From: Candidatus Kuenenbacteria bacterium
GTDB lineage: Bacteria; Patescibacteriota; Patescibacteriia; UBA2196; GWA2-42-15
DNA length: 39,155 bases
Assembly (NCBI GenBank): GCA_012797775.1
Contig: JAAZOM010000017.1
Span: forward strand, 1 to 39,155
Direction of reading: 5' to 3'
Below are positions 1-39,155 of the stretch, piece after piece. The first letter of the stretch is position 1. Every line of letters begins with the position of its first letter. The notes under the pieces are model-generated. The model worked only from the letters and a program-made list of their open reading frames with translations, was not told where the DNA came from and did no database searches. The translations under genes were made by a program, and so were the position numbers.

Positions 1-394
1 CTGCACGCGGCGTCGCTCCTTCAGCCTTGCGGCCATTGAGGAAGATTCTCGACTGCAGCCTCCCGTAGGAGTCTGGGCAGTGTCTCAGTCCCAGTGAGGC
101 GGGTCAGACTTCCATCCCCGCTACTGATCATAGCCTTGGTGAGCTATTACCTCACCAACTAGCTAATCAGACATAGGCCCCTCCCCGAGCACCGGAGTTT
201 TACTCAAAGAACTTTTGATCTTTGAGACCATCGGGAATTATCTCCTCTTTCGAGGAGTTATGCCCGTCTCGGGGGTAGGTTACCAATGTGTTACTCACCC
301 GTTCGCCTTGTTACTCCGAAGAGCACAATCGACTTGCATGCCTTAGACACGCCGCCAGCGTTCATCCTGAGCTAGGATCAAACTCTTAGTAAAA
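1..394 (-). rRNA. rrs: 16S ribosomal RNA, 5' part (cut by the window edge)
   Basis: The minus strand starts near 394 with the conserved AGAGTTTGATC block (386-376) and runs through the CTCCTACGGGAGG block near 60-80 to the window edge, so only about the first 390 nt of the gene are present. Two positions differ from most bacteria: the block after AGAGTTTGATC reads CCTAGCTCAG, and the block after the EUB338 site reads GGCTGCAGTC. Both fit my recollection of Patescibacteria/CPR 16S genes and are the main taxonomic evidence in the window. No intervening sequence is visible in this part. The exact mature 5' end is inferred by alignment to E. coli. Confidence 0.97.
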
Positions 395-716
395 ATTGAG
401 TTTAAATAGCTCTATATATTAAAGGAAGTTACGGAGTAAAAAATTACTCCAACTTCAATTTTCAGGTTAATAGACGTTATAACTATTAAATTGCTAAATT
501 ACAAAAATTTCTAAAAAATTTCTAAAACCTCACACTCCTAAATATATATTCCCCAAGGGGGGATTTGTTAAAGAAAAACAGTAATATTTTGCGCTCAAAA
601 TATCACTGTTTTTCCAACAAGCTTTTTAAATGTACTAATATTGTTTACATATATATTAATTTAAGCGGTTTCTTTTGGAAATGGGCCTCTAGACCTACTT
701 AAGTTCACGTATCTAT
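395..716 (-). other. 16S rRNA leader with a strong hairpin
   Basis: This stretch lies between the rRNA promoter and the mature 16S start and has no gene. It is AT-rich. At 574-613 there is a near-perfect inverted repeat (AAAAACAGT and ATATTTTG arms around a 4-nt loop, one unpaired base) that would form a stem of about 17 bp in the leader. It may be a processing or anti-termination element, or the leader side of the 16S processing structure. I could not recognise a boxA sequence. Confidence 0.5.
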
Positions 717-745
717 ATGATACAGAGTTCAACAAATATTGTCAA
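717..745 (-). promoter_or_regulatory. rRNA operon promoter
   Basis: On the minus strand TTGACA (745-740) is followed after exactly 17 nt by TATCAT (722-717). This is a near-consensus sigma-70-type promoter placed about 320 bp upstream of the 16S gene, so transcription should begin near 710. Confidence 0.8.
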
Positions 746-800
746 GGGTTGCAATTAGGCCCATTTTTTCCACAGTCCGCCCGTTGGCAGATTGGCCAAA

Positions 801-840
801 ATAAAAACCACCCGGATTATTTATCAAGGTGGTTTATTTT
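801..840 (-). terminator. Intrinsic terminator ending the minus-strand RNA-rich operon
   Basis: AAACCACC (805-812) pairs with GGTGGTTT (828-835), and on the minus strand the stem is followed by TTTATTTT. It lies between the last hairpin of the upstream operon and the rRNA promoter, so it should insulate the two. The flanks are nearly symmetric, so it could also act on the plus strand. Confidence 0.65.
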
Positions 841-850
841 CAGCTCCAAA

Positions 851-920
851 GCGGAGGCTAGGAATATTGGCCGCTGTGAGGAGAGAGAAAAACAGCAGTC
901 AATTATTCCCCCGCCTCCGC
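851..920 (-). other. Long hairpin with a CUCUCUCCUC loop (3' end of operon)
   Basis: Nested arms GCGGAGGC/GCCTCCGC, GGAATATTG/CAATTATTCC (one bulge) and GCTGT/ACAGC form a long stem. The apical loop on the minus-strand RNA is pyrimidine-rich (UUUUCUCUCUCCUC). Positions 878-894 are the exact complement, over 17 nt, of the apical loop of the leader hairpin at 7362-7424 of the same predicted transcript. Confidence 0.6.
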
Positions 921-933
921 GCTGAAGCCGGTA

Positions 934-987
934 GAAAAACAAAAATTTTGTGGCGGCTGGTTGGATTTGATTCCAGCCAACCGCCAC
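934..987 (-). terminator. Strong hairpin terminator after the zinc-ribbon gene
   Basis: Inverted repeat 950-964 / 973-987 (GTGGCGG..TGG..TGG arms, one mismatch and one wobble in 15 positions) begins 8 nt after the stop codon of the 995-1291 gene. On the minus strand it is followed by an A4-T5-G-T5 tract. It is likely a terminator or 3'-end stabiliser. Confidence 0.55.
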
Positions 988-994
988 TTTTGTT

Positions 995-1291
995 TCAGGC
1001 GTTTGCCGCAGGTTTTGGCCGGGCGAAAACTAGACACATCTCGGTGTTATTCGGATCACCTGGATAGTCGCCAGCCTCGTCGTAGTCGCGGACGATTTTG
1101 ACCTCCACCTGGTCTAGCGGCAGACCAAACATATCAGCCGCTTCGTCATTGACCATATAGAGATCATCAGCGTCTTCGGCCCAGTAATTTGCCCCGCAAA
1201 CTTGGCAGGTAAAAACATCCTTCCAATTTGTGGGTGGTGGTACCTCGGTCCCGCAAAAGCAAGCGCCTTTCGCGTATTCCTTTTTTGCCAA
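995..1291 (-). CDS. Small zinc-ribbon-like protein of unknown function
   Basis: This gene encodes about 98 residues. The sequence shows CFC near the N-terminus and CQVC about 16 residues later, a pattern that could bind one zinc ion; the rest is acidic (a 'AEDADDLYMVNDEAADMF' stretch) and may bind a partner. A GTG start at 1300 is possible, but it sits on top of the SD. The SD AAGGAGG (1306-1300) is ideally spaced, 8 nt, from the TTG at 1291, so I prefer the TTG start. It is the last gene of the minus-strand AAA+/VWA operon and is followed directly by a strong hairpin. I do not recognise the family; a regulatory or adaptor role is only a guess from the zinc motif and context. Confidence 0.7.
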   Translation of the reverse strand: MAKKEYAKGACFCGTEVPPPTNWKDVFTCQVCGANYWAEDADDLYMVNDEAADMFGLPLDQVEVKIVRDYDEAGDYPGDPNNTEMCLVFARPKPAANA

Positions 1292-1619
1292 GCGCTTCAC
1301 CTCCTTTCGGTTTGGCTTTTCGTAAATTTAAATTTTTAAAGAACAACTCTCTCCTTCACAAAAATTTTGTTTAGCTGATTTTCCAAGTATAAATATTCAA
1401 ACAAAATCTTTGTGAAAGATGCCAATCTCTCCGGCTTCAATTCCATAGAATCAAAGCCAAGGAAATTGGGAGTAAAAGTGCTTTACTCCTTTCTTTTTTG
1501 TGCTAAGCACATTTTTATCTCGGCCACATTTTGGCCTTGATAGCGCCTGTACTTTTGGCGCTTTTGAGAAAGAACATATTTTCTTCCTTACCCGACAAAT
1601 GACAACATTTAAATATCAT
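1292..1619 (-). other. Hairpin-rich intergenic RNA with GGAGAGAG motifs and possible micro-ORFs
   Basis: No certain gene lies here. On the minus strand GCC-GGAGAGATT-GGC (1435-1421) is followed by an 18-bp arm pair with one mismatch (TTCACAAAGATTTTGTTT against its complement, 26-nt spacer), and then GGAGAGAG at 1354-1347. Another stem, GGAGTAAA/TTTACTCC (1469-1489), would hide the SD-like AAAGGAG. Possible micro-ORFs are 1446-1336 (36 aa, MELKPERLASFTKILF...) and 1577-1515 (20 aa, MFFLKSAKSTGAIKAKMWPR, with AAGGA upstream). The repeat arms fall inside the 36-aa frame, which argues for RNA structure rather than protein. I leave both possibilities open. Confidence 0.4.
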
Positions 1620-1905
1620 TTGTCCTAGAGTGGTAGGAATGGCGCGGTTCTTGTCGCGCTTCAGGGCGGATCTGTCGGATCCGGAGAGCAGGTTTCCCCG
1701 TTTATTCTAGGGGCGCCTTACAACCTTTTTTCAATTGGAGGGTTATCCCTTGTCTCAAACCCTTTATCCAATCGCCTCGGCTTAGCCTATCCAGCTCATC
1801 CCTAGCTGGTTTGGCCCTCGCTTGATCCGAGGTTATCTTTAGGTCAGACCGTCTACAAATTGTCTGACTCAAGCAGGAATTCAAACGAGCCTGCTGTAAA
1901 TAATC
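1620..1905 (-). ncRNA. Candidate structured RNA between the 413-aa gene and the zinc-ribbon gene
   Basis: On the minus strand this 285-nt gene-free stretch contains many local helices: AGCAGG/CCTGCT, GTCAGAC/GTCTGAC, an outer CCTCGG/CCGAGG helix enclosing GCC/GGC and CCAGCT/AGCTGG, ATTGG-GGGTT/AACCC-CCAAT, GGATC/GATCC, GCGCG/CGCGC, and GACAAATGA/TCATTTGTC at its 3' end. The density and nesting of helices, and a GC content above that of the neighbouring AT-rich spacers, suggest a folded RNA domain. It matches none of tmRNA, RNase P RNA, SRP RNA or a riboswitch that I can recognise. Confidence 0.5.
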
Positions 1906-3147
1906 TCACCGCTCGTGGTACTCGTCAGCGACCAGACGCTTAAAACCCTGTGGGCTTGCGTCCAATGGGTTCTCCTCGCCACCACCGCGATCCCAGGCGG
2001 CGGCGATGACGTTGCCAGCTTCGTCCCAATCGAGGTTGAGGTGAAACACCTCTTCCTCACCATCCACCATTTCCACGGCATGGAAATGGTGAACTTCAAA
2101 ACCTTTTTCCCCGAGCCATTGGATCAGCTCACGAAAGGTTTTTTTATTTGTGTTCGTCGCGTCAAACCTGTGACGCATGACGAACAGGTTGGGAATGGGG
2201 TCGCCGGGCTGCAGAAAAATTTCCCGCTCCCCACCGTCAATAATAATTTTGACGGCTTTTTTCTGCCTCAGGGCCTCCTCGATAAAAGGAAGAGTCTCCT
2301 CGGCAAAATTTAACCCCATCCAGCGGCCGGGAATGGAAAATCCTCCGCCGTGGACATATCTGTCGTCGCCAATCCGGTCACCGGAGGTATAATAATTAAC
2401 CTCCACAACCGGTTGGTTGACCCAAATATTTTTTCCATCTGACATCATCTGGAAATTGGCGTCAACCGCCTCCTTCCACGTGATTGCCAGATTTTTTTTA
2501 TTGGGACCAACTGCCAATGAATCGGCAGCCAAGGTTTGTCCCAACATGATCACCTTCTTACCGTTCACCACCGAGGGCTTCACGGGAAAACCCCGCCCTC
2601 CAAAAGAAAAAACATTACTGTCCAAAATCAACTCCTGAAGGTACATGTAACACACCTCCTTTGGTTGATTTGCAGACAGCCTACCCCACTTTTCGGCAAA
2701 TTCAACGACTGCTTTTACACAGTCATTGAAATTGCCCTTAATCTTTCCCTTGACACCGTAGGGGCCGGCTATGTCAAAGTTTCCCTCCAGGGTTTCGTGG
2801 TTCAGCTTGACCGGAATCAATCTCCAGTCAGGCCAGAACCTGTCAAAATCTTCGGTTTTAGCAACCGAAAGATTTTGTTCAAAAACTATTCCGGGTTGAG
2901 TCGGCGTTTTGCCAAACGCCTCCTCATATTTTTCAATCCAGATCGGTCTTGGAAAAACCGAACTGGAAGTTTCAGGAATCTCGCAGACTATGTCTGCAAA
3001 ATTCCTCAGAAAATCATCAGGCCATTCATATGACCCGTGATTATCATAATGAGCTGCATAGTAGCAGCCTTTTTTAAAGACCCCGTGGCCGGAGTTATCT
3101 CTCCAGCCCATGAAGGTCTTTCTTGCAAAAATTAAAAAACCATACAT
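1906..3147 (-). CDS. Conserved-looking hypothetical protein, 413 aa, in the AAA+/VWA operon
   Basis: I do not recognise this protein. It begins at an ATG with SD AAGGAGG 4-5 nt upstream, just behind a small TTGCC-GAAA-GGCAA hairpin. It is soluble-looking, with no signal peptide or membrane segment. It is rich in aromatic residues and glycine, with motifs such as GGRGFPVKPSV, YVHGGGFSIPGRWMG and an HFHAVE stretch followed by an acidic C-terminal part (FHLNLDWDEAGNVIAAAWD). Composition and codon choice resemble the neighbouring ATPase and VWA genes. It is flanked by hairpin-rich spacers of 210 and 615 nt. In MoxR/VWA systems third genes are often substrates or partners of the ATPase, so a client or effector role is possible but is inference from position only. 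Confidence 0.8.
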   Translation of the reverse strand: MYGFLIFARKTFMGWRDNSGHGVFKKGCYYAAHYDNHGSYEWPDDFLRNFADIVCEIPETSSSVFPRPIWIEKYEEAFGKTPTQPGIVFEQNLSVAKTEDFDRFWPDWRLIPVKLNHETLEGNFDIAGPYGVKGKIKGNFNDCVKAVVEFAEKWGRLSANQPKEVCYMYLQELILDSNVFSFGGRGFPVKPSVVNGKKVIMLGQTLAADSLAVGPNKKNLAITWKEAVDANFQMMSDGKNIWVNQPVVEVNYYTSGDRIGDDRYVHGGGFSIPGRWMGLNFAEETLPFIEEALRQKKAVKIIIDGGEREIFLQPGDPIPNLFVMRHRFDATNTNKKTFRELIQWLGEKGFEVHHFHAVEMVDGEEEVFHLNLDWDEAGNVIAAAWDRGGGEENPLDASPQGFKRLVADEYHER

Positions 3148-3356
3148 ACTTCCTCCTTGCCTTTCGGCAAAAAGATTTTTCCGGAATCCGTCCGGTCCGG
3201 TCCGCCTTGGGCGGAGTTGTTAAAGAACGATTTTTATTTTCTTTCATCCGCCTACTGCTGTATTGCGCACCGGAGAGAGTTATGTACAAACAAAACAGTA
3301 GGCGAGTGAAAGAAAGGAAATCAGCAAAAAGCGCGGCGCTGATTTCCTTCCAGGTT
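3148..3356 (-). other. Intergenic hairpins between the 158-aa and 413-aa genes
   Basis: Hairpin 1 (3316-3347) has perfect 10-bp arms GGAAATCAGC/GCTGATTTCC and on the minus strand is followed by TTTCTTTC, a weak terminator or processing stem. Hairpin 2 (3241-3312) pairs CTTTCA and CGCCTACTG with CAGTAGGCG and TGAAAG; its loop carries the pyrimidine motif AACUCUCUCCGG, complementary to the GGAGAGAGTT and CCGGAGAGA sites at 1345-1354 and 1426-1434. Small GC-rich stems precede the SD of the 413-aa gene. Confidence 0.5.
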
Positions 3357-3833
3357 TTACCACGGGCACCGGTCAGTGACAGTGCCGTCCACAACCGGTT
3401 CGCATCCCCAGATCAGGGCATGGTTCGCCCAGAAAACCGAGGACGCTGGTGTAGCATTCCGATCCCATGGCTCGGGTTCGGATAAGTTTCCCACGAAGGC
3501 GGTGATCAAAATATATCCGCCGAGATCCTCTGCCTTCTTGAGGATGACGACGACACTCGAGCACTCTTCCGGCTCGCGATTGACCACGAACCGAGAGAGT
3601 CCAAAGCGTTTGGTCCTCTGCGCATACACAATCTGGTCACCCGGCCCGGTGGCGACGCAGATTGAGTGACCGATGGGGTGGCCGAACTCGACCACCTCTT
3701 TGAGAAAGTCTCTCCCGCCGGAGCTGATTTTGTTCAGCGCCTCCGGCAAAATCGGAACGACTTCCTCGTGGAGGTGGGAGCTATGCCGGTCGTAGACCGG
3801 CTCGCCACTCCTCAATGTTCCGACCCAATCCAT
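3357..3833 (-). CDS. Small uncharacterised protein, 158 aa
   Basis: It starts at an ATG with SD AAAGGAGG 5 nt upstream. The C-terminal half holds blocks RFVVNREPEECSSVVVILKK, GGYILITAFVGN, EPEPWDRNATPASSVFW and NHALIWG. From memory, the combination of a polar 'NREPE' strand, a hydrophobic 'ILKK..LITAF' hairpin and 'EPWD..NAT..FW.NHAL' marks a family of small proteins found sporadically in bacteria and mobile elements, but I cannot give it a reliable name. The alternating strand pattern would be compatible with a small RNase-like (BECR) fold; this is a guess without catalytic proof. It follows a 29-codon SD-led ORF and a hairpin-rich spacer. Confidence 0.75.
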   Translation of the reverse strand: MDWVGTLRSGEPVYDRHSSHLHEEVVPILPEALNKISSGGRDFLKEVVEFGHPIGHSICVATGPGDQIVYAQRTKRFGLSRFVVNREPEECSSVVVILKKAEDLGGYILITAFVGNLSEPEPWDRNATPASSVFWANHALIWGCEPVVDGTVTDRCPW

Positions 3834-3984
3834 TTGGGCCTCCTTTCTGGGTTGCTTTTTTGTTTTGGTTATCTAAATTCCTCTCTAAAATCATCTAAAA
3901 ATTTTTAAATAATTTTAGAGAACAGAGAACGTGAGAGTTGCGATTAACACGTTCTCTTTGAGTGTGGGGGGGCGGGTCCCTCAT
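3834..3984 (-). CDS. Possible tiny ORF (29 aa) with a strong SD, overlapping two hairpins
   Basis: The ATG at 3984 is preceded by AAAAAAGGAGGTGTCAC, a strong SD, and the frame runs to TAG at 3895 (starts MRDPPPHTQRERVNR). The coding part overlaps the inverted repeat GAGAACGTG/CACGTTCTC (3924-3955) and the adjacent CTCTAAAAT/ATTTTAGAG repeat near 3881-3920. These may fold and make this a regulatory leader for the following 158-aa gene instead of a functional peptide. The SD is the main support. Confidence 0.3.
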
Positions 3985-4274
3985 GTGACACCTCCTTTTT
4001 TCATGCTATCCGCCTAGATATCAGCCAATTATTTGGCTTGTATCTAGAGCTTCCGGGATCAGACCGGGGAAAGACAACAAGGTGGGTTTGATGTCCGCCT
4101 GCGCCGGAATGGGAAATTGCAGGGATAAGCAAGACCACGCTTCATGCTCATCGTTGACTTCTTTCCGCCAGTGCCAGACAGATATTGCGAAGTCAAAAGA
4201 TATCTGTCTGGTGCACGGTGGGATGTGAATTGACCAAAATATTGAGCGCCGCTCCCAAACGGTCTTTTTTTATC
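3985..4274 (-). ncRNA. Candidate structured intergenic RNA with two long hairpins
   Basis: No long gene is visible. Hairpin 4171-4216 pairs CCAGACAGATAT with ATATCTGTCTGG (12 bp, extended to about 15 bp by GTG/CAC past a 2-nt bulge). Hairpin 4014-4047 pairs CTAGATA with TATCTAG around an inner AGCCAA/TTGGCT stem. Other GC-rich segments surround them. The helices sit between the 89-aa gene and the SD of the tiny ORF at 3984, so they are part of the operon mRNA or are processed from it. Confidence 0.45.
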
Positions 4275-4541
4275 TCAATATCTATGTGAACAGCGATTAG
4301 TAACTTCGATTCGTCCGTACCAGAACCGAATATAATCTACTGTCCTTGGCGTTTTATTAGCGCGCCACCGCCAGCCTTTTCGGAGCAACCCGTCTGCCCA
4401 CATCCCGAAGGATATTTTTGTCGCCTCGGCAGCTAGCGCCACAAGCTTATGACCGCAAAAAAATACAGCAGAGCGGTACTTGTGGTTGCCATCAGTGGTT
4501 GGCCACAATGGGTTTTGTGACCAAGGCGGCGATCTTGTCAT
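4275..4541 (-). CDS. Small basic protein, 88 aa, unknown
   Basis: The ATG at 4541 has SD GGAG 8 nt upstream (inside an AAAGGAGAG copy of the recurring purine motif); an in-frame GTG lies one codon earlier. The protein is basic and aromatic (GMWADGLLRKGWRWRANK, VDYIRFWYGRIEV). The first 19 residues look less protein-like than the next frame over, which reads MCDDKIAALVTKPIVANH before a stop, so a sequencing error or a frameshift near 4490 is possible. No domain is recognised. It follows the VWA gene by 134 nt. Confidence 0.45.
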   Translation of the reverse strand: MTRSPPWSQNPLWPTTDGNHKYRSAVFFCGHKLVALAAEATKISFGMWADGLLRKGWRWRANKTPRTVDYIRFWYGRIEVTNRCSHRY

Positions 4542-4675
4542 CACACACTCTCCTTTCTGGTTAGTTTTTGTTTTTATATTTATTTCTTAAAAACCATCAA
4601 TTAATTCAAAATGAAATTAATAGCTTTTAAGATGAGACGAGCGAATAGTGTGCCTATCGCTCATCTCAAATAGTG

Positions 4676-6082
4676 CTAGAACTTTTCCACCCCGACTCCG
4701 CCCGTGCTTTGGGCGAATTTTACGAGTCCGGGATTGGCGACTTCCATCGCGAATCCGTGGACCCGAGTTCCGGGGATTTCCGACGACTTCAAGCCATTGA
4801 TCGAGGTGTCCTCGTCGGTCAGGACAACGATTTCCGGGCGATACAACGCTGCTCCGGATTTAACCGCTTCCTCGATCATCTTGTGCGCTGACCGGACAGC
4901 CGCTGCAATATCCGTGCCGCCGCCAGAGAAATTTTTGCTCATGAATTTTTTTATGAGCTCACGAGCTTCTTCTGGCGTGGAGGCATGGTCTGCTTTAGTC
5001 AGGTCGGTGTCAAAGACACTCAACCAGACCTCGGCGTCACCGGAAATAACGGCTTTGAGGCGGTTCATCACCACCCCAGAGGCCTTCCAGTGTTTTTTGC
5101 CGTCCATCGATCCGGAGCCGTCGAGCAGGATAAAAATCGCCTGCTTCTTCTCATTACGAGTGACGCGCTCACGAACCGGCAGTTGCCCGGTAACGGCCTT
5201 GTACAAAAAGTATGACGGATTTTCTTGCCGCAGGGCCCAGGCCGTTTTGGGCACGCGTTGGAGCTCACCGAGGTGGCGGATGGGCCGCTGGTGGACCTCA
5301 TCACCAGTGGGGTCAGGTTCAATATCTCTCCTTTTCCTGACCTGCATCTTGGTGAATTGGTCCAGCTTGCGGGAGATATCGAGCATCACCCGCTTGTCTG
5401 ACCCGGCGACCAGATCCTCGGCAATTTTCAGGCTTTTCAGCCCTTGGTTGCCTTGACGCTGGCCGTCCTGCTCCGTCACCATTTCGTGGTTTTCTCCATT
5501 GGGGTCGAGCATATCCAGCTCTTCCTCACTCAAGGAGTCAACCATTTCCATGGTCTCTTGGAGCTCCTCCGCCACCCCTTCAGGGCGGTCGGTCTCGGAA
5601 AAAATCGGCAATGGCTCGCCACCTTCGCCGCCACCCTGCCCGCCTTGCTTCTTAGAAAGGAGCTTTAGCAGACTCATGGCTTGCTCCAGCGGAGAGCCAC
5701 CCGGAAACTGATTGAGGTCAATCGCCTGCAAAAAATCGCAGACGTTTTGGTGATACCTCAGTTGCTCCCGGGTCCTGCCCTCAACCGCCTCAAAGCGATT
5801 TTTGGTCGCGATTTCTTTTTTCTTCCCCTGGCTGTCGCGACCTGTGTACTTCCAGTAGCCAGAGGAGTCAGCGGCTGGCAGACTTTCTTCCACCCTTTGC
5901 CGCACCACCTGCTGGTAGTGTGAAGGCGGATTGATTGTCCCGCCTGCCGCGAGGTTGCAGAGGTCGGCCACTAAATCACGCGAGAAGCCGCTCAAGCCGA
6001 CCTTTTGAGCCGCTTCTTTCATCTCACTCCCAGAAGGAGGGATGTACGTCGCCGAGGGCGACGTGCGGAATGTGTAATGCAT
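4676..6082 (-). CDS. VWA (MIDAS) domain protein, ViaA/CoxE/CobT-like partner of the AAA+ ATPase
   Basis: This gene encodes about 468 aa. The long N-terminal half is helical and polar, followed by a glycine-rich segment (GGQGGGEGGE, near residue 160) and an acidic linker (SEEELDMLDPNGE). The C-terminal 155 residues are a von Willebrand A domain with a complete MIDAS: DGSGS after the first strand, the GGGTD threonine loop and LTDED. This order, acidic middle then C-terminal VWA, is that of ViaA, CoxE and CobT-type proteins, which work with MoxR-family ATPases. A frame extends up to 6118, but SD AAAGGAGG 5 nt before the ATG at 6082 decides the start and leaves a 19-nt gap to the ATPase gene, so the two are co-translated. 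VWA proteins also include the Ro60/Rsr RNA-binding family, but I see no TROVE domain here. Confidence 0.88.
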   Translation of the reverse strand: MHYTFRTSPSATYIPPSGSEMKEAAQKVGLSGFSRDLVADLCNLAAGGTINPPSHYQQVVRQRVEESLPAADSSGYWKYTGRDSQGKKKEIATKNRFEAVEGRTREQLRYHQNVCDFLQAIDLNQFPGGSPLEQAMSLLKLLSKKQGGQGGGEGGEPLPIFSETDRPEGVAEELQETMEMVDSLSEEELDMLDPNGENHEMVTEQDGQRQGNQGLKSLKIAEDLVAGSDKRVMLDISRKLDQFTKMQVRKRRDIEPDPTGDEVHQRPIRHLGELQRVPKTAWALRQENPSYFLYKAVTGQLPVRERVTRNEKKQAIFILLDGSGSMDGKKHWKASGVVMNRLKAVISGDAEVWLSVFDTDLTKADHASTPEEARELIKKFMSKNFSGGGTDIAAAVRSAHKMIEEAVKSGAALYRPEIVVLTDEDTSINGLKSSEIPGTRVHGFAMEVANPGLVKFAQSTGGVGVEKF

Positions 6083-6101
6083 ATCGCCCTCCTTTGGGGG
6101 G

Positions 6102-7187
6102 TTAAATTCTTGTCGCATTCAAGGCCGCAGTTTGGGCCTCGGTGATCTTTTGGGCCACCGATTCCCTCAACTGCTTCCGACGCTCGGACAGGCCATCGGT
6201 GATCTTCAAACCGGCTACCCTGTCCTGTAACCCGGTCAGCCGTTTTGCCATCTGCAGGAGCTTGATTGGCGACGAAGAAATCTCGTCCCACTCCTGCATC
6301 AGGCCACGCATTTCGGCCTCGGCCTCGGCCAGCCGTTTTTCAGCGGCGGCGCGCTCATAAGCGGCCTCGAGTTCCTGACGGATATTCTCCGCCAGTCCTT
6401 CAAGACCATCAATGAACTTCAGGTCGATCAGGTCTTCCTTCTCGACTTTCTGCCCACCGCGCAGAGCGGCCGCGGATTTCACGACCGACAAAGCATACAC
6501 CGCCGACCGCGGGGAAATCGGCTGATCACCCTCGCCCGCCTTGGCCATTATCTCGGCCAGGACTCCCATGGAGCCGTTCAGGTCTGCCCCAGACAAAAAC
6601 GGGGTGACCTTCGTGAACAGGGCCAAATAGTCCTGGGCCGAATAGGAATTCCACCGCACGTTTAACTGCAATGGAAACCTCTCAACCAAGGCTTTTGCCG
6701 CGGGGCCCAGATCCTCAATTTCTTGAGGATCTTTGTTCGTGATCGCGATGATCACCTTGGTCTTCATCGCGAACATTTGGGTCCCCTTGCGGAGCTTGCG
6801 TGCCGTGAGGGTATCTTTCAGCGCCAGCAGCACGCTTGCCGGCGCATCAAACATTTCCTCGAAAACCGCAAATGGTTTTGCGAGGAATGAATTCTCCGGA
6901 TGGTACAAAAGTACCTTGTCACGATCCAAAGCGGCAAAGTCCAATCCACCCCACAGCGTGGCCTCGTCCATACCCTCACCAAATGACTGGACGAATATAT
7001 CCAGTTCATTGGCAACGCATTCCAAAGCCGCTTGGACCATTTCACTTTTGCCATGTCCTCCTGGTCCCCAGAGGAGCACGTTTTTGCCCGACTCGATTGC
7101 TAGCGCGAGGATTCGGGCGATCTCCTCACACCGGATGAACCGCTTGGACAGAGCGGTCAAAATTTTTTCATACAAATTGGTGGCCAT
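6102..7187 (-). CDS. MoxR-family AAA+ ATPase
   Basis: This gene encodes 361 aa. Walker A is GPGGHGKS at residues 41-48; a Walker B-like FAVFEEMFDAP segment follows, then a polar sensor-1 strand (IIAITNKDP) and a helical lid. The last 90 residues are a charged coiled-coil-like region. This is the RavA/MoxR/CobS class, hexameric ATPases that remodel or insert metal into client proteins together with a VWA partner, which is the next gene. A frame opens at 7253, but SD AAAGGAGG 6 nt before the ATG at 7187 fixes the start. The missing extra domains of RavA make it a minimal MoxR. Its mRNA is preceded by about 1 kb of structured leader. Confidence 0.9.
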   Translation of the reverse strand: MATNLYEKILTALSKRFIRCEEIARILALAIESGKNVLLWGPGGHGKSEMVQAALECVANELDIFVQSFGEGMDEATLWGGLDFAALDRDKVLLYHPENSFLAKPFAVFEEMFDAPASVLLALKDTLTARKLRKGTQMFAMKTKVIIAITNKDPQEIEDLGPAAKALVERFPLQLNVRWNSYSAQDYLALFTKVTPFLSGADLNGSMGVLAEIMAKAGEGDQPISPRSAVYALSVVKSAAALRGGQKVEKEDLIDLKFIDGLEGLAENIRQELEAAYERAAAEKRLAEAEAEMRGLMQEWDEISSSPIKLLQMAKRLTGLQDRVAGLKITDGLSERRKQLRESVAQKITEAQTAALNATRI

Positions 7188-7317
7188 CACTGGCCTCCTT
7201 TCTTCTCTTTGAGCTTGAGCGCTTGGCCTCGGCTTCATTAGGGGCCGATCCAACCGTGCACTCCTCGCAGTCTTGTTGGCCGCGAATCACCCAGGAATCA
7301 TCTGTGCCTATCCACAA
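7168..7317 (-). CDS. Possible small CxxC protein (49 aa) overlapping the ATPase start
   Basis: In another frame of the minus strand an ORF from TTG 7317 (or TTG 7338) ends at TGA 7168, overlapping the first 20 nt of the ATPase gene. It reads as a plausible peptide with DCEEC near residue 16-20 and a basic tail (KRSSSKRRKEAS). Its GC content matches the operon genes and not the AT-rich leader. The SD is weak (AAGGA about 14 nt upstream). It could be translationally coupled to the ATPase. Confidence 0.35.
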   Translation of the reverse strand: MWIGTDDSWVIRGQQDCEECTVGSAPNEAEAKRSSSKRRKEASDGHQFV

Positions 7318-7361
7318 ATGCCCTGATTTTCCTTCCAAGCCGGATTAGGCGGCTGTTAATT

Positions 7362-7424
7362 AAATTCCTCTATTAAGGTTTCGAAGATGTTTTTCTCTCT
7401 CCTCGAAACCAGTTAGAGGAATTT
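7362..7424 (-). other. Leader hairpin presenting GGAGAGAGAAAAACA in its loop
   Basis: Perfect arms AAATTCCTCTA/TAGAGGAATTT (7362-7372, 7414-7424) and GGTTTCGA/TCGAAACC (7377-7384, 7403-7410) enclose an 18-nt purine-rich loop. Positions 7404-7388, comprising the end of the stem and most of the loop, are the exact complement of 878-894 in the last hairpin of the operon. A 30-codon frame with an SD-like AAGGAGAG begins at 7466 and runs through it, but the stem suggests RNA function. Confidence 0.6.
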
Positions 7425-8166
7425 ATTTTATTTTTTCTCCTAATTGATATTTGATTTTCAAAGTACATTTCTCTCCTTATTTTTTTGATTTTCTTGGCGT
7501 AATACCAAGAATTTTGCCTGCCTTATAAACATGGTAATAAGTCAGGCAACTTTTCTTAGTGTTACATTTATATATTATTAATTTCTTTTAACCCCTTTTA
7601 GGGTTTAATTTTATTTTCTACAAACCGCTTGGTCATTCCACATTTATATAATCTGGAATAACCTTCGGCTTGATACCCACTTGCGTAGGTTTCAATTCGA
7701 AGGGCACTCTTAGTTCAGCTTTAGATGAGTTTAATCGCCGTTCCAGACGAGCGTTGGATTTCGGCAATCAAAGCTACTATTCTAAAACCTCCCAAGGAAT
7801 TAATACTAGGGGCTACAATTCTCTCCTCAAGAGAGCACCCCATAACATTAATTCATATCAAGGTTCAGTCGCCTTTGCCGGCGGCCGGCAACCATTGATT
7901 GTTTTAATATATTGTAAAGATCTTTATTGCTCGTGATCTTTTTCTTCCTCTTTAACAAGGAAGGTGGTAAAGACGAGTTTGGCCTGTTAACTTGTGGATT
8001 AATAATTATATGATTTATATCCACCATAATTAGGCATCTCTCTCCTCTGTACCACTTTCCAAATAAAAAGGACCCTGTCCTAGTAGGTGAGGAGAGGGTC
8101 CTTTATTAATAAATAATAAATGTATTATTCCCAAGCCAGATTAAACTGGCTTTGAGACTCTCTCCT
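7425..8166 (-). ncRNA. Large structured leader RNA of the AAA+/VWA operon
   Basis: This gene-free part of the leader has many helices on the minus strand: GAATTAAT/ATTAATTC (7797-7854) enclosing GGGG/CCCC and CTCTC/GAGAG; GCC-TCCA/TGGA-GGC (7737-7765); CCTTCG/CGAAGG (7662-7703) with an inner helix; TTCCA/TGGAA (7636-7658); TAATTAT/ATAATTA near 8010-8035; and AAGCCAG/CTGGCTT near 8134-8154. GGAGAGA-type motifs occur at 7471-7477, 7821-7827 and 8038-8047, the last followed directly by a 12-codon frame (MPNYGGYKSYNY). I searched by eye for tmRNA, RNase P, SRP and common riboswitch cores and found none. Confidence 0.5.
8067..8104 (-). terminator. Attenuator-like terminator in the leader
   Basis: AAAGGACCCT (8067-8076) pairs with AGGGTCCTTT (8095-8104), and on the minus strand the stem is followed by U5-AUUU. 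It lies about 120 nt after the predicted transcription start and before all operon genes, so it would end a short RNA unless bypassed. Its loop contains CUCCUCACC, which could pair with the GAGGAGAGAG just upstream at 8167-8158, giving a possible switch. Confidence 0.6.
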
Positions 8167-8167
8167 C

Positions 8168-8215
8168 TTAAGTTTTAAGGTTCTTTCCTTGCTTGACTTT
8201 TTTCTGCTTTTTCAT
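8168..8215 (-). CDS. Lysine-rich leader peptide (15 aa), nearly leaderless
   Basis: The ATG at 8215 lies about 5 nt after the predicted start of transcription. It encodes MKKQKKVKQGKNLKT (seven lysines in 15 residues) and stops at TAA, which is followed immediately by GAGGAGAGAG. A terminator hairpin lies about 65 nt further. Leader peptide plus terminator is the arrangement of ribosome-mediated attenuation; whether lysine or translation stress is sensed is unknown. Confidence 0.45.
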   Translation of the reverse strand: MKKQKKVKQGKNLKT

Positions 8216-8226
8216 CGTATCAAAGC

Positions 8227-8255
8227 ATCATAACATATATTGCTATTATTGTCAA
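8227..8255 (-). promoter_or_regulatory. Promoter of the AAA+/VWA operon
   Basis: On the minus strand TTGACA (8255-8250) is followed by 17 nt and TATGAT (8232-8227), a near-consensus sigma-70 promoter with transcription starting near 8220. It is divergent from the promoter at 8359-8387, with about 100 bp between them. Confidence 0.8.
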
Positions 8256-8358
8256 TGATTAATGTCAGGAATTTTACCAAAATTACGACAAATCCGATTT
8301 TTGTTGATTAAAAATATAATAAAAATCGCCAAAATTGATTAAATTTTGACGAAAGCTA
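8256..8358. promoter_or_regulatory. Region between divergent promoters, possible operator
   Basis: The AT-rich gap between the two divergent promoters contains the inverted repeat CGATTTTT/AAAAATCG (8295-8328). A TrmB-like regulator is encoded downstream on the plus strand, so this is a plausible operator; no binding site can be proven from sequence. Confidence 0.3.
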
Positions 8359-8387
8359 TTGACAAAAAGGTTTTTAGGGAGTATAAT
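8359..8387 (+). promoter_or_regulatory. Consensus sigma-70 promoter for the plus-strand genes
   Basis: TTGACA (8359-8364), a 17-nt spacer and TATAAT (8382-8387) match the consensus exactly. It is placed to drive the TrmB-like gene; the S23-type gene with its inverted repeats lies between promoter and regulator. Confidence 0.85.
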
Positions 8388-8450
8388 TACCTTATAAACA
8401 TAATCTAAGGGGGTGGAATTCTGCGGGCTGGCCAAGGGTCAAAAGTAACG

Positions 8451-8929
8451 GGTAACGGGTAATAAGTAAAGAGTGACAGGTTTTTAATAGTTTTTTACTT
8501 TATAAATATGGTTGGGAAAATAGAGAATTTTTATGACTTGGACACTTGGAAAGAGGCCCATCTGCTGGTTTTGAAAATTTACAAAATAACGGAGCAATTT
8601 CCCGCTCATGAAATATATGGAATTACTAGCCAAATCAGGAGGGCTTCAAGCTCAATAACTGCCAACGTCGCCGAGGGTTTTTCTAGGTATCATGATAAAG
8701 ATAAAATCAAGTTTTATTACCAGGCTCGCGGATCTATTTCAGAAGTACAGAATTTCTTGATCTTATCTCGGGATCTTGGCTATATTAACACCGAAAAATG
8801 TGCCGAGCTTGGTTTAAAAGCTCACGATGTTAGAAAATTACTTAATGGTCTTATCCGGGCCACGAGTAACCAAACCTAGTCAACTTTAGTTGCTCATTGC
8901 TCATTACTTTTTACTCATTACCCATTACC
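8451..8929. mobile_element. S23/IVS-type cassette with terminal inverted repeats
   Basis: The arm at 8451-8474 (GGTAACGGGTAATAAGTAAA...) is repeated in inverted orientation at 8906-8929 with about 20 of 24 matching bases, and the only gene between them is the four-helix-bundle ORF. Genes of this family sit in intervening sequences of 23S rRNA in some bacteria and otherwise lie between similar short repeats, so the unit looks like a mobile insertion upstream of the TrmB-like gene. Confidence 0.55.
8508..8879 (+). CDS. Four-helix bundle protein (S23 / 23S-IVS family)
   Basis: This gene encodes 123 aa. The order FYDLDTWKEAHLLVLKIYK, QIRRASSSITANVAEGFSR, YYQARGSISEVQNFLILSRD and a final helix is diagnostic of the S23 ribosomal-intervening-sequence family (four helix bundle, pentameric in known structures). 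The function is not established; members are encoded in 23S rRNA intervening sequences or as stand-alone genes bordered by repeats, as here. No SD precedes the ATG. It sits between a perfect promoter and the TrmB-like gene, so it may be co-transcribed with it by accident of insertion. Confidence 0.9.
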   Translation: MVGKIENFYDLDTWKEAHLLVLKIYKITEQFPAHEIYGITSQIRRASSSITANVAEGFSRYHDKDKIKFYYQARGSISEVQNFLILSRDLGYINTEKCAELGLKAHDVRKLLNGLIRATSNQT

Positions 8930-8932
8930 TCT

Positions 8933-9691
8933 ATGTTATCATCCGATCAACCCGTCCTAACCCAACTCGGTCTTTCTGATAAAGAAGCCGAGATTTACCA
9001 ATTGATGCTCCGGCACGGCAAAATCCCGGCTAGTAAGATCCTGCCCGAGACCAGCCTCAAACGCACCACGGTTTATAGTATTTTAGAGGATCTGACCAAA
9101 AAGGGGATAGTAGAAAAAGACGAATCAGGGGCAATTATTGAATTTCGCGCTAAGCACCCCTATGCCCTCAAGGAATATCTAGAATCCCGGGTCAGTCAAA
9201 TAAAAACCGCCGAGAGCAAGCTCGACGCTGTTTTGCCAGATTTTATTTCTTTCTACAACTCCGCCCAAAATCGTCCGGGGGTCAAATTTTATGAAGGAAG
9301 AAGTGGAGCAGAAAAAGTTCTTGCAGACTCGCTCACTTCTCGCACTGAGATTCTTTCTTATGTAGATATTGAATCGATTATAAAATATATTCCTGATATT
9401 AATAAGATTTATGCTGCCAAAAGAGAAAAATTAAGCATAAAAAAAAGAGGTATCCTGATCGATACCCCCGCTGCTAGAAAATATTTAGAGAATTATCACA
9501 CCGCCGTGACTGAAAGCAAATTAATTTCCGCCGAGCCATTTCCCTTCCAGACCATTATGCAGATTTATGATAATAAAATTTCTTATTTGACCCTATCAGG
9601 GCAAGCCATGGTAGGCGTCATTATTTCCGATCAACATATTTACAACATGCATCGTTATCTCTTTGAACATCTTTGGAAATTAACCCCATAA
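8933..9691 (+). CDS. TrmB-family transcriptional regulator
   Basis: This gene encodes 252 aa from the ATG at 8933; a longer frame starts at 8897 but its first codons lie in the inverted repeat. The N-terminal 65 residues form a winged helix-turn-helix (LGLSDKEAEIYQLMLRHG, then SLKRTTVYSILEDLTKKGIV), followed by a coiled linker (ESRVSQIKTAESKLDAVLP) and a C-terminal region with FYEGRSGAEKVLADSL typical of TrmB-like regulators. Archaeal TrmB proteins sense sugars, but CPR members have unknown ligands. The gene is divergent from the AAA+/VWA operon and could regulate it. It converges with the next gene with only 2 bp between them. Confidence 0.85.
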   Translation: MLSSDQPVLTQLGLSDKEAEIYQLMLRHGKIPASKILPETSLKRTTVYSILEDLTKKGIVEKDESGAIIEFRAKHPYALKEYLESRVSQIKTAESKLDAVLPDFISFYNSAQNRPGVKFYEGRSGAEKVLADSLTSRTEILSYVDIESIIKYIPDINKIYAAKREKLSIKKRGILIDTPAARKYLENYHTAVTESKLISAEPFPFQTIMQIYDNKISYLTLSGQAMVGVIISDQHIYNMHRYLFEHLWKLTP

Positions 9692-9693
9692 TT

Positions 9694-12486
9694 CTAGGCA
9701 GCCAATGGCTGCTCTTTCGAATGATCTTCTGCCGAATGGTATGTCAACGGTAAAGACACCTTTTCATAAACACAGTAAACAATTCCCGTTTCCTTGTCAG
9801 TTATATATTGGGTTAATATCAAGCCCTCGCCCAAAAGAGAAAAAGTTGGTTGCTCACCAGGCTTGAACGCTTGTATTTCTATATTATTATTGTGGCTTTG
9901 TCCACTAGCCAGCCTTGTTATTTCGGGTAGGCTGATTTTTTTTGATTCTAATTTATTATTTAACTCATCATCTCTAATAATTTTAAAACTAGGTACGCCT
10001 TCATAATCATAATAATTAATAGCCACAAAACCATTTTCTAAATATTTTTTGGTAATTGGAGCTTGTGGATCGCAATCGGCCTCGATTATACTTGCTGGTG
10101 CTTCTCTATCCAGCGCTTTTTTCAGCATTACTTCACCCAACTTAGCATTAGTATATTTTTGGTCTAGGTTGAAAGAGCCAAAATATTTTTTCTTGCGCCC
10201 ATCCGTCAGTTGTCCTATTCCTTCAAAACTCAAAAAACCAACCACTTCATCTCGATATTTCAATATATCAAAACTCGCCTTACCACTCTCTGGGTTAGTT
10301 CTACGCTCAAAAGCCCCTATCAGTTTTTGTCTAAATCCGGGTGGGTATTTTTGATAATTTTCTTCATAAATTCTTTTCATTTCTGCCAAATCAACGTCAG
10401 TGATATCCTTTCCTGTCAGTTGGCAGTAATCAGCACTTCGGAGCTCCTCAAAGTCTATCTCACCCAATTCTTTATAGGCTGTTTTGACGCAAGCTGTGAA
10501 GAAAGCAGTTTCTTTTTTGATGGCATTTAATTTTTTTCTTATTTCTAAAAATATTTTTTTCTTTTCCCCTTCACTCAAGCCAGCCATATTTTCCGGCAGA
10601 TTTTTTTGAGAGTCGATCAACGCTTGATTGGCTCTTTTTAATATTTCCGCATGTGGCTCAATGGTTTTGTCATCATTAAAAAATTCACGGCTTAATTCTT
10701 CATTGCTGCTTTTTATAAAAGAGGACAGTTCATTAAATTTCCCAAATACTCGCCGCCCAGTTTCTTGGTCTAATTTTTCCCCCAACTCTAAAATTACCTC
10801 TCCATTTTTTTCACCACTTTCCAGCGCCAAAAATGTTTTTATTCCTTCTTCTCCGTGCTTGGCCACGAATTCTCTCAATCTTTCTTTACTGCCTTCATCG
10901 GCCTCATTGAAATAAATTACAAACCAGCCCTGCTCCTTAAAAGACAGATTATTCAATTTGACTCCGGTCGCGGTAAATATCCTATCTTGAGCGATTTCGT
11001 AATAATGTTGTTTAAATTCTTCCAAATATTGCAGACGCTTTTCCCTTTGTTCTGGCGTTTCGTTTTCTTGGCCTACAAATAGTGTTTCATAAGCAAAATC
11101 AAGGACTTTAGCTTTTACTTTTTTTTCAGGAGAACTCAAATCGCCCAACTCAAAAAACTTAATCAGTTTTAATTCCTCGTCAAATAGCCCCATTTCCCCA
11201 TCAGCGGTCAAACGTCCGACATGATAATTGGGGTTATTTAATTCACCTAGATCATATATTTTTTCCAAATACCTTACACCCTCTTCTGAGATACCGATCC
11301 GACCGAATTCTAGGCGATGAAGAACCGCTGAGGCATCTCGCCTAGTAAATTCATTTTCTGATTTTAGTAAATTTAATAATTTATTAATTGCTCTTTCTGG
11401 GGCAATGTTATTGATAATATCAGATACTTGCCGCAAAAAAAGACTAGCATTCTCATCATTTTTTATAAATTCAACTAGATTGTCTACCACCTTCTCATTA
11501 TGTGTGTGTCCTAAAGAGTCGAGTAACCCTCTTTTTTCTTGCGAGCCAAAACTTATATCAATTATATCAGAGTCCGCAGTGACATTGATCTCTTCGGGAT
11601 GGTCTATAAAATAATTTCTTTGATCTATATAATATTGTTGGTCATAGTATTGTTGGCCATCTTGCTTGGTGTTTTTTGCAGGAGCATCATCGTCGGCAGA
11701 AATAAGCAAGCGGTAATTTTCTTCATCCAGCTGGTCGCTCATTTTTTCTCGCTTCCTTTTTTCCTCGATATTCAATGGTTGCTGTGAACAAAATTTAATA
11801 GCCTTCTTGTCCCAATGAGCCAGTATATAGGAAACATATTCTTCTGCTCTTGGGTCGCCGGTCTTTAATATTGCCTCGGCAATTTCATTATAACAGGAGA
11901 CAATGGGCTCAGCATCAATAAAGTCTATTGATCCGAAAGAAGTTAAAACCGCATCAGACACTTTATTATTGTCAAAGAGAGATAAAAGATATTCTGCCCC
12001 TTTTTCCATTGTTGCAATTTTTTCCAGACACTCACTAAAAAAAATTCTAGCGAAACCATCTAATTCAAAATTATCATCTTGGGGAAACTCGTGATCAATC
12101 AAAAATTCATTCAATTGCATATAAAAATCGGCAGAGAGAATGTTTTTCTCACCGATTTTTTCTAACCAGTCATAAGCCTTTTCCCATTGATTATTTTCCA
12201 ATAAACTAGTTATCTCCAAAAACAGCCGGTTTTCTTGCTCCCCGCTTTCTATCTTGGTTTCTTCAGCGGTTGAGTCTCGATAATCTTCCGAACCAATATC
12301 AACCGATCTGTACTCAATTAATTTTTTTAGCCTTTCTTCTCGAGCTGGTCTATTTTTTTCCATCCTCTTTCTTATTGGTTCTAATGCCATCTGCATTTTT
12401 TCTCTACTTCTGCTATTCATATTATTTATATTAAATTTTTTTCCCCCATATACCATTATCTTATCCTTTCCCCTAAAAAATTTCAA
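9694..12486 (-). CDS. Large HEAT-repeat-like protein with a C-terminal GNAT-like domain
   Basis: This gene encodes 930 aa, or 920 from the second ATG at 12456. The N-terminal part is highly charged, the middle is helical with HEAT-like units (EKVVDNLVEFIKNDENA, RAINKLLNLLKSENEF, RRDASAVLHRLEFG), and residues about 690-850 resemble an acetyltransferase fold (YRDEVVGFLSFEGIG, YFGSFNLDQKYTNAKLGEVM, ADCDPQAPITKKYLENGFV). The last part corresponds to the GNAT motif A/B region, where the acetyl-CoA pyrophosphate loop would lie (NAKLGEVML), but the usual Q/RxxGxG/A is weak, so activity is uncertain. No signal peptide is seen. Large proteins of this design are, from memory, common in CPR genomes and uncharacterised. 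Confidence 0.65.
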   Translation of the reverse strand: MKFFRGKDKIMVYGGKKFNINNMNSRSREKMQMALEPIRKRMEKNRPAREERLKKLIEYRSVDIGSEDYRDSTAEETKIESGEQENRLFLEITSLLENNQWEKAYDWLEKIGEKNILSADFYMQLNEFLIDHEFPQDDNFELDGFARIFFSECLEKIATMEKGAEYLLSLFDNNKVSDAVLTSFGSIDFIDAEPIVSCYNEIAEAILKTGDPRAEEYVSYILAHWDKKAIKFCSQQPLNIEEKRKREKMSDQLDEENYRLLISADDDAPAKNTKQDGQQYYDQQYYIDQRNYFIDHPEEINVTADSDIIDISFGSQEKRGLLDSLGHTHNEKVVDNLVEFIKNDENASLFLRQVSDIINNIAPERAINKLLNLLKSENEFTRRDASAVLHRLEFGRIGISEEGVRYLEKIYDLGELNNPNYHVGRLTADGEMGLFDEELKLIKFFELGDLSSPEKKVKAKVLDFAYETLFVGQENETPEQREKRLQYLEEFKQHYYEIAQDRIFTATGVKLNNLSFKEQGWFVIYFNEADEGSKERLREFVAKHGEEGIKTFLALESGEKNGEVILELGEKLDQETGRRVFGKFNELSSFIKSSNEELSREFFNDDKTIEPHAEILKRANQALIDSQKNLPENMAGLSEGEKKKIFLEIRKKLNAIKKETAFFTACVKTAYKELGEIDFEELRSADYCQLTGKDITDVDLAEMKRIYEENYQKYPPGFRQKLIGAFERRTNPESGKASFDILKYRDEVVGFLSFEGIGQLTDGRKKKYFGSFNLDQKYTNAKLGEVMLKKALDREAPASIIEADCDPQAPITKKYLENGFVAINYYDYEGVPSFKIIRDDELNNKLESKKISLPEITRLASGQSHNNNIEIQAFKPGEQPTFSLLGEGLILTQYITDKETGIVYCVYEKVSLPLTYHSAEDHSKEQPLAA

Positions 12487-12516
12487 CTAAAACCCGCCTC
12501 TGATGTGAGGCGGGTC
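12486..12516 (-). terminator. Terminator of efp
   Basis: ACCCGCCTC (12492-12500) and GAGGCGGGT (12507-12515) form a perfect 9-bp stem with a 6-nt loop, followed on the minus strand by TTTTAG. It lies just downstream of efp. Confidence 0.8.
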
Positions 12517-12530
12517 TGTATTATTGATTT

Positions 12531-13088
12531 TTAGGCCCTTTCTACATATTCGCCAGTCTGGGTGTTGACCCGGACCATGTCACCTTCATTCACAAATAGT
12601 GGTGCATTGATCACGGCTCCGGTCTCTAGAGTCACTGGCTTGCCCGAGCCCGAAACCGTATCACCCTTGATGCCCGGCGGCGCGGAAATAACTTTCAAAA
12701 CCACCTTGGGTGGCAGCTCTACACCGATAATATTTTCCTCGTAAAAAATAAGATCTACCTCTTGTGATTCTTTCAAAAATTGCGCGGCATCGCCGACCAT
12801 CTCTTTATCAATTTCGTATTGCTCATAATTTTTCTGTTCCATAAAAGCATAGCGGCCCTTTTCCTCATACAAGTAGTTGGCTTTGTGGCGGGTGACATCG
12901 GCCGGTTCAGCCGCTTCACCCTGTTTAAAACTATATTCTACCACTTTACCGGTTTTGATATTTTTCAACTTGGTCTGCATCACCGGCTTTCTTTGTTGCA
13001 TACGCAAAAACTTGGCCTCCATCACCACGTAAGGGTCGCCATTGTATTTTATCAAAAGACCCTTTTTGATATCAGTAAGTTCAGACAT
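12531..13088 (-). CDS. efp: Elongation factor P
   Basis: This gene encodes 185 aa, full length for EF-P, which binds ribosomes stalled at proline stretches and restores peptide bond formation. The three-domain order is present: N-terminal KOW-like domain (ITDIKKGLLIKYNG-type start, here LTDIKKGLLIKYNGDPYVV), central OB domain, and the C-terminal signature with KGDTVSGSGKPVTLETG and a VPLFVNEGD-like INAPLFVNEGDMVRVNT end. The loop that normally carries the modified lysine (KPGKG in E. coli) reads RMQQRKPVMQTKLKN, so the tip differs and no classical EpmA-type lysine context is present. The start has no SD. Confidence 0.96.
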   Translation of the reverse strand: MSELTDIKKGLLIKYNGDPYVVMEAKFLRMQQRKPVMQTKLKNIKTGKVVEYSFKQGEAAEPADVTRHKANYLYEEKGRYAFMEQKNYEQYEIDKEMVGDAAQFLKESQEVDLIFYEENIIGVELPPKVVLKVISAPPGIKGDTVSGSGKPVTLETGAVINAPLFVNEGDMVRVNTQTGEYVERA

Positions 13089-13231
13089 AAGTAGACAATT
13101 TTTAATTTCTAATTTTTAAATAAATCTAAATTTTTAAATTTTAAACACTAGAACATTAAAAATTGTTTAAAAATTAAAAATTATAAAATTGAAAATTATT
13201 ACCCTCACCTTATCATTTCCGCAAAAATTTT
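13089..13231. other. AT-rich spacer upstream of efp
   Basis: No gene. The stretch is made of repeated and partly inverted TTTTTAAAT/ATTTAAAAA words; the efp promoter probably lies here, but no clear -35/-10 pair stands out. Confidence 0.4.
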
Positions 13232-14164
13232 TCAAGGGTTTGTTATTTTTATTGCAGATCCATCGCCAATAGTTATAATATCTCCCAGCTCATCTGTCCG
13301 CCAGATATTGACGCTCGCTCTTTTCAGGCGATTGATAATTCTTAGAGACGGATGGCCATAATCATTGTCTGCTCCGACCGAGATGACGGCGTCAGTAGGG
13401 GAGACCAGCCGCAAAAACGCCTCACCGGTAGCGCTGCTCGAGCCATGGTGTGATACTTTGAGCATATCAGCTTTCAATTCCCAAGGCTTGTTAATTGCCA
13501 GCTGATTCTCCCCCGCACTGTCGAGGTCACCCGGCAAAAGCCAAGCATTAGCCCCATAAACCAATTTCAAAACCAAAGATGAATTATTCAATTCAGCCAC
13601 TCTCTTCCCAGCCAAATTTTCCACTGGCCACAATACTTTAAATATTACACCCTCTTCAAAATTTATTTCCTCACTACAACCAGCCTCTTTTATTTCTGTA
13701 CAAGCGAAAATATTTTTGACGGGTATATTTTTATCTTTAAGCAAATTTAAAAATTCCAAATAACCACTTGAAGTGTGTACCACGTCCGTGAACCAGACTT
13801 CTTTAACCGTATATCTTTTCAAAACCTCAATCAGCCCATCCAAATGATCACTATGCGGATGAGATAAAACCATAAGTTCAATCGTTCTGTCAGTCATTGG
13901 CAGATATTTTCCGAGTTTTGCGAGTACTGCCTGTCCTTCGCCGCCATCCAAAAGTATTTGCGCCCCACCCGGTGTTTCTATCAAAATGGCATCACCCTGA
14001 TTCACGTCCAAAAAATTTACTCTTAATTCCTTCTGTGTTTGAGTCTCCACACCCTGCACCTGCTCGATATCACTATCATCAAAAAAATTCCAATGCCAAC
14101 GACTGGCCACAAACAGCGCTGTTATAATTATAACAATAATAACTAGAGATTTTTTGGTGAACAT
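13232..14164 (-). CDS. ComEC-type metallo-beta-lactamase protein, secreted or membrane-anchored
   Basis: This gene encodes 310 aa. An N-terminal hydrophobic segment (residues 6-20) anchors or exports it. The MBL fold follows with DVNQGDAILIE, LSHPHSDHLDGLIEV (HxHxDH metal motif), LLPGDLDSAGE and VSHHGSSSATGEAF, and an ISVG..NDYGHPS end. In full-length ComEC this is the C-terminal domain that degrades the non-transported DNA strand; here it is a separate gene just downstream of the membrane part (14614-16098) on the same strand, with a GIY-YIG cassette between. I infer that the two work together in DNA uptake. Confidence 0.88.
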   Translation of the reverse strand: MFTKKSLVIIVIIITALFVASRWHWNFFDDSDIEQVQGVETQTQKELRVNFLDVNQGDAILIETPGGAQILLDGGEGQAVLAKLGKYLPMTDRTIELMVLSHPHSDHLDGLIEVLKRYTVKEVWFTDVVHTSSGYLEFLNLLKDKNIPVKNIFACTEIKEAGCSEEINFEEGVIFKVLWPVENLAGKRVAELNNSSLVLKLVYGANAWLLPGDLDSAGENQLAINKPWELKADMLKVSHHGSSSATGEAFLRLVSPTDAVISVGADNDYGHPSLRIINRLKRASVNIWRTDELGDIITIGDGSAIKITNP

Positions 14165-14197
14165 AATAAAAGTTTAAAATTATTTCTCTCTTTTTGT

Positions 14198-14251
14198 CAT
14201 CCTCGGGCGACCCCGCATTGAGTTCTGCGGGGGAGACCCGGGGATCCATTC
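14198..14251. repeat. REP-like hairpin, left border of a GIY-YIG cassette
   Basis: TGTCATCCTC is followed by a nested hairpin containing CCCCGCATTGAGTT and ends in GGGGATCCATTCC. The core CCCCGCATTGAGTT-TGCGGGG recurs in inverted orientation at 24458-24478, so this is a dispersed repeat of the genome. Confidence 0.6.
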
Positions 14252-14252
14252 C

Positions 14253-14546
14253 TTATAGCCATTCTTTTGCCAAATCCTCCCAATCAGGGTTATCTTTTTC
14301 TAGGAGTTCTATTTTCCATTTTCTATTCCAGCCTTTTATTTGTTTTTCTCTCCTAATAGCTTCAGCAATATTATCTGTTTCCTCAAAATAAACCAAGTGG
14401 CATACTTTATATTTACTAGTAAATCCTTTTATAAGATTATTTTTGTGTTCATATAGTCTTCTCATTAAATCATTGGTGACACCAATATAGAGAGTACCAT
14501 TCTTGCCACTGGCTAGGATATAGACATAGTAAGTAATTTCTGACAT
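14253..14546 (-). CDS. Small GIY-YIG endonuclease (COG2827 type)
   Basis: This gene encodes 97 aa. The GIY-YIG core is present as YYVYILAS and TLYIGVTNDLMRRLYEH, with the catalytic arginine in the 'NDLMRR' helix and a glutamate in the AIRREKQIKGW helix. Single-domain members of this family occur in many bacteria and lie between short inverted repeats; their biological role is unclear. Here the ORF is bordered by TGTCAT(C/T)CTC...ATCCA-type hairpins in opposite orientation and separates the two ComEC genes, so it looks like an insertion. Confidence 0.92.
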   Translation of the reverse strand: MSEITYYVYILASGKNGTLYIGVTNDLMRRLYEHKNNLIKGFTSKYKVCHLVYFEETDNIAEAIRREKQIKGWNRKWKIELLEKDNPDWEDLAKEWL

Positions 14547-14566
14547 AAATTATTTATTTTTTTCTG

Positions 14567-14596
14567 GATTCTCCAGTCAAGCTTGAGAATGACAGT
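14567..14596. repeat. Right border hairpin of the GIY-YIG cassette
   Basis: On the minus strand this reads TGTCATTCTCAAGCTTGA then CTGGAGAATCCAG, a hairpin with the same TGTCATyCTC...ATCCA ends as the left border but in inverted orientation. Confidence 0.55.
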
Positions 14597-14613
14597 AGAA
14601 GAGAGGAGAGAAT

Positions 14614-16098
14614 TTATAATTGTTTAGTGTATTTTTTTATCCAAATAGTCCACCCCAACACCATATATATTATCACAACAAAAATAAAATCAAATTTTTT
14701 CACTCCGATACCCGCCCCGGGCAGCCGTGCCGCATATTCTGCTACAAGGAGTATCCAGCTGAGAATTATTCTCGCTACATAGCCAAGTAAAATTGCCAGA
14801 GGCATAAAAATTAGGCCGGCCAAAATCATAATAAATCCGAGGATGGTGATAAATGGCAAAAGCGGCACGATCACAATATTGACCAAAGGGGAGATTAATG
14901 ACAGGGTGCCAAAATGATAAATCAAAATCGGCAAAACCAAAATCTGGGCGGCTAGGGTCATCTTGAGTGACGAGCGAATTTCTAAAAATTCCGGCACTTT
15001 CAGTTTAGTCAAAAATTTTTCCATTGGTTTATCAAAATAAATAATCCCGAGCACAGCCAAAAAAGACAATTGAAAACCTACATCACCTACAAGCGCTTGC
15101 GGATTAAGGAGTAAAATTATCACGGCCGAAATTAATAATGCCCGCGTGGCTCTGGCTAGCCGCCCGGTTTTTTCCGCCAAAAGTAAAATAAAACCCATAA
15201 TGCCAGCGCGGACAGCCGATGCCTGCCACCCGATCATCAGTAAAAATAAAATCAAACCCATTACTGCCGCATAAAACGCCCGGCCGCGTCGGAGTCCCAG
15301 GGCAATAAATAAATTTATCATCAGCCCGGCGATGATGGTGATATTCATGCCGGATATTGCGATGATATGCGTCAGCCCCACAGCCTGAAAATTTTGCATG
15401 ATATTTGCCGGTATGCCCTTGCGTAGTCCCAGAACCAGGCCGTTCAAAAGTTCCGAGTGTGGGAAAATCATGGCTCGATTCAAAATATTGCTGTAATGTT
15501 TTTTGGCGGACAAAATTGAGCGATAAATTTTTTGTCCTACCGTTAAGCGGCCATCAACCAAAGTTAAGTCCTCTGGCTGATAGCACAAACTATAAATTCC
15601 TTTGACACCGAGATATTTACCATAATCAAAATCTTCAATTTTTTCAGGCGTTTTCAGTTGGCATTCAAATTTCAGCCAATCACCATATTGATATGCCGGA
15701 TAGTTCTCCGCGGATAAAAGTATTTTGCCGCGCAAAGATTCTTTGTTATTACCAACCAAATGCCCCACTGTCAATTTGGTGCCATTTTCCCGCTCGTCTG
15801 GCTCGGCCACAATTTGACCAGCCAAAGATATTTTTTGGTTATCATTATAAAAGGCCACATGGCCATCATTAATTATCGGCTGGGAAATCTGATAGCGCCA
15901 TACTCCCAAAACAAAAAAAGCCGCTAGAAGAGCGACAATTTTTAGTTTTTTGTTTTGCCAAAAAGCAATTGACAAAACCACCAAAAAGAGTAATATCAAA
16001 AAGATATAAAAAGCATCAAAACCAAAAGAAAATAATTGTATAAACCCGAGGCCGCCAATAAACAATAAACAGGCCAAGGGTAAAAATTTTCCAATCAT
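14614..16098 (-). CDS. comEC: ComEC/Rec2 membrane channel part (DUF4131 plus competence domain)
   Basis: This gene encodes 494 aa with about ten hydrophobic segments. Residues 20-200 correspond to the DUF4131 region with an OB-like extracellular part (SLAGQIVAEPDERENGTKL, LLSAENYPAYQYGDWL); the rest is the Competence domain, with the conserved GLVLGLRKGIP, GLTHIIAISGMNITIIAG and GWQASAVRAGIMGF segments. Full ComEC carries a C-terminal metallo-beta-lactamase domain; here the protein ends after the membrane domain and that domain is the separate gene at 13232-14164. It should form the inner-membrane channel for single-stranded DNA uptake. The start is 15 bp from a divergent gene. Confidence 0.93.
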   Translation of the reverse strand: MIGKFLPLACLLFIGGLGFIQLFSFGFDAFYIFLILLFLVVLSIAFWQNKKLKIVALLAAFFVLGVWRYQISQPIINDGHVAFYNDNQKISLAGQIVAEPDERENGTKLTVGHLVGNNKESLRGKILLSAENYPAYQYGDWLKFECQLKTPEKIEDFDYGKYLGVKGIYSLCYQPEDLTLVDGRLTVGQKIYRSILSAKKHYSNILNRAMIFPHSELLNGLVLGLRKGIPANIMQNFQAVGLTHIIAISGMNITIIAGLMINLFIALGLRRGRAFYAAVMGLILFLLMIGWQASAVRAGIMGFILLLAEKTGRLARATRALLISAVIILLLNPQALVGDVGFQLSFLAVLGIIYFDKPMEKFLTKLKVPEFLEIRSSLKMTLAAQILVLPILIYHFGTLSLISPLVNIVIVPLLPFITILGFIMILAGLIFMPLAILLGYVARIILSWILLVAEYAARLPGAGIGVKKFDFIFVVIIYMVLGWTIWIKKYTKQL

Positions 16099-16113
16099 AT
16101 CTCAGGAGGTATT

Positions 16114-16434
16114 ATGAAAATCAGTAAAGCGCACGGCACCACCCAAGCCGAGGCTATCGCCCAAATTGACCGCTTCCTCGATGGGTTGATGTCGCAGGCT
16201 TTTCCCGGCGGCGTCACCATCAAAGATCCGACCAAGCTTTGGCAGGGGAATATCATGTCTTTTTCCTTCCGGGCCAGAAAGGGCCTTTTCGGCACGGTCA
16301 TTGCTGGGGAGGTGACCGTCGATGATCAAAACGTCACCCTCAACTGTGAAGTACCAGCGCTGGTGACCTCTTTCGTCCCCGAAGAAAAAATCGCCGGGGT
16401 TATCAATCGGCAATTTGATCAACTTTTCACCTAA
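16114..16434 (+). CDS. Small protein resembling the polyhydroxyalkanoate-system family
   Basis: This gene encodes 106 aa with SD AGGAGG 5-6 nt before the ATG. The N-terminal ISKAHGTTQAEAIAQIDRFLDGLM helix and the later MSFSFRARKGLFGTVIAGEVTVDDQNVTLNCEV beta-rich part resemble, by eye, the PHA_gran_rgn (PF09650-like) family of small proteins; CPR members have no known PHA metabolism, so the name says little about function. The strong SD contrasts with most neighbours and matches the next gene and the 1-7 kb operon. It is divergent from comEC. Confidence 0.6.
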   Translation: MKISKAHGTTQAEAIAQIDRFLDGLMSQAFPGGVTIKDPTKLWQGNIMSFSFRARKGLFGTVIAGEVTVDDQNVTLNCEVPALVTSFVPEEKIAGVINRQFDQLFT

Positions 16435-16444
16435 AGGAGGTGCA

Positions 16445-16639
16445 ATGCCAAAATTTATCAAAGCTTTGATTTGGCTGTCAGCATTGGCGGCTGTTATCTC
16501 TCTGACCATTGCGCTAGATCTTGCATTCGGAGGGTTTCCGCCATCCGCCAAAGAACATTTGTGGACCAGTCTTGCTTGCAATATTATCTTTGTCCCAACC
16601 GTGGCATCACTTGTGCGGTGGATAAAGATAAAAAAATGA
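16445..16639 (+). CDS. Small membrane protein, 64 aa
   Basis: The ATG at 16445 lies behind AAAGGAGGTGCA, a strong SD placed 10 nt after the previous stop, so the two genes are translationally linked. Two hydrophobic segments (LIWLSALAAVISLTIALDLA and LACNIIFVPTVASLV) suggest two membrane passes with a positive C-terminus (RWIKIKK). No family is recognised. A terminator follows at 16658-16690. Confidence 0.7.
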   Translation: MPKFIKALIWLSALAAVISLTIALDLAFGGFPPSAKEHLWTSLACNIIFVPTVASLVRWIKIKK

Positions 16640-16657
16640 GCTGCCAAAGCTCTATTC

Positions 16658-16690
16658 CCAGGCTTTCTCTTTTTGAGGGGCCTGGTTTTT
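16658..16690 (+). terminator. Terminator of the 16.1-16.6 kb gene pair
   Basis: CCAGGC (16658-16663) pairs with GCCTGG (16680-16685), followed by TTTTTATTT on the plus strand, just before the convergent end of prfB. Confidence 0.75.
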
Positions 16691-16697
16691 ATTTAAA

Positions 16698-17801
16698 TCA
16701 TTTTATTTTTCTATTACCCAACTCCGCCTCAATCAATTCCTGCAGATCGCCATCCAGCACTTTCTCTACCTCCTGCGTCTCATAGTCGCTCCGATGGTCT
16801 TTGACCATTTTATAAGGGTGAATCACATACGACCGCGCTTGATTGCCCCAAGCCGCCTCATTAAACTCTCCGCGGATTTTCTGGCGTTCTTCTTCCAGTT
16901 CAGTTTGGTAGTATTGGTATAGTTTGGAGCGCAGGATCTTCATGGCTGTTTCCTTGTTTTGTAGTTGCGAGCGCTCATTTTGGCAAGTGACTGTGATACC
17001 AGTAGGTAGATGTTTGATTCTCACGGCCGAATCAGTCGTATTAACGCTTTGCCCGCCATGACCGGACGAGCGAAAAACATCCACGCGCAGATCTTCGCTT
17101 TTAATGGGCATTTCCTGATCACTCAATTCTTCAATTTCCGGCAAGACCTCAACCAAAGCAAAGGATGTGTGGCGCATCTTCTCCGCGTCAAAAGGTGAGA
17201 TCCGGACCAAGCGGTGCACGCCGGCCTCAGCCTTGAGATAGCCATAGGCATATTCGCCCGCAAATTCTATAGTGGCTGATTTTATCCCGGCTTCTTGACC
17301 GCCAGATTTGTCTACAATAGCTGCTTTGAAACCTCGCTTTTCCGCGTAGCGCAAGTACATCCGCATAAGCATCTCTGCCCAATCCTGGGCGTCGGTGCCG
17401 CCCGCGCCAGCATGAATTGACACAATGGCATTATTTCTGTCATATTGGCCGTCCATTACTGTTATAAATTTTAATTTGGCAAACCGCTCTTTCAAGTTGG
17501 CTATTTGTTCGGACAAATCTTTGGCCATAGAATCATCGCCCTCTTTTTCTCCAGTCTCAGCCAAAACCATGACTTCCCCAGCCGTTTTTGCTATTTGTTC
17601 CCACTCTAATATTTCTTTTTCTAGACCAGCCGCTTCTTTGGCTGTCGCACTGGCCTTTCTATTGTCAGCCCAAAAATCAGGTGCACTCATCAGCGCCCTC
17701 AATTCTTCCAATTTTTGCTGTTTATTTTCCAACTGCGCCAAGGGCTTTGTTTTTTCTAATTCTGATAGTATGTTTCGCACCCCCTCTATTATTTCTTTCA
17801 T
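16698..17801 (-). CDS. prfB: Peptide chain release factor 2
   Basis: This gene encodes 367 aa, the usual length. It releases peptides at UGA and UAA stops. RF2 features are present: the RISPFDA (SPF anticodon-like) motif and the catalytic SSGHGGQSVNTTDSAVRI loop with GGQ. The frame is uninterrupted, so the programmed +1 frameshift found in E. coli prfB is absent. Its presence agrees with UGA being a stop here, unlike Gracilibacteria and Absconditabacteria. The start is 2 bp after the stop of the upstream gene at 17804. Confidence 0.98.
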   Translation of the reverse strand: MKEIIEGVRNILSELEKTKPLAQLENKQQKLEELRALMSAPDFWADNRKASATAKEAAGLEKEILEWEQIAKTAGEVMVLAETGEKEGDDSMAKDLSEQIANLKERFAKLKFITVMDGQYDRNNAIVSIHAGAGGTDAQDWAEMLMRMYLRYAEKRGFKAAIVDKSGGQEAGIKSATIEFAGEYAYGYLKAEAGVHRLVRISPFDAEKMRHTSFALVEVLPEIEELSDQEMPIKSEDLRVDVFRSSGHGGQSVNTTDSAVRIKHLPTGITVTCQNERSQLQNKETAMKILRSKLYQYYQTELEEERQKIRGEFNEAAWGNQARSYVIHPYKMVKDHRSDYETQEVEKVLDGDLQELIEAELGNRKIK

Positions 17802-17803
17802 AA

Positions 17804-18124
17804 TTATTTCTGCTTAAATTGGTCAAGCAGCTCATTTATAGAGTTCACGTCCAGCCCATCAACATTCTGAGTATTGCCCAAGAGCTCCTGATAGGGGGCC
17901 AGATAGTTCTGTATTAATGGCGGCAAATAAATAGCCGCCAAAACCAAAGGCGCCACAATCAAAATCAAGTAAATAAAGCTAATCACCCGGCCAGCCAGTA
18001 TATATTTCTTGGTTTTTTTGGTTTGTTCCCGGATCTCCATGAGGATCTCTTGATTTTCCAAGAGGATTTTTTTGATTTCCTCATTGTTTGTTGGAGTCTG
18101 ATTGCCCAAAGATAGATTTTCCAT
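17804..18124 (-). CDS. Small membrane protein upstream of prfB, unknown
   Basis: This gene encodes 106 aa. A polar, helical N-terminus (EEIKKILLENQEILMEIREQ, likely coiled coil) precedes one or two hydrophobic segments (ISFIYLILIVAPLVLAAIYL), and an acidic C-terminal tail follows. No family is recognised. It is directly upstream of prfB with 2 bp between stop and start, so both are probably co-transcribed; a functional link is not implied. Confidence 0.75.
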   Translation of the reverse strand: MENLSLGNQTPTNNEEIKKILLENQEILMEIREQTKKTKKYILAGRVISFIYLILIVAPLVLAAIYLPPLIQNYLAPYQELLGNTQNVDGLDVNSINELLDQFKQK

Positions 18125-18349
18125 ATTTTTTGGTTAATTTATATATTTTTATTATATAACAACCCTTTCCATCTGGCTATTAAATAATAAAAATAATTTT
18201 TTGTACAGAGCTGGTGCTCACCTTGTTAATTTTTTGAAAAATTTTTTCAAAAAAGTGGATAACTATATCTTCTCATGTTAATAAAAATGGTTTATAATAA
18301 AAACTAAGAAAATCACAAGATTTTTTGAAAAAATATTTTCCGCCGTAGG
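18125..18349. other. AT-rich divergent spacer
   Basis: No gene. This is the divergent region between the 17.8-18.1 kb gene and the nrd operon; apart from T/A-rich runs nothing stands out until the promoter at 18350. Confidence 0.4.
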
Positions 18350-18404
18350 TTGACAAAGCTATATATTGTGCTATAATTAATAATAGGAATACAATATATA
18401 GTTT
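18350..18404 (+). promoter_or_regulatory. nrd promoter with two NrdR boxes
   Basis: TTGACA (18350-18355), a 16-nt spacer and TATAAT (18372-18377) form the promoter. The word CTATATATTGT occurs at 18359-18369 inside the spacer and, inverted, as ACAATATATAG at 18391-18401. These match the NrdR-box consensus, and their centres are 32 bp apart, about three helix turns, the usual arrangement. NrdR bound here should block transcription of nrdR and nrdD when dATP is high. Confidence 0.9.
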
Positions 18405-18538
18405 TTTATTTTCTCTTCATCAATTAGCTCTTTTCTGGATTATTAGCCAATTTTCATTTTAAGAGACACTTTTTATTAGGTGTTTTTATTTGTCCCCAAG
18501 AATTGCTCCCCTTAGCTCTTTATCAGCCCAATAAAACT

Positions 18539-19012
18539 ATGTTTTGTCCAGTTTGCAACCACAAAGATACTAGCGTTGTTGATTCCCGGCTCTCGGGTAG
18601 TGGTCTTTGTGTCCGCCGCCGCCGCCTGTGCGCCAAATGTGGCTTTCGCTTCTCTACCACCGAGGAAATGCAGATTCTAGAACTAACTGTGGTCAAGCGG
18701 GATGGCCGTCGCGAGGCCTATAGCCGCGAAAAATTAGAAAGAGGCATAAATCATTCTCTGGAAAAACGTTCTTATACCAAAGATGAATTTAATCTCCTTA
18801 TAAATAAAATAGAAAGAGACATTCAAAAGAGGGCCCTGCGCAACGAAATCACCACCAAAGATATTGGAGAATTAGTTATGAAACACTTAGAGAGGTTTGA
18901 CAAGGTCGCCTATATCCGATTTGCTTCTGTTTATCGCCAATTTACCGATGTGGCCAGTTTTCAGAAAGAACTCAAGCGTATCAAGGCCCCCAAAAAGTCC
19001 ATTAAAAAATAA
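18539..19012 (+). CDS. nrdR: Transcriptional repressor NrdR
   Basis: This gene encodes 157 aa from the ATG at 18539; a frame opens at 18503 but the conserved MFCPVC begins here. The N-terminal zinc ribbon has CPVC and CAKC, followed by FSTTEEM; residues 45-135 are the ATP-cone (VVKRDGRREAYSREKLERGI, and AYIRFASVYRQF), which senses ATP/dATP. NrdR represses ribonucleotide reductase genes. It is first in the operon, directly ahead of nrdD, and its own promoter carries two NrdR boxes, so it is autoregulated. Confidence 0.97.
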   Translation: MFCPVCNHKDTSVVDSRLSGSGLCVRRRRLCAKCGFRFSTTEEMQILELTVVKRDGRREAYSREKLERGINHSLEKRSYTKDEFNLLINKIERDIQKRALRNEITTKDIGELVMKHLERFDKVAYIRFASVYRQFTDVASFQKELKRIKAPKKSIKK

Positions 19013-19033
19013 TAACAGTTGATTTTTAACCCC

Positions 19034-21115
19034 ATGCTAAACAAAAATCAAGTCAAACAGATCAAAAAAAGAGATGGTCGCATCATGGCCTTTGACAAAA
19101 AGAAAGTTGCCAGCGCTATTTTCAAAGCCCTGCGCTCTGTCGGTCAGGAAGATGAAAAATTGGCCGACAAACTGGCCAAAGAAGTCGCTAAAGTCCTGGA
19201 TAAAGAGTACGATGGCAAGATCATCCCAACGGTTGAGCAAATTCAAGACATTGTTGAAAGAGTTCTTATCAAAGAAAACCTAGCCGAGGCCGCCAAGTCT
19301 TATATTCTTTACCGTGAACAACACGCCAAAATTAGAGACTTAAACAAATTTATTAACTCCGATGACTTGATTGACCAGTATTTAGACAAGCTTGATTGGC
19401 GCGTCAAGGAAAACAGCAACATGGCCTATTCCCTTCAAGGGCTGAATAATCATGTAGCCTCTACTGTCTCTGCTCATTATTGGCTCAACTCTATTTACTC
19501 CCCGGAAATCCGCCAGGCCCACATGGAAGCGGATTTGCATCTTCATGATCTCCAGCTTTTGGCGGCTTATTGCTGCGGCTGGGACCTGCGCGATCTTTTG
19601 ATCCATGGTTTTACCGGTGTCGAGGGCAAGGTCCAGAGCAAGCCACCCAAACACTTCCGGAGCGCCCTTGGCATGATAGTCAATTTTCTCTATACACTAC
19701 AGGGTGAGGCCAATGGTGCTCAAGCCTTTTCCAACTTCGATACCTATTTAGCTCCTTTTATCCGCTACGACAAACTTGATTACCATGCAGTCAAGCAGGC
19801 CATGCAGGAATTCATGTTCAACATGAACATTCCTACGCGCGTAGGCTTTCAGACGCCCTTTACCAATATTACCATGGATTTAAAACCCTCTGGTGCTTTG
19901 GCCGATGATTTTGTAATTATTGGCGGCGAGGTTACCACCGACAAATACAAAGATTTTCAGCCGGAGATGGATATGATTAATAAAGCTTTTGCTGAGGTCT
20001 GTCTCGAGGGGGACGCCAAGGGCCGGGTTTTTACTTTTCCTATCCCGACCTACAACATTACCAAAGATTTAGACTGGGAAAATCCAGTTTTGGAAAAAGT
20101 CTGGGAGATGACTGCCAAGTATGGTATTCCTTACTTTTCCAACTTTGTGAATTCTGACATGAGCCCCGACGATGCTCGCTCTATGTGTTGTCGCCTGCGT
20201 CTCGACAACCGCGAGCTCAAAAAAAGAGGCGGTGGTCTATTTGGTGCCAACCCCCTGACTGGCAGTATCGGCGTGGTCACCATCAATCTGCCCCGTATTG
20301 GTTATCTGGCCAAAACCAAAGAAGAATATTTCGCCCGTCTAGATCGCCTCATGGACATCGCCCGCGAATCACTGGAAACAAAAAGAGAAGTTATTGAAAA
20401 ATTTACCAACATGGGTCTTTATCCTTATTCTCGTTTTTATCTCGGCAAAATCAAAGAACAGTTTGGTGAATATTGGAAAAACCATTTCAATACTATTGGC
20501 GTTTTGGGTATGAATGAGTCCCTCCTCAATTTTTTGGGCAAAAGCATTATTGATGAAGAGGGACACAATTTTGCGAAGGAGGTCATGGACCATATGCGCG
20601 AAAGATTAATGACCTTCCAGACAGAGACCGGCCATCTTTACAATCTAGAAGCCACTCCGGGTGAAGGCACCACTTATCGTTTTGCCAAAGCAGATAAAAA
20701 AAGATATGCTGACATCATCGTAGCCAACGAGAAATCCTTTGAAGAGAAACATTCCGCTCCCTATTATACCAATTCCACTCAACTGCCCGTCAGTTTTAGT
20801 AATGATATTTTTGAAGCCCTAGATCTTCAGGATGACTTGCAAACCAAATATACTGGTGGCACAGTTTTGCATGGTTTTATCGGCGAAAAGATGCCCTCAG
20901 TCAAAGCCACGAGAGACCTAGTCAAAAAGATTGCCGAAAATTATCATTTGCCGTATTATACTATTACACCGACATTCAGTGTCTGTCCTATCCATGGTTA
21001 TATCGCCGGCGAACACCAATTTTGTCCCCGCTGTGATGAAGAAATTGGCTACACCGATACTGCTCCGGTCAATGAGGATATTTCTGCCGAACAGGCCAAA
21101 CTTTTTGAAAATTAA
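19034..21115 (+). CDS. nrdD: Anaerobic ribonucleoside-triphosphate reductase, large part without the glycyl-radical tail
   Basis: This gene encodes 693 aa. It reduces NTPs to dNTPs under anoxic conditions by glycyl radical chemistry. An N-terminal ATP-cone (KKRDGRIMAFDKKKVASAIF) is followed by the NrdD barrel (HMEADLHLHDL, NIPTRVGFQTPFTNITMD, CCRLRLDN, GSIGVVTINLPRIGY) and the zinc site near the end (CPIHG...CPRC). The frame stops just after this site, before the radical glycine; the missing tail with its RVVGYLRP motif is a separate ORF 33 bp downstream. Around the break TTTTTGAAAAT is duplicated. Start ATG 19034 has no SD. Confidence 0.95.
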   Translation: MLNKNQVKQIKKRDGRIMAFDKKKVASAIFKALRSVGQEDEKLADKLAKEVAKVLDKEYDGKIIPTVEQIQDIVERVLIKENLAEAAKSYILYREQHAKIRDLNKFINSDDLIDQYLDKLDWRVKENSNMAYSLQGLNNHVASTVSAHYWLNSIYSPEIRQAHMEADLHLHDLQLLAAYCCGWDLRDLLIHGFTGVEGKVQSKPPKHFRSALGMIVNFLYTLQGEANGAQAFSNFDTYLAPFIRYDKLDYHAVKQAMQEFMFNMNIPTRVGFQTPFTNITMDLKPSGALADDFVIIGGEVTTDKYKDFQPEMDMINKAFAEVCLEGDAKGRVFTFPIPTYNITKDLDWENPVLEKVWEMTAKYGIPYFSNFVNSDMSPDDARSMCCRLRLDNRELKKRGGGLFGANPLTGSIGVVTINLPRIGYLAKTKEEYFARLDRLMDIARESLETKREVIEKFTNMGLYPYSRFYLGKIKEQFGEYWKNHFNTIGVLGMNESLLNFLGKSIIDEEGHNFAKEVMDHMRERLMTFQTETGHLYNLEATPGEGTTYRFAKADKKRYADIIVANEKSFEEKHSAPYYTNSTQLPVSFSNDIFEALDLQDDLQTKYTGGTVLHGFIGEKMPSVKATRDLVKKIAENYHLPYYTITPTFSVCPIHGYIAGEHQFCPRCDEEIGYTDTAPVNEDISAEQAKLFEN

Positions 21116-21148
21116 TTTTTGAAAATATTACAAATTAAAAACAAAAAT

Positions 21149-21304
21149 ATGGAAGCCAACACCACCCAAAGAACGCCATGCGAAATTTATTCCCGGGTAG
21201 TCGGTTATCTGCGCCCAGTCAAGCAATGGAATGAAGGCAAGCAATCAGAATTTGCCGATCGCCAGACCTTTGACAAGCAGGTTTGCGACCAGTGCGGAGA
21301 ATAA
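21149..21304 (+). CDS. Separate glycyl-radical tail of NrdD
   Basis: This gene encodes 51 aa from ATG 21149. It contains CEIYSRVVGYLRPVKQWNEG, the C-terminal glycyl-radical motif of class III ribonucleotide reductases, with the radical glycine in VVGYLRP, then ADRQTFD and a CDQC end. In most NrdD proteins this is the last part of the same chain. As a separate polypeptide it would have to dock onto NrdD, in the way GrcA/YfiD replaces the damaged end of pyruvate formate-lyase. Small separately encoded tails do, from memory, occur in other genomes too, so this is less likely a sequencing error, but a frameshift at the TTTTTGAAAAT duplication cannot be excluded. Confidence 0.88.
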   Translation: MEANTTQRTPCEIYSRVVGYLRPVKQWNEGKQSEFADRQTFDKQVCDQCGE

Positions 21305-21322
21305 TTTTATTGGGGAAAAAAG

Positions 21323-21370
21323 AAAAATTCTTCTCTGCTTTTCGTTCGTCCTGGCAGGGAAGAATTTTTT
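21323..21370 (+). terminator. Terminator after the nrdD tail
   Basis: AAAAATTCTTC (21323-21333) pairs with GAAGAATTTTT (21359-21369), with an inner CTGC/GCAG pair, and ends in a T-run. Confidence 0.7.
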
Positions 21371-21413
21371 AAATCAATAAGTTTTAGATTTTACCTTTTG
21401 CTTTTAATATTTT

Positions 21414-22109
21414 ATGCTCATTGGCGGCCTACAAAAAACTTCTCTCCTTGATTATCCAGACAAGGTTGCAGCCATCATCTTCACTGCCGGCTGTAATTTT
21501 CGCTGTGGCTTTTGTTATAATTCTCATCTCGTCACCAAAATTGATAATAAAAAATTACTTCCAGAAAAAGAAATCTTTGATTTTTTATCTTCCAGAAAAA
21601 ACAAACTAGACGCTGTAGTTATCACCGGCGGTGAGCCCACCCTGCACAATGATTTGCCAGAATTTATCAAAAAAATAAAAGAGCTGGGATTATTAATAAA
21701 GCTGGACACCAATGGCACCAACCCCAATATGCTCAAAAAACTTATTAATGAGAAGCTGGTTGATTATATTGCCATGGACATCAAAGCTCCTTTGCCAAAA
21801 TACAACAAAGTTGTTAATGTAAAAGTATCGCCAGCCAGTATCAAAAAAAGCATCAAGTTGATCATGGAAAGTGGCCTGCCCTATGAGTTTCGCTCTACTA
21901 TTTTGCCAGGACTCCATAGCGCAAACGATCTTATTGAGATGAGCCAGCTCATTTTCGGTGCCGAGAAATATTTTTTACAGAAATTTATTGCCGCCGACAG
22001 TTTAAATGATCAGGATTTTAGAAAATTTGAAAGCTTTACTGACAAACAAATGAAAGAGCTGGCGAAATTAATTTCCCTCAATGTTAAATTTTGCGAGTTC
22101 CGTAGCTAA
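21414..22109 (+). CDS. nrdG: Anaerobic RNR activating protein (radical SAM)
   Basis: This gene encodes 231 aa. The radical-SAM cluster motif CNFRCGFC (CxxxCxxC) is near residue 28, preceded by GGLQKTSLLDYPDKVAAIIFTAGC and followed by VVITGGEPTLH (the SAM-binding GGEP). This is the NrdG2-like (TIGR02495-type) activase, longer than E. coli NrdG. It generates the glycyl radical on NrdD, here presumably on the separate tail, using SAM and a reduced 4Fe-4S cluster. It follows the nrdD genes behind a terminator. Confidence 0.93.
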   Translation: MLIGGLQKTSLLDYPDKVAAIIFTAGCNFRCGFCYNSHLVTKIDNKKLLPEKEIFDFLSSRKNKLDAVVITGGEPTLHNDLPEFIKKIKELGLLIKLDTNGTNPNMLKKLINEKLVDYIAMDIKAPLPKYNKVVNVKVSPASIKKSIKLIMESGLPYEFRSTILPGLHSANDLIEMSQLIFGAEKYFLQKFIAADSLNDQDFRKFESFTDKQMKELAKLISLNVKFCEFRS

Positions 22110-22147
22110 AATAAAATTTAATAATTTTAATAACTAAGGAAAAACAT

Positions 22148-22462
22148 ATGGCCCACACAACCTATGCTTATAAAAATATGTCTGAATCAGAAAAATCTTT
22201 TTTGGAAAATTATTTGTCAAAAAAAACAGATCGATTGGAAACACTCATGAAAAGATTTAGCTCTGGCGACTGTCGGCTAGAAGTGCGTGCTGAAAAATTT
22301 GCCACCAAAGCAGCTTATAAGATAGAAATGATGCTTCACCTGCCGGGCCACACCCTTTTGGCCAAAGAAGATGACCATACCGTGATTGAGGCCACCGACT
22401 TTGCGCTGGACAAGCTCATCATCCAATTGCGCAAATTGGTCGATAAAAAAAATAATAAATAG
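22148..22462 (+). CDS. hpf: Ribosome hibernation promoting factor / RaiA-like
   Basis: This gene encodes 104 aa, the short type without the C-terminal dimerisation domain. The fold signature is visible in SEKSFLENYLSKKTDRLETL, then AAYKIEMMLHLPGHTLLAKED and the long final helix IEATDFALDKLIIQLRKLVDK. It would bind the 30S decoding region and stop translation during starvation. A weak SD (AAGGA) precedes the ATG. Confidence 0.88.
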   Translation: MAHTTYAYKNMSESEKSFLENYLSKKTDRLETLMKRFSSGDCRLEVRAEKFATKAAYKIEMMLHLPGHTLLAKEDDHTVIEATDFALDKLIIQLRKLVDKKNNK

Positions 22463-22486
22463 TTATTTAATTTATTCAAAAAATAT

Positions 22487-22678
22487 ATGCCCACTATTAC
22501 TGTTGATAAAAATAAATGTATTGGTTGTGGCTCTTGCGTCGCTATGTACCCGGAATTATTTAAACTCAATTCCGACGGCAAAAGTGAAGTTCTCTCCAGC
22601 GATTATGCCGCTCACCACTATAAAAAAGAAGAGATTGAGGCCATTTGTCCCTCCGGGGCTATTTCCATCAAGGAATAA
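22487..22678 (+). CDS. 4Fe-4S ferredoxin
   Basis: This gene encodes 63 aa. One cluster motif CIGCGSCVAMYP (CxxCxxC) and a distal CPSGAI cysteine bind a single 4Fe-4S cluster. The second site of two-cluster ferredoxins is absent. It probably supplies electrons to the anaerobic reductase activase or other radical-SAM enzymes; it lies between hpf and the Fe-S assembly genes. Confidence 0.93.
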   Translation: MPTITVDKNKCIGCGSCVAMYPELFKLNSDGKSEVLSSDYAAHHYKKEEIEAICPSGAISIKE

Positions 22679-22726
22679 TAGGTTTTAACGGTTTTGATTT
22701 TTACATTTTGATTTTTTGCTATTTTT

Positions 22727-23923
22727 ATGATTTATCTCGACCACGCCTCTACCACCCCACTAAACAAAGAAGTGGCCAAAGCCATGGCCGATTTTGGCGT
22801 TAAAAAATTTGGCAATCCCTCCTCTCTTTATAGATTGGGACGAGAGGCCGCCCAAGCCATTGGTGCCGCTCGCACCAGCATTGCCAAAATTCTTGATTGT
22901 GAACCCAGCGAAATTATCTTTACTTCTGGCGGCACGGAGTCAGACAATCTGGCTATTTTTGGAGTAGCCAACCAGTTCTTGGGTAATGCCAAAAACTATC
23001 ACCTAATTACCACCAACATCGAACACTCAGCCGTACTCAATAGCTTTAAAGCTCTGGAGAAGAGAGGATTTAGTGTGACTTATCTACCAGTTGATAAATA
23101 TGGTCTGGTCAACCAGAGAGATATTATGAAATCTCTCCGCCCCAACACCATCCTTGTCAGTGTCATGTACGCCAACAATGAAATTGGCACTATTGAGCCC
23201 ATTGCCGAAATCGCCCACGTCATCAAAAATTACCGCCACATTCAACGGGTTGACACAGTCTCCAAAGAGCCTCGCTTCCCCATATTTCATACGGATGCTT
23301 GCCAGGCAGCCGGCTATTTAGATTTAAGCATAGAAAATTTGGGCGTTGATCTCATGACGCTAAATGGCTCCAAGATTTATGGCCCCAAACAGACGGGCAT
23401 CTTGTATAAAAATAAAAATATCAAATTAGATCCTATATTATACGGCGGTGACCAAGAATATGGACTACGTCCGGGCACAGAAAATGTCCCTGGTATTATT
23501 GGCTTTGCCAAAGCGCTTGATTTGGCCCAAAAATCAAAAAAGAAAGAGGTTACCCGTCTTAATAAGTTGCGAGACTATTTTATAATGGAGGTTCTAAAAA
23601 TCAAGAATACAGCTCTTAATGGCCACCCCACCCTGCGCTTGCCCAACAATGTCAATATTTCTTTTTTGGGAGTAGAGGGTGAGTCGGTTATGTTAAAATT
23701 AGACAGCCTGGGTATTTATATTTCTACTGGCTCAGCCTGCCACAGCCTGAGCCTTGAACCGTCTCATGTTATCACGGCTCTCGGCCACGAGGCCGAACAT
23801 GCTCATGGTTCTATTCGTTTTACTTTTGGTTCTAGCACCACCAAAAAAGACCTTGATTATGTTTTAAGGGTTTTACCAAAAATTATCAAAGATCTGCGTG
23901 GTATGTCAGCAGTAAAATATTAA
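22727..23923 (+). CDS. iscS: Cysteine desulfurase (NifS/IscS type)
   Basis: This gene encodes 398 aa. It is a PLP enzyme that takes sulfur from cysteine for cluster assembly. The start MIYLDHASTTP, the TSGGTESDNLAI loop, the PLP lysine in LNGSKIYGPKQTG and the catalytic cysteine in STGSACHSLS are all present. The next genes encode the scaffold (4 bp later) and an Nfu protein, so this is a compact assembly operon. Confidence 0.97.
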   Translation: MIYLDHASTTPLNKEVAKAMADFGVKKFGNPSSLYRLGREAAQAIGAARTSIAKILDCEPSEIIFTSGGTESDNLAIFGVANQFLGNAKNYHLITTNIEHSAVLNSFKALEKRGFSVTYLPVDKYGLVNQRDIMKSLRPNTILVSVMYANNEIGTIEPIAEIAHVIKNYRHIQRVDTVSKEPRFPIFHTDACQAAGYLDLSIENLGVDLMTLNGSKIYGPKQTGILYKNKNIKLDPILYGGDQEYGLRPGTENVPGIIGFAKALDLAQKSKKKEVTRLNKLRDYFIMEVLKIKNTALNGHPTLRLPNNVNISFLGVEGESVMLKLDSLGIYISTGSACHSLSLEPSHVITALGHEAEHAHGSIRFTFGSSTTKKDLDYVLRVLPKIIKDLRGMSAVKY

Positions 23924-23927
23924 TTTT

Positions 23928-24383
23928 ATGAAGAACAAAACAACCTCAAAAAAAGATGTTTTAGGGCAAGATCAGAAATCCTCATGGCTTTATTCCAATG
24001 TCGTTAAGGAACACTTTTTCCGTCCAAAAAATGTCCAGCTCAAAGACCCCCACAAAGGAGAATTCAATGGCGTGGGCACAGTTGGTTCCCCGGCTTGTGG
24101 CGATGTCATGACTATTTGGATCAAAGTCAATCCCAAAACCGAGCGCATCAAAAAATGTACTTGGCGCACCTTTGGTTGTGCTTCGGCCATTGCTTCTACC
24201 TCTATGTTGTCCGTCATGGTGACTCGCCGTGGTGGCATGAAATTGGTTGAAGCTCAAAAGCTGACCCCCAAAGATATTCTTAAAGAGCTTGGCGGACTAC
24301 CACCAAGAAAAATTCATTGTTCTGTTTTGGGTGATCAGGCGCTAAGAGCGGCGATACAGAATTATGAAGGAAATAAATTATAG
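23928..24383 (+). CDS. iscU: Fe-S cluster scaffold protein (IscU/NifU N-terminal type)
   Basis: This gene encodes 151 aa. The three cluster-ligand cysteines are in GSPACGDVM, FGCASAIASTS and KIHCSVLG, as in IscU. The 20-residue N-terminal extension is unusual and polar. The gene starts 4 bp after iscS, so both are co-translated. Separate N- and C-terminal NifU-like genes (here and at 24501) mirror the domains of NifU. Confidence 0.96.
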   Translation: MKNKTTSKKDVLGQDQKSSWLYSNVVKEHFFRPKNVQLKDPHKGEFNGVGTVGSPACGDVMTIWIKVNPKTERIKKCTWRTFGCASAIASTSMLSVMVTRRGGMKLVEAQKLTPKDILKELGGLPPRKIHCSVLGDQALRAAIQNYEGNKL

Positions 24384-24439
24384 TTTATCCCGAATCCCGC
24401 CTAGACGGTCATTGGCTATAATTAGCATAACATTAAATA

Positions 24440-24486
24440 GAAACGGGATCCTTCGCCCCGCAAACTCAATGCGGGGCTCAGGATAA
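24440..24486. repeat. Second copy of the REP-like hairpin
   Basis: On the minus strand this reads ATCCTGAGCCCCGCATTGAGTT-TGCGGGGCGAAGGATCC, sharing the CCCCGCATTGAGTT core with the repeat at 14198-14251. It lies directly before the Nfu gene. Confidence 0.6.
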
Positions 24487-24500
24487 ATTTGATAAAAAAT

Positions 24501-24728
24501 ATGAAAGATATTAAATCACAAATTAATAAAATTCTCGACGAAGTCCGCCCCTCCCTCCAGATGCACGGCGGCGACGTCGAATTAGAGTCAGTCAAAGATT
24601 GTATCGTGGAATTAAAAATCAAGGGTGCTTGCCATGGTTGTGCTATGGCGGATATGACCTTTGGTGAGGGTATTGGTGAAATAATCAAACAAAAAATACC
24701 CGCCGTAAAAGAGGTTAGGTATAAATAA
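24501..24728 (+). CDS. NifU C-terminal domain protein (Nfu type)
   Basis: This gene encodes 75 aa from ATG 24501; an in-frame TTG lies at 24489. MHGGDVELESV and the cluster-binding ACHGCAMADMTFGEGI (CxxC) identify it as an Nfu-type carrier that passes clusters to apoproteins. It ends the Fe-S gene run. No SD is seen. Confidence 0.93.
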   Translation: MKDIKSQINKILDEVRPSLQMHGGDVELESVKDCIVELKIKGACHGCAMADMTFGEGIGEIIKQKIPAVKEVRYK

Positions 24729-24746
24729 AGGGGTTATTTTAATTAT

Positions 24747-25220
24747 TTACAACAGAATAAAACCGGCCACGAAAATAACCAAAAAGACAATTTGTATAGA
24801 ATTGGAGACAAAATTTGAAACAAAAGATTTTTTATAAAAAAGTGTGTGGATCATTGTGTGTTTTTCTCTAAACCAAACCGCTAGGCGGTTTTTTGTTTTT
24901 ATCAATATTCCAAAAACCCATATTAGGTCTGGCAACAATCCGCCGAGTATTCCAGTGATTACCGATGGTTTCGTTACGCCAAGCTGATTTTTGTCTAGAA
25001 GAGCAATTATTATCGCCAAAAGCAAAACATCTAGCAACCCAACCAACATAAACTTTTCTTTCTCTTGTCCCGCTTTCATCCATTTTTTCAATTCTACATT
25101 ATCATGGGGGACCATATCCAGTATAAAATGTATAATAAAAGAAACAATGAAAGACCAAGCAGGATTGGTTATTTGTTTGCCGATGACCATGCCGGCTACA
25201 CCGTGTACGACTAAATACAT
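24747..25220 (-). CDS. Small membrane protein, metal-dependent-hydrolase-like
   Basis: This gene encodes 157 aa with about four hydrophobic segments. It carries MYLVVHGVAGMVIGKQ and IIHFILDMVPHDN, where the HxxxD...PHD pattern resembles the YdjM-like membrane-bound hydrolase family (LexA-regulated in some bacteria). Activity is unproven. It is a paralogue of the next gene upstream, one base apart, and both converge toward the Fe-S genes. Confidence 0.7.
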   Translation of the reverse strand: MYLVVHGVAGMVIGKQITNPAWSFIVSFIIHFILDMVPHDNVELKKWMKAGQEKEKFMLVGLLDVLLLAIIIALLDKNQLGVTKPSVITGILGGLLPDLIWVFGILIKTKNRLAVWFREKHTMIHTLFYKKSFVSNFVSNSIQIVFLVIFVAGFILL

Positions 25221-25221
25221 A

Positions 25222-25698
25222 TTAAATATTTAATGAAGCAATCAAAATTATCAAAGTCACCGCCTGGATCACGGCTGTATATTTTAGTGGCAGATAGATC
25301 GGTTTGAAAAAAAGAGCGTGAATTTTTTCATGCCAGAATTTGAATTTTTCCAGGGCTCGGTTTTTGATTTTGAATAATTCGGTCAGCCCCCAGATATAAT
25401 CTGGCAGAATTCCGCCCAAAAGCCCCGCAATCATCGGGTAGCTCAAATATATTCCCGAACCCTCCTGCATTATCAGGACTAGTATTATCAGGCTCCACAG
25501 ATCAAGAATCGCCTCTAGCGCGACTTTTTTGACAAACTTATCCGTGCCATTGTTTTCCCAGTCTCTAGCTTCTTTACTATCATGTGGTATAGCATCCAGA
25601 ATAAAATGAGAAAAAAAGCCCAAAATAAAAGCCAAGAGCGGACTACCCACCCTTGACCCAATCATTATACCTGCGGCTCCATGGACGATTTGGTACAT
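25222..25698 (-). CDS. Paralogous small membrane protein, metal-dependent-hydrolase-like
   Basis: This gene encodes 158 aa from ATG 25698 (frame open to 25713); the start MYQIVHGAAGIMIGSR matches the start of its paralogue at 24747-25220, which argues for this start. Hydrophobic segments and HFILDAIPHDSKE repeat the HFILD-PHD pattern. The pair arose by tandem duplication; they diverge in their polar ends. Confidence 0.7.
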   Translation of the reverse strand: MYQIVHGAAGIMIGSRVGSPLLAFILGFFSHFILDAIPHDSKEARDWENNGTDKFVKKVALEAILDLWSLIILVLIMQEGSGIYLSYPMIAGLLGGILPDYIWGLTELFKIKNRALEKFKFWHEKIHALFFKPIYLPLKYTAVIQAVTLIILIASLNI

Positions 25699-25786
25699 AA
25701 AATAAAAACTCAAAACTCAGACAACAAAACTAAAGATAGGAAAATATTATCTGGGTTTTGTTAATTGAGTTTTGTGTTTTCAAAAA

Positions 25787-25868
25787 TAGCGGGGGAGGGT
25801 CTCGAACCCTCGACCTCGGCGTTAGTTTTGATATGCCGGTGACATATCAAAACGCCGCGCTCTAACCG
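25787..25868 (-). pseudogene. tRNA-Met-like copy with a hairpin in the anticodon loop
   Basis: On the minus strand this copies the tRNA-Met next to it: CAGCCGGTTAGAGCGCGGC and the whole 3' half are the same, but the first 12 nt (acceptor arm) are replaced, the anticodon loop is replaced by a perfect 11-bp hairpin (GTTTTGATATG/CATATCAAAAC around TCACCGG), and no CCA is encoded. It cannot form an acceptor stem, so it is not a working tRNA. It starts about 14 nt after the CCA of the intact gene. Confidence 0.75.
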
Positions 25869-25885
25869 GCTGTTCAATAATATTC

Positions 25886-25962
25886 TGGTAGCGGGGGAGG
25901 GTCTCGAACCCTCGACCTCGGCGTTATGAGTGCCGCGCTCTAACCGGCTGAGCTACCCCGCC
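25886..25962 (-). tRNA. tRNA-Met (CAT)
   Basis: A complete 77-nt cloverleaf, GGCGGGGTAGCTCAG...CCCCCGCTACCA, with anticodon CAT and an encoded CCA. D-arm, T-arm (GGTTCGAGACC) and acceptor pair well. It is an elongator-type Met; an Ile2 (lysidine) identity cannot be excluded from sequence alone. Confidence 0.93.
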
Positions 25963-25984
25963 ATATTTTTCTTAGGTTGTTTAT

Positions 25985-26013
25985 AATATACAGAAAAAAA
26001 GTGTCCAAGTCAA
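25985..26013 (-). promoter_or_regulatory. tRNA-Met promoter
   Basis: TTGACT (26013-26008), 17 nt, TATATT (25990-25985) on the minus strand, about 23 bp before the tRNA. Confidence 0.7.
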
Positions 26014-26019
26014 GATTTT

Positions 26020-26805
26020 TTAATCAAAAACCAAATAAGCTTTTTGTCCATTTAAAATATTATTTTCATCCCAGTCATGAACCGCCTCGAATAAATTTGC
26101 TTCCGTATAGCGAAAACCCTCACCCTTTCTCGTACCCGGGTCATTGGTGATAAAGCCACTCTCATCATAACCTTTGATTACGAGCATATGATAAATCGGA
26201 CCGCCATTTTTGAAGTTTGGGTTATCCAAAATTTTCCCTGCCGCCCCCACAATCACCGGCCTGCCCGCTCGCAATTCCTCTTTTATTTTTTCTATATTAA
26301 TATCTGTTTCCACTCGGCCGTTACTTAGTCCATAGTATGATTTAGCCAGATTACTCAATTCAGTCAAAGTTATACTTAAACTAAAACCATTTTCCTCCTC
26401 ATATTTTACGAGCGCTTGGATCTCCTCTTCACCTGTTTCTTTAGTGATTGTTTTTTTGCCATCCAAAAAATATTTGAGCATAATCAAACTCGCTTCTTCG
26501 CAAGCATCCTCATGCAAAGGGTCCCAATTGGCGAAAGGTGCCTGGCTCAAAAAGGGGACAGCAATTAAAGCCTTTTTGGCCAGTAATTCTTCCGCCGGCA
26601 AATCTTCGACCATTCCGCCATTCTCCTCTTCGGCTATTTCCGCCGCCGGTAGCACTTTTTCTGGTTCTATTTGCTCTACTGCCTTTATCGCCGGCTTCTC
26701 TACTAGAGCATTATTTATCTCTGGCTGGTTGATTGTCCTCGGCCAGCCAAAAAACAAACCTAGACCGATGATTATTAAAATTAAAAATATTACCTTATTT
26801 CTCAT
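26020..26805 (-). CDS. C39-like cysteine peptidase, membrane-anchored or secreted
   Basis: This gene encodes 261 aa from the ATG at 26805 (frame opens at 26838). The N-terminal segment VIFLILIIIGLGLFFGW is a signal anchor, followed by a Pro/Glu-rich linker and a Peptidase_C39_2-like domain: VPFLSQAPFANWDPLHEDACEEASL with the catalytic cysteine in the DACEE motif, and YHMLVIKGYDESGFITNDPGT with the catalytic histidine and downstream aspartate. The substrate is unknown; the extracellular side is likely. Confidence 0.85.
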   Translation of the reverse strand: MRNKVIFLILIIIGLGLFFGWPRTINQPEINNALVEKPAIKAVEQIEPEKVLPAAEIAEEENGGMVEDLPAEELLAKKALIAVPFLSQAPFANWDPLHEDACEEASLIMLKYFLDGKKTITKETGEEEIQALVKYEEENGFSLSITLTELSNLAKSYYGLSNGRVETDINIEKIKEELRAGRPVIVGAAGKILDNPNFKNGGPIYHMLVIKGYDESGFITNDPGTRKGEGFRYTEANLFEAVHDWDENNILNGQKAYLVFD

Positions 26806-26836
26806 ACTATCAACATAGCACAATGTTGGGATATTC

Positions 26837-26866
26837 AAAAATCCGCCTCTTATGAGTCGGATTTTT
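26837..26866. terminator. Bidirectional terminator
   Basis: AAAAATCCG (26837-26845) and CGGATTTTT (26858-26866) form a stem with a 12-nt loop flanked by A and T runs. On the minus strand it follows the protease gene. Confidence 0.65.
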
Positions 26867-26867
26867 G

Positions 26868-26952
26868 GTTGAGTATAGTGGATGATGTTAGAACTGCAAT
26901 GAAAGAAGACTTTTATATACCAAATACAAAAAATGTTTTAATAACTAATTAA
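26868..26952 (+). pseudogene. Possible gene remnant on the plus strand
   Basis: A short frame reads SIVDDVRTAMKEDFYIPNTK and ends at TAA 26952, overlapping the stop of the protease by a few bases. It looks like a protein C-terminus without its gene, perhaps left by rearrangement at the element border. Support is composition only. Confidence 0.2.
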
Positions 26953-29015
26953 AGGCTACCGCCCACTATTTTATTTAAATCATTATTAGTTATACCAAGA
27001 GAAAGGCTCTCAAATAAATCCATGAGATTACTCCATGTGGCCTCCCAGCGCTTGCCTGCAAAATCTACATACCAAATACGTCCCTTGTCCTCTACTTGAA
27101 GAAGTAACCTACCTTTAAGTCTATCCCCGATTGTTGAATGCCAATTATCGTCGTTGGTTGGAATTTTATCTAAATCAGAGTTGGAAATACCAAGTGATAA
27201 TTTTTGAAATAATGGCATAGCGTTAGCAAATGTTATTTCATACCTTTTACCTTCAAAATCTACATACCAAATACGTCCCTTGTCCTCTACCTGGAGAAGT
27301 AGTCTGCCCTTTAGGCGGCTAGCGACATCATTATAACTACCATTAGGAGTATTATTATAGTTAATTTTTAGTTCAGAATTGTCACCAGATGTAATTTTTT
27401 GGGTAAGGCTACTTACAAATTTAATTTTTAATAGTTGGTGGTTATTCGAAAAATAGTCCGTTTTGTTTTGGCTAAATGGTTTTAAATAAAACATATCTCC
27501 ATCGCCATAACTCCACTTTGCTAACCCGTCCTTACCATAAATTGCCCCGCTACATCTATCCAACCCACACGCCTCATCCCATTTTTTTACGAGGTAATAA
27601 ACCCCATTAGTAGAATAGCCATAATCTGGTTTTATATATAATACCTTTTGGTTCGTATATATTTCATATTTACTATAAAATTTATTCCAAAAATCAAAGT
27701 TATTATAGCTAATATCAGCTATTTTTTTCTTATTTATGTCAAAAATTTCTAATCCTTTTATATCCTTAAAATCTTCTTTCTCGTAAACATATTCGAAATT
27801 AATTAGCTGATTTGATACATTGTTGTTTATATCTACCGCTTGTAATATGAAGTAATATCTACCCTCATTTTTAATTTGGATTATTTCTGGTAATACTACC
27901 TTTGTCGAGCCATTTAAGTAGCTATAATAAGAAGCATCTTCTGGCTTTTTTACTAATTCATTACTTGATATAAATTTACCATATATCTTTGGGTCTGCAT
28001 TGGGATTTTGGCCAAAATAATAATAATATCCCTTTATTACGCCGCTATTGTCATTTATACATTCTTTAAAATTACAACCCTCGTACCAAAAAAATTTTAC
28101 TCGACCCCACGGTTCAATTTGTGATGTTTTGCTATTGACATCCCAATATCTCCAAGCCACTTCCTTTTCCTGGTTTTCTTGATAACCATAATACCCCAAA
28201 CCGAATTCCTCTAGAAACGGTGGAGTGACATCATTTTGGATATTAGAAATTTGTTTTTCTATCTTCGGCTCTTGCTTGGGCAACTCATTGTTATAATATT
28301 GCCCCATAATCCCAGATAGCCAGTTTTTTATACTGTCAATAGAAAGAATATAACTCATAGAGCTTAAAGAGCCAACCACAACCATTGTTGGTATGCCCAA
28401 AAATTGCCCATTTGGGCTGTATGATGAGCCTCCAGAGTTTCCATGCTCTAGTGATACTGTTGTTTTTATATAGTTTTGAGTTCCATTAATTTTGCTGCCA
28501 AAGCCGCTAAAATCTCCCGAGGTGTAAGTTATAGTGGCACCACCTATACTTGGAAATCCTATGGCTTCGATTTTGTCTCCAAACTTTAAGGCATTGGCAC
28601 TTGAACTCCAAATGTTTACATATGGGTAGACCTTTTTTTGTTTGTTGCTTATATATAAAATAGCCGCATCCATGTCCTCGGATGTTGTATAATATTTAAC
28701 CTCGGCCGCATTGACCTCCCCATCCGTTTTAAAAATTGGTTCCTGGTTTATTGACTGAATAAAGCCAATTGCGCATGCTTTTATTATTTCACCATATTCA
28801 TCGGTTACGACGTGCTTATTTGTCAATATAATCCCCTTGGGGTCAATTATCGTACCAGAACCGCTGTACCAATTTCCATAACTATCTGGGCACAATATTT
28901 GCACCGTTGAGTTAAGCTGGTTTTGAGTTATAGCCAATGCATCATTACTTAATAATGATGATGGTACAAGAGTAGCAAGGACAATAAGAGTAATAAATAT
29001 TTTTTTCATATTCAT
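26949..29015 (-). CDS. Secreted trypsin-like serine protease with duplicated C-terminal repeats
   Basis: This gene encodes 688 aa. A signal peptide (KKIFITLIVLATLVPSSLLS) is followed by an S1-type protease domain: NKHVV (His), DMDAAILYI (Asp), HGNSGGSSYSP (Ser). Together these form an HtrA/S1C-like catalytic triad, but I see no PDZ domain. A long middle part is aromatic-rich. The C-terminus has two ~50-residue repeats, each with RLKGRLLLQVEDKGRIWYVDF and a LSLGI-N-DL-KI end, a domain I associate with CPR surface proteins, likely for cell-surface or polymer binding. The RNA at 29043-29149 lies just upstream. Confidence 0.87.
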   Translation of the reverse strand: MNMKKIFITLIVLATLVPSSLLSNDALAITQNQLNSTVQILCPDSYGNWYSGSGTIIDPKGIILTNKHVVTDEYGEIIKACAIGFIQSINQEPIFKTDGEVNAAEVKYYTTSEDMDAAILYISNKQKKVYPYVNIWSSSANALKFGDKIEAIGFPSIGGATITYTSGDFSGFGSKINGTQNYIKTTVSLEHGNSGGSSYSPNGQFLGIPTMVVVGSLSSMSYILSIDSIKNWLSGIMGQYYNNELPKQEPKIEKQISNIQNDVTPPFLEEFGLGYYGYQENQEKEVAWRYWDVNSKTSQIEPWGRVKFFWYEGCNFKECINDNSGVIKGYYYYFGQNPNADPKIYGKFISSNELVKKPEDASYYSYLNGSTKVVLPEIIQIKNEGRYYFILQAVDINNNVSNQLINFEYVYEKEDFKDIKGLEIFDINKKKIADISYNNFDFWNKFYSKYEIYTNQKVLYIKPDYGYSTNGVYYLVKKWDEACGLDRCSGAIYGKDGLAKWSYGDGDMFYLKPFSQNKTDYFSNNHQLLKIKFVSSLTQKITSGDNSELKINYNNTPNGSYNDVASRLKGRLLLQVEDKGRIWYVDFEGKRYEITFANAMPLFQKLSLGISNSDLDKIPTNDDNWHSTIGDRLKGRLLLQVEDKGRIWYVDFAGKRWEATWSNLMDLFESLSLGITNNDLNKIVGGSL

Positions 29016-29042
29016 ATTTTTTTAATTATTATATTCATTGTT

Positions 29043-29149
29043 TTAAAAAACAAAAAGCTCCTCGCCAGCGATAGCTTAGTGCCTACCCAAGCCTCTTTCG
29101 AGGCATGACCATGCAAGGTACTGAACGAGGAGTTCTTTACCTTGCATGG
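29043..29149 (-). ncRNA. Pseudoknotted RNA with terminator upstream of the protease (riboswitch-like)
   Basis: On the minus strand a perfect 12-bp stem CCATGCAAGGTA/TACCTTGCATGG (29149-29138, 29120-29109) has a loop containing ACTCCTCG. The 3' end of the element, CGAGGAG (29064-29058), can pair with that loop and is followed by U5-G-U6. Between them lies a CCTC-GAAA-GAGG hairpin. CGAGGAG can instead join an AAGCT/AGCTT terminator hairpin. Two exclusive pairings ending in a U-run just before a gene (protease start 29015) are typical of a regulated leader. Confidence 0.6.
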
Positions 29150-29272
29150 ATTTCAACGCCATGCTCAAGTGAGTTTAGGCATTAAATTGTTATACTTTTA
29201 GATTAACCTAAAAATTTTTAAAAATCAATACTAATTTGAAAAATTACCGCAAAAATGCTATTTTAACCATAA
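29150..29272. promoter_or_regulatory. Divergent promoter region
   Basis: AT-rich, no gene. On the minus strand TTGATT-17-TAATCT near 29230-29200 is a possible promoter for the structured RNA and protease; the plus-strand promoter for the next gene is not clear. Confidence 0.35.
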
Positions 29273-30409
29273 ATGATGATTAAAATTACTATGAAAATAG
29301 AAGAAATATTAGATAGTCATTTAAATAATATTGAAAACTGCGATAAAAGTGGTTTTGATTTTTTATTAGCCATAGCTGATTATGCAAAATTTATCTCAGA
29401 AAATGAAGTAACTAAGAGAATAATAGAGCTCAAAATACTAAAAGAGAGAGATGAAATTGTTGAGGATATAAAAAGAAACAATGAACAGATTATATTAATA
29501 CTTAAAAAAACAAAGGATAAGATAGAGAAAATAATTGGTGATAAAAGATTAAAAGATAATAAAATAATTGAGTTATTGAAAAAATTTGATAGATTGCTTC
29601 AAAATGAAGAGCGGCCAGGAACATATGGAAAAACTATGACGCTTTACGACACACTGCTTGACACCTGTATATCCATTGATAATTTAAGTAGAAACCTTAT
29701 TCCCGCTGACATTTTTAAAAAAAATAAAAAAGATGATGGCGATAAATTTGTATTTGACGACAAGACAGAAAACCTTATTAAAAAAAATAATGACCTTAAG
29801 AACAAGCTCAGTAAAAAAAGAAAAACGGAGGTGTGGGGTTCATACGAAAAAATATATTCTATACATAAAAATATAAACAACGAAGAAGATGTACCTGACA
29901 TATACAATATAAACGGGTGGTGGCAAACTATATATGTGAATGAGATAGATAAAGCCAAAAAACAAGGGATAGGAAGAAATAGCTTCTTTGATAGAGAGAA
30001 CTATTTATACCTTGCAAAGCGAGTAAACAATGAAATTAAAAAACAGCTTATTTCTCCCCAAAATAAAAGCTTTATCAGGGGTGATGATACAATTAACAAA
30101 ATTACTTTGTGTAAAATTGGCTCTGACTTAATGGTTGCAGTAAATGATGATTTTAAAAACTATATAGAAGTTAACCTGCAAAATAATGAGAGTTGGGGCA
30201 ACTTTTACAAAATTGCGTTTGGAGAAGAGGTAAAACATAAAAAATCTATTATAGATTATTTTAATTCTAATAAAAAAAATAAACTATATTCGAAAACAGG
30301 TTTGCCCCCTCAGAAAATACTCAGAAGAAAAAATGACATGATTGAGTTCAATATAGAAAAAGAGATTATTATGGAAAAAGCTTTTAAGCTAAGGCTGAAA
30401 AAAGATTAA
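29273..30409 (+). CDS. Unknown protein of the integrative element, 378 aa
   Basis: I do not recognise it. It is very lysine- and asparagine-rich and AT-rich in codon use. The N-terminal half is mostly helical, likely coiled coil (KILKERDEIVEDIKRNNEQI, LILKKTKDKIEKIIGDKRL); the C-terminal half holds INGWWQTIYVNEIDKAKKQ and IGRNSFFDRENYLYLAKRV. No SD is seen; ATG at 29273 or the third ATG at 29291 (MKIEEILDSH) may be used. It is likely cargo of the element whose recombinase is at 32449-34131. Confidence 0.7.
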   Translation: MMIKITMKIEEILDSHLNNIENCDKSGFDFLLAIADYAKFISENEVTKRIIELKILKERDEIVEDIKRNNEQIILILKKTKDKIEKIIGDKRLKDNKIIELLKKFDRLLQNEERPGTYGKTMTLYDTLLDTCISIDNLSRNLIPADIFKKNKKDDGDKFVFDDKTENLIKKNNDLKNKLSKKRKTEVWGSYEKIYSIHKNINNEEDVPDIYNINGWWQTIYVNEIDKAKKQGIGRNSFFDRENYLYLAKRVNNEIKKQLISPQNKSFIRGDDTINKITLCKIGSDLMVAVNDDFKNYIEVNLQNNESWGNFYKIAFGEEVKHKKSIIDYFNSNKKNKLYSKTGLPPQKILRRKNDMIEFNIEKEIIMEKAFKLRLKKD

Positions 30410-30493
30410 ACAAAGCTTAAAAAGTGGATAAATTGAAAAGCCGTTTAAATACGGTCTTTTTTTGTTCTTAATTTTTTATTTTTAAGCTTTGTT
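30409..30493 (+). terminator. Terminator enclosed by a perfect 15-bp inverted repeat
   Basis: AACAAAGCTTAAAAA (30409-30423) is repeated exactly inverted at 30479-30493. Inside lies a small CCGT/ACGG hairpin followed by TTTTTTT (near 30440-30462), a probable terminator of the 378-aa gene. The outer repeat could be a border or structural site of the element. Confidence 0.55.
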
Positions 30494-30553
30494 CAAGCAT
30501 TGCTGTTAAGAGAAAATGTAATTGCACTGATTAGAAATTATTATAAATAATAT

Positions 30554-30799
30554 ATGTATTTAAATGAAAATGATTTCTTCCGACACCAGGATATTTGCCT
30601 GATTGCTACACTTTGTTCTTATGGGTATGCTGTCGACGCCATTGACAAGCAGAACCCTAAAAAGGTCGTTTTTATAGTGAAAAGAGATGAAAAAATTGAT
30701 GAGATAACCCAGCAATACTGGACTAATGAGCTTTTGGTTGAGCCTAAAGCCTTTTTTAATTATCTCAAAGAGCTAAAAACAAGAATTTATAACGGATAA
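30554..30799 (+). CDS. DUF5659-like small protein
   Basis: This gene encodes 81 aa. HQDICLIATLCSYGYAVDAI, then VVFIVKRDEKIDEITQQYWT and a PKAFFNYLKELKTRIY end match my recollection of DUF5659, small proteins found in mobile elements next to site-specific recombinases. Function unknown. It starts a tight gene run: the next ORF begins 1 bp after its stop. Confidence 0.7.
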   Translation: MYLNENDFFRHQDICLIATLCSYGYAVDAIDKQNPKKVVFIVKRDEKIDEITQQYWTNELLVEPKAFFNYLKELKTRIYNG

Positions 30800-30800
30800 T

Positions 30801-30974
30801 ATGCTTTCCTCTGAAGAACTAAAAGAATTTCAGAAGCTCTGGAAAGTCAGTTTTAACGAAGAAATTAGCCGAGAATTTGCCCTAGAACAAGCTAGCAGCC
30901 TTTTAGTTCTTGTGAGAAACATATACAAACCAATAACAAAAGAAAATTATGAGAAGTTTAGAAAGAAGATTTAA
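30801..30974 (+). CDS. Small element-associated protein, 57 aa
   Basis: The frame reads MLSSEELKEFQKLWKVSFNE and continues with EISREFALEQASSLLVLVRN to a TAA at 30974. Small acidic-helical proteins with this EEL..FQ..W...F..EIS...AL..A..L pattern are, from memory, common in recombinase-containing elements and CPR genomes. It begins 1 bp after the DUF5659-like gene and overlaps the next ORF by 26 nt. Confidence 0.6.
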   Translation: MLSSEELKEFQKLWKVSFNEEISREFALEQASSLLVLVRNIYKPITKENYEKFRKKI

Positions 30975-31170
30975 TCATATTAAAAATAGTCAGCCATTTT
31001 GGTCTGATTATCAGTGTTTTTGCCGGGCTATAGCAAAGCAGAAATTTGGGGAGCAAACCATCCATCGCTGGTTTAATAAATTAGTGGATAAAAACGAATA
31101 TTCACCCAGAGATAAGAGGTGCATAATTGCTCATCTGGAGAAGCTAAACAAAAGCGCTGAGGGCAACTAA
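30949..31170 (+). CDS. Small element-associated protein, 73 aa
   Basis: This gene encodes 73 aa, basic, with FWSDYQCFCRAIAKQKFGEQ and TIHRWFNKLVDKNEYSP followed by a helix ending in EKLNKSAEGN. It overlaps the end of the preceding ORF, typical of coupled small genes. No defined domain; a DNA-binding role is possible from its charge. Confidence 0.6.
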   Translation: MRSLERRFNHIKNSQPFWSDYQCFCRAIAKQKFGEQTIHRWFNKLVDKNEYSPRDKRCIIAHLEKLNKSAEGN

Positions 31171-31223
31171 AAACAAGTCCAAATAGGCTCTCTAGCGAGA
31201 GTAGATTACCAGTTGATACAAAT

Positions 31224-31544
31224 ATGACCATGAAGATAAATATTGATGAACTAGAGTTTAATTTTAAGTTTAAAAATGATGATAATATGCCTGCTACAAT
31301 GACCCTTGTTATTGGCCAGTTTGAGGTCAGAGGATTTAAGGTGGTCGCTACTCATTATGAAAGTAATAAAAATAAATTTAAACTCTATCCCCCATCTAAA
31401 AGCATGGGGAATGATAAGTGGTTCCATCTCTTCTTTACTCCAGATAAAAATGAATGGGGAAAAATAGAGCAGAGAGCTCTAGAGAAATTCAATGAGGGAA
31501 GGCTCGATAGCACAGAGGTAAGTGTAGATGATGTGCCATTATAG
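31224..31544 (+). CDS. SpoVG-like small protein
   Basis: This gene encodes 106 aa. Hydrophobic beta strands TMTLVIGQFEVRGFKVVATH, the loop YPPSKSMGNDKWFHLFFTPD and a final helix (WGKIEQRALEKFNEG) resemble SpoVG (strand, 'PSK', 'G.F.DI.HP', helix), a small nucleic-acid-binding protein often found in mobile elements. Similarity is by eye, so the call is tentative. The end is acidic. Confidence 0.45.
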   Translation: MTMKINIDELEFNFKFKNDDNMPATMTLVIGQFEVRGFKVVATHYESNKNKFKLYPPSKSMGNDKWFHLFFTPDKNEWGKIEQRALEKFNEGRLDSTEVSVDDVPL

Positions 31545-31625
31545 TTATATATAACTATATAGGACTATATAGTTATGGTCCTATAATGTGATATTAATAT
31601 ACTGTTATAAAAAACTATATAGTTA
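31543..31625. promoter_or_regulatory. AT-rich palindrome array (operator-like)
   Basis: Three related palindromes occur: AGTTATATATAACT (31543-31556), AACTATATAG-GA-CTATATAGTT (31553-31574) and AACTATATAGTT (31613-31624). They sit between the SpoVG-like gene and the 203-aa gene and would suit a dimeric repressor or an iteron-type site. Confidence 0.5.
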
Positions 31626-31685
31626 TTTCTATTTTTTAAATAATTTCAAAAGGATTAAAACTTTAATGATTTCGGCTACTATAAT

Positions 31686-32297
31686 ATGGCTAGAAGAATT
31701 GCAGAACAATCCCAAGCATTTAGTATATTCTGGCTAAAAAAATATGGATATTTAAACAAAGATTACAGTTTGCAATCAGGGGGGATTACATGGACACATA
31801 ACTTTAGCGGGGACAAAAACGGTATCAATTTTTACGTATATAGAGATGATTGGGGGACAGAGCACGAAGATGTCTATATTAAATTAAAGTATATTCATAC
31901 TGATTATTGGTCGGGGGAAAAAAATGACATTGAATTAAAGGTGCCCCTTGCAAAAACCCATTGTTATTTTGGCGGCGTTAGATATTGGTTTAAATGCCCA
32001 CTATATAAAAAAGGGATTTATTGTGGCCGTAGGGTTGGAGTGCTTTACGGGACGGGCAAATATTTTGGTTGCCGCTATTGTGCAAACATAGCTTATCAAG
32101 CCCAGTTCGAAGGGGGCAAGTACCGGGTGGGTTCGGTTTGCGAAACAGATGTAGAAAGGGCTTATAATAAGGTTAAAAGAATATTTTATAATGGCAAACC
32201 CACAAAGAGATATCTTCAATACTTAAAGGTGAGAAACAGGTCTAATGCGGGTTGGATTAAAATGGCTAATAAGTTTGATTATTTGGCGAAAAGGTGA
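31686..32297 (+). CDS. Zinc-ribbon-containing unknown protein, 203 aa, element-associated
   Basis: This gene encodes 203 aa. A central segment KTHCYFGGVRYWFKCPLYKK and CGRRVGVLYGTGKYFGCRYC has paired cysteines for a zinc site, followed by NIAYQAQ and a basic C-terminus. This pattern (HC.FGG.RYWF.CP...CGRRV..LY....YFGCR.C) is one I associate with unknown proteins next to recombinases in mobile elements. Function unknown; it ends just before a structured leader of the recombinase. Confidence 0.7.
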   Translation: MARRIAEQSQAFSIFWLKKYGYLNKDYSLQSGGITWTHNFSGDKNGINFYVYRDDWGTEHEDVYIKLKYIHTDYWSGEKNDIELKVPLAKTHCYFGGVRYWFKCPLYKKGIYCGRRVGVLYGTGKYFGCRYCANIAYQAQFEGGKYRVGSVCETDVERAYNKVKRIFYNGKPTKRYLQYLKVRNRSNAGWIKMANKFDYLAKR

Positions 32298-32309
32298 TAG
32301 AATAAAAAT

Positions 32310-32430
32310 GTTGACCCACTATTAATAAATACCAGAGGTTTTATTATTTTCGCCCCCCGAAATGGGCGGTCTGCCGACGAAAATTACCTTTGGTAATTAT
32401 AGTTGGGTCAACCAGACCGCCCTTTTTGTT
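32310..32430 (+). promoter_or_regulatory. Pseudoknot/terminator leader of the recombinase
   Basis: GTTGACCCACTAT (32310-32322) can pair with ATAGTTGGGTCAAC (32399-32412, one bulge). Inside its loop GGGCGGTCTG (32364-32373) can pair with CAGACCGCCC (32413-32422), which directly follows and ends in TTTTTG. This makes an H-type pseudoknot or, without the first helix, a strong intrinsic terminator 20 nt before the recombinase ATG. A local CGCCC/GGGCG hairpin competes. Control of recombinase expression by attenuation is plausible. Confidence 0.6.
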
Positions 32431-32448
32431 TATTAAAATTAAAATTAT

Positions 32449-34131
32449 ATGAATGATGCAGAAAGAAAGAACATTAAATATTTCCTTTATGCACGCAAGT
32501 CTTCTGAGAGTGAGGATAGGCAAATCCAGTCAATTGATGACCAGGTTGAGAGAATGAAAAGAATTGCTAGCGATTATCGCTTAACTATTATAAAAACTTA
32601 TACTGAGGCCAAATCAGCAAAACAGCCAAAAAATAGGCCGATATTCAAGGAGATGATGGAGAGGATAGAGGCCGGTGACGCCAATGGTATATTATGCTGG
32701 AATATCAACAGATTAAGCAGAAATCCCATTGACAGTGCCGAAGTCGGGTGGTTACTGCAAAATGGAATTATAAAATCTATACAAACAATTGATAAAGAAT
32801 TTTTGCCAGAAGATAATGTTTTGCTTTTTAATATTGAAACTGGCAATGCCAATCAATATATTATTGATTTACGCAAAACTACGATGAGAGGAAGACAAAG
32901 GAAGCTAGAAAGAGGGTGGCTCCCAAACTTCGCTCCACTGGGTTATATAAATGATAGAAATGAAATGGGAGAAAAAATAATTATTAAGGATATAGATAGG
33001 TTTGATATGATAAGAAGAATGTGGGAAATGTTGCTTAGTGGTAATTATACTCCACCAAAAATTTTAAAAATTTCAAATGAAAAATGGGGTCTAAAAACAA
33101 AAAGAGGGAGAAAAATTGGGGGCAAGCCATTATCGAGAAGTGGAATATATAGAATTTTCACTAACCCTTTTTATGCTGGGTTACTCAGTTATGGTGGGCG
33201 GGAGTATGAAGGCAAACACGAACCCATGGTAACCTTAGAAGAGTTTGATAGAGCGCAGGTGATAATGGGGAGGAAGGGAAAACCCAGACCCAAAAAACTA
33301 GATTTTGCTTATACTGGTTATATTCGTTGTGGTGAGTGTGGCTGTTTAATAACAGCTACTGAAAAATTTAAACATATAAAATGCACTGGTGAGGTAAAAA
33401 GATACGTTTATTATTTTTGTACTCGCAAGAAAAAAGACTTTAATTGTTCACAAAGAAAAAATATACGGGAAGAAGACCTAGAACAGCAAATAGATGAAGA
33501 ACTAGGAAAGTACACCATACTTCCAGAGTTCAGAGACTGGGCGTTAGAATATTTGAGCAAGCATAACAGCAAAGAGATTGATGAGAGGCGGAAGATTTAC
33601 GAGAACCAGCACAAAACACTAACGTCAACACAGAATGAGCTTGATGAACTTACAAAAATGAGATATAAAAAGTTAATTGATGACGAAACTTATTTAAAAG
33701 AGAAGGGTGATTTACAAAACAAAATTACTAGAATAAAGAATGATTTAAGAGAAACGGAAACTCGCACTGAACGATGGTTAGAACTAACAGAAAAAACTTT
33801 TGAGTTTGTAACATATGCTAGAGCGGCTTTTTCGGTTGGCAACTTACAGGCAAAAAAAGAGATATTGCGAGCCATAGGTCAGAACCCAACACTTAAAAAT
33901 GGGATATTGGAAATTAGCCCAAATAAATGGCTAAAGACAATTAGTGAAAATTATCCTAAATTAGAAAAAGAATATAAAAGGTTGGAACCAGAGAAAGGCC
34001 TTGTAAATACAACTAAAAAAGAGGCTTTCGCCTCTCTTCGTTCACATTGGTTGCGGGGGTGGGATTTGAACCCACGACCTCGAGGTTATGGGCCTCGCGA
34101 GCTGCCAGGCTGCTCTACCCCGCGTTATTGA
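32449..34131 (+). CDS. Large serine recombinase
   Basis: This gene encodes 560 aa. The resolvase domain starts FLYARKSSESEDRQIQSIDD with the catalytic serine in RKSSE, then NINRLSRNPIDSAEVGWLL; the Recombinase domain follows (FAPLGYINDRNEMG, SRSGIYRIFTNPFYAG), then a zinc ribbon (CGECGCLIT and a distant C...C pair) and a coiled-coil region. This is the element's integration/excision enzyme. The last ~28 codons (from SHWLRGWDLNPRPRGYGPR) are the antisense of the tRNA-fMet gene and are preceded by the tRNA's terminator, so they probably come from the chromosome at the insertion point and are not needed for activity. The ORF stops inside the repeat at 34113-34133. Confidence 0.93.
   Translation: MNDAERKNIKYFLYARKSSESEDRQIQSIDDQVERMKRIASDYRLTIIKTYTEAKSAKQPKNRPIFKEMMERIEAGDANGILCWNINRLSRNPIDSAEVGWLLQNGIIKSIQTIDKEFLPEDNVLLFNIETGNANQYIIDLRKTTMRGRQRKLERGWLPNFAPLGYINDRNEMGEKIIIKDIDRFDMIRRMWEMLLSGNYTPPKILKISNEKWGLKTKRGRKIGGKPLSRSGIYRIFTNPFYAGLLSYGGREYEGKHEPMVTLEEFDRAQVIMGRKGKPRPKKLDFAYTGYIRCGECGCLITATEKFKHIKCTGEVKRYVYYFCTRKKKDFNCSQRKNIREEDLEQQIDEELGKYTILPEFRDWALEYLSKHNSKEIDERRKIYENQHKTLTSTQNELDELTKMRYKKLIDDETYLKEKGDLQNKITRIKNDLRETETRTERWLELTEKTFEFVTYARAAFSVGNLQAKKEILRAIGQNPTLKNGILEISPNKWLKTISENYPKLEKEYKRLEPEKGLVNTTKKEAFASLRSHWLRGWDLNPRPRGYGPRELPGCSTPRY
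34014..34035 (-). terminator. Terminator of the tRNA operon
   Basis: AGAGGC-GAAA-GCCTCT followed by a T-run on the minus strand (34035-34014), directly after tRNA-fMet. It lies inside the recombinase reading frame. Confidence 0.85.
34048..34124 (-). tRNA. Initiator tRNA-fMet (CAT)
   Basis: A 77-nt cloverleaf CGCGGGGTAGAGCAG...CCCCCGCAACCA with anticodon CAT and encoded CCA. The unpaired first C against A72 is the initiator mark. It is overlapped on the plus strand by the end of the recombinase ORF and on its own strand by the end of the GIY-YIG ORF. Confidence 0.96.
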
Positions 34132-34363
34132 TTATCTTTTTAAATGCATCACCACCCTTCATCTTTTTTAAAACCTTTTCTCTTTTTATCGACTCCGTTT
34201 TACTCTCAAAATTTTCTTGATAAACAAGTTTCCAATTTTTATATTTGCTAGTCCATCTTGATCTTCCAGTATTATGTTGTATTAGCCGTCTTGCAATATC
34301 ATTAGTTGAGCCAATATAATATTTGCCCTCATCACATTGTATCACATAAACAACATGCGACAT
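34115..34363 (-). CDS. Small GIY-YIG endonuclease between tRNA copies
   Basis: This gene encodes 82 aa. VVYVIQCDEGKYYIGSTNDI shows the GIY-YIG core, followed by ARRLIQHNTGRSRWTSKYKN (catalytic Arg, then the conserved SKYKNW) and a SIKREKVLKKM helix. Its final codons and TAG stop lie within the first 10 nt of tRNA-fMet (GCGGGGTAG), so the tRNA provides its stop. A partial copy of the tRNA 5' half stands just upstream of its start. It therefore looks like a mobile GIY-YIG unit inserted in the tRNA gene that restored the tRNA behind it. It is co-transcribed with the tRNAs. Confidence 0.9.
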   Translation of the reverse strand: MSHVVYVIQCDEGKYYIGSTNDIARRLIQHNTGRSRWTSKYKNWKLVYQENFESKTESIKREKVLKKMKGGDAFKKIINNAG

Positions 34364-34373
34364 ATGTTATTTT

Positions 34374-34414
34374 GTTATAGGCCTCGTCCCGCGGCCGCGG
34401 GACTCTACCCCGCG
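34374..34414 (-). pseudogene. 5' half-copy of tRNA-fMet with a palindrome in place of the D-arm
   Basis: On the minus strand CGCGGGGTAGAG matches tRNA-fMet (with 9 identical upstream bases), the D-arm is replaced around a perfect 18-nt palindrome (34386-34403, GTCCCGCGGCCGCGGGAC), and CGAGGCCTATAAC matches the anticodon arm with one change. The copy ends in the anticodon loop, where the GIY-YIG leader begins. The 21-bp direct repeat (34113-34133 and 34403-34423) spans the join. Confidence 0.7.
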
Positions 34415-34494
34415 TTATTGATTTAGATAATTAAAAAAGGTTTTCCAACCTTCTTTGCTATTATACAGGAATTTTTATTATCTAGCAAATATTC

Positions 34495-34579
34495 TGGTGC
34501 CGAAGGAGAGAATCGAACTCTCATGGATTTCTCCACACGATTTTGAGTCGTGCGCGTCTACCAATTCCGCCACTTCGGC
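34495..34579 (-). tRNA. tRNA-Leu (CAA)
   Basis: An 85-nt class II tRNA, GCCGAAGTGGCGG...CCTTCGGCACCA, with a long variable arm and anticodon CAA; CCA is encoded. First gene of the minus-strand tRNA operon. Confidence 0.95.
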
Positions 34580-34597
34580 ATTTCTTCAATTATTTTT

Positions 34598-34626
34598 ATT
34601 CTAATGAAAGAGTTGAATATTGTCAA
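34598..34626 (-). promoter_or_regulatory. Promoter of the tRNA operon
   Basis: TTGACA (34626-34621), 17 nt, TAGAAT (34603-34598) on the minus strand, just upstream of tRNA-Leu. Confidence 0.8.
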
Positions 34627-34657
34627 CACTTCCCAATCTTTCAAAAACATATTATTC

Positions 34658-34666
34658 TGATATAAT
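34658..34666 (+). promoter_or_regulatory. Extended -10 of the parAB promoter
   Basis: TGATATAAT (extended -10) about 32 bp before the parA ATG; the -35 is weak (CTTTCA at 17 nt). Confidence 0.5.
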
Positions 34667-34697
34667 TAAATCAAGCGATTTACCGCTTATCTATTTT

Positions 34698-35462
34698 ATG
34701 GCACGCGTTATCTCTATTGTTAATCAAAAAGGCGGGGTAGGCAAAACTACCACCTCGGTCAATCTGGCCGCTTATCTTGCCCATCTGGGCAAGTTAGTTT
34801 TATTAGTGGACCTTGACCCGCAGGGCAATGCCTCATCAGGTCTGGGTATTGATTTTAAAAATATCAATAATGGTCTTTATGAAGTATTGGTTGGCCCCTA
34901 CAGTATCGCTGATATTATTCACCCCACTACCCACGAGAATCTACACCTTGCTCCGGCCAATCAAAATCTCGCCGCTGCTAATATTGAGCTCGTCTCCCAT
35001 GACGACAGAGAATTCAAACTTCACAGCAACATAAAAGATATTCGTTCACGTTATGATTATATTATTATTGACTCGCCGCCCTCACTTGGCATTCTGACCA
35101 TCAATGGTCTCGTGGCCGCTGATGAAATCCTTATTCCAGTACAGTGTGAATATTACGCTCTAGAAGGTTTGAGTCAGCTTTTGAATACCATTAATCTGGT
35201 CAAAGAAAACATCAAACCGGAATTAAAAATTCTTGGGGCTATCATGACCATGTATGATGATAAACACAAGCTAACTCAGGAAATTTTTGATGAGCTTTAT
35301 CGCTATTTCCCCAACCGTATTTTTAGGACCGTTATCCCGAGAAATATCCGCCTAGCCGAAGCTCCATCTTTTGGGCGCTCTATTCTCCATTACGACCGTA
35401 AATCTACCGGCGCCAAAGCTTATGAGAAATTAGCCAAAGAAATAATAATGTTAGAAAATTAA
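34698..35462 (+). CDS. parA: Chromosome partitioning ATPase ParA
   Basis: This gene encodes 254 aa from the ATG at 34698 (frame opens at 34620, but ISIVNQKGGVGKTTTSVNLA must be N-terminal). The deviant Walker A KGGVGKTTT, LLVDLDPQGN (Walker A') and IIIDSPPSLG (Walker B) are complete. It is a Soj-type ParA that segregates the origin with ParB and parS. parB starts 4 bp after its stop. Confidence 0.97.
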   Translation: MARVISIVNQKGGVGKTTTSVNLAAYLAHLGKLVLLVDLDPQGNASSGLGIDFKNINNGLYEVLVGPYSIADIIHPTTHENLHLAPANQNLAAANIELVSHDDREFKLHSNIKDIRSRYDYIIIDSPPSLGILTINGLVAADEILIPVQCEYYALEGLSQLLNTINLVKENIKPELKILGAIMTMYDDKHKLTQEIFDELYRYFPNRIFRTVIPRNIRLAEAPSFGRSILHYDRKSTGAKAYEKLAKEIIMLEN

Positions 35463-35466
35463 AAAT

Positions 35467-36408
35467 ATGTCTTTTCCAGATCAAAATCCTTTTACCAACA
35501 ATAATTCTTCCCGTCCGCTTGGCCGCGGTCTGTCTTCCCTTATCCCCAAAAAGGATCATTCCTTGGGCGATAATTCCAGCCGTCGTGGCCCTGTCAGCCC
35601 AGCTAGCTACTTCCCCAAATCAAATTCCGGTGTCTCCAATCAAATCATCCACGTTCCTCCATCTCTGATCCAGATAAACCCTTATCAGCCCCGTAAGGAA
35701 TTTTTGCCGCACGCTTTGGAAAGCCTCAAAAATTCTATTCGCGAACACGGCATTATTCAGCCGCTCGTTGTCACCCAGACTATGGGTGGCAAATATGAAT
35801 TAGTAGCTGGCGAAAGGCGCCTCCGTGCCGCCAAGGAATTAAATCTAAAAACCGTACCAGCCATTGTGCGCACGGCCAAGGATTTGGAAAAATTGGAGTT
35901 GTCTTTGATTGAAAATATCCAGCGCGAAGATTTAAACCCCATTGAAAAAGCAGAAGCCTACAAGCAACTGATTGATGATTTCAATCTCACCCAAGAGGAA
36001 GCAGCCAAGAGGTTGGGTATCGCTAGGAGTACCCTTAATAATAGTTTGCGCTTATTGAATCTGCCGGTTGATATCCAGACCGCCCTATCCTCTGGCAAAA
36101 TCTCTGAAAGCCAGGCCAAGTTGATACTTGGCGTTGGTGAGGAGGAACAAAAGAAAATATTCCATCGGGCAAAAGAGGGCAACCTGACAGTAAAAGAAGT
36201 GGAAAGAGAGGTAAAAAAAGTAAAGGTTAAATCTTATTTGCGTTCAACAAAAAAAGATTCCCAGCTTGTTTACTGGGAAAATAAATTATCGAGTGCCCTT
36301 GGCACCAAGGTCTCTATCCACATGCGGGGCCAAAGCGGGGGAGCTATAGAAATAGAGTTTTACTCCGAGGAAGAGCTCCAAAATATAATTGAGAATATTA
36401 CTTCTTAG
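35467..36408 (+). CDS. parB: Chromosome partitioning protein ParB
   Basis: This gene encodes 313 aa. It begins with the ParA-interacting RPLGRGLSSLIP motif, then the CTPase/ParB domain (IQINPYQPRKEF, SIREHGIIQPLVV, LVAGERRLRAAK with the GERR motif, LIENIQREDLNPIEKA), the helix-turn-helix (NLTQEEAAKRLGIARSTLNN) and a C-terminal dimerisation part. It loads at parS sites; no parS was recognised in the window. It overlaps the convergent rel gene by 4 bp. Confidence 0.97.
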   Translation: MSFPDQNPFTNNNSSRPLGRGLSSLIPKKDHSLGDNSSRRGPVSPASYFPKSNSGVSNQIIHVPPSLIQINPYQPRKEFLPHALESLKNSIREHGIIQPLVVTQTMGGKYELVAGERRLRAAKELNLKTVPAIVRTAKDLEKLELSLIENIQREDLNPIEKAEAYKQLIDDFNLTQEEAAKRLGIARSTLNNSLRLLNLPVDIQTALSSGKISESQAKLILGVGEEEQKKIFHRAKEGNLTVKEVEREVKKVKVKSYLRSTKKDSQLVYWENKLSSALGTKVSIHMRGQSGGAIEIEFYSEEELQNIIENITS

Positions 36409-37877
36409 TTGCCAAAAAATTTGAAAATAGCCGACAAGCCCTCACCTTTTTTCAGGGCTTGTTTTATTTTTTCTTTTGCTAGATTGGTCTGCGCCTCGTT
36501 TAGCCACTCTTCAGCTGGTTTGACCCTTTTTTTATCTACCGTGATTTCTACCATATCTCCGCTTTTGAGGGGCGTAATCAAGGTTTCCATTTTTCCATTT
36601 ATCTTGGCCGCCGTAGCATGATCACCGATATAAGTATGGATATGATAAGCAAAATCAATCGGTATGGCCCCCTCTGGCAGATCGATCACATCACCCTTGG
36701 GTGTAAAAACAAAAATTCGACTTTTGAAAAAATCAATTTTTAGTTTATCTAGATATTCTTCTGGTTTGTGTGTTTCTTCCCCTGGTTTTAAAAGGCTTTT
36801 TATCCACTTCAATTTTTCTGGATCAACTGGGATTTTTGTTCTACGGCCGGATTTTTCTTTAAATGTCCAGTGCGCGGCTATACCCCACTCAGCCTCCGCC
36901 TCCATATCTTTGGTGCGGATTTGGAACTCCACGATTTTATTATCATAATAAACAGTCGTATGCAGTGAGCGGTAACCATTTGGTTTTGGCTGAGCAATGT
37001 AGTCTTTAACTCTCCCCGTCATCGGTTTGCAGATAGAATGAATAATCCCGAGTGCCCGGTAGCACTCATCAGTCGTATTGACGATAATCCTGACCGCCAC
37101 CAGATCATATATGCGATCTATGTCCATGTCCTTGCGCAGGAGCTTTTGATAAAGCGAATAATAACGTTTGGCCCGGCCATAAATATTAAATTCCTCCAAG
37201 CCCGACTCTCTTAGTTCGGATTTAAATTTTTTGATTATTGTTTCAGCGTCTCTTTGTCTCTCCGCATATTGTCTTTTTGAGACAGCTATCACCCACTTGT
37301 ATTCTTCGGGATAAACATAAGGGAAAGCCAAATCCTCCATCTCATTTTGCAATTCATTCATGCCCAGTCGATTGGCTATTGGCGCGTATATTTCCAATGT
37401 TTCTTTGGCTATTCTCTGTTGTTTTACCGGCCGAAGAGAGTAAAGGGTTTTAAGATTGTGGATTCTATCCGCAAATTTTATAAATACCACTCTGACATCC
37501 TCGGCCATAGCCACAAACATCTTGCGCAGATTCTCAGCATACCTTTCCAGGCCGCGATATTTAATAGTCCCGAGCTTGGTAATCCCCGCCACCAGATCCG
37601 CCACCTCAGAGCCAAAGTCTTTTTTTATTTCTTCCAAAGTATGACTAGTTTCTTCTGGCACATCATGAAGCAACCCAGCAATTATTGTTGGCATGTCAAT
37701 GTCCATTTCTGCCAGCTTGTAAGCTGTTTCCAGTGGGTGTTGGATATAGTCTTCTCCGCTGGCTCTTTTTTGACCGGCATGTGCTTTCTCCGCCACCTCA
37801 TAAGCCAACTGTATCATAGTCAGATCAATATCAGGGTGTTTTGATTTTATGACTTCCAATATTCTCTCAATAGTCAT
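36405..37877 (-). CDS. relA/spoT: Bifunctional (p)ppGpp synthetase/hydrolase, short RelA/SpoT type
   Basis: This gene encodes 490 aa. The HD hydrolase domain has HPLETAYKLAEM and GLLHDVPEETSHTLEEI (HD motif kept, EE where ED is usual); the synthetase domain has YGRAKRYYSLYQKLLRK, YDLVAVRIIVNTTDECYRAL and PKPNGYRSLHTTVY; a TGS domain follows (FVFTPKGDVIDLPEGAIPID). The usual C-terminal helical, zinc-finger and ACT domains are missing, so the protein is about 200-250 aa shorter than typical Rel. It controls the stringent response and probably has both activities. Confidence 0.95.
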   Translation of the reverse strand: MTIERILEVIKSKHPDIDLTMIQLAYEVAEKAHAGQKRASGEDYIQHPLETAYKLAEMDIDMPTIIAGLLHDVPEETSHTLEEIKKDFGSEVADLVAGITKLGTIKYRGLERYAENLRKMFVAMAEDVRVVFIKFADRIHNLKTLYSLRPVKQQRIAKETLEIYAPIANRLGMNELQNEMEDLAFPYVYPEEYKWVIAVSKRQYAERQRDAETIIKKFKSELRESGLEEFNIYGRAKRYYSLYQKLLRKDMDIDRIYDLVAVRIIVNTTDECYRALGIIHSICKPMTGRVKDYIAQPKPNGYRSLHTTVYYDNKIVEFQIRTKDMEAEAEWGIAAHWTFKEKSGRRTKIPVDPEKLKWIKSLLKPGEETHKPEEYLDKLKIDFFKSRIFVFTPKGDVIDLPEGAIPIDFAYHIHTYIGDHATAAKINGKMETLITPLKSGDMVEITVDKKRVKPAEEWLNEAQTNLAKEKIKQALKKGEGLSAIFKFFGN

Positions 37878-37993
37878 AGCTTAGAGCTAAAATTAAAAAT
37901 AAATGATTTTCTAGGTGGTTGACAGAACCATATAAATATTAAAATCCACCTTTGGCACCAAGCAGTCTTTTTGGGCGCCCAGTCTAAAATAAA

Positions 37994-38527
37994 TTAGTAT
38001 AATTCCTTGTTCTCCAAATGTATCAGGGCTGTTATTATCGCTTGGGCAGTTAGGCTCTTTCTGTCCCAGCGTCCCTTTGTCAAAATCCCGATCATCCCTT
38101 CCTCGTTGCCCACCTTGGACTTTTCCGTTAGCCCCATAATTTTTGCCGCCTGGCTGATTTCCGCTTCGCCATTTATAGCCATGCTGGTTATTTTTTTTGG
38201 GTATTCAAACATTGCTGAAGTGCCCAAATGAAACTCTTTGCCATCATAAATAGCACAGACAGTCAGATCCATATAGCCAGTTTTCGTTTCCGGGATAGGG
38301 ATGAGTCCAGATTCTAAACCAAAACTATATTCGCAGTCAACAAAAGCATTTTGGGCTCTATTTTTGGCGCCAGCGATGGTTTCCTCGAGTCCGATTGGTT
38401 GCTCTTTTACTCGTGAATCAGCGGCCATGCCCTCTACTTGTGAACTTTCAAACAGAGCATAGTTTTTTATTGTGTCTTCGACCGCTTTCACCTTTGCTGG
38501 ATTTTTTGAACCGACTTTTATCTTCAT
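37994..38527 (-). CDS. Inosine/xanthosine triphosphatase (YjjX/DUF84-like)
   Basis: This gene encodes 177 aa. The start MKIKVGSKNPAKVKAVEDTI, EQPIGLEETIAGAKNRAQNA and DCEYSFGLESGL match the DUF84/YjjX family of non-canonical NTPases that remove ITP and XTP. Full length; catalytic acidic residues appear to be present. No SD. Its function in CPR is inferred from the family. Confidence 0.88.
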   Translation of the reverse strand: MKIKVGSKNPAKVKAVEDTIKNYALFESSQVEGMAADSRVKEQPIGLEETIAGAKNRAQNAFVDCEYSFGLESGLIPIPETKTGYMDLTVCAIYDGKEFHLGTSAMFEYPKKITSMAINGEAEISQAAKIMGLTEKSKVGNEEGMIGILTKGRWDRKSLTAQAIITALIHLENKELY

Positions 38528-38590
38528 ATATCTTTATCTTACGATTTTTTGGGTCAAAAGGCAATTCATATTGATTTTTGCCTACAAGGG

Positions 38591-38618
38591 TTGACAAAAA
38601 TTAATTTTGTGTTAATAT
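38591..38618 (+). promoter_or_regulatory. Promoter of a candidate ncRNA
   Basis: TTGACA (38591-38596), a 16-nt spacer and TAATAT (38613-38618) on the plus strand, with no ORF of convincing quality downstream. Confidence 0.65.
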
Positions 38619-38624
38619 ACAATC

Positions 38625-38760
38625 TCCCACCAAAAAGCCGGAATGCACTCACATTGCTGTGTGTATCTCCGGCTGTCTCCTCACGAGGCGAGGGTTCAGC
38701 TGGTCACCCGACCGGCTGGACCCGACCCTTTTTAAGGGGTCAAAAAAACAATAATAAATG
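38625..38760 (+). ncRNA. Candidate standalone structured ncRNA
   Basis: After the promoter three hairpins follow: AGCCGGA/TCCGGCT (38636-38674), a fully paired 14-bp stem with a 4-nt loop (38692-38723, GGGTTCAGCTGGTC arm, two wobbles) and GACCC/GGGTC (38724-38741). The only gene ahead is topA on the opposite strand. It matches no RNA family I can recognise (not SRP, RNase P, tmRNA, 6S). A 70-aa frame across it is not protein-like. Confidence 0.6.
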
Positions 38761-38827
38761 AAAAATCCACTCTATTTTTTTGAGTCGGCCTTTATCAAGA
38801 CCCATTCAGAAAAAGAGTGGATTTTTT
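38761..38827. terminator. Bidirectional terminator of the ncRNA and topA
   Basis: AAAATCCACTCT (38762-38773) pairs with AGAGTGGATTTT (38814-38825), with T-runs on both strands and a 40-nt middle. Confidence 0.65.
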
Positions 38828-38874
38828 ATTACCAAAATTTCCCTAACTGCCTACCAAGCTACACCCTCAACTTC

Positions 38875-39155
38875 CTACTCACAATCATTATTTGAACACT
38901 TCTCTTCATTATTCCCGGCGTTTATCATTAGGCTCCCGCACTTGGGGCACTTATTGCCCGAGGGCCTGGCCCACAAGGCGAATTTACATTTTGGGTATTG
39001 GTCGCAGGCATAAAAAGTTTTTCTGGATTTGGTTTTTTTAGCCACTATTTTTCCCTTGCCACAATTAGGACAAGCAATACCCGTGTCTTGGTCTAGCGGT
39101 TTGGTATTTTTACACTTGGGAAAAGCGCTGCAGGCCAAAAATTTACCAAAACGAC
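38875..39155 (-). CDS. topA: DNA topoisomerase I, C-terminal zinc-ribbon part (gene cut by the window edge)
   Basis: The frame is open to the window end and reads RFGKFLACSAFPKCKNTK, then CPNCGKGKIVAKKTKS with TFYACDQYPKCKFALWAR and CPKCGSLMINAG with a final CSNNDC. Three four-cysteine zinc ribbons of this type (C..FP.C, CP.CG...FYAC..YP.C) form the C-terminal DNA-binding repeats of bacterial TopA, which relaxes negatively supercoiled DNA. The catalytic domains lie beyond the window. Confidence 0.93.
   Translation of the reverse strand, partial: RFGKFLACSAFPKCKNTKPLDQDTGIACPNCGKGKIVAKKTKSRKTFYACDQYPKCKFALWARPSGNKCPKCGSLMINAGNNEEKCSNNDCE

Follow-up and report, generated by a model that had tools for sequence, protein, structure and literature searches.

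SegB, a GIY-YIG homing endonuclease of T-even phages, cuts inside tRNA genes and drives tandem amplification of tRNA segments, and the excerpts of its description cited here report no isotype preference (PMC13096335). Hairpins stand in front of some genes of the free-standing GIY-YIG (Seg) endonucleases of these phages, and hairpins control the translation of several T4 homing endonucleases (PMC2988022). In fungal mitochondria, endonuclease ORFs bring a replacement gene end with them, as in Allomyces atp6 and in Glomus atp6, atp9, cox2 and nad3 (PMC3630166). Finally, insertions in the rRNA genes of CPR bacteria encode LAGLIDADG or GIY-YIG proteins; the study describing them does not mention tRNA, and judged the GIY-YIG proteins to stand outside homing-driven spread (PMC11270868). 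Here we analyse a GIY-YIG gene lodged between a partial and an intact copy of the initiator tRNA gene of a Candidatus Kuenenbacteria genome. We consider it likely, on the sequence comparisons below, that this unit is a compact mobile element belonging with the free-standing homing endonucleases, one that is directed at tRNA genes and restores an intact tRNA.

By description and motif, SegB appears to be the nearest described relative of such units. A GIY-YIG gene lies among tRNA genes in both, and the SegB motif RAWTSGAAC is the reverse complement of the T-loop sequence GTTCSAWTY, the very place of one junction class found here (PMC13096335). However, SegB as described in those excerpts is phage-borne and has no isotype preference, whereas the protein studied here is a chromosomal, 82-aa single domain whose relatives cluster by isotype; flanking partial tRNA copies with swapped arms, present in our units, do not figure in the same excerpts. 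By analogy, the fungal mitochondrial ORFs are a mechanistic precedent: the endonuclease gene comes with a duplicate of part of the gene it invades, and what is left is one functional gene plus a dead fragment of the native one. They differ in involving protein genes, 3' ends and organelles, and the Glomus cases are mostly LAGLIDADG; our units involve tRNA genes and either half of the gene, and carry hairpins in the dead fragment. The CPR insertions likewise bring homing-type genes into structural RNA genes, and in bacteria of the same kind, but within rRNA rather than at tRNA genes. A search of the open-access literature for GIY-YIG genes with tRNA genes in Patescibacteria or Bacteroidetes, partial tRNA and pseudo-tRNA returned no description of the arrangement.

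The features of the locus, and others in the window (the whole 39,155-nucleotide stretch analysed), are listed in Table 1. Sequence inspection, ARAGORN and the ORF list agree on the minus-strand order tRNA-Leu, partial tRNA-fMet, GIY-YIG ORF, intact tRNA-fMet, which bears out the half tRNA, ORF and complete tRNA proposed by an earlier, sequence-only reading of this DNA. Several finer points of that reading also hold. In the partial copy, TCCCGCGGCCGCGGGA, which forms the core of an 18-nt palindrome, takes the place of the D-arm (nt 13-27); the 21-bp repeat at the two tRNA starts is exact, its copies lying 290 bp apart; and the intact tRNA supplies the TAG stop of the ORF (tRNA nt 8-10). The half-copy had been said to end in the anticodon loop; a second repeat block, CGAGGCC[T/C]ATAAC (12/13 match), extends it to about nt 40, just beyond the anticodon, with a single change over nt 28-40 that gives the anticodon TAT instead of CAT. 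Only one tRNA-fMet match was found in the whole genome, which is rated 100% complete, so the insertion must leave that tRNA functional. The promoter-like site before the partial copy and the terminator-like hairpin after the tRNA, both consensus matches only, suggest that the partial copy, the ORF and tRNA-fMet could be driven jointly, possibly as one transcript.

Table 1. Coordinates of the tRNA-fMet unit and of other features in the window.
Feature	Position	Strand	Basis or remark
tRNA-Leu(CAA)	34579-34495	-	ARAGORN; next to tRNA-fMet/tRNA-Met in most relatives examined
Promoter-like TTGCTA-17-TATAAT, upstream of partial copy	34460..34488	-	consensus match only
21-bp direct repeat at partial tRNA	34403..34423	.	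repeat search
Partial (pseudo) tRNA-fMet: nt 1-12, palindrome, nt 28-40	34414-34374	-	sequence, repeats
18-nt perfect palindrome GTCCCGCGGCCGCGGGAC in place of the partial copy's D-arm	34386..34403	.	sequence
GIY-YIG endonuclease ORF, 82 aa, single domain	34363-34115	-	Pfam PF01541
21-bp direct repeat at intact tRNA: 9 nt flank + tRNA nt 1-12	34113..34133	.	repeat search
Intact initiator tRNA-fMet(CAT), single-copy	34124-34048	-	ARAGORN, genome search
Terminator-like hairpin downstream of tRNA-fMet	34016..34039	-	consensus match only
Large serine recombinase ORF	32449-34131	+	PHROG integrase, E=3e-65; 3' end antisense into tRNA-fMet gene
LOOT RNA (RF03000)	29070-29181	-	69.1 bits
Elongator tRNA-Met	25886-25962		adjoins the next feature
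tRNA-Gly(ACC) prediction	25871-25787	-	ARAGORN; hairpin-bearing 3' partial copy of the tRNA-Met
Second GIY-YIG ORF, paralogue	14546-14253	-	no tRNA neighbour

The large serine recombinase ORF meets the 3' end of tRNA-fMet, and integrases commonly use tRNA genes. The unit might thus be a small integrative element moved by this neighbour, with the 21-bp repeats as att sites. However, the unit lies on the opposite side of tRNA-fMet, it encodes no integrase, and the tRNA 3' end is not repeated in the window, and we find this explanation barely credible. On the same grounds the unit, which consists of the GIY-YIG ORF alone, was not classed with the integrase-type elements of tRNA genes. A group I intron was rejected because the intact tRNA is uninterrupted and Rfam finds no intron.

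A GIY-YIG domain (PF01541, E=2.8e-16) makes up the whole of the 82-aa protein, which, with the catalytic Tyr, Arg and Glu in place, belongs to the GIY-YIG nuclease superfamily. Tyr6, Tyr16, Gly18, Arg26, His30 and Glu62 are invariant across 24 aligned sequences, whose identity to the protein goes down to 30%, suggesting that it is probably an active nuclease. Its fold, predicted with confidence (pLDDT 90.7), resembles UPF0213 proteins and SLX1. The UPF0213/YazA GIY-YIG proteins (PDB 1ywl, 1zg2) are its nearest solved relatives in sequence and fold, and the matched B. subtilis homologue, yazA, adjoins a tRNA methyltransferase gene. The protein falls in no named NCBIfam family (best match E 0.0004, far under the cut-off), and its PHROG endonuclease matches are weak (E 0.0016-0.0026). 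Searches of phage and plasmid collections with the enzyme gave only distant matches, below 40% identity; the sole phage match inspected, in a Rhizobium phage, has no annotated tRNA adjoining it.

Is the association with a tRNA gene a property of this locus or of the family? For the family set, 381 genomes of the class were searched, and about 90 matching loci were taken together with matches from genome contigs. A tRNA gene lies within 400 bp in 105 of the 122 related GIY-YIG copies, on the same strand with very few exceptions, and several of the remaining copies lie at contig ends. In the tree set, 79 ORFs have the tRNA on their 3' side and 18 on their 5' side. A second, phylum-wide sample, sharing a few genomes with the first, gave tRNA adjacency in 26/32. 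GIY-YIG relatives are present in 201 of 287 phylum genomes (70%), with up to 14 per genome, and tandem units occur at three loci (L042, L046, L149). In the genome under study, five of the six GIY-YIG genes sit beside tRNAs (fMet, Cys, Asn, Gln, Ala); given 52 tRNA matches in 0.93 Mb, we estimate the chance of adjacency at about 0.4% per GIY-YIG gene. Since the pattern is also present in a cultured isolate, Indibacter alkaliphilus, and recurs in dozens of genomes, an assembly or binning artefact was ruled out.

The search for the same unit at other tRNAs, suggested by the sequence-only reading, was fruitful: in many families and at many tRNAs, the ORF stands between a partial and an intact copy of the same tRNA. 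At 78 loci where an intact tRNA closely follows the ORF, the region upstream of the ORF was scored against that tRNA and, as a control, the same tRNA was scored against the upstream regions of loci with other isotypes. A same-tRNA partial copy across the ORF is significant at 60 of the 78 loci (p<=0.05) and tops every control at 52; at the other 18, no significant same-tRNA partial copy was found. This swapping of tRNAs between loci rules out chance similarity. Most partial copies begin exactly at tRNA nt 1. They comprise nt 1-35 in many Tyr units, nt 1-36 in Ser(GGA) and nt 1-54, with the break after GGTTC, in Gln; those of fMet, Asn and Lys break at the D-arm or D-loop. A reverse type, with the intact tRNA 5' of the ORF and a 3' partial copy after it, is found in Pro, Ala, Lys and Met units, Bacteroidota included. 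Identity between partial and intact copies ends at, or no more than 4 nt from, tRNA nt 1 in 31/47 cases; in 16/47, at least 5 nt of upstream flank is duplicated as well, which suggests local duplication at birth.

The breaks, in the D-, anticodon- or T-loop, are usually occupied by GC-rich hairpins, often double; for 44 of 72 inserts, every shuffled version is less stable. Units at Ala, Gly and Val tRNAs have the entire anticodon arm replaced by a different hairpin. The partial-fMet layout of the window is also found in other families (L070, L078, L118), and the fMet units of two genomes from different families (G000, G020) share one layout at only 53% protein identity. Separately, the palindrome GTCCCGCGGCCGCGGGAC or near variants of it turn up here and there in related genomes, mostly away from tRNAs (L062-L066, L068), in the manner of a small dispersed repeat. 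At another locus (L071), a GIY-YIG ORF (1504-1725) is flanked by three repeated tRNA-fMet 3' halves, each starting at the anticodon, with TCCCGCTATGGCGGGA-type hairpins.

The protein tree, built from 85 columns, is poorly resolved, with many forks open. On it, the amino acid of the adjacent tRNA changes 27 times, whereas 300 shuffles gave 43 changes or more; host family, by contrast, shows almost no structure (62 changes, at least 63 in shuffles). Junction class is clustered too (19 changes, mean 26.7, none of 1000 shuffles as low). The T-loop junctions are mostly gathered in a single group of mixed isotype (Gln, Ser, Tyr), as makes sense for a loop common to nearly all tRNAs. The enzymes thus appear to group by target tRNA and hardly by host, as would be expected of a target-bound mobile endonuclease; a phylogeny that tracks target rather than host, as far as so poorly resolved a tree can tell, is a mark of free-standing homing endonucleases. 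The earlier proposal that the enzyme targets the anticodon region of the tRNA gene is therefore partly upheld: the family goes with tRNA genes, and its tree tracks the tRNA, but the breaks, often in the anticodon loop, also fall in the D-loop and T-loop. The same data bear on a different possibility, that the protein is an SLX1-like structure-selective nuclease acting on hairpins or cruciforms, the palindromes being its recognition sites and tRNA genes merely being hairpin-rich. The closest solved folds (UPF0213 proteins and SLX1) and the stability of the inserts relative to their shuffles would fit this proposal, which we nevertheless hold to be improbable, since protein clades are isotype-specific and junctions are identical within isotypes though hairpin sequences differ.

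Occupied and empty alleles, another mark of free-standing homing endonucleases, were found at three sites. The Asn unit adjoins the end of a conserved sigma-factor-like gene; in two relatives (G002, G006) the same neighbour is followed by an intact tRNA-Asn without an adjoining 5' partial copy or GIY-YIG gene. The Ala(GGC) unit, common to this genome and a congener (G001), is missing from the same Ala/Arg tRNA cluster in G003 and G006. The tRNA-Cys of G005 has neither ORF nor 3' copy, yet retains a 5' partial copy with double hairpins. These sites also weigh on the idea that the protein acts on RNA or serves the host, as a tRNA-processing, quality-control or stress ribonuclease encoded beside its own tRNA substrate. 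Such a role would agree with the location next to the cognate tRNA, with the numerous anticodon-loop junctions and with the possible co-transcription of ORF and tRNA (consensus match only). Patchy presence, tandem copies, unit-free sites and partial DNA copies would all be unexpected for a host tRNA enzyme, making this a very improbable explanation.

The sequence-only reading had named two observations that would refute it, a half-copy in relatives lacking the GIY-YIG gene and the ORF away from tRNA sequence, and both were made. A GIY-YIG paralogue in the window has no tRNA neighbour (Table 1). Conversely, the fMet locus of the congener G001 carries the partial copy with the same palindrome and no GIY-YIG gene before the intact tRNA. 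Further partial copies without the ORF are the tRNA-Met copy of G003, the tRNA-Gly(ACC) prediction of the window, which has no GIY-YIG gene, and several more among the 39 tRNA genes checked in the own genome (those within loci returned by our searches). In relatives' loci, a partial copy accompanies 21 tRNA genes, 9 of which lack a GIY-YIG gene within 700 bp, a few loci being counted twice. A hairpin similar to that of the tRNA-Gly(ACC) prediction, with a ATATGTCACYGGCATAT core, was noticed in the tRNA-Met copy of G003 (L056).

The enzyme-less half-copies, in the same genus and in the own genome, do not support, as worded, the earlier suggestion that the endonuclease carries its own replacement 5' half. 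Nor does the acceptor stem: among 13 cases in which the two copies have different acceptor strands, the 3' strand is a better match to the intact copy in 10 and never to the partial one. This fit would mean either that the whole tRNA arrived with the unit or that the partial copy decayed. More broadly, hairpin-bearing partial copies without an enzyme gene suggest that duplication and hairpin may have another cause; these copies may be decayed units, non-autonomous derivatives or traces of an independent process. In the last case, palindromic repeat insertion and tandem duplication of tRNAs would be a general genome process, and GIY-YIG genes would settle later in the spare copies without being causal. 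The abundance of hairpin-bearing copies without an ORF, in this genome and its relatives, and the occurrence of the same palindrome at non-tRNA loci are in its favour. However, protein clades follow tRNA isotype and junction site, and in several families the fMet partial copy has the palindrome in the same place beside a GIY-YIG gene. We regard this alternative as unlikely, though it deserves more weight than the others considered here.

Returning to the homing-endonuclease interpretation, we suggest the following course of events. The small GIY-YIG enzyme would cut a particular tRNA gene at or near a tRNA loop, in the anticodon or D-loop for the isotype-specific clades and in the T-loop (GTTC|GAATC) for the mixed-isotype clade. 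Repair from the donor allele would then introduce the enzyme gene together with another segment of tRNA. The recipient would be left with a complete tRNA on one flank and, on the opposite flank, a split remnant that bears hairpins. Because a complete tRNA is retained, the insertion would be tolerated even in the sole initiator tRNA gene, and copies without the ORF would be decayed or non-autonomous derivatives. The hairpins may break the recognition site of the remnant or prevent its misfolding with the downstream 3' half; damping of translation, by analogy with the T4 homing endonucleases, is another possible role. They would shield the partial copy only, and in the intact tRNA next to the enzyme, itself an expected target, we found no protective difference.

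We advance a wider version more tentatively, as falling somewhat short of an even chance. In it, a phylum-wide class of selfish elements would live on the tRNA genes of Patescibacteria and Bacteroidota, each tiny GIY-YIG clade homing on one isotype or on the universal T-loop; the pseudo-tRNA arms would be swapped for hairpins that block re-cutting, the intact tRNA would be regenerated, and enzyme-less derivatives would be strewn at tRNA loci. If this is true, these units, so far unnamed, would rank with the most frequent selfish elements of a very large, uncultured bacterial phylum. They would show how an endonuclease gene can reside in a tRNA gene that is essential and present only once, with neither splicing nor an integrase, connect phage SegB biology with bacterial chromosomes, and account for some false or duplicated tRNA predictions. 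The enzymes would be tiny (about 80 aa), with a target preference perhaps readable from sequence.

Two other observations were made. In the congener, a tRNA-Asn (L177, G001:C15, minus strand) is interrupted at its anticodon by inserted DNA that contains an HNH-like ORF; upstream of this tRNA stand two partial tRNA-Asn copies in tandem, which bear hairpins. In the window, the LOOT RNA lies directly 5' of an ORF for a 688-aa trypsin-like protease.
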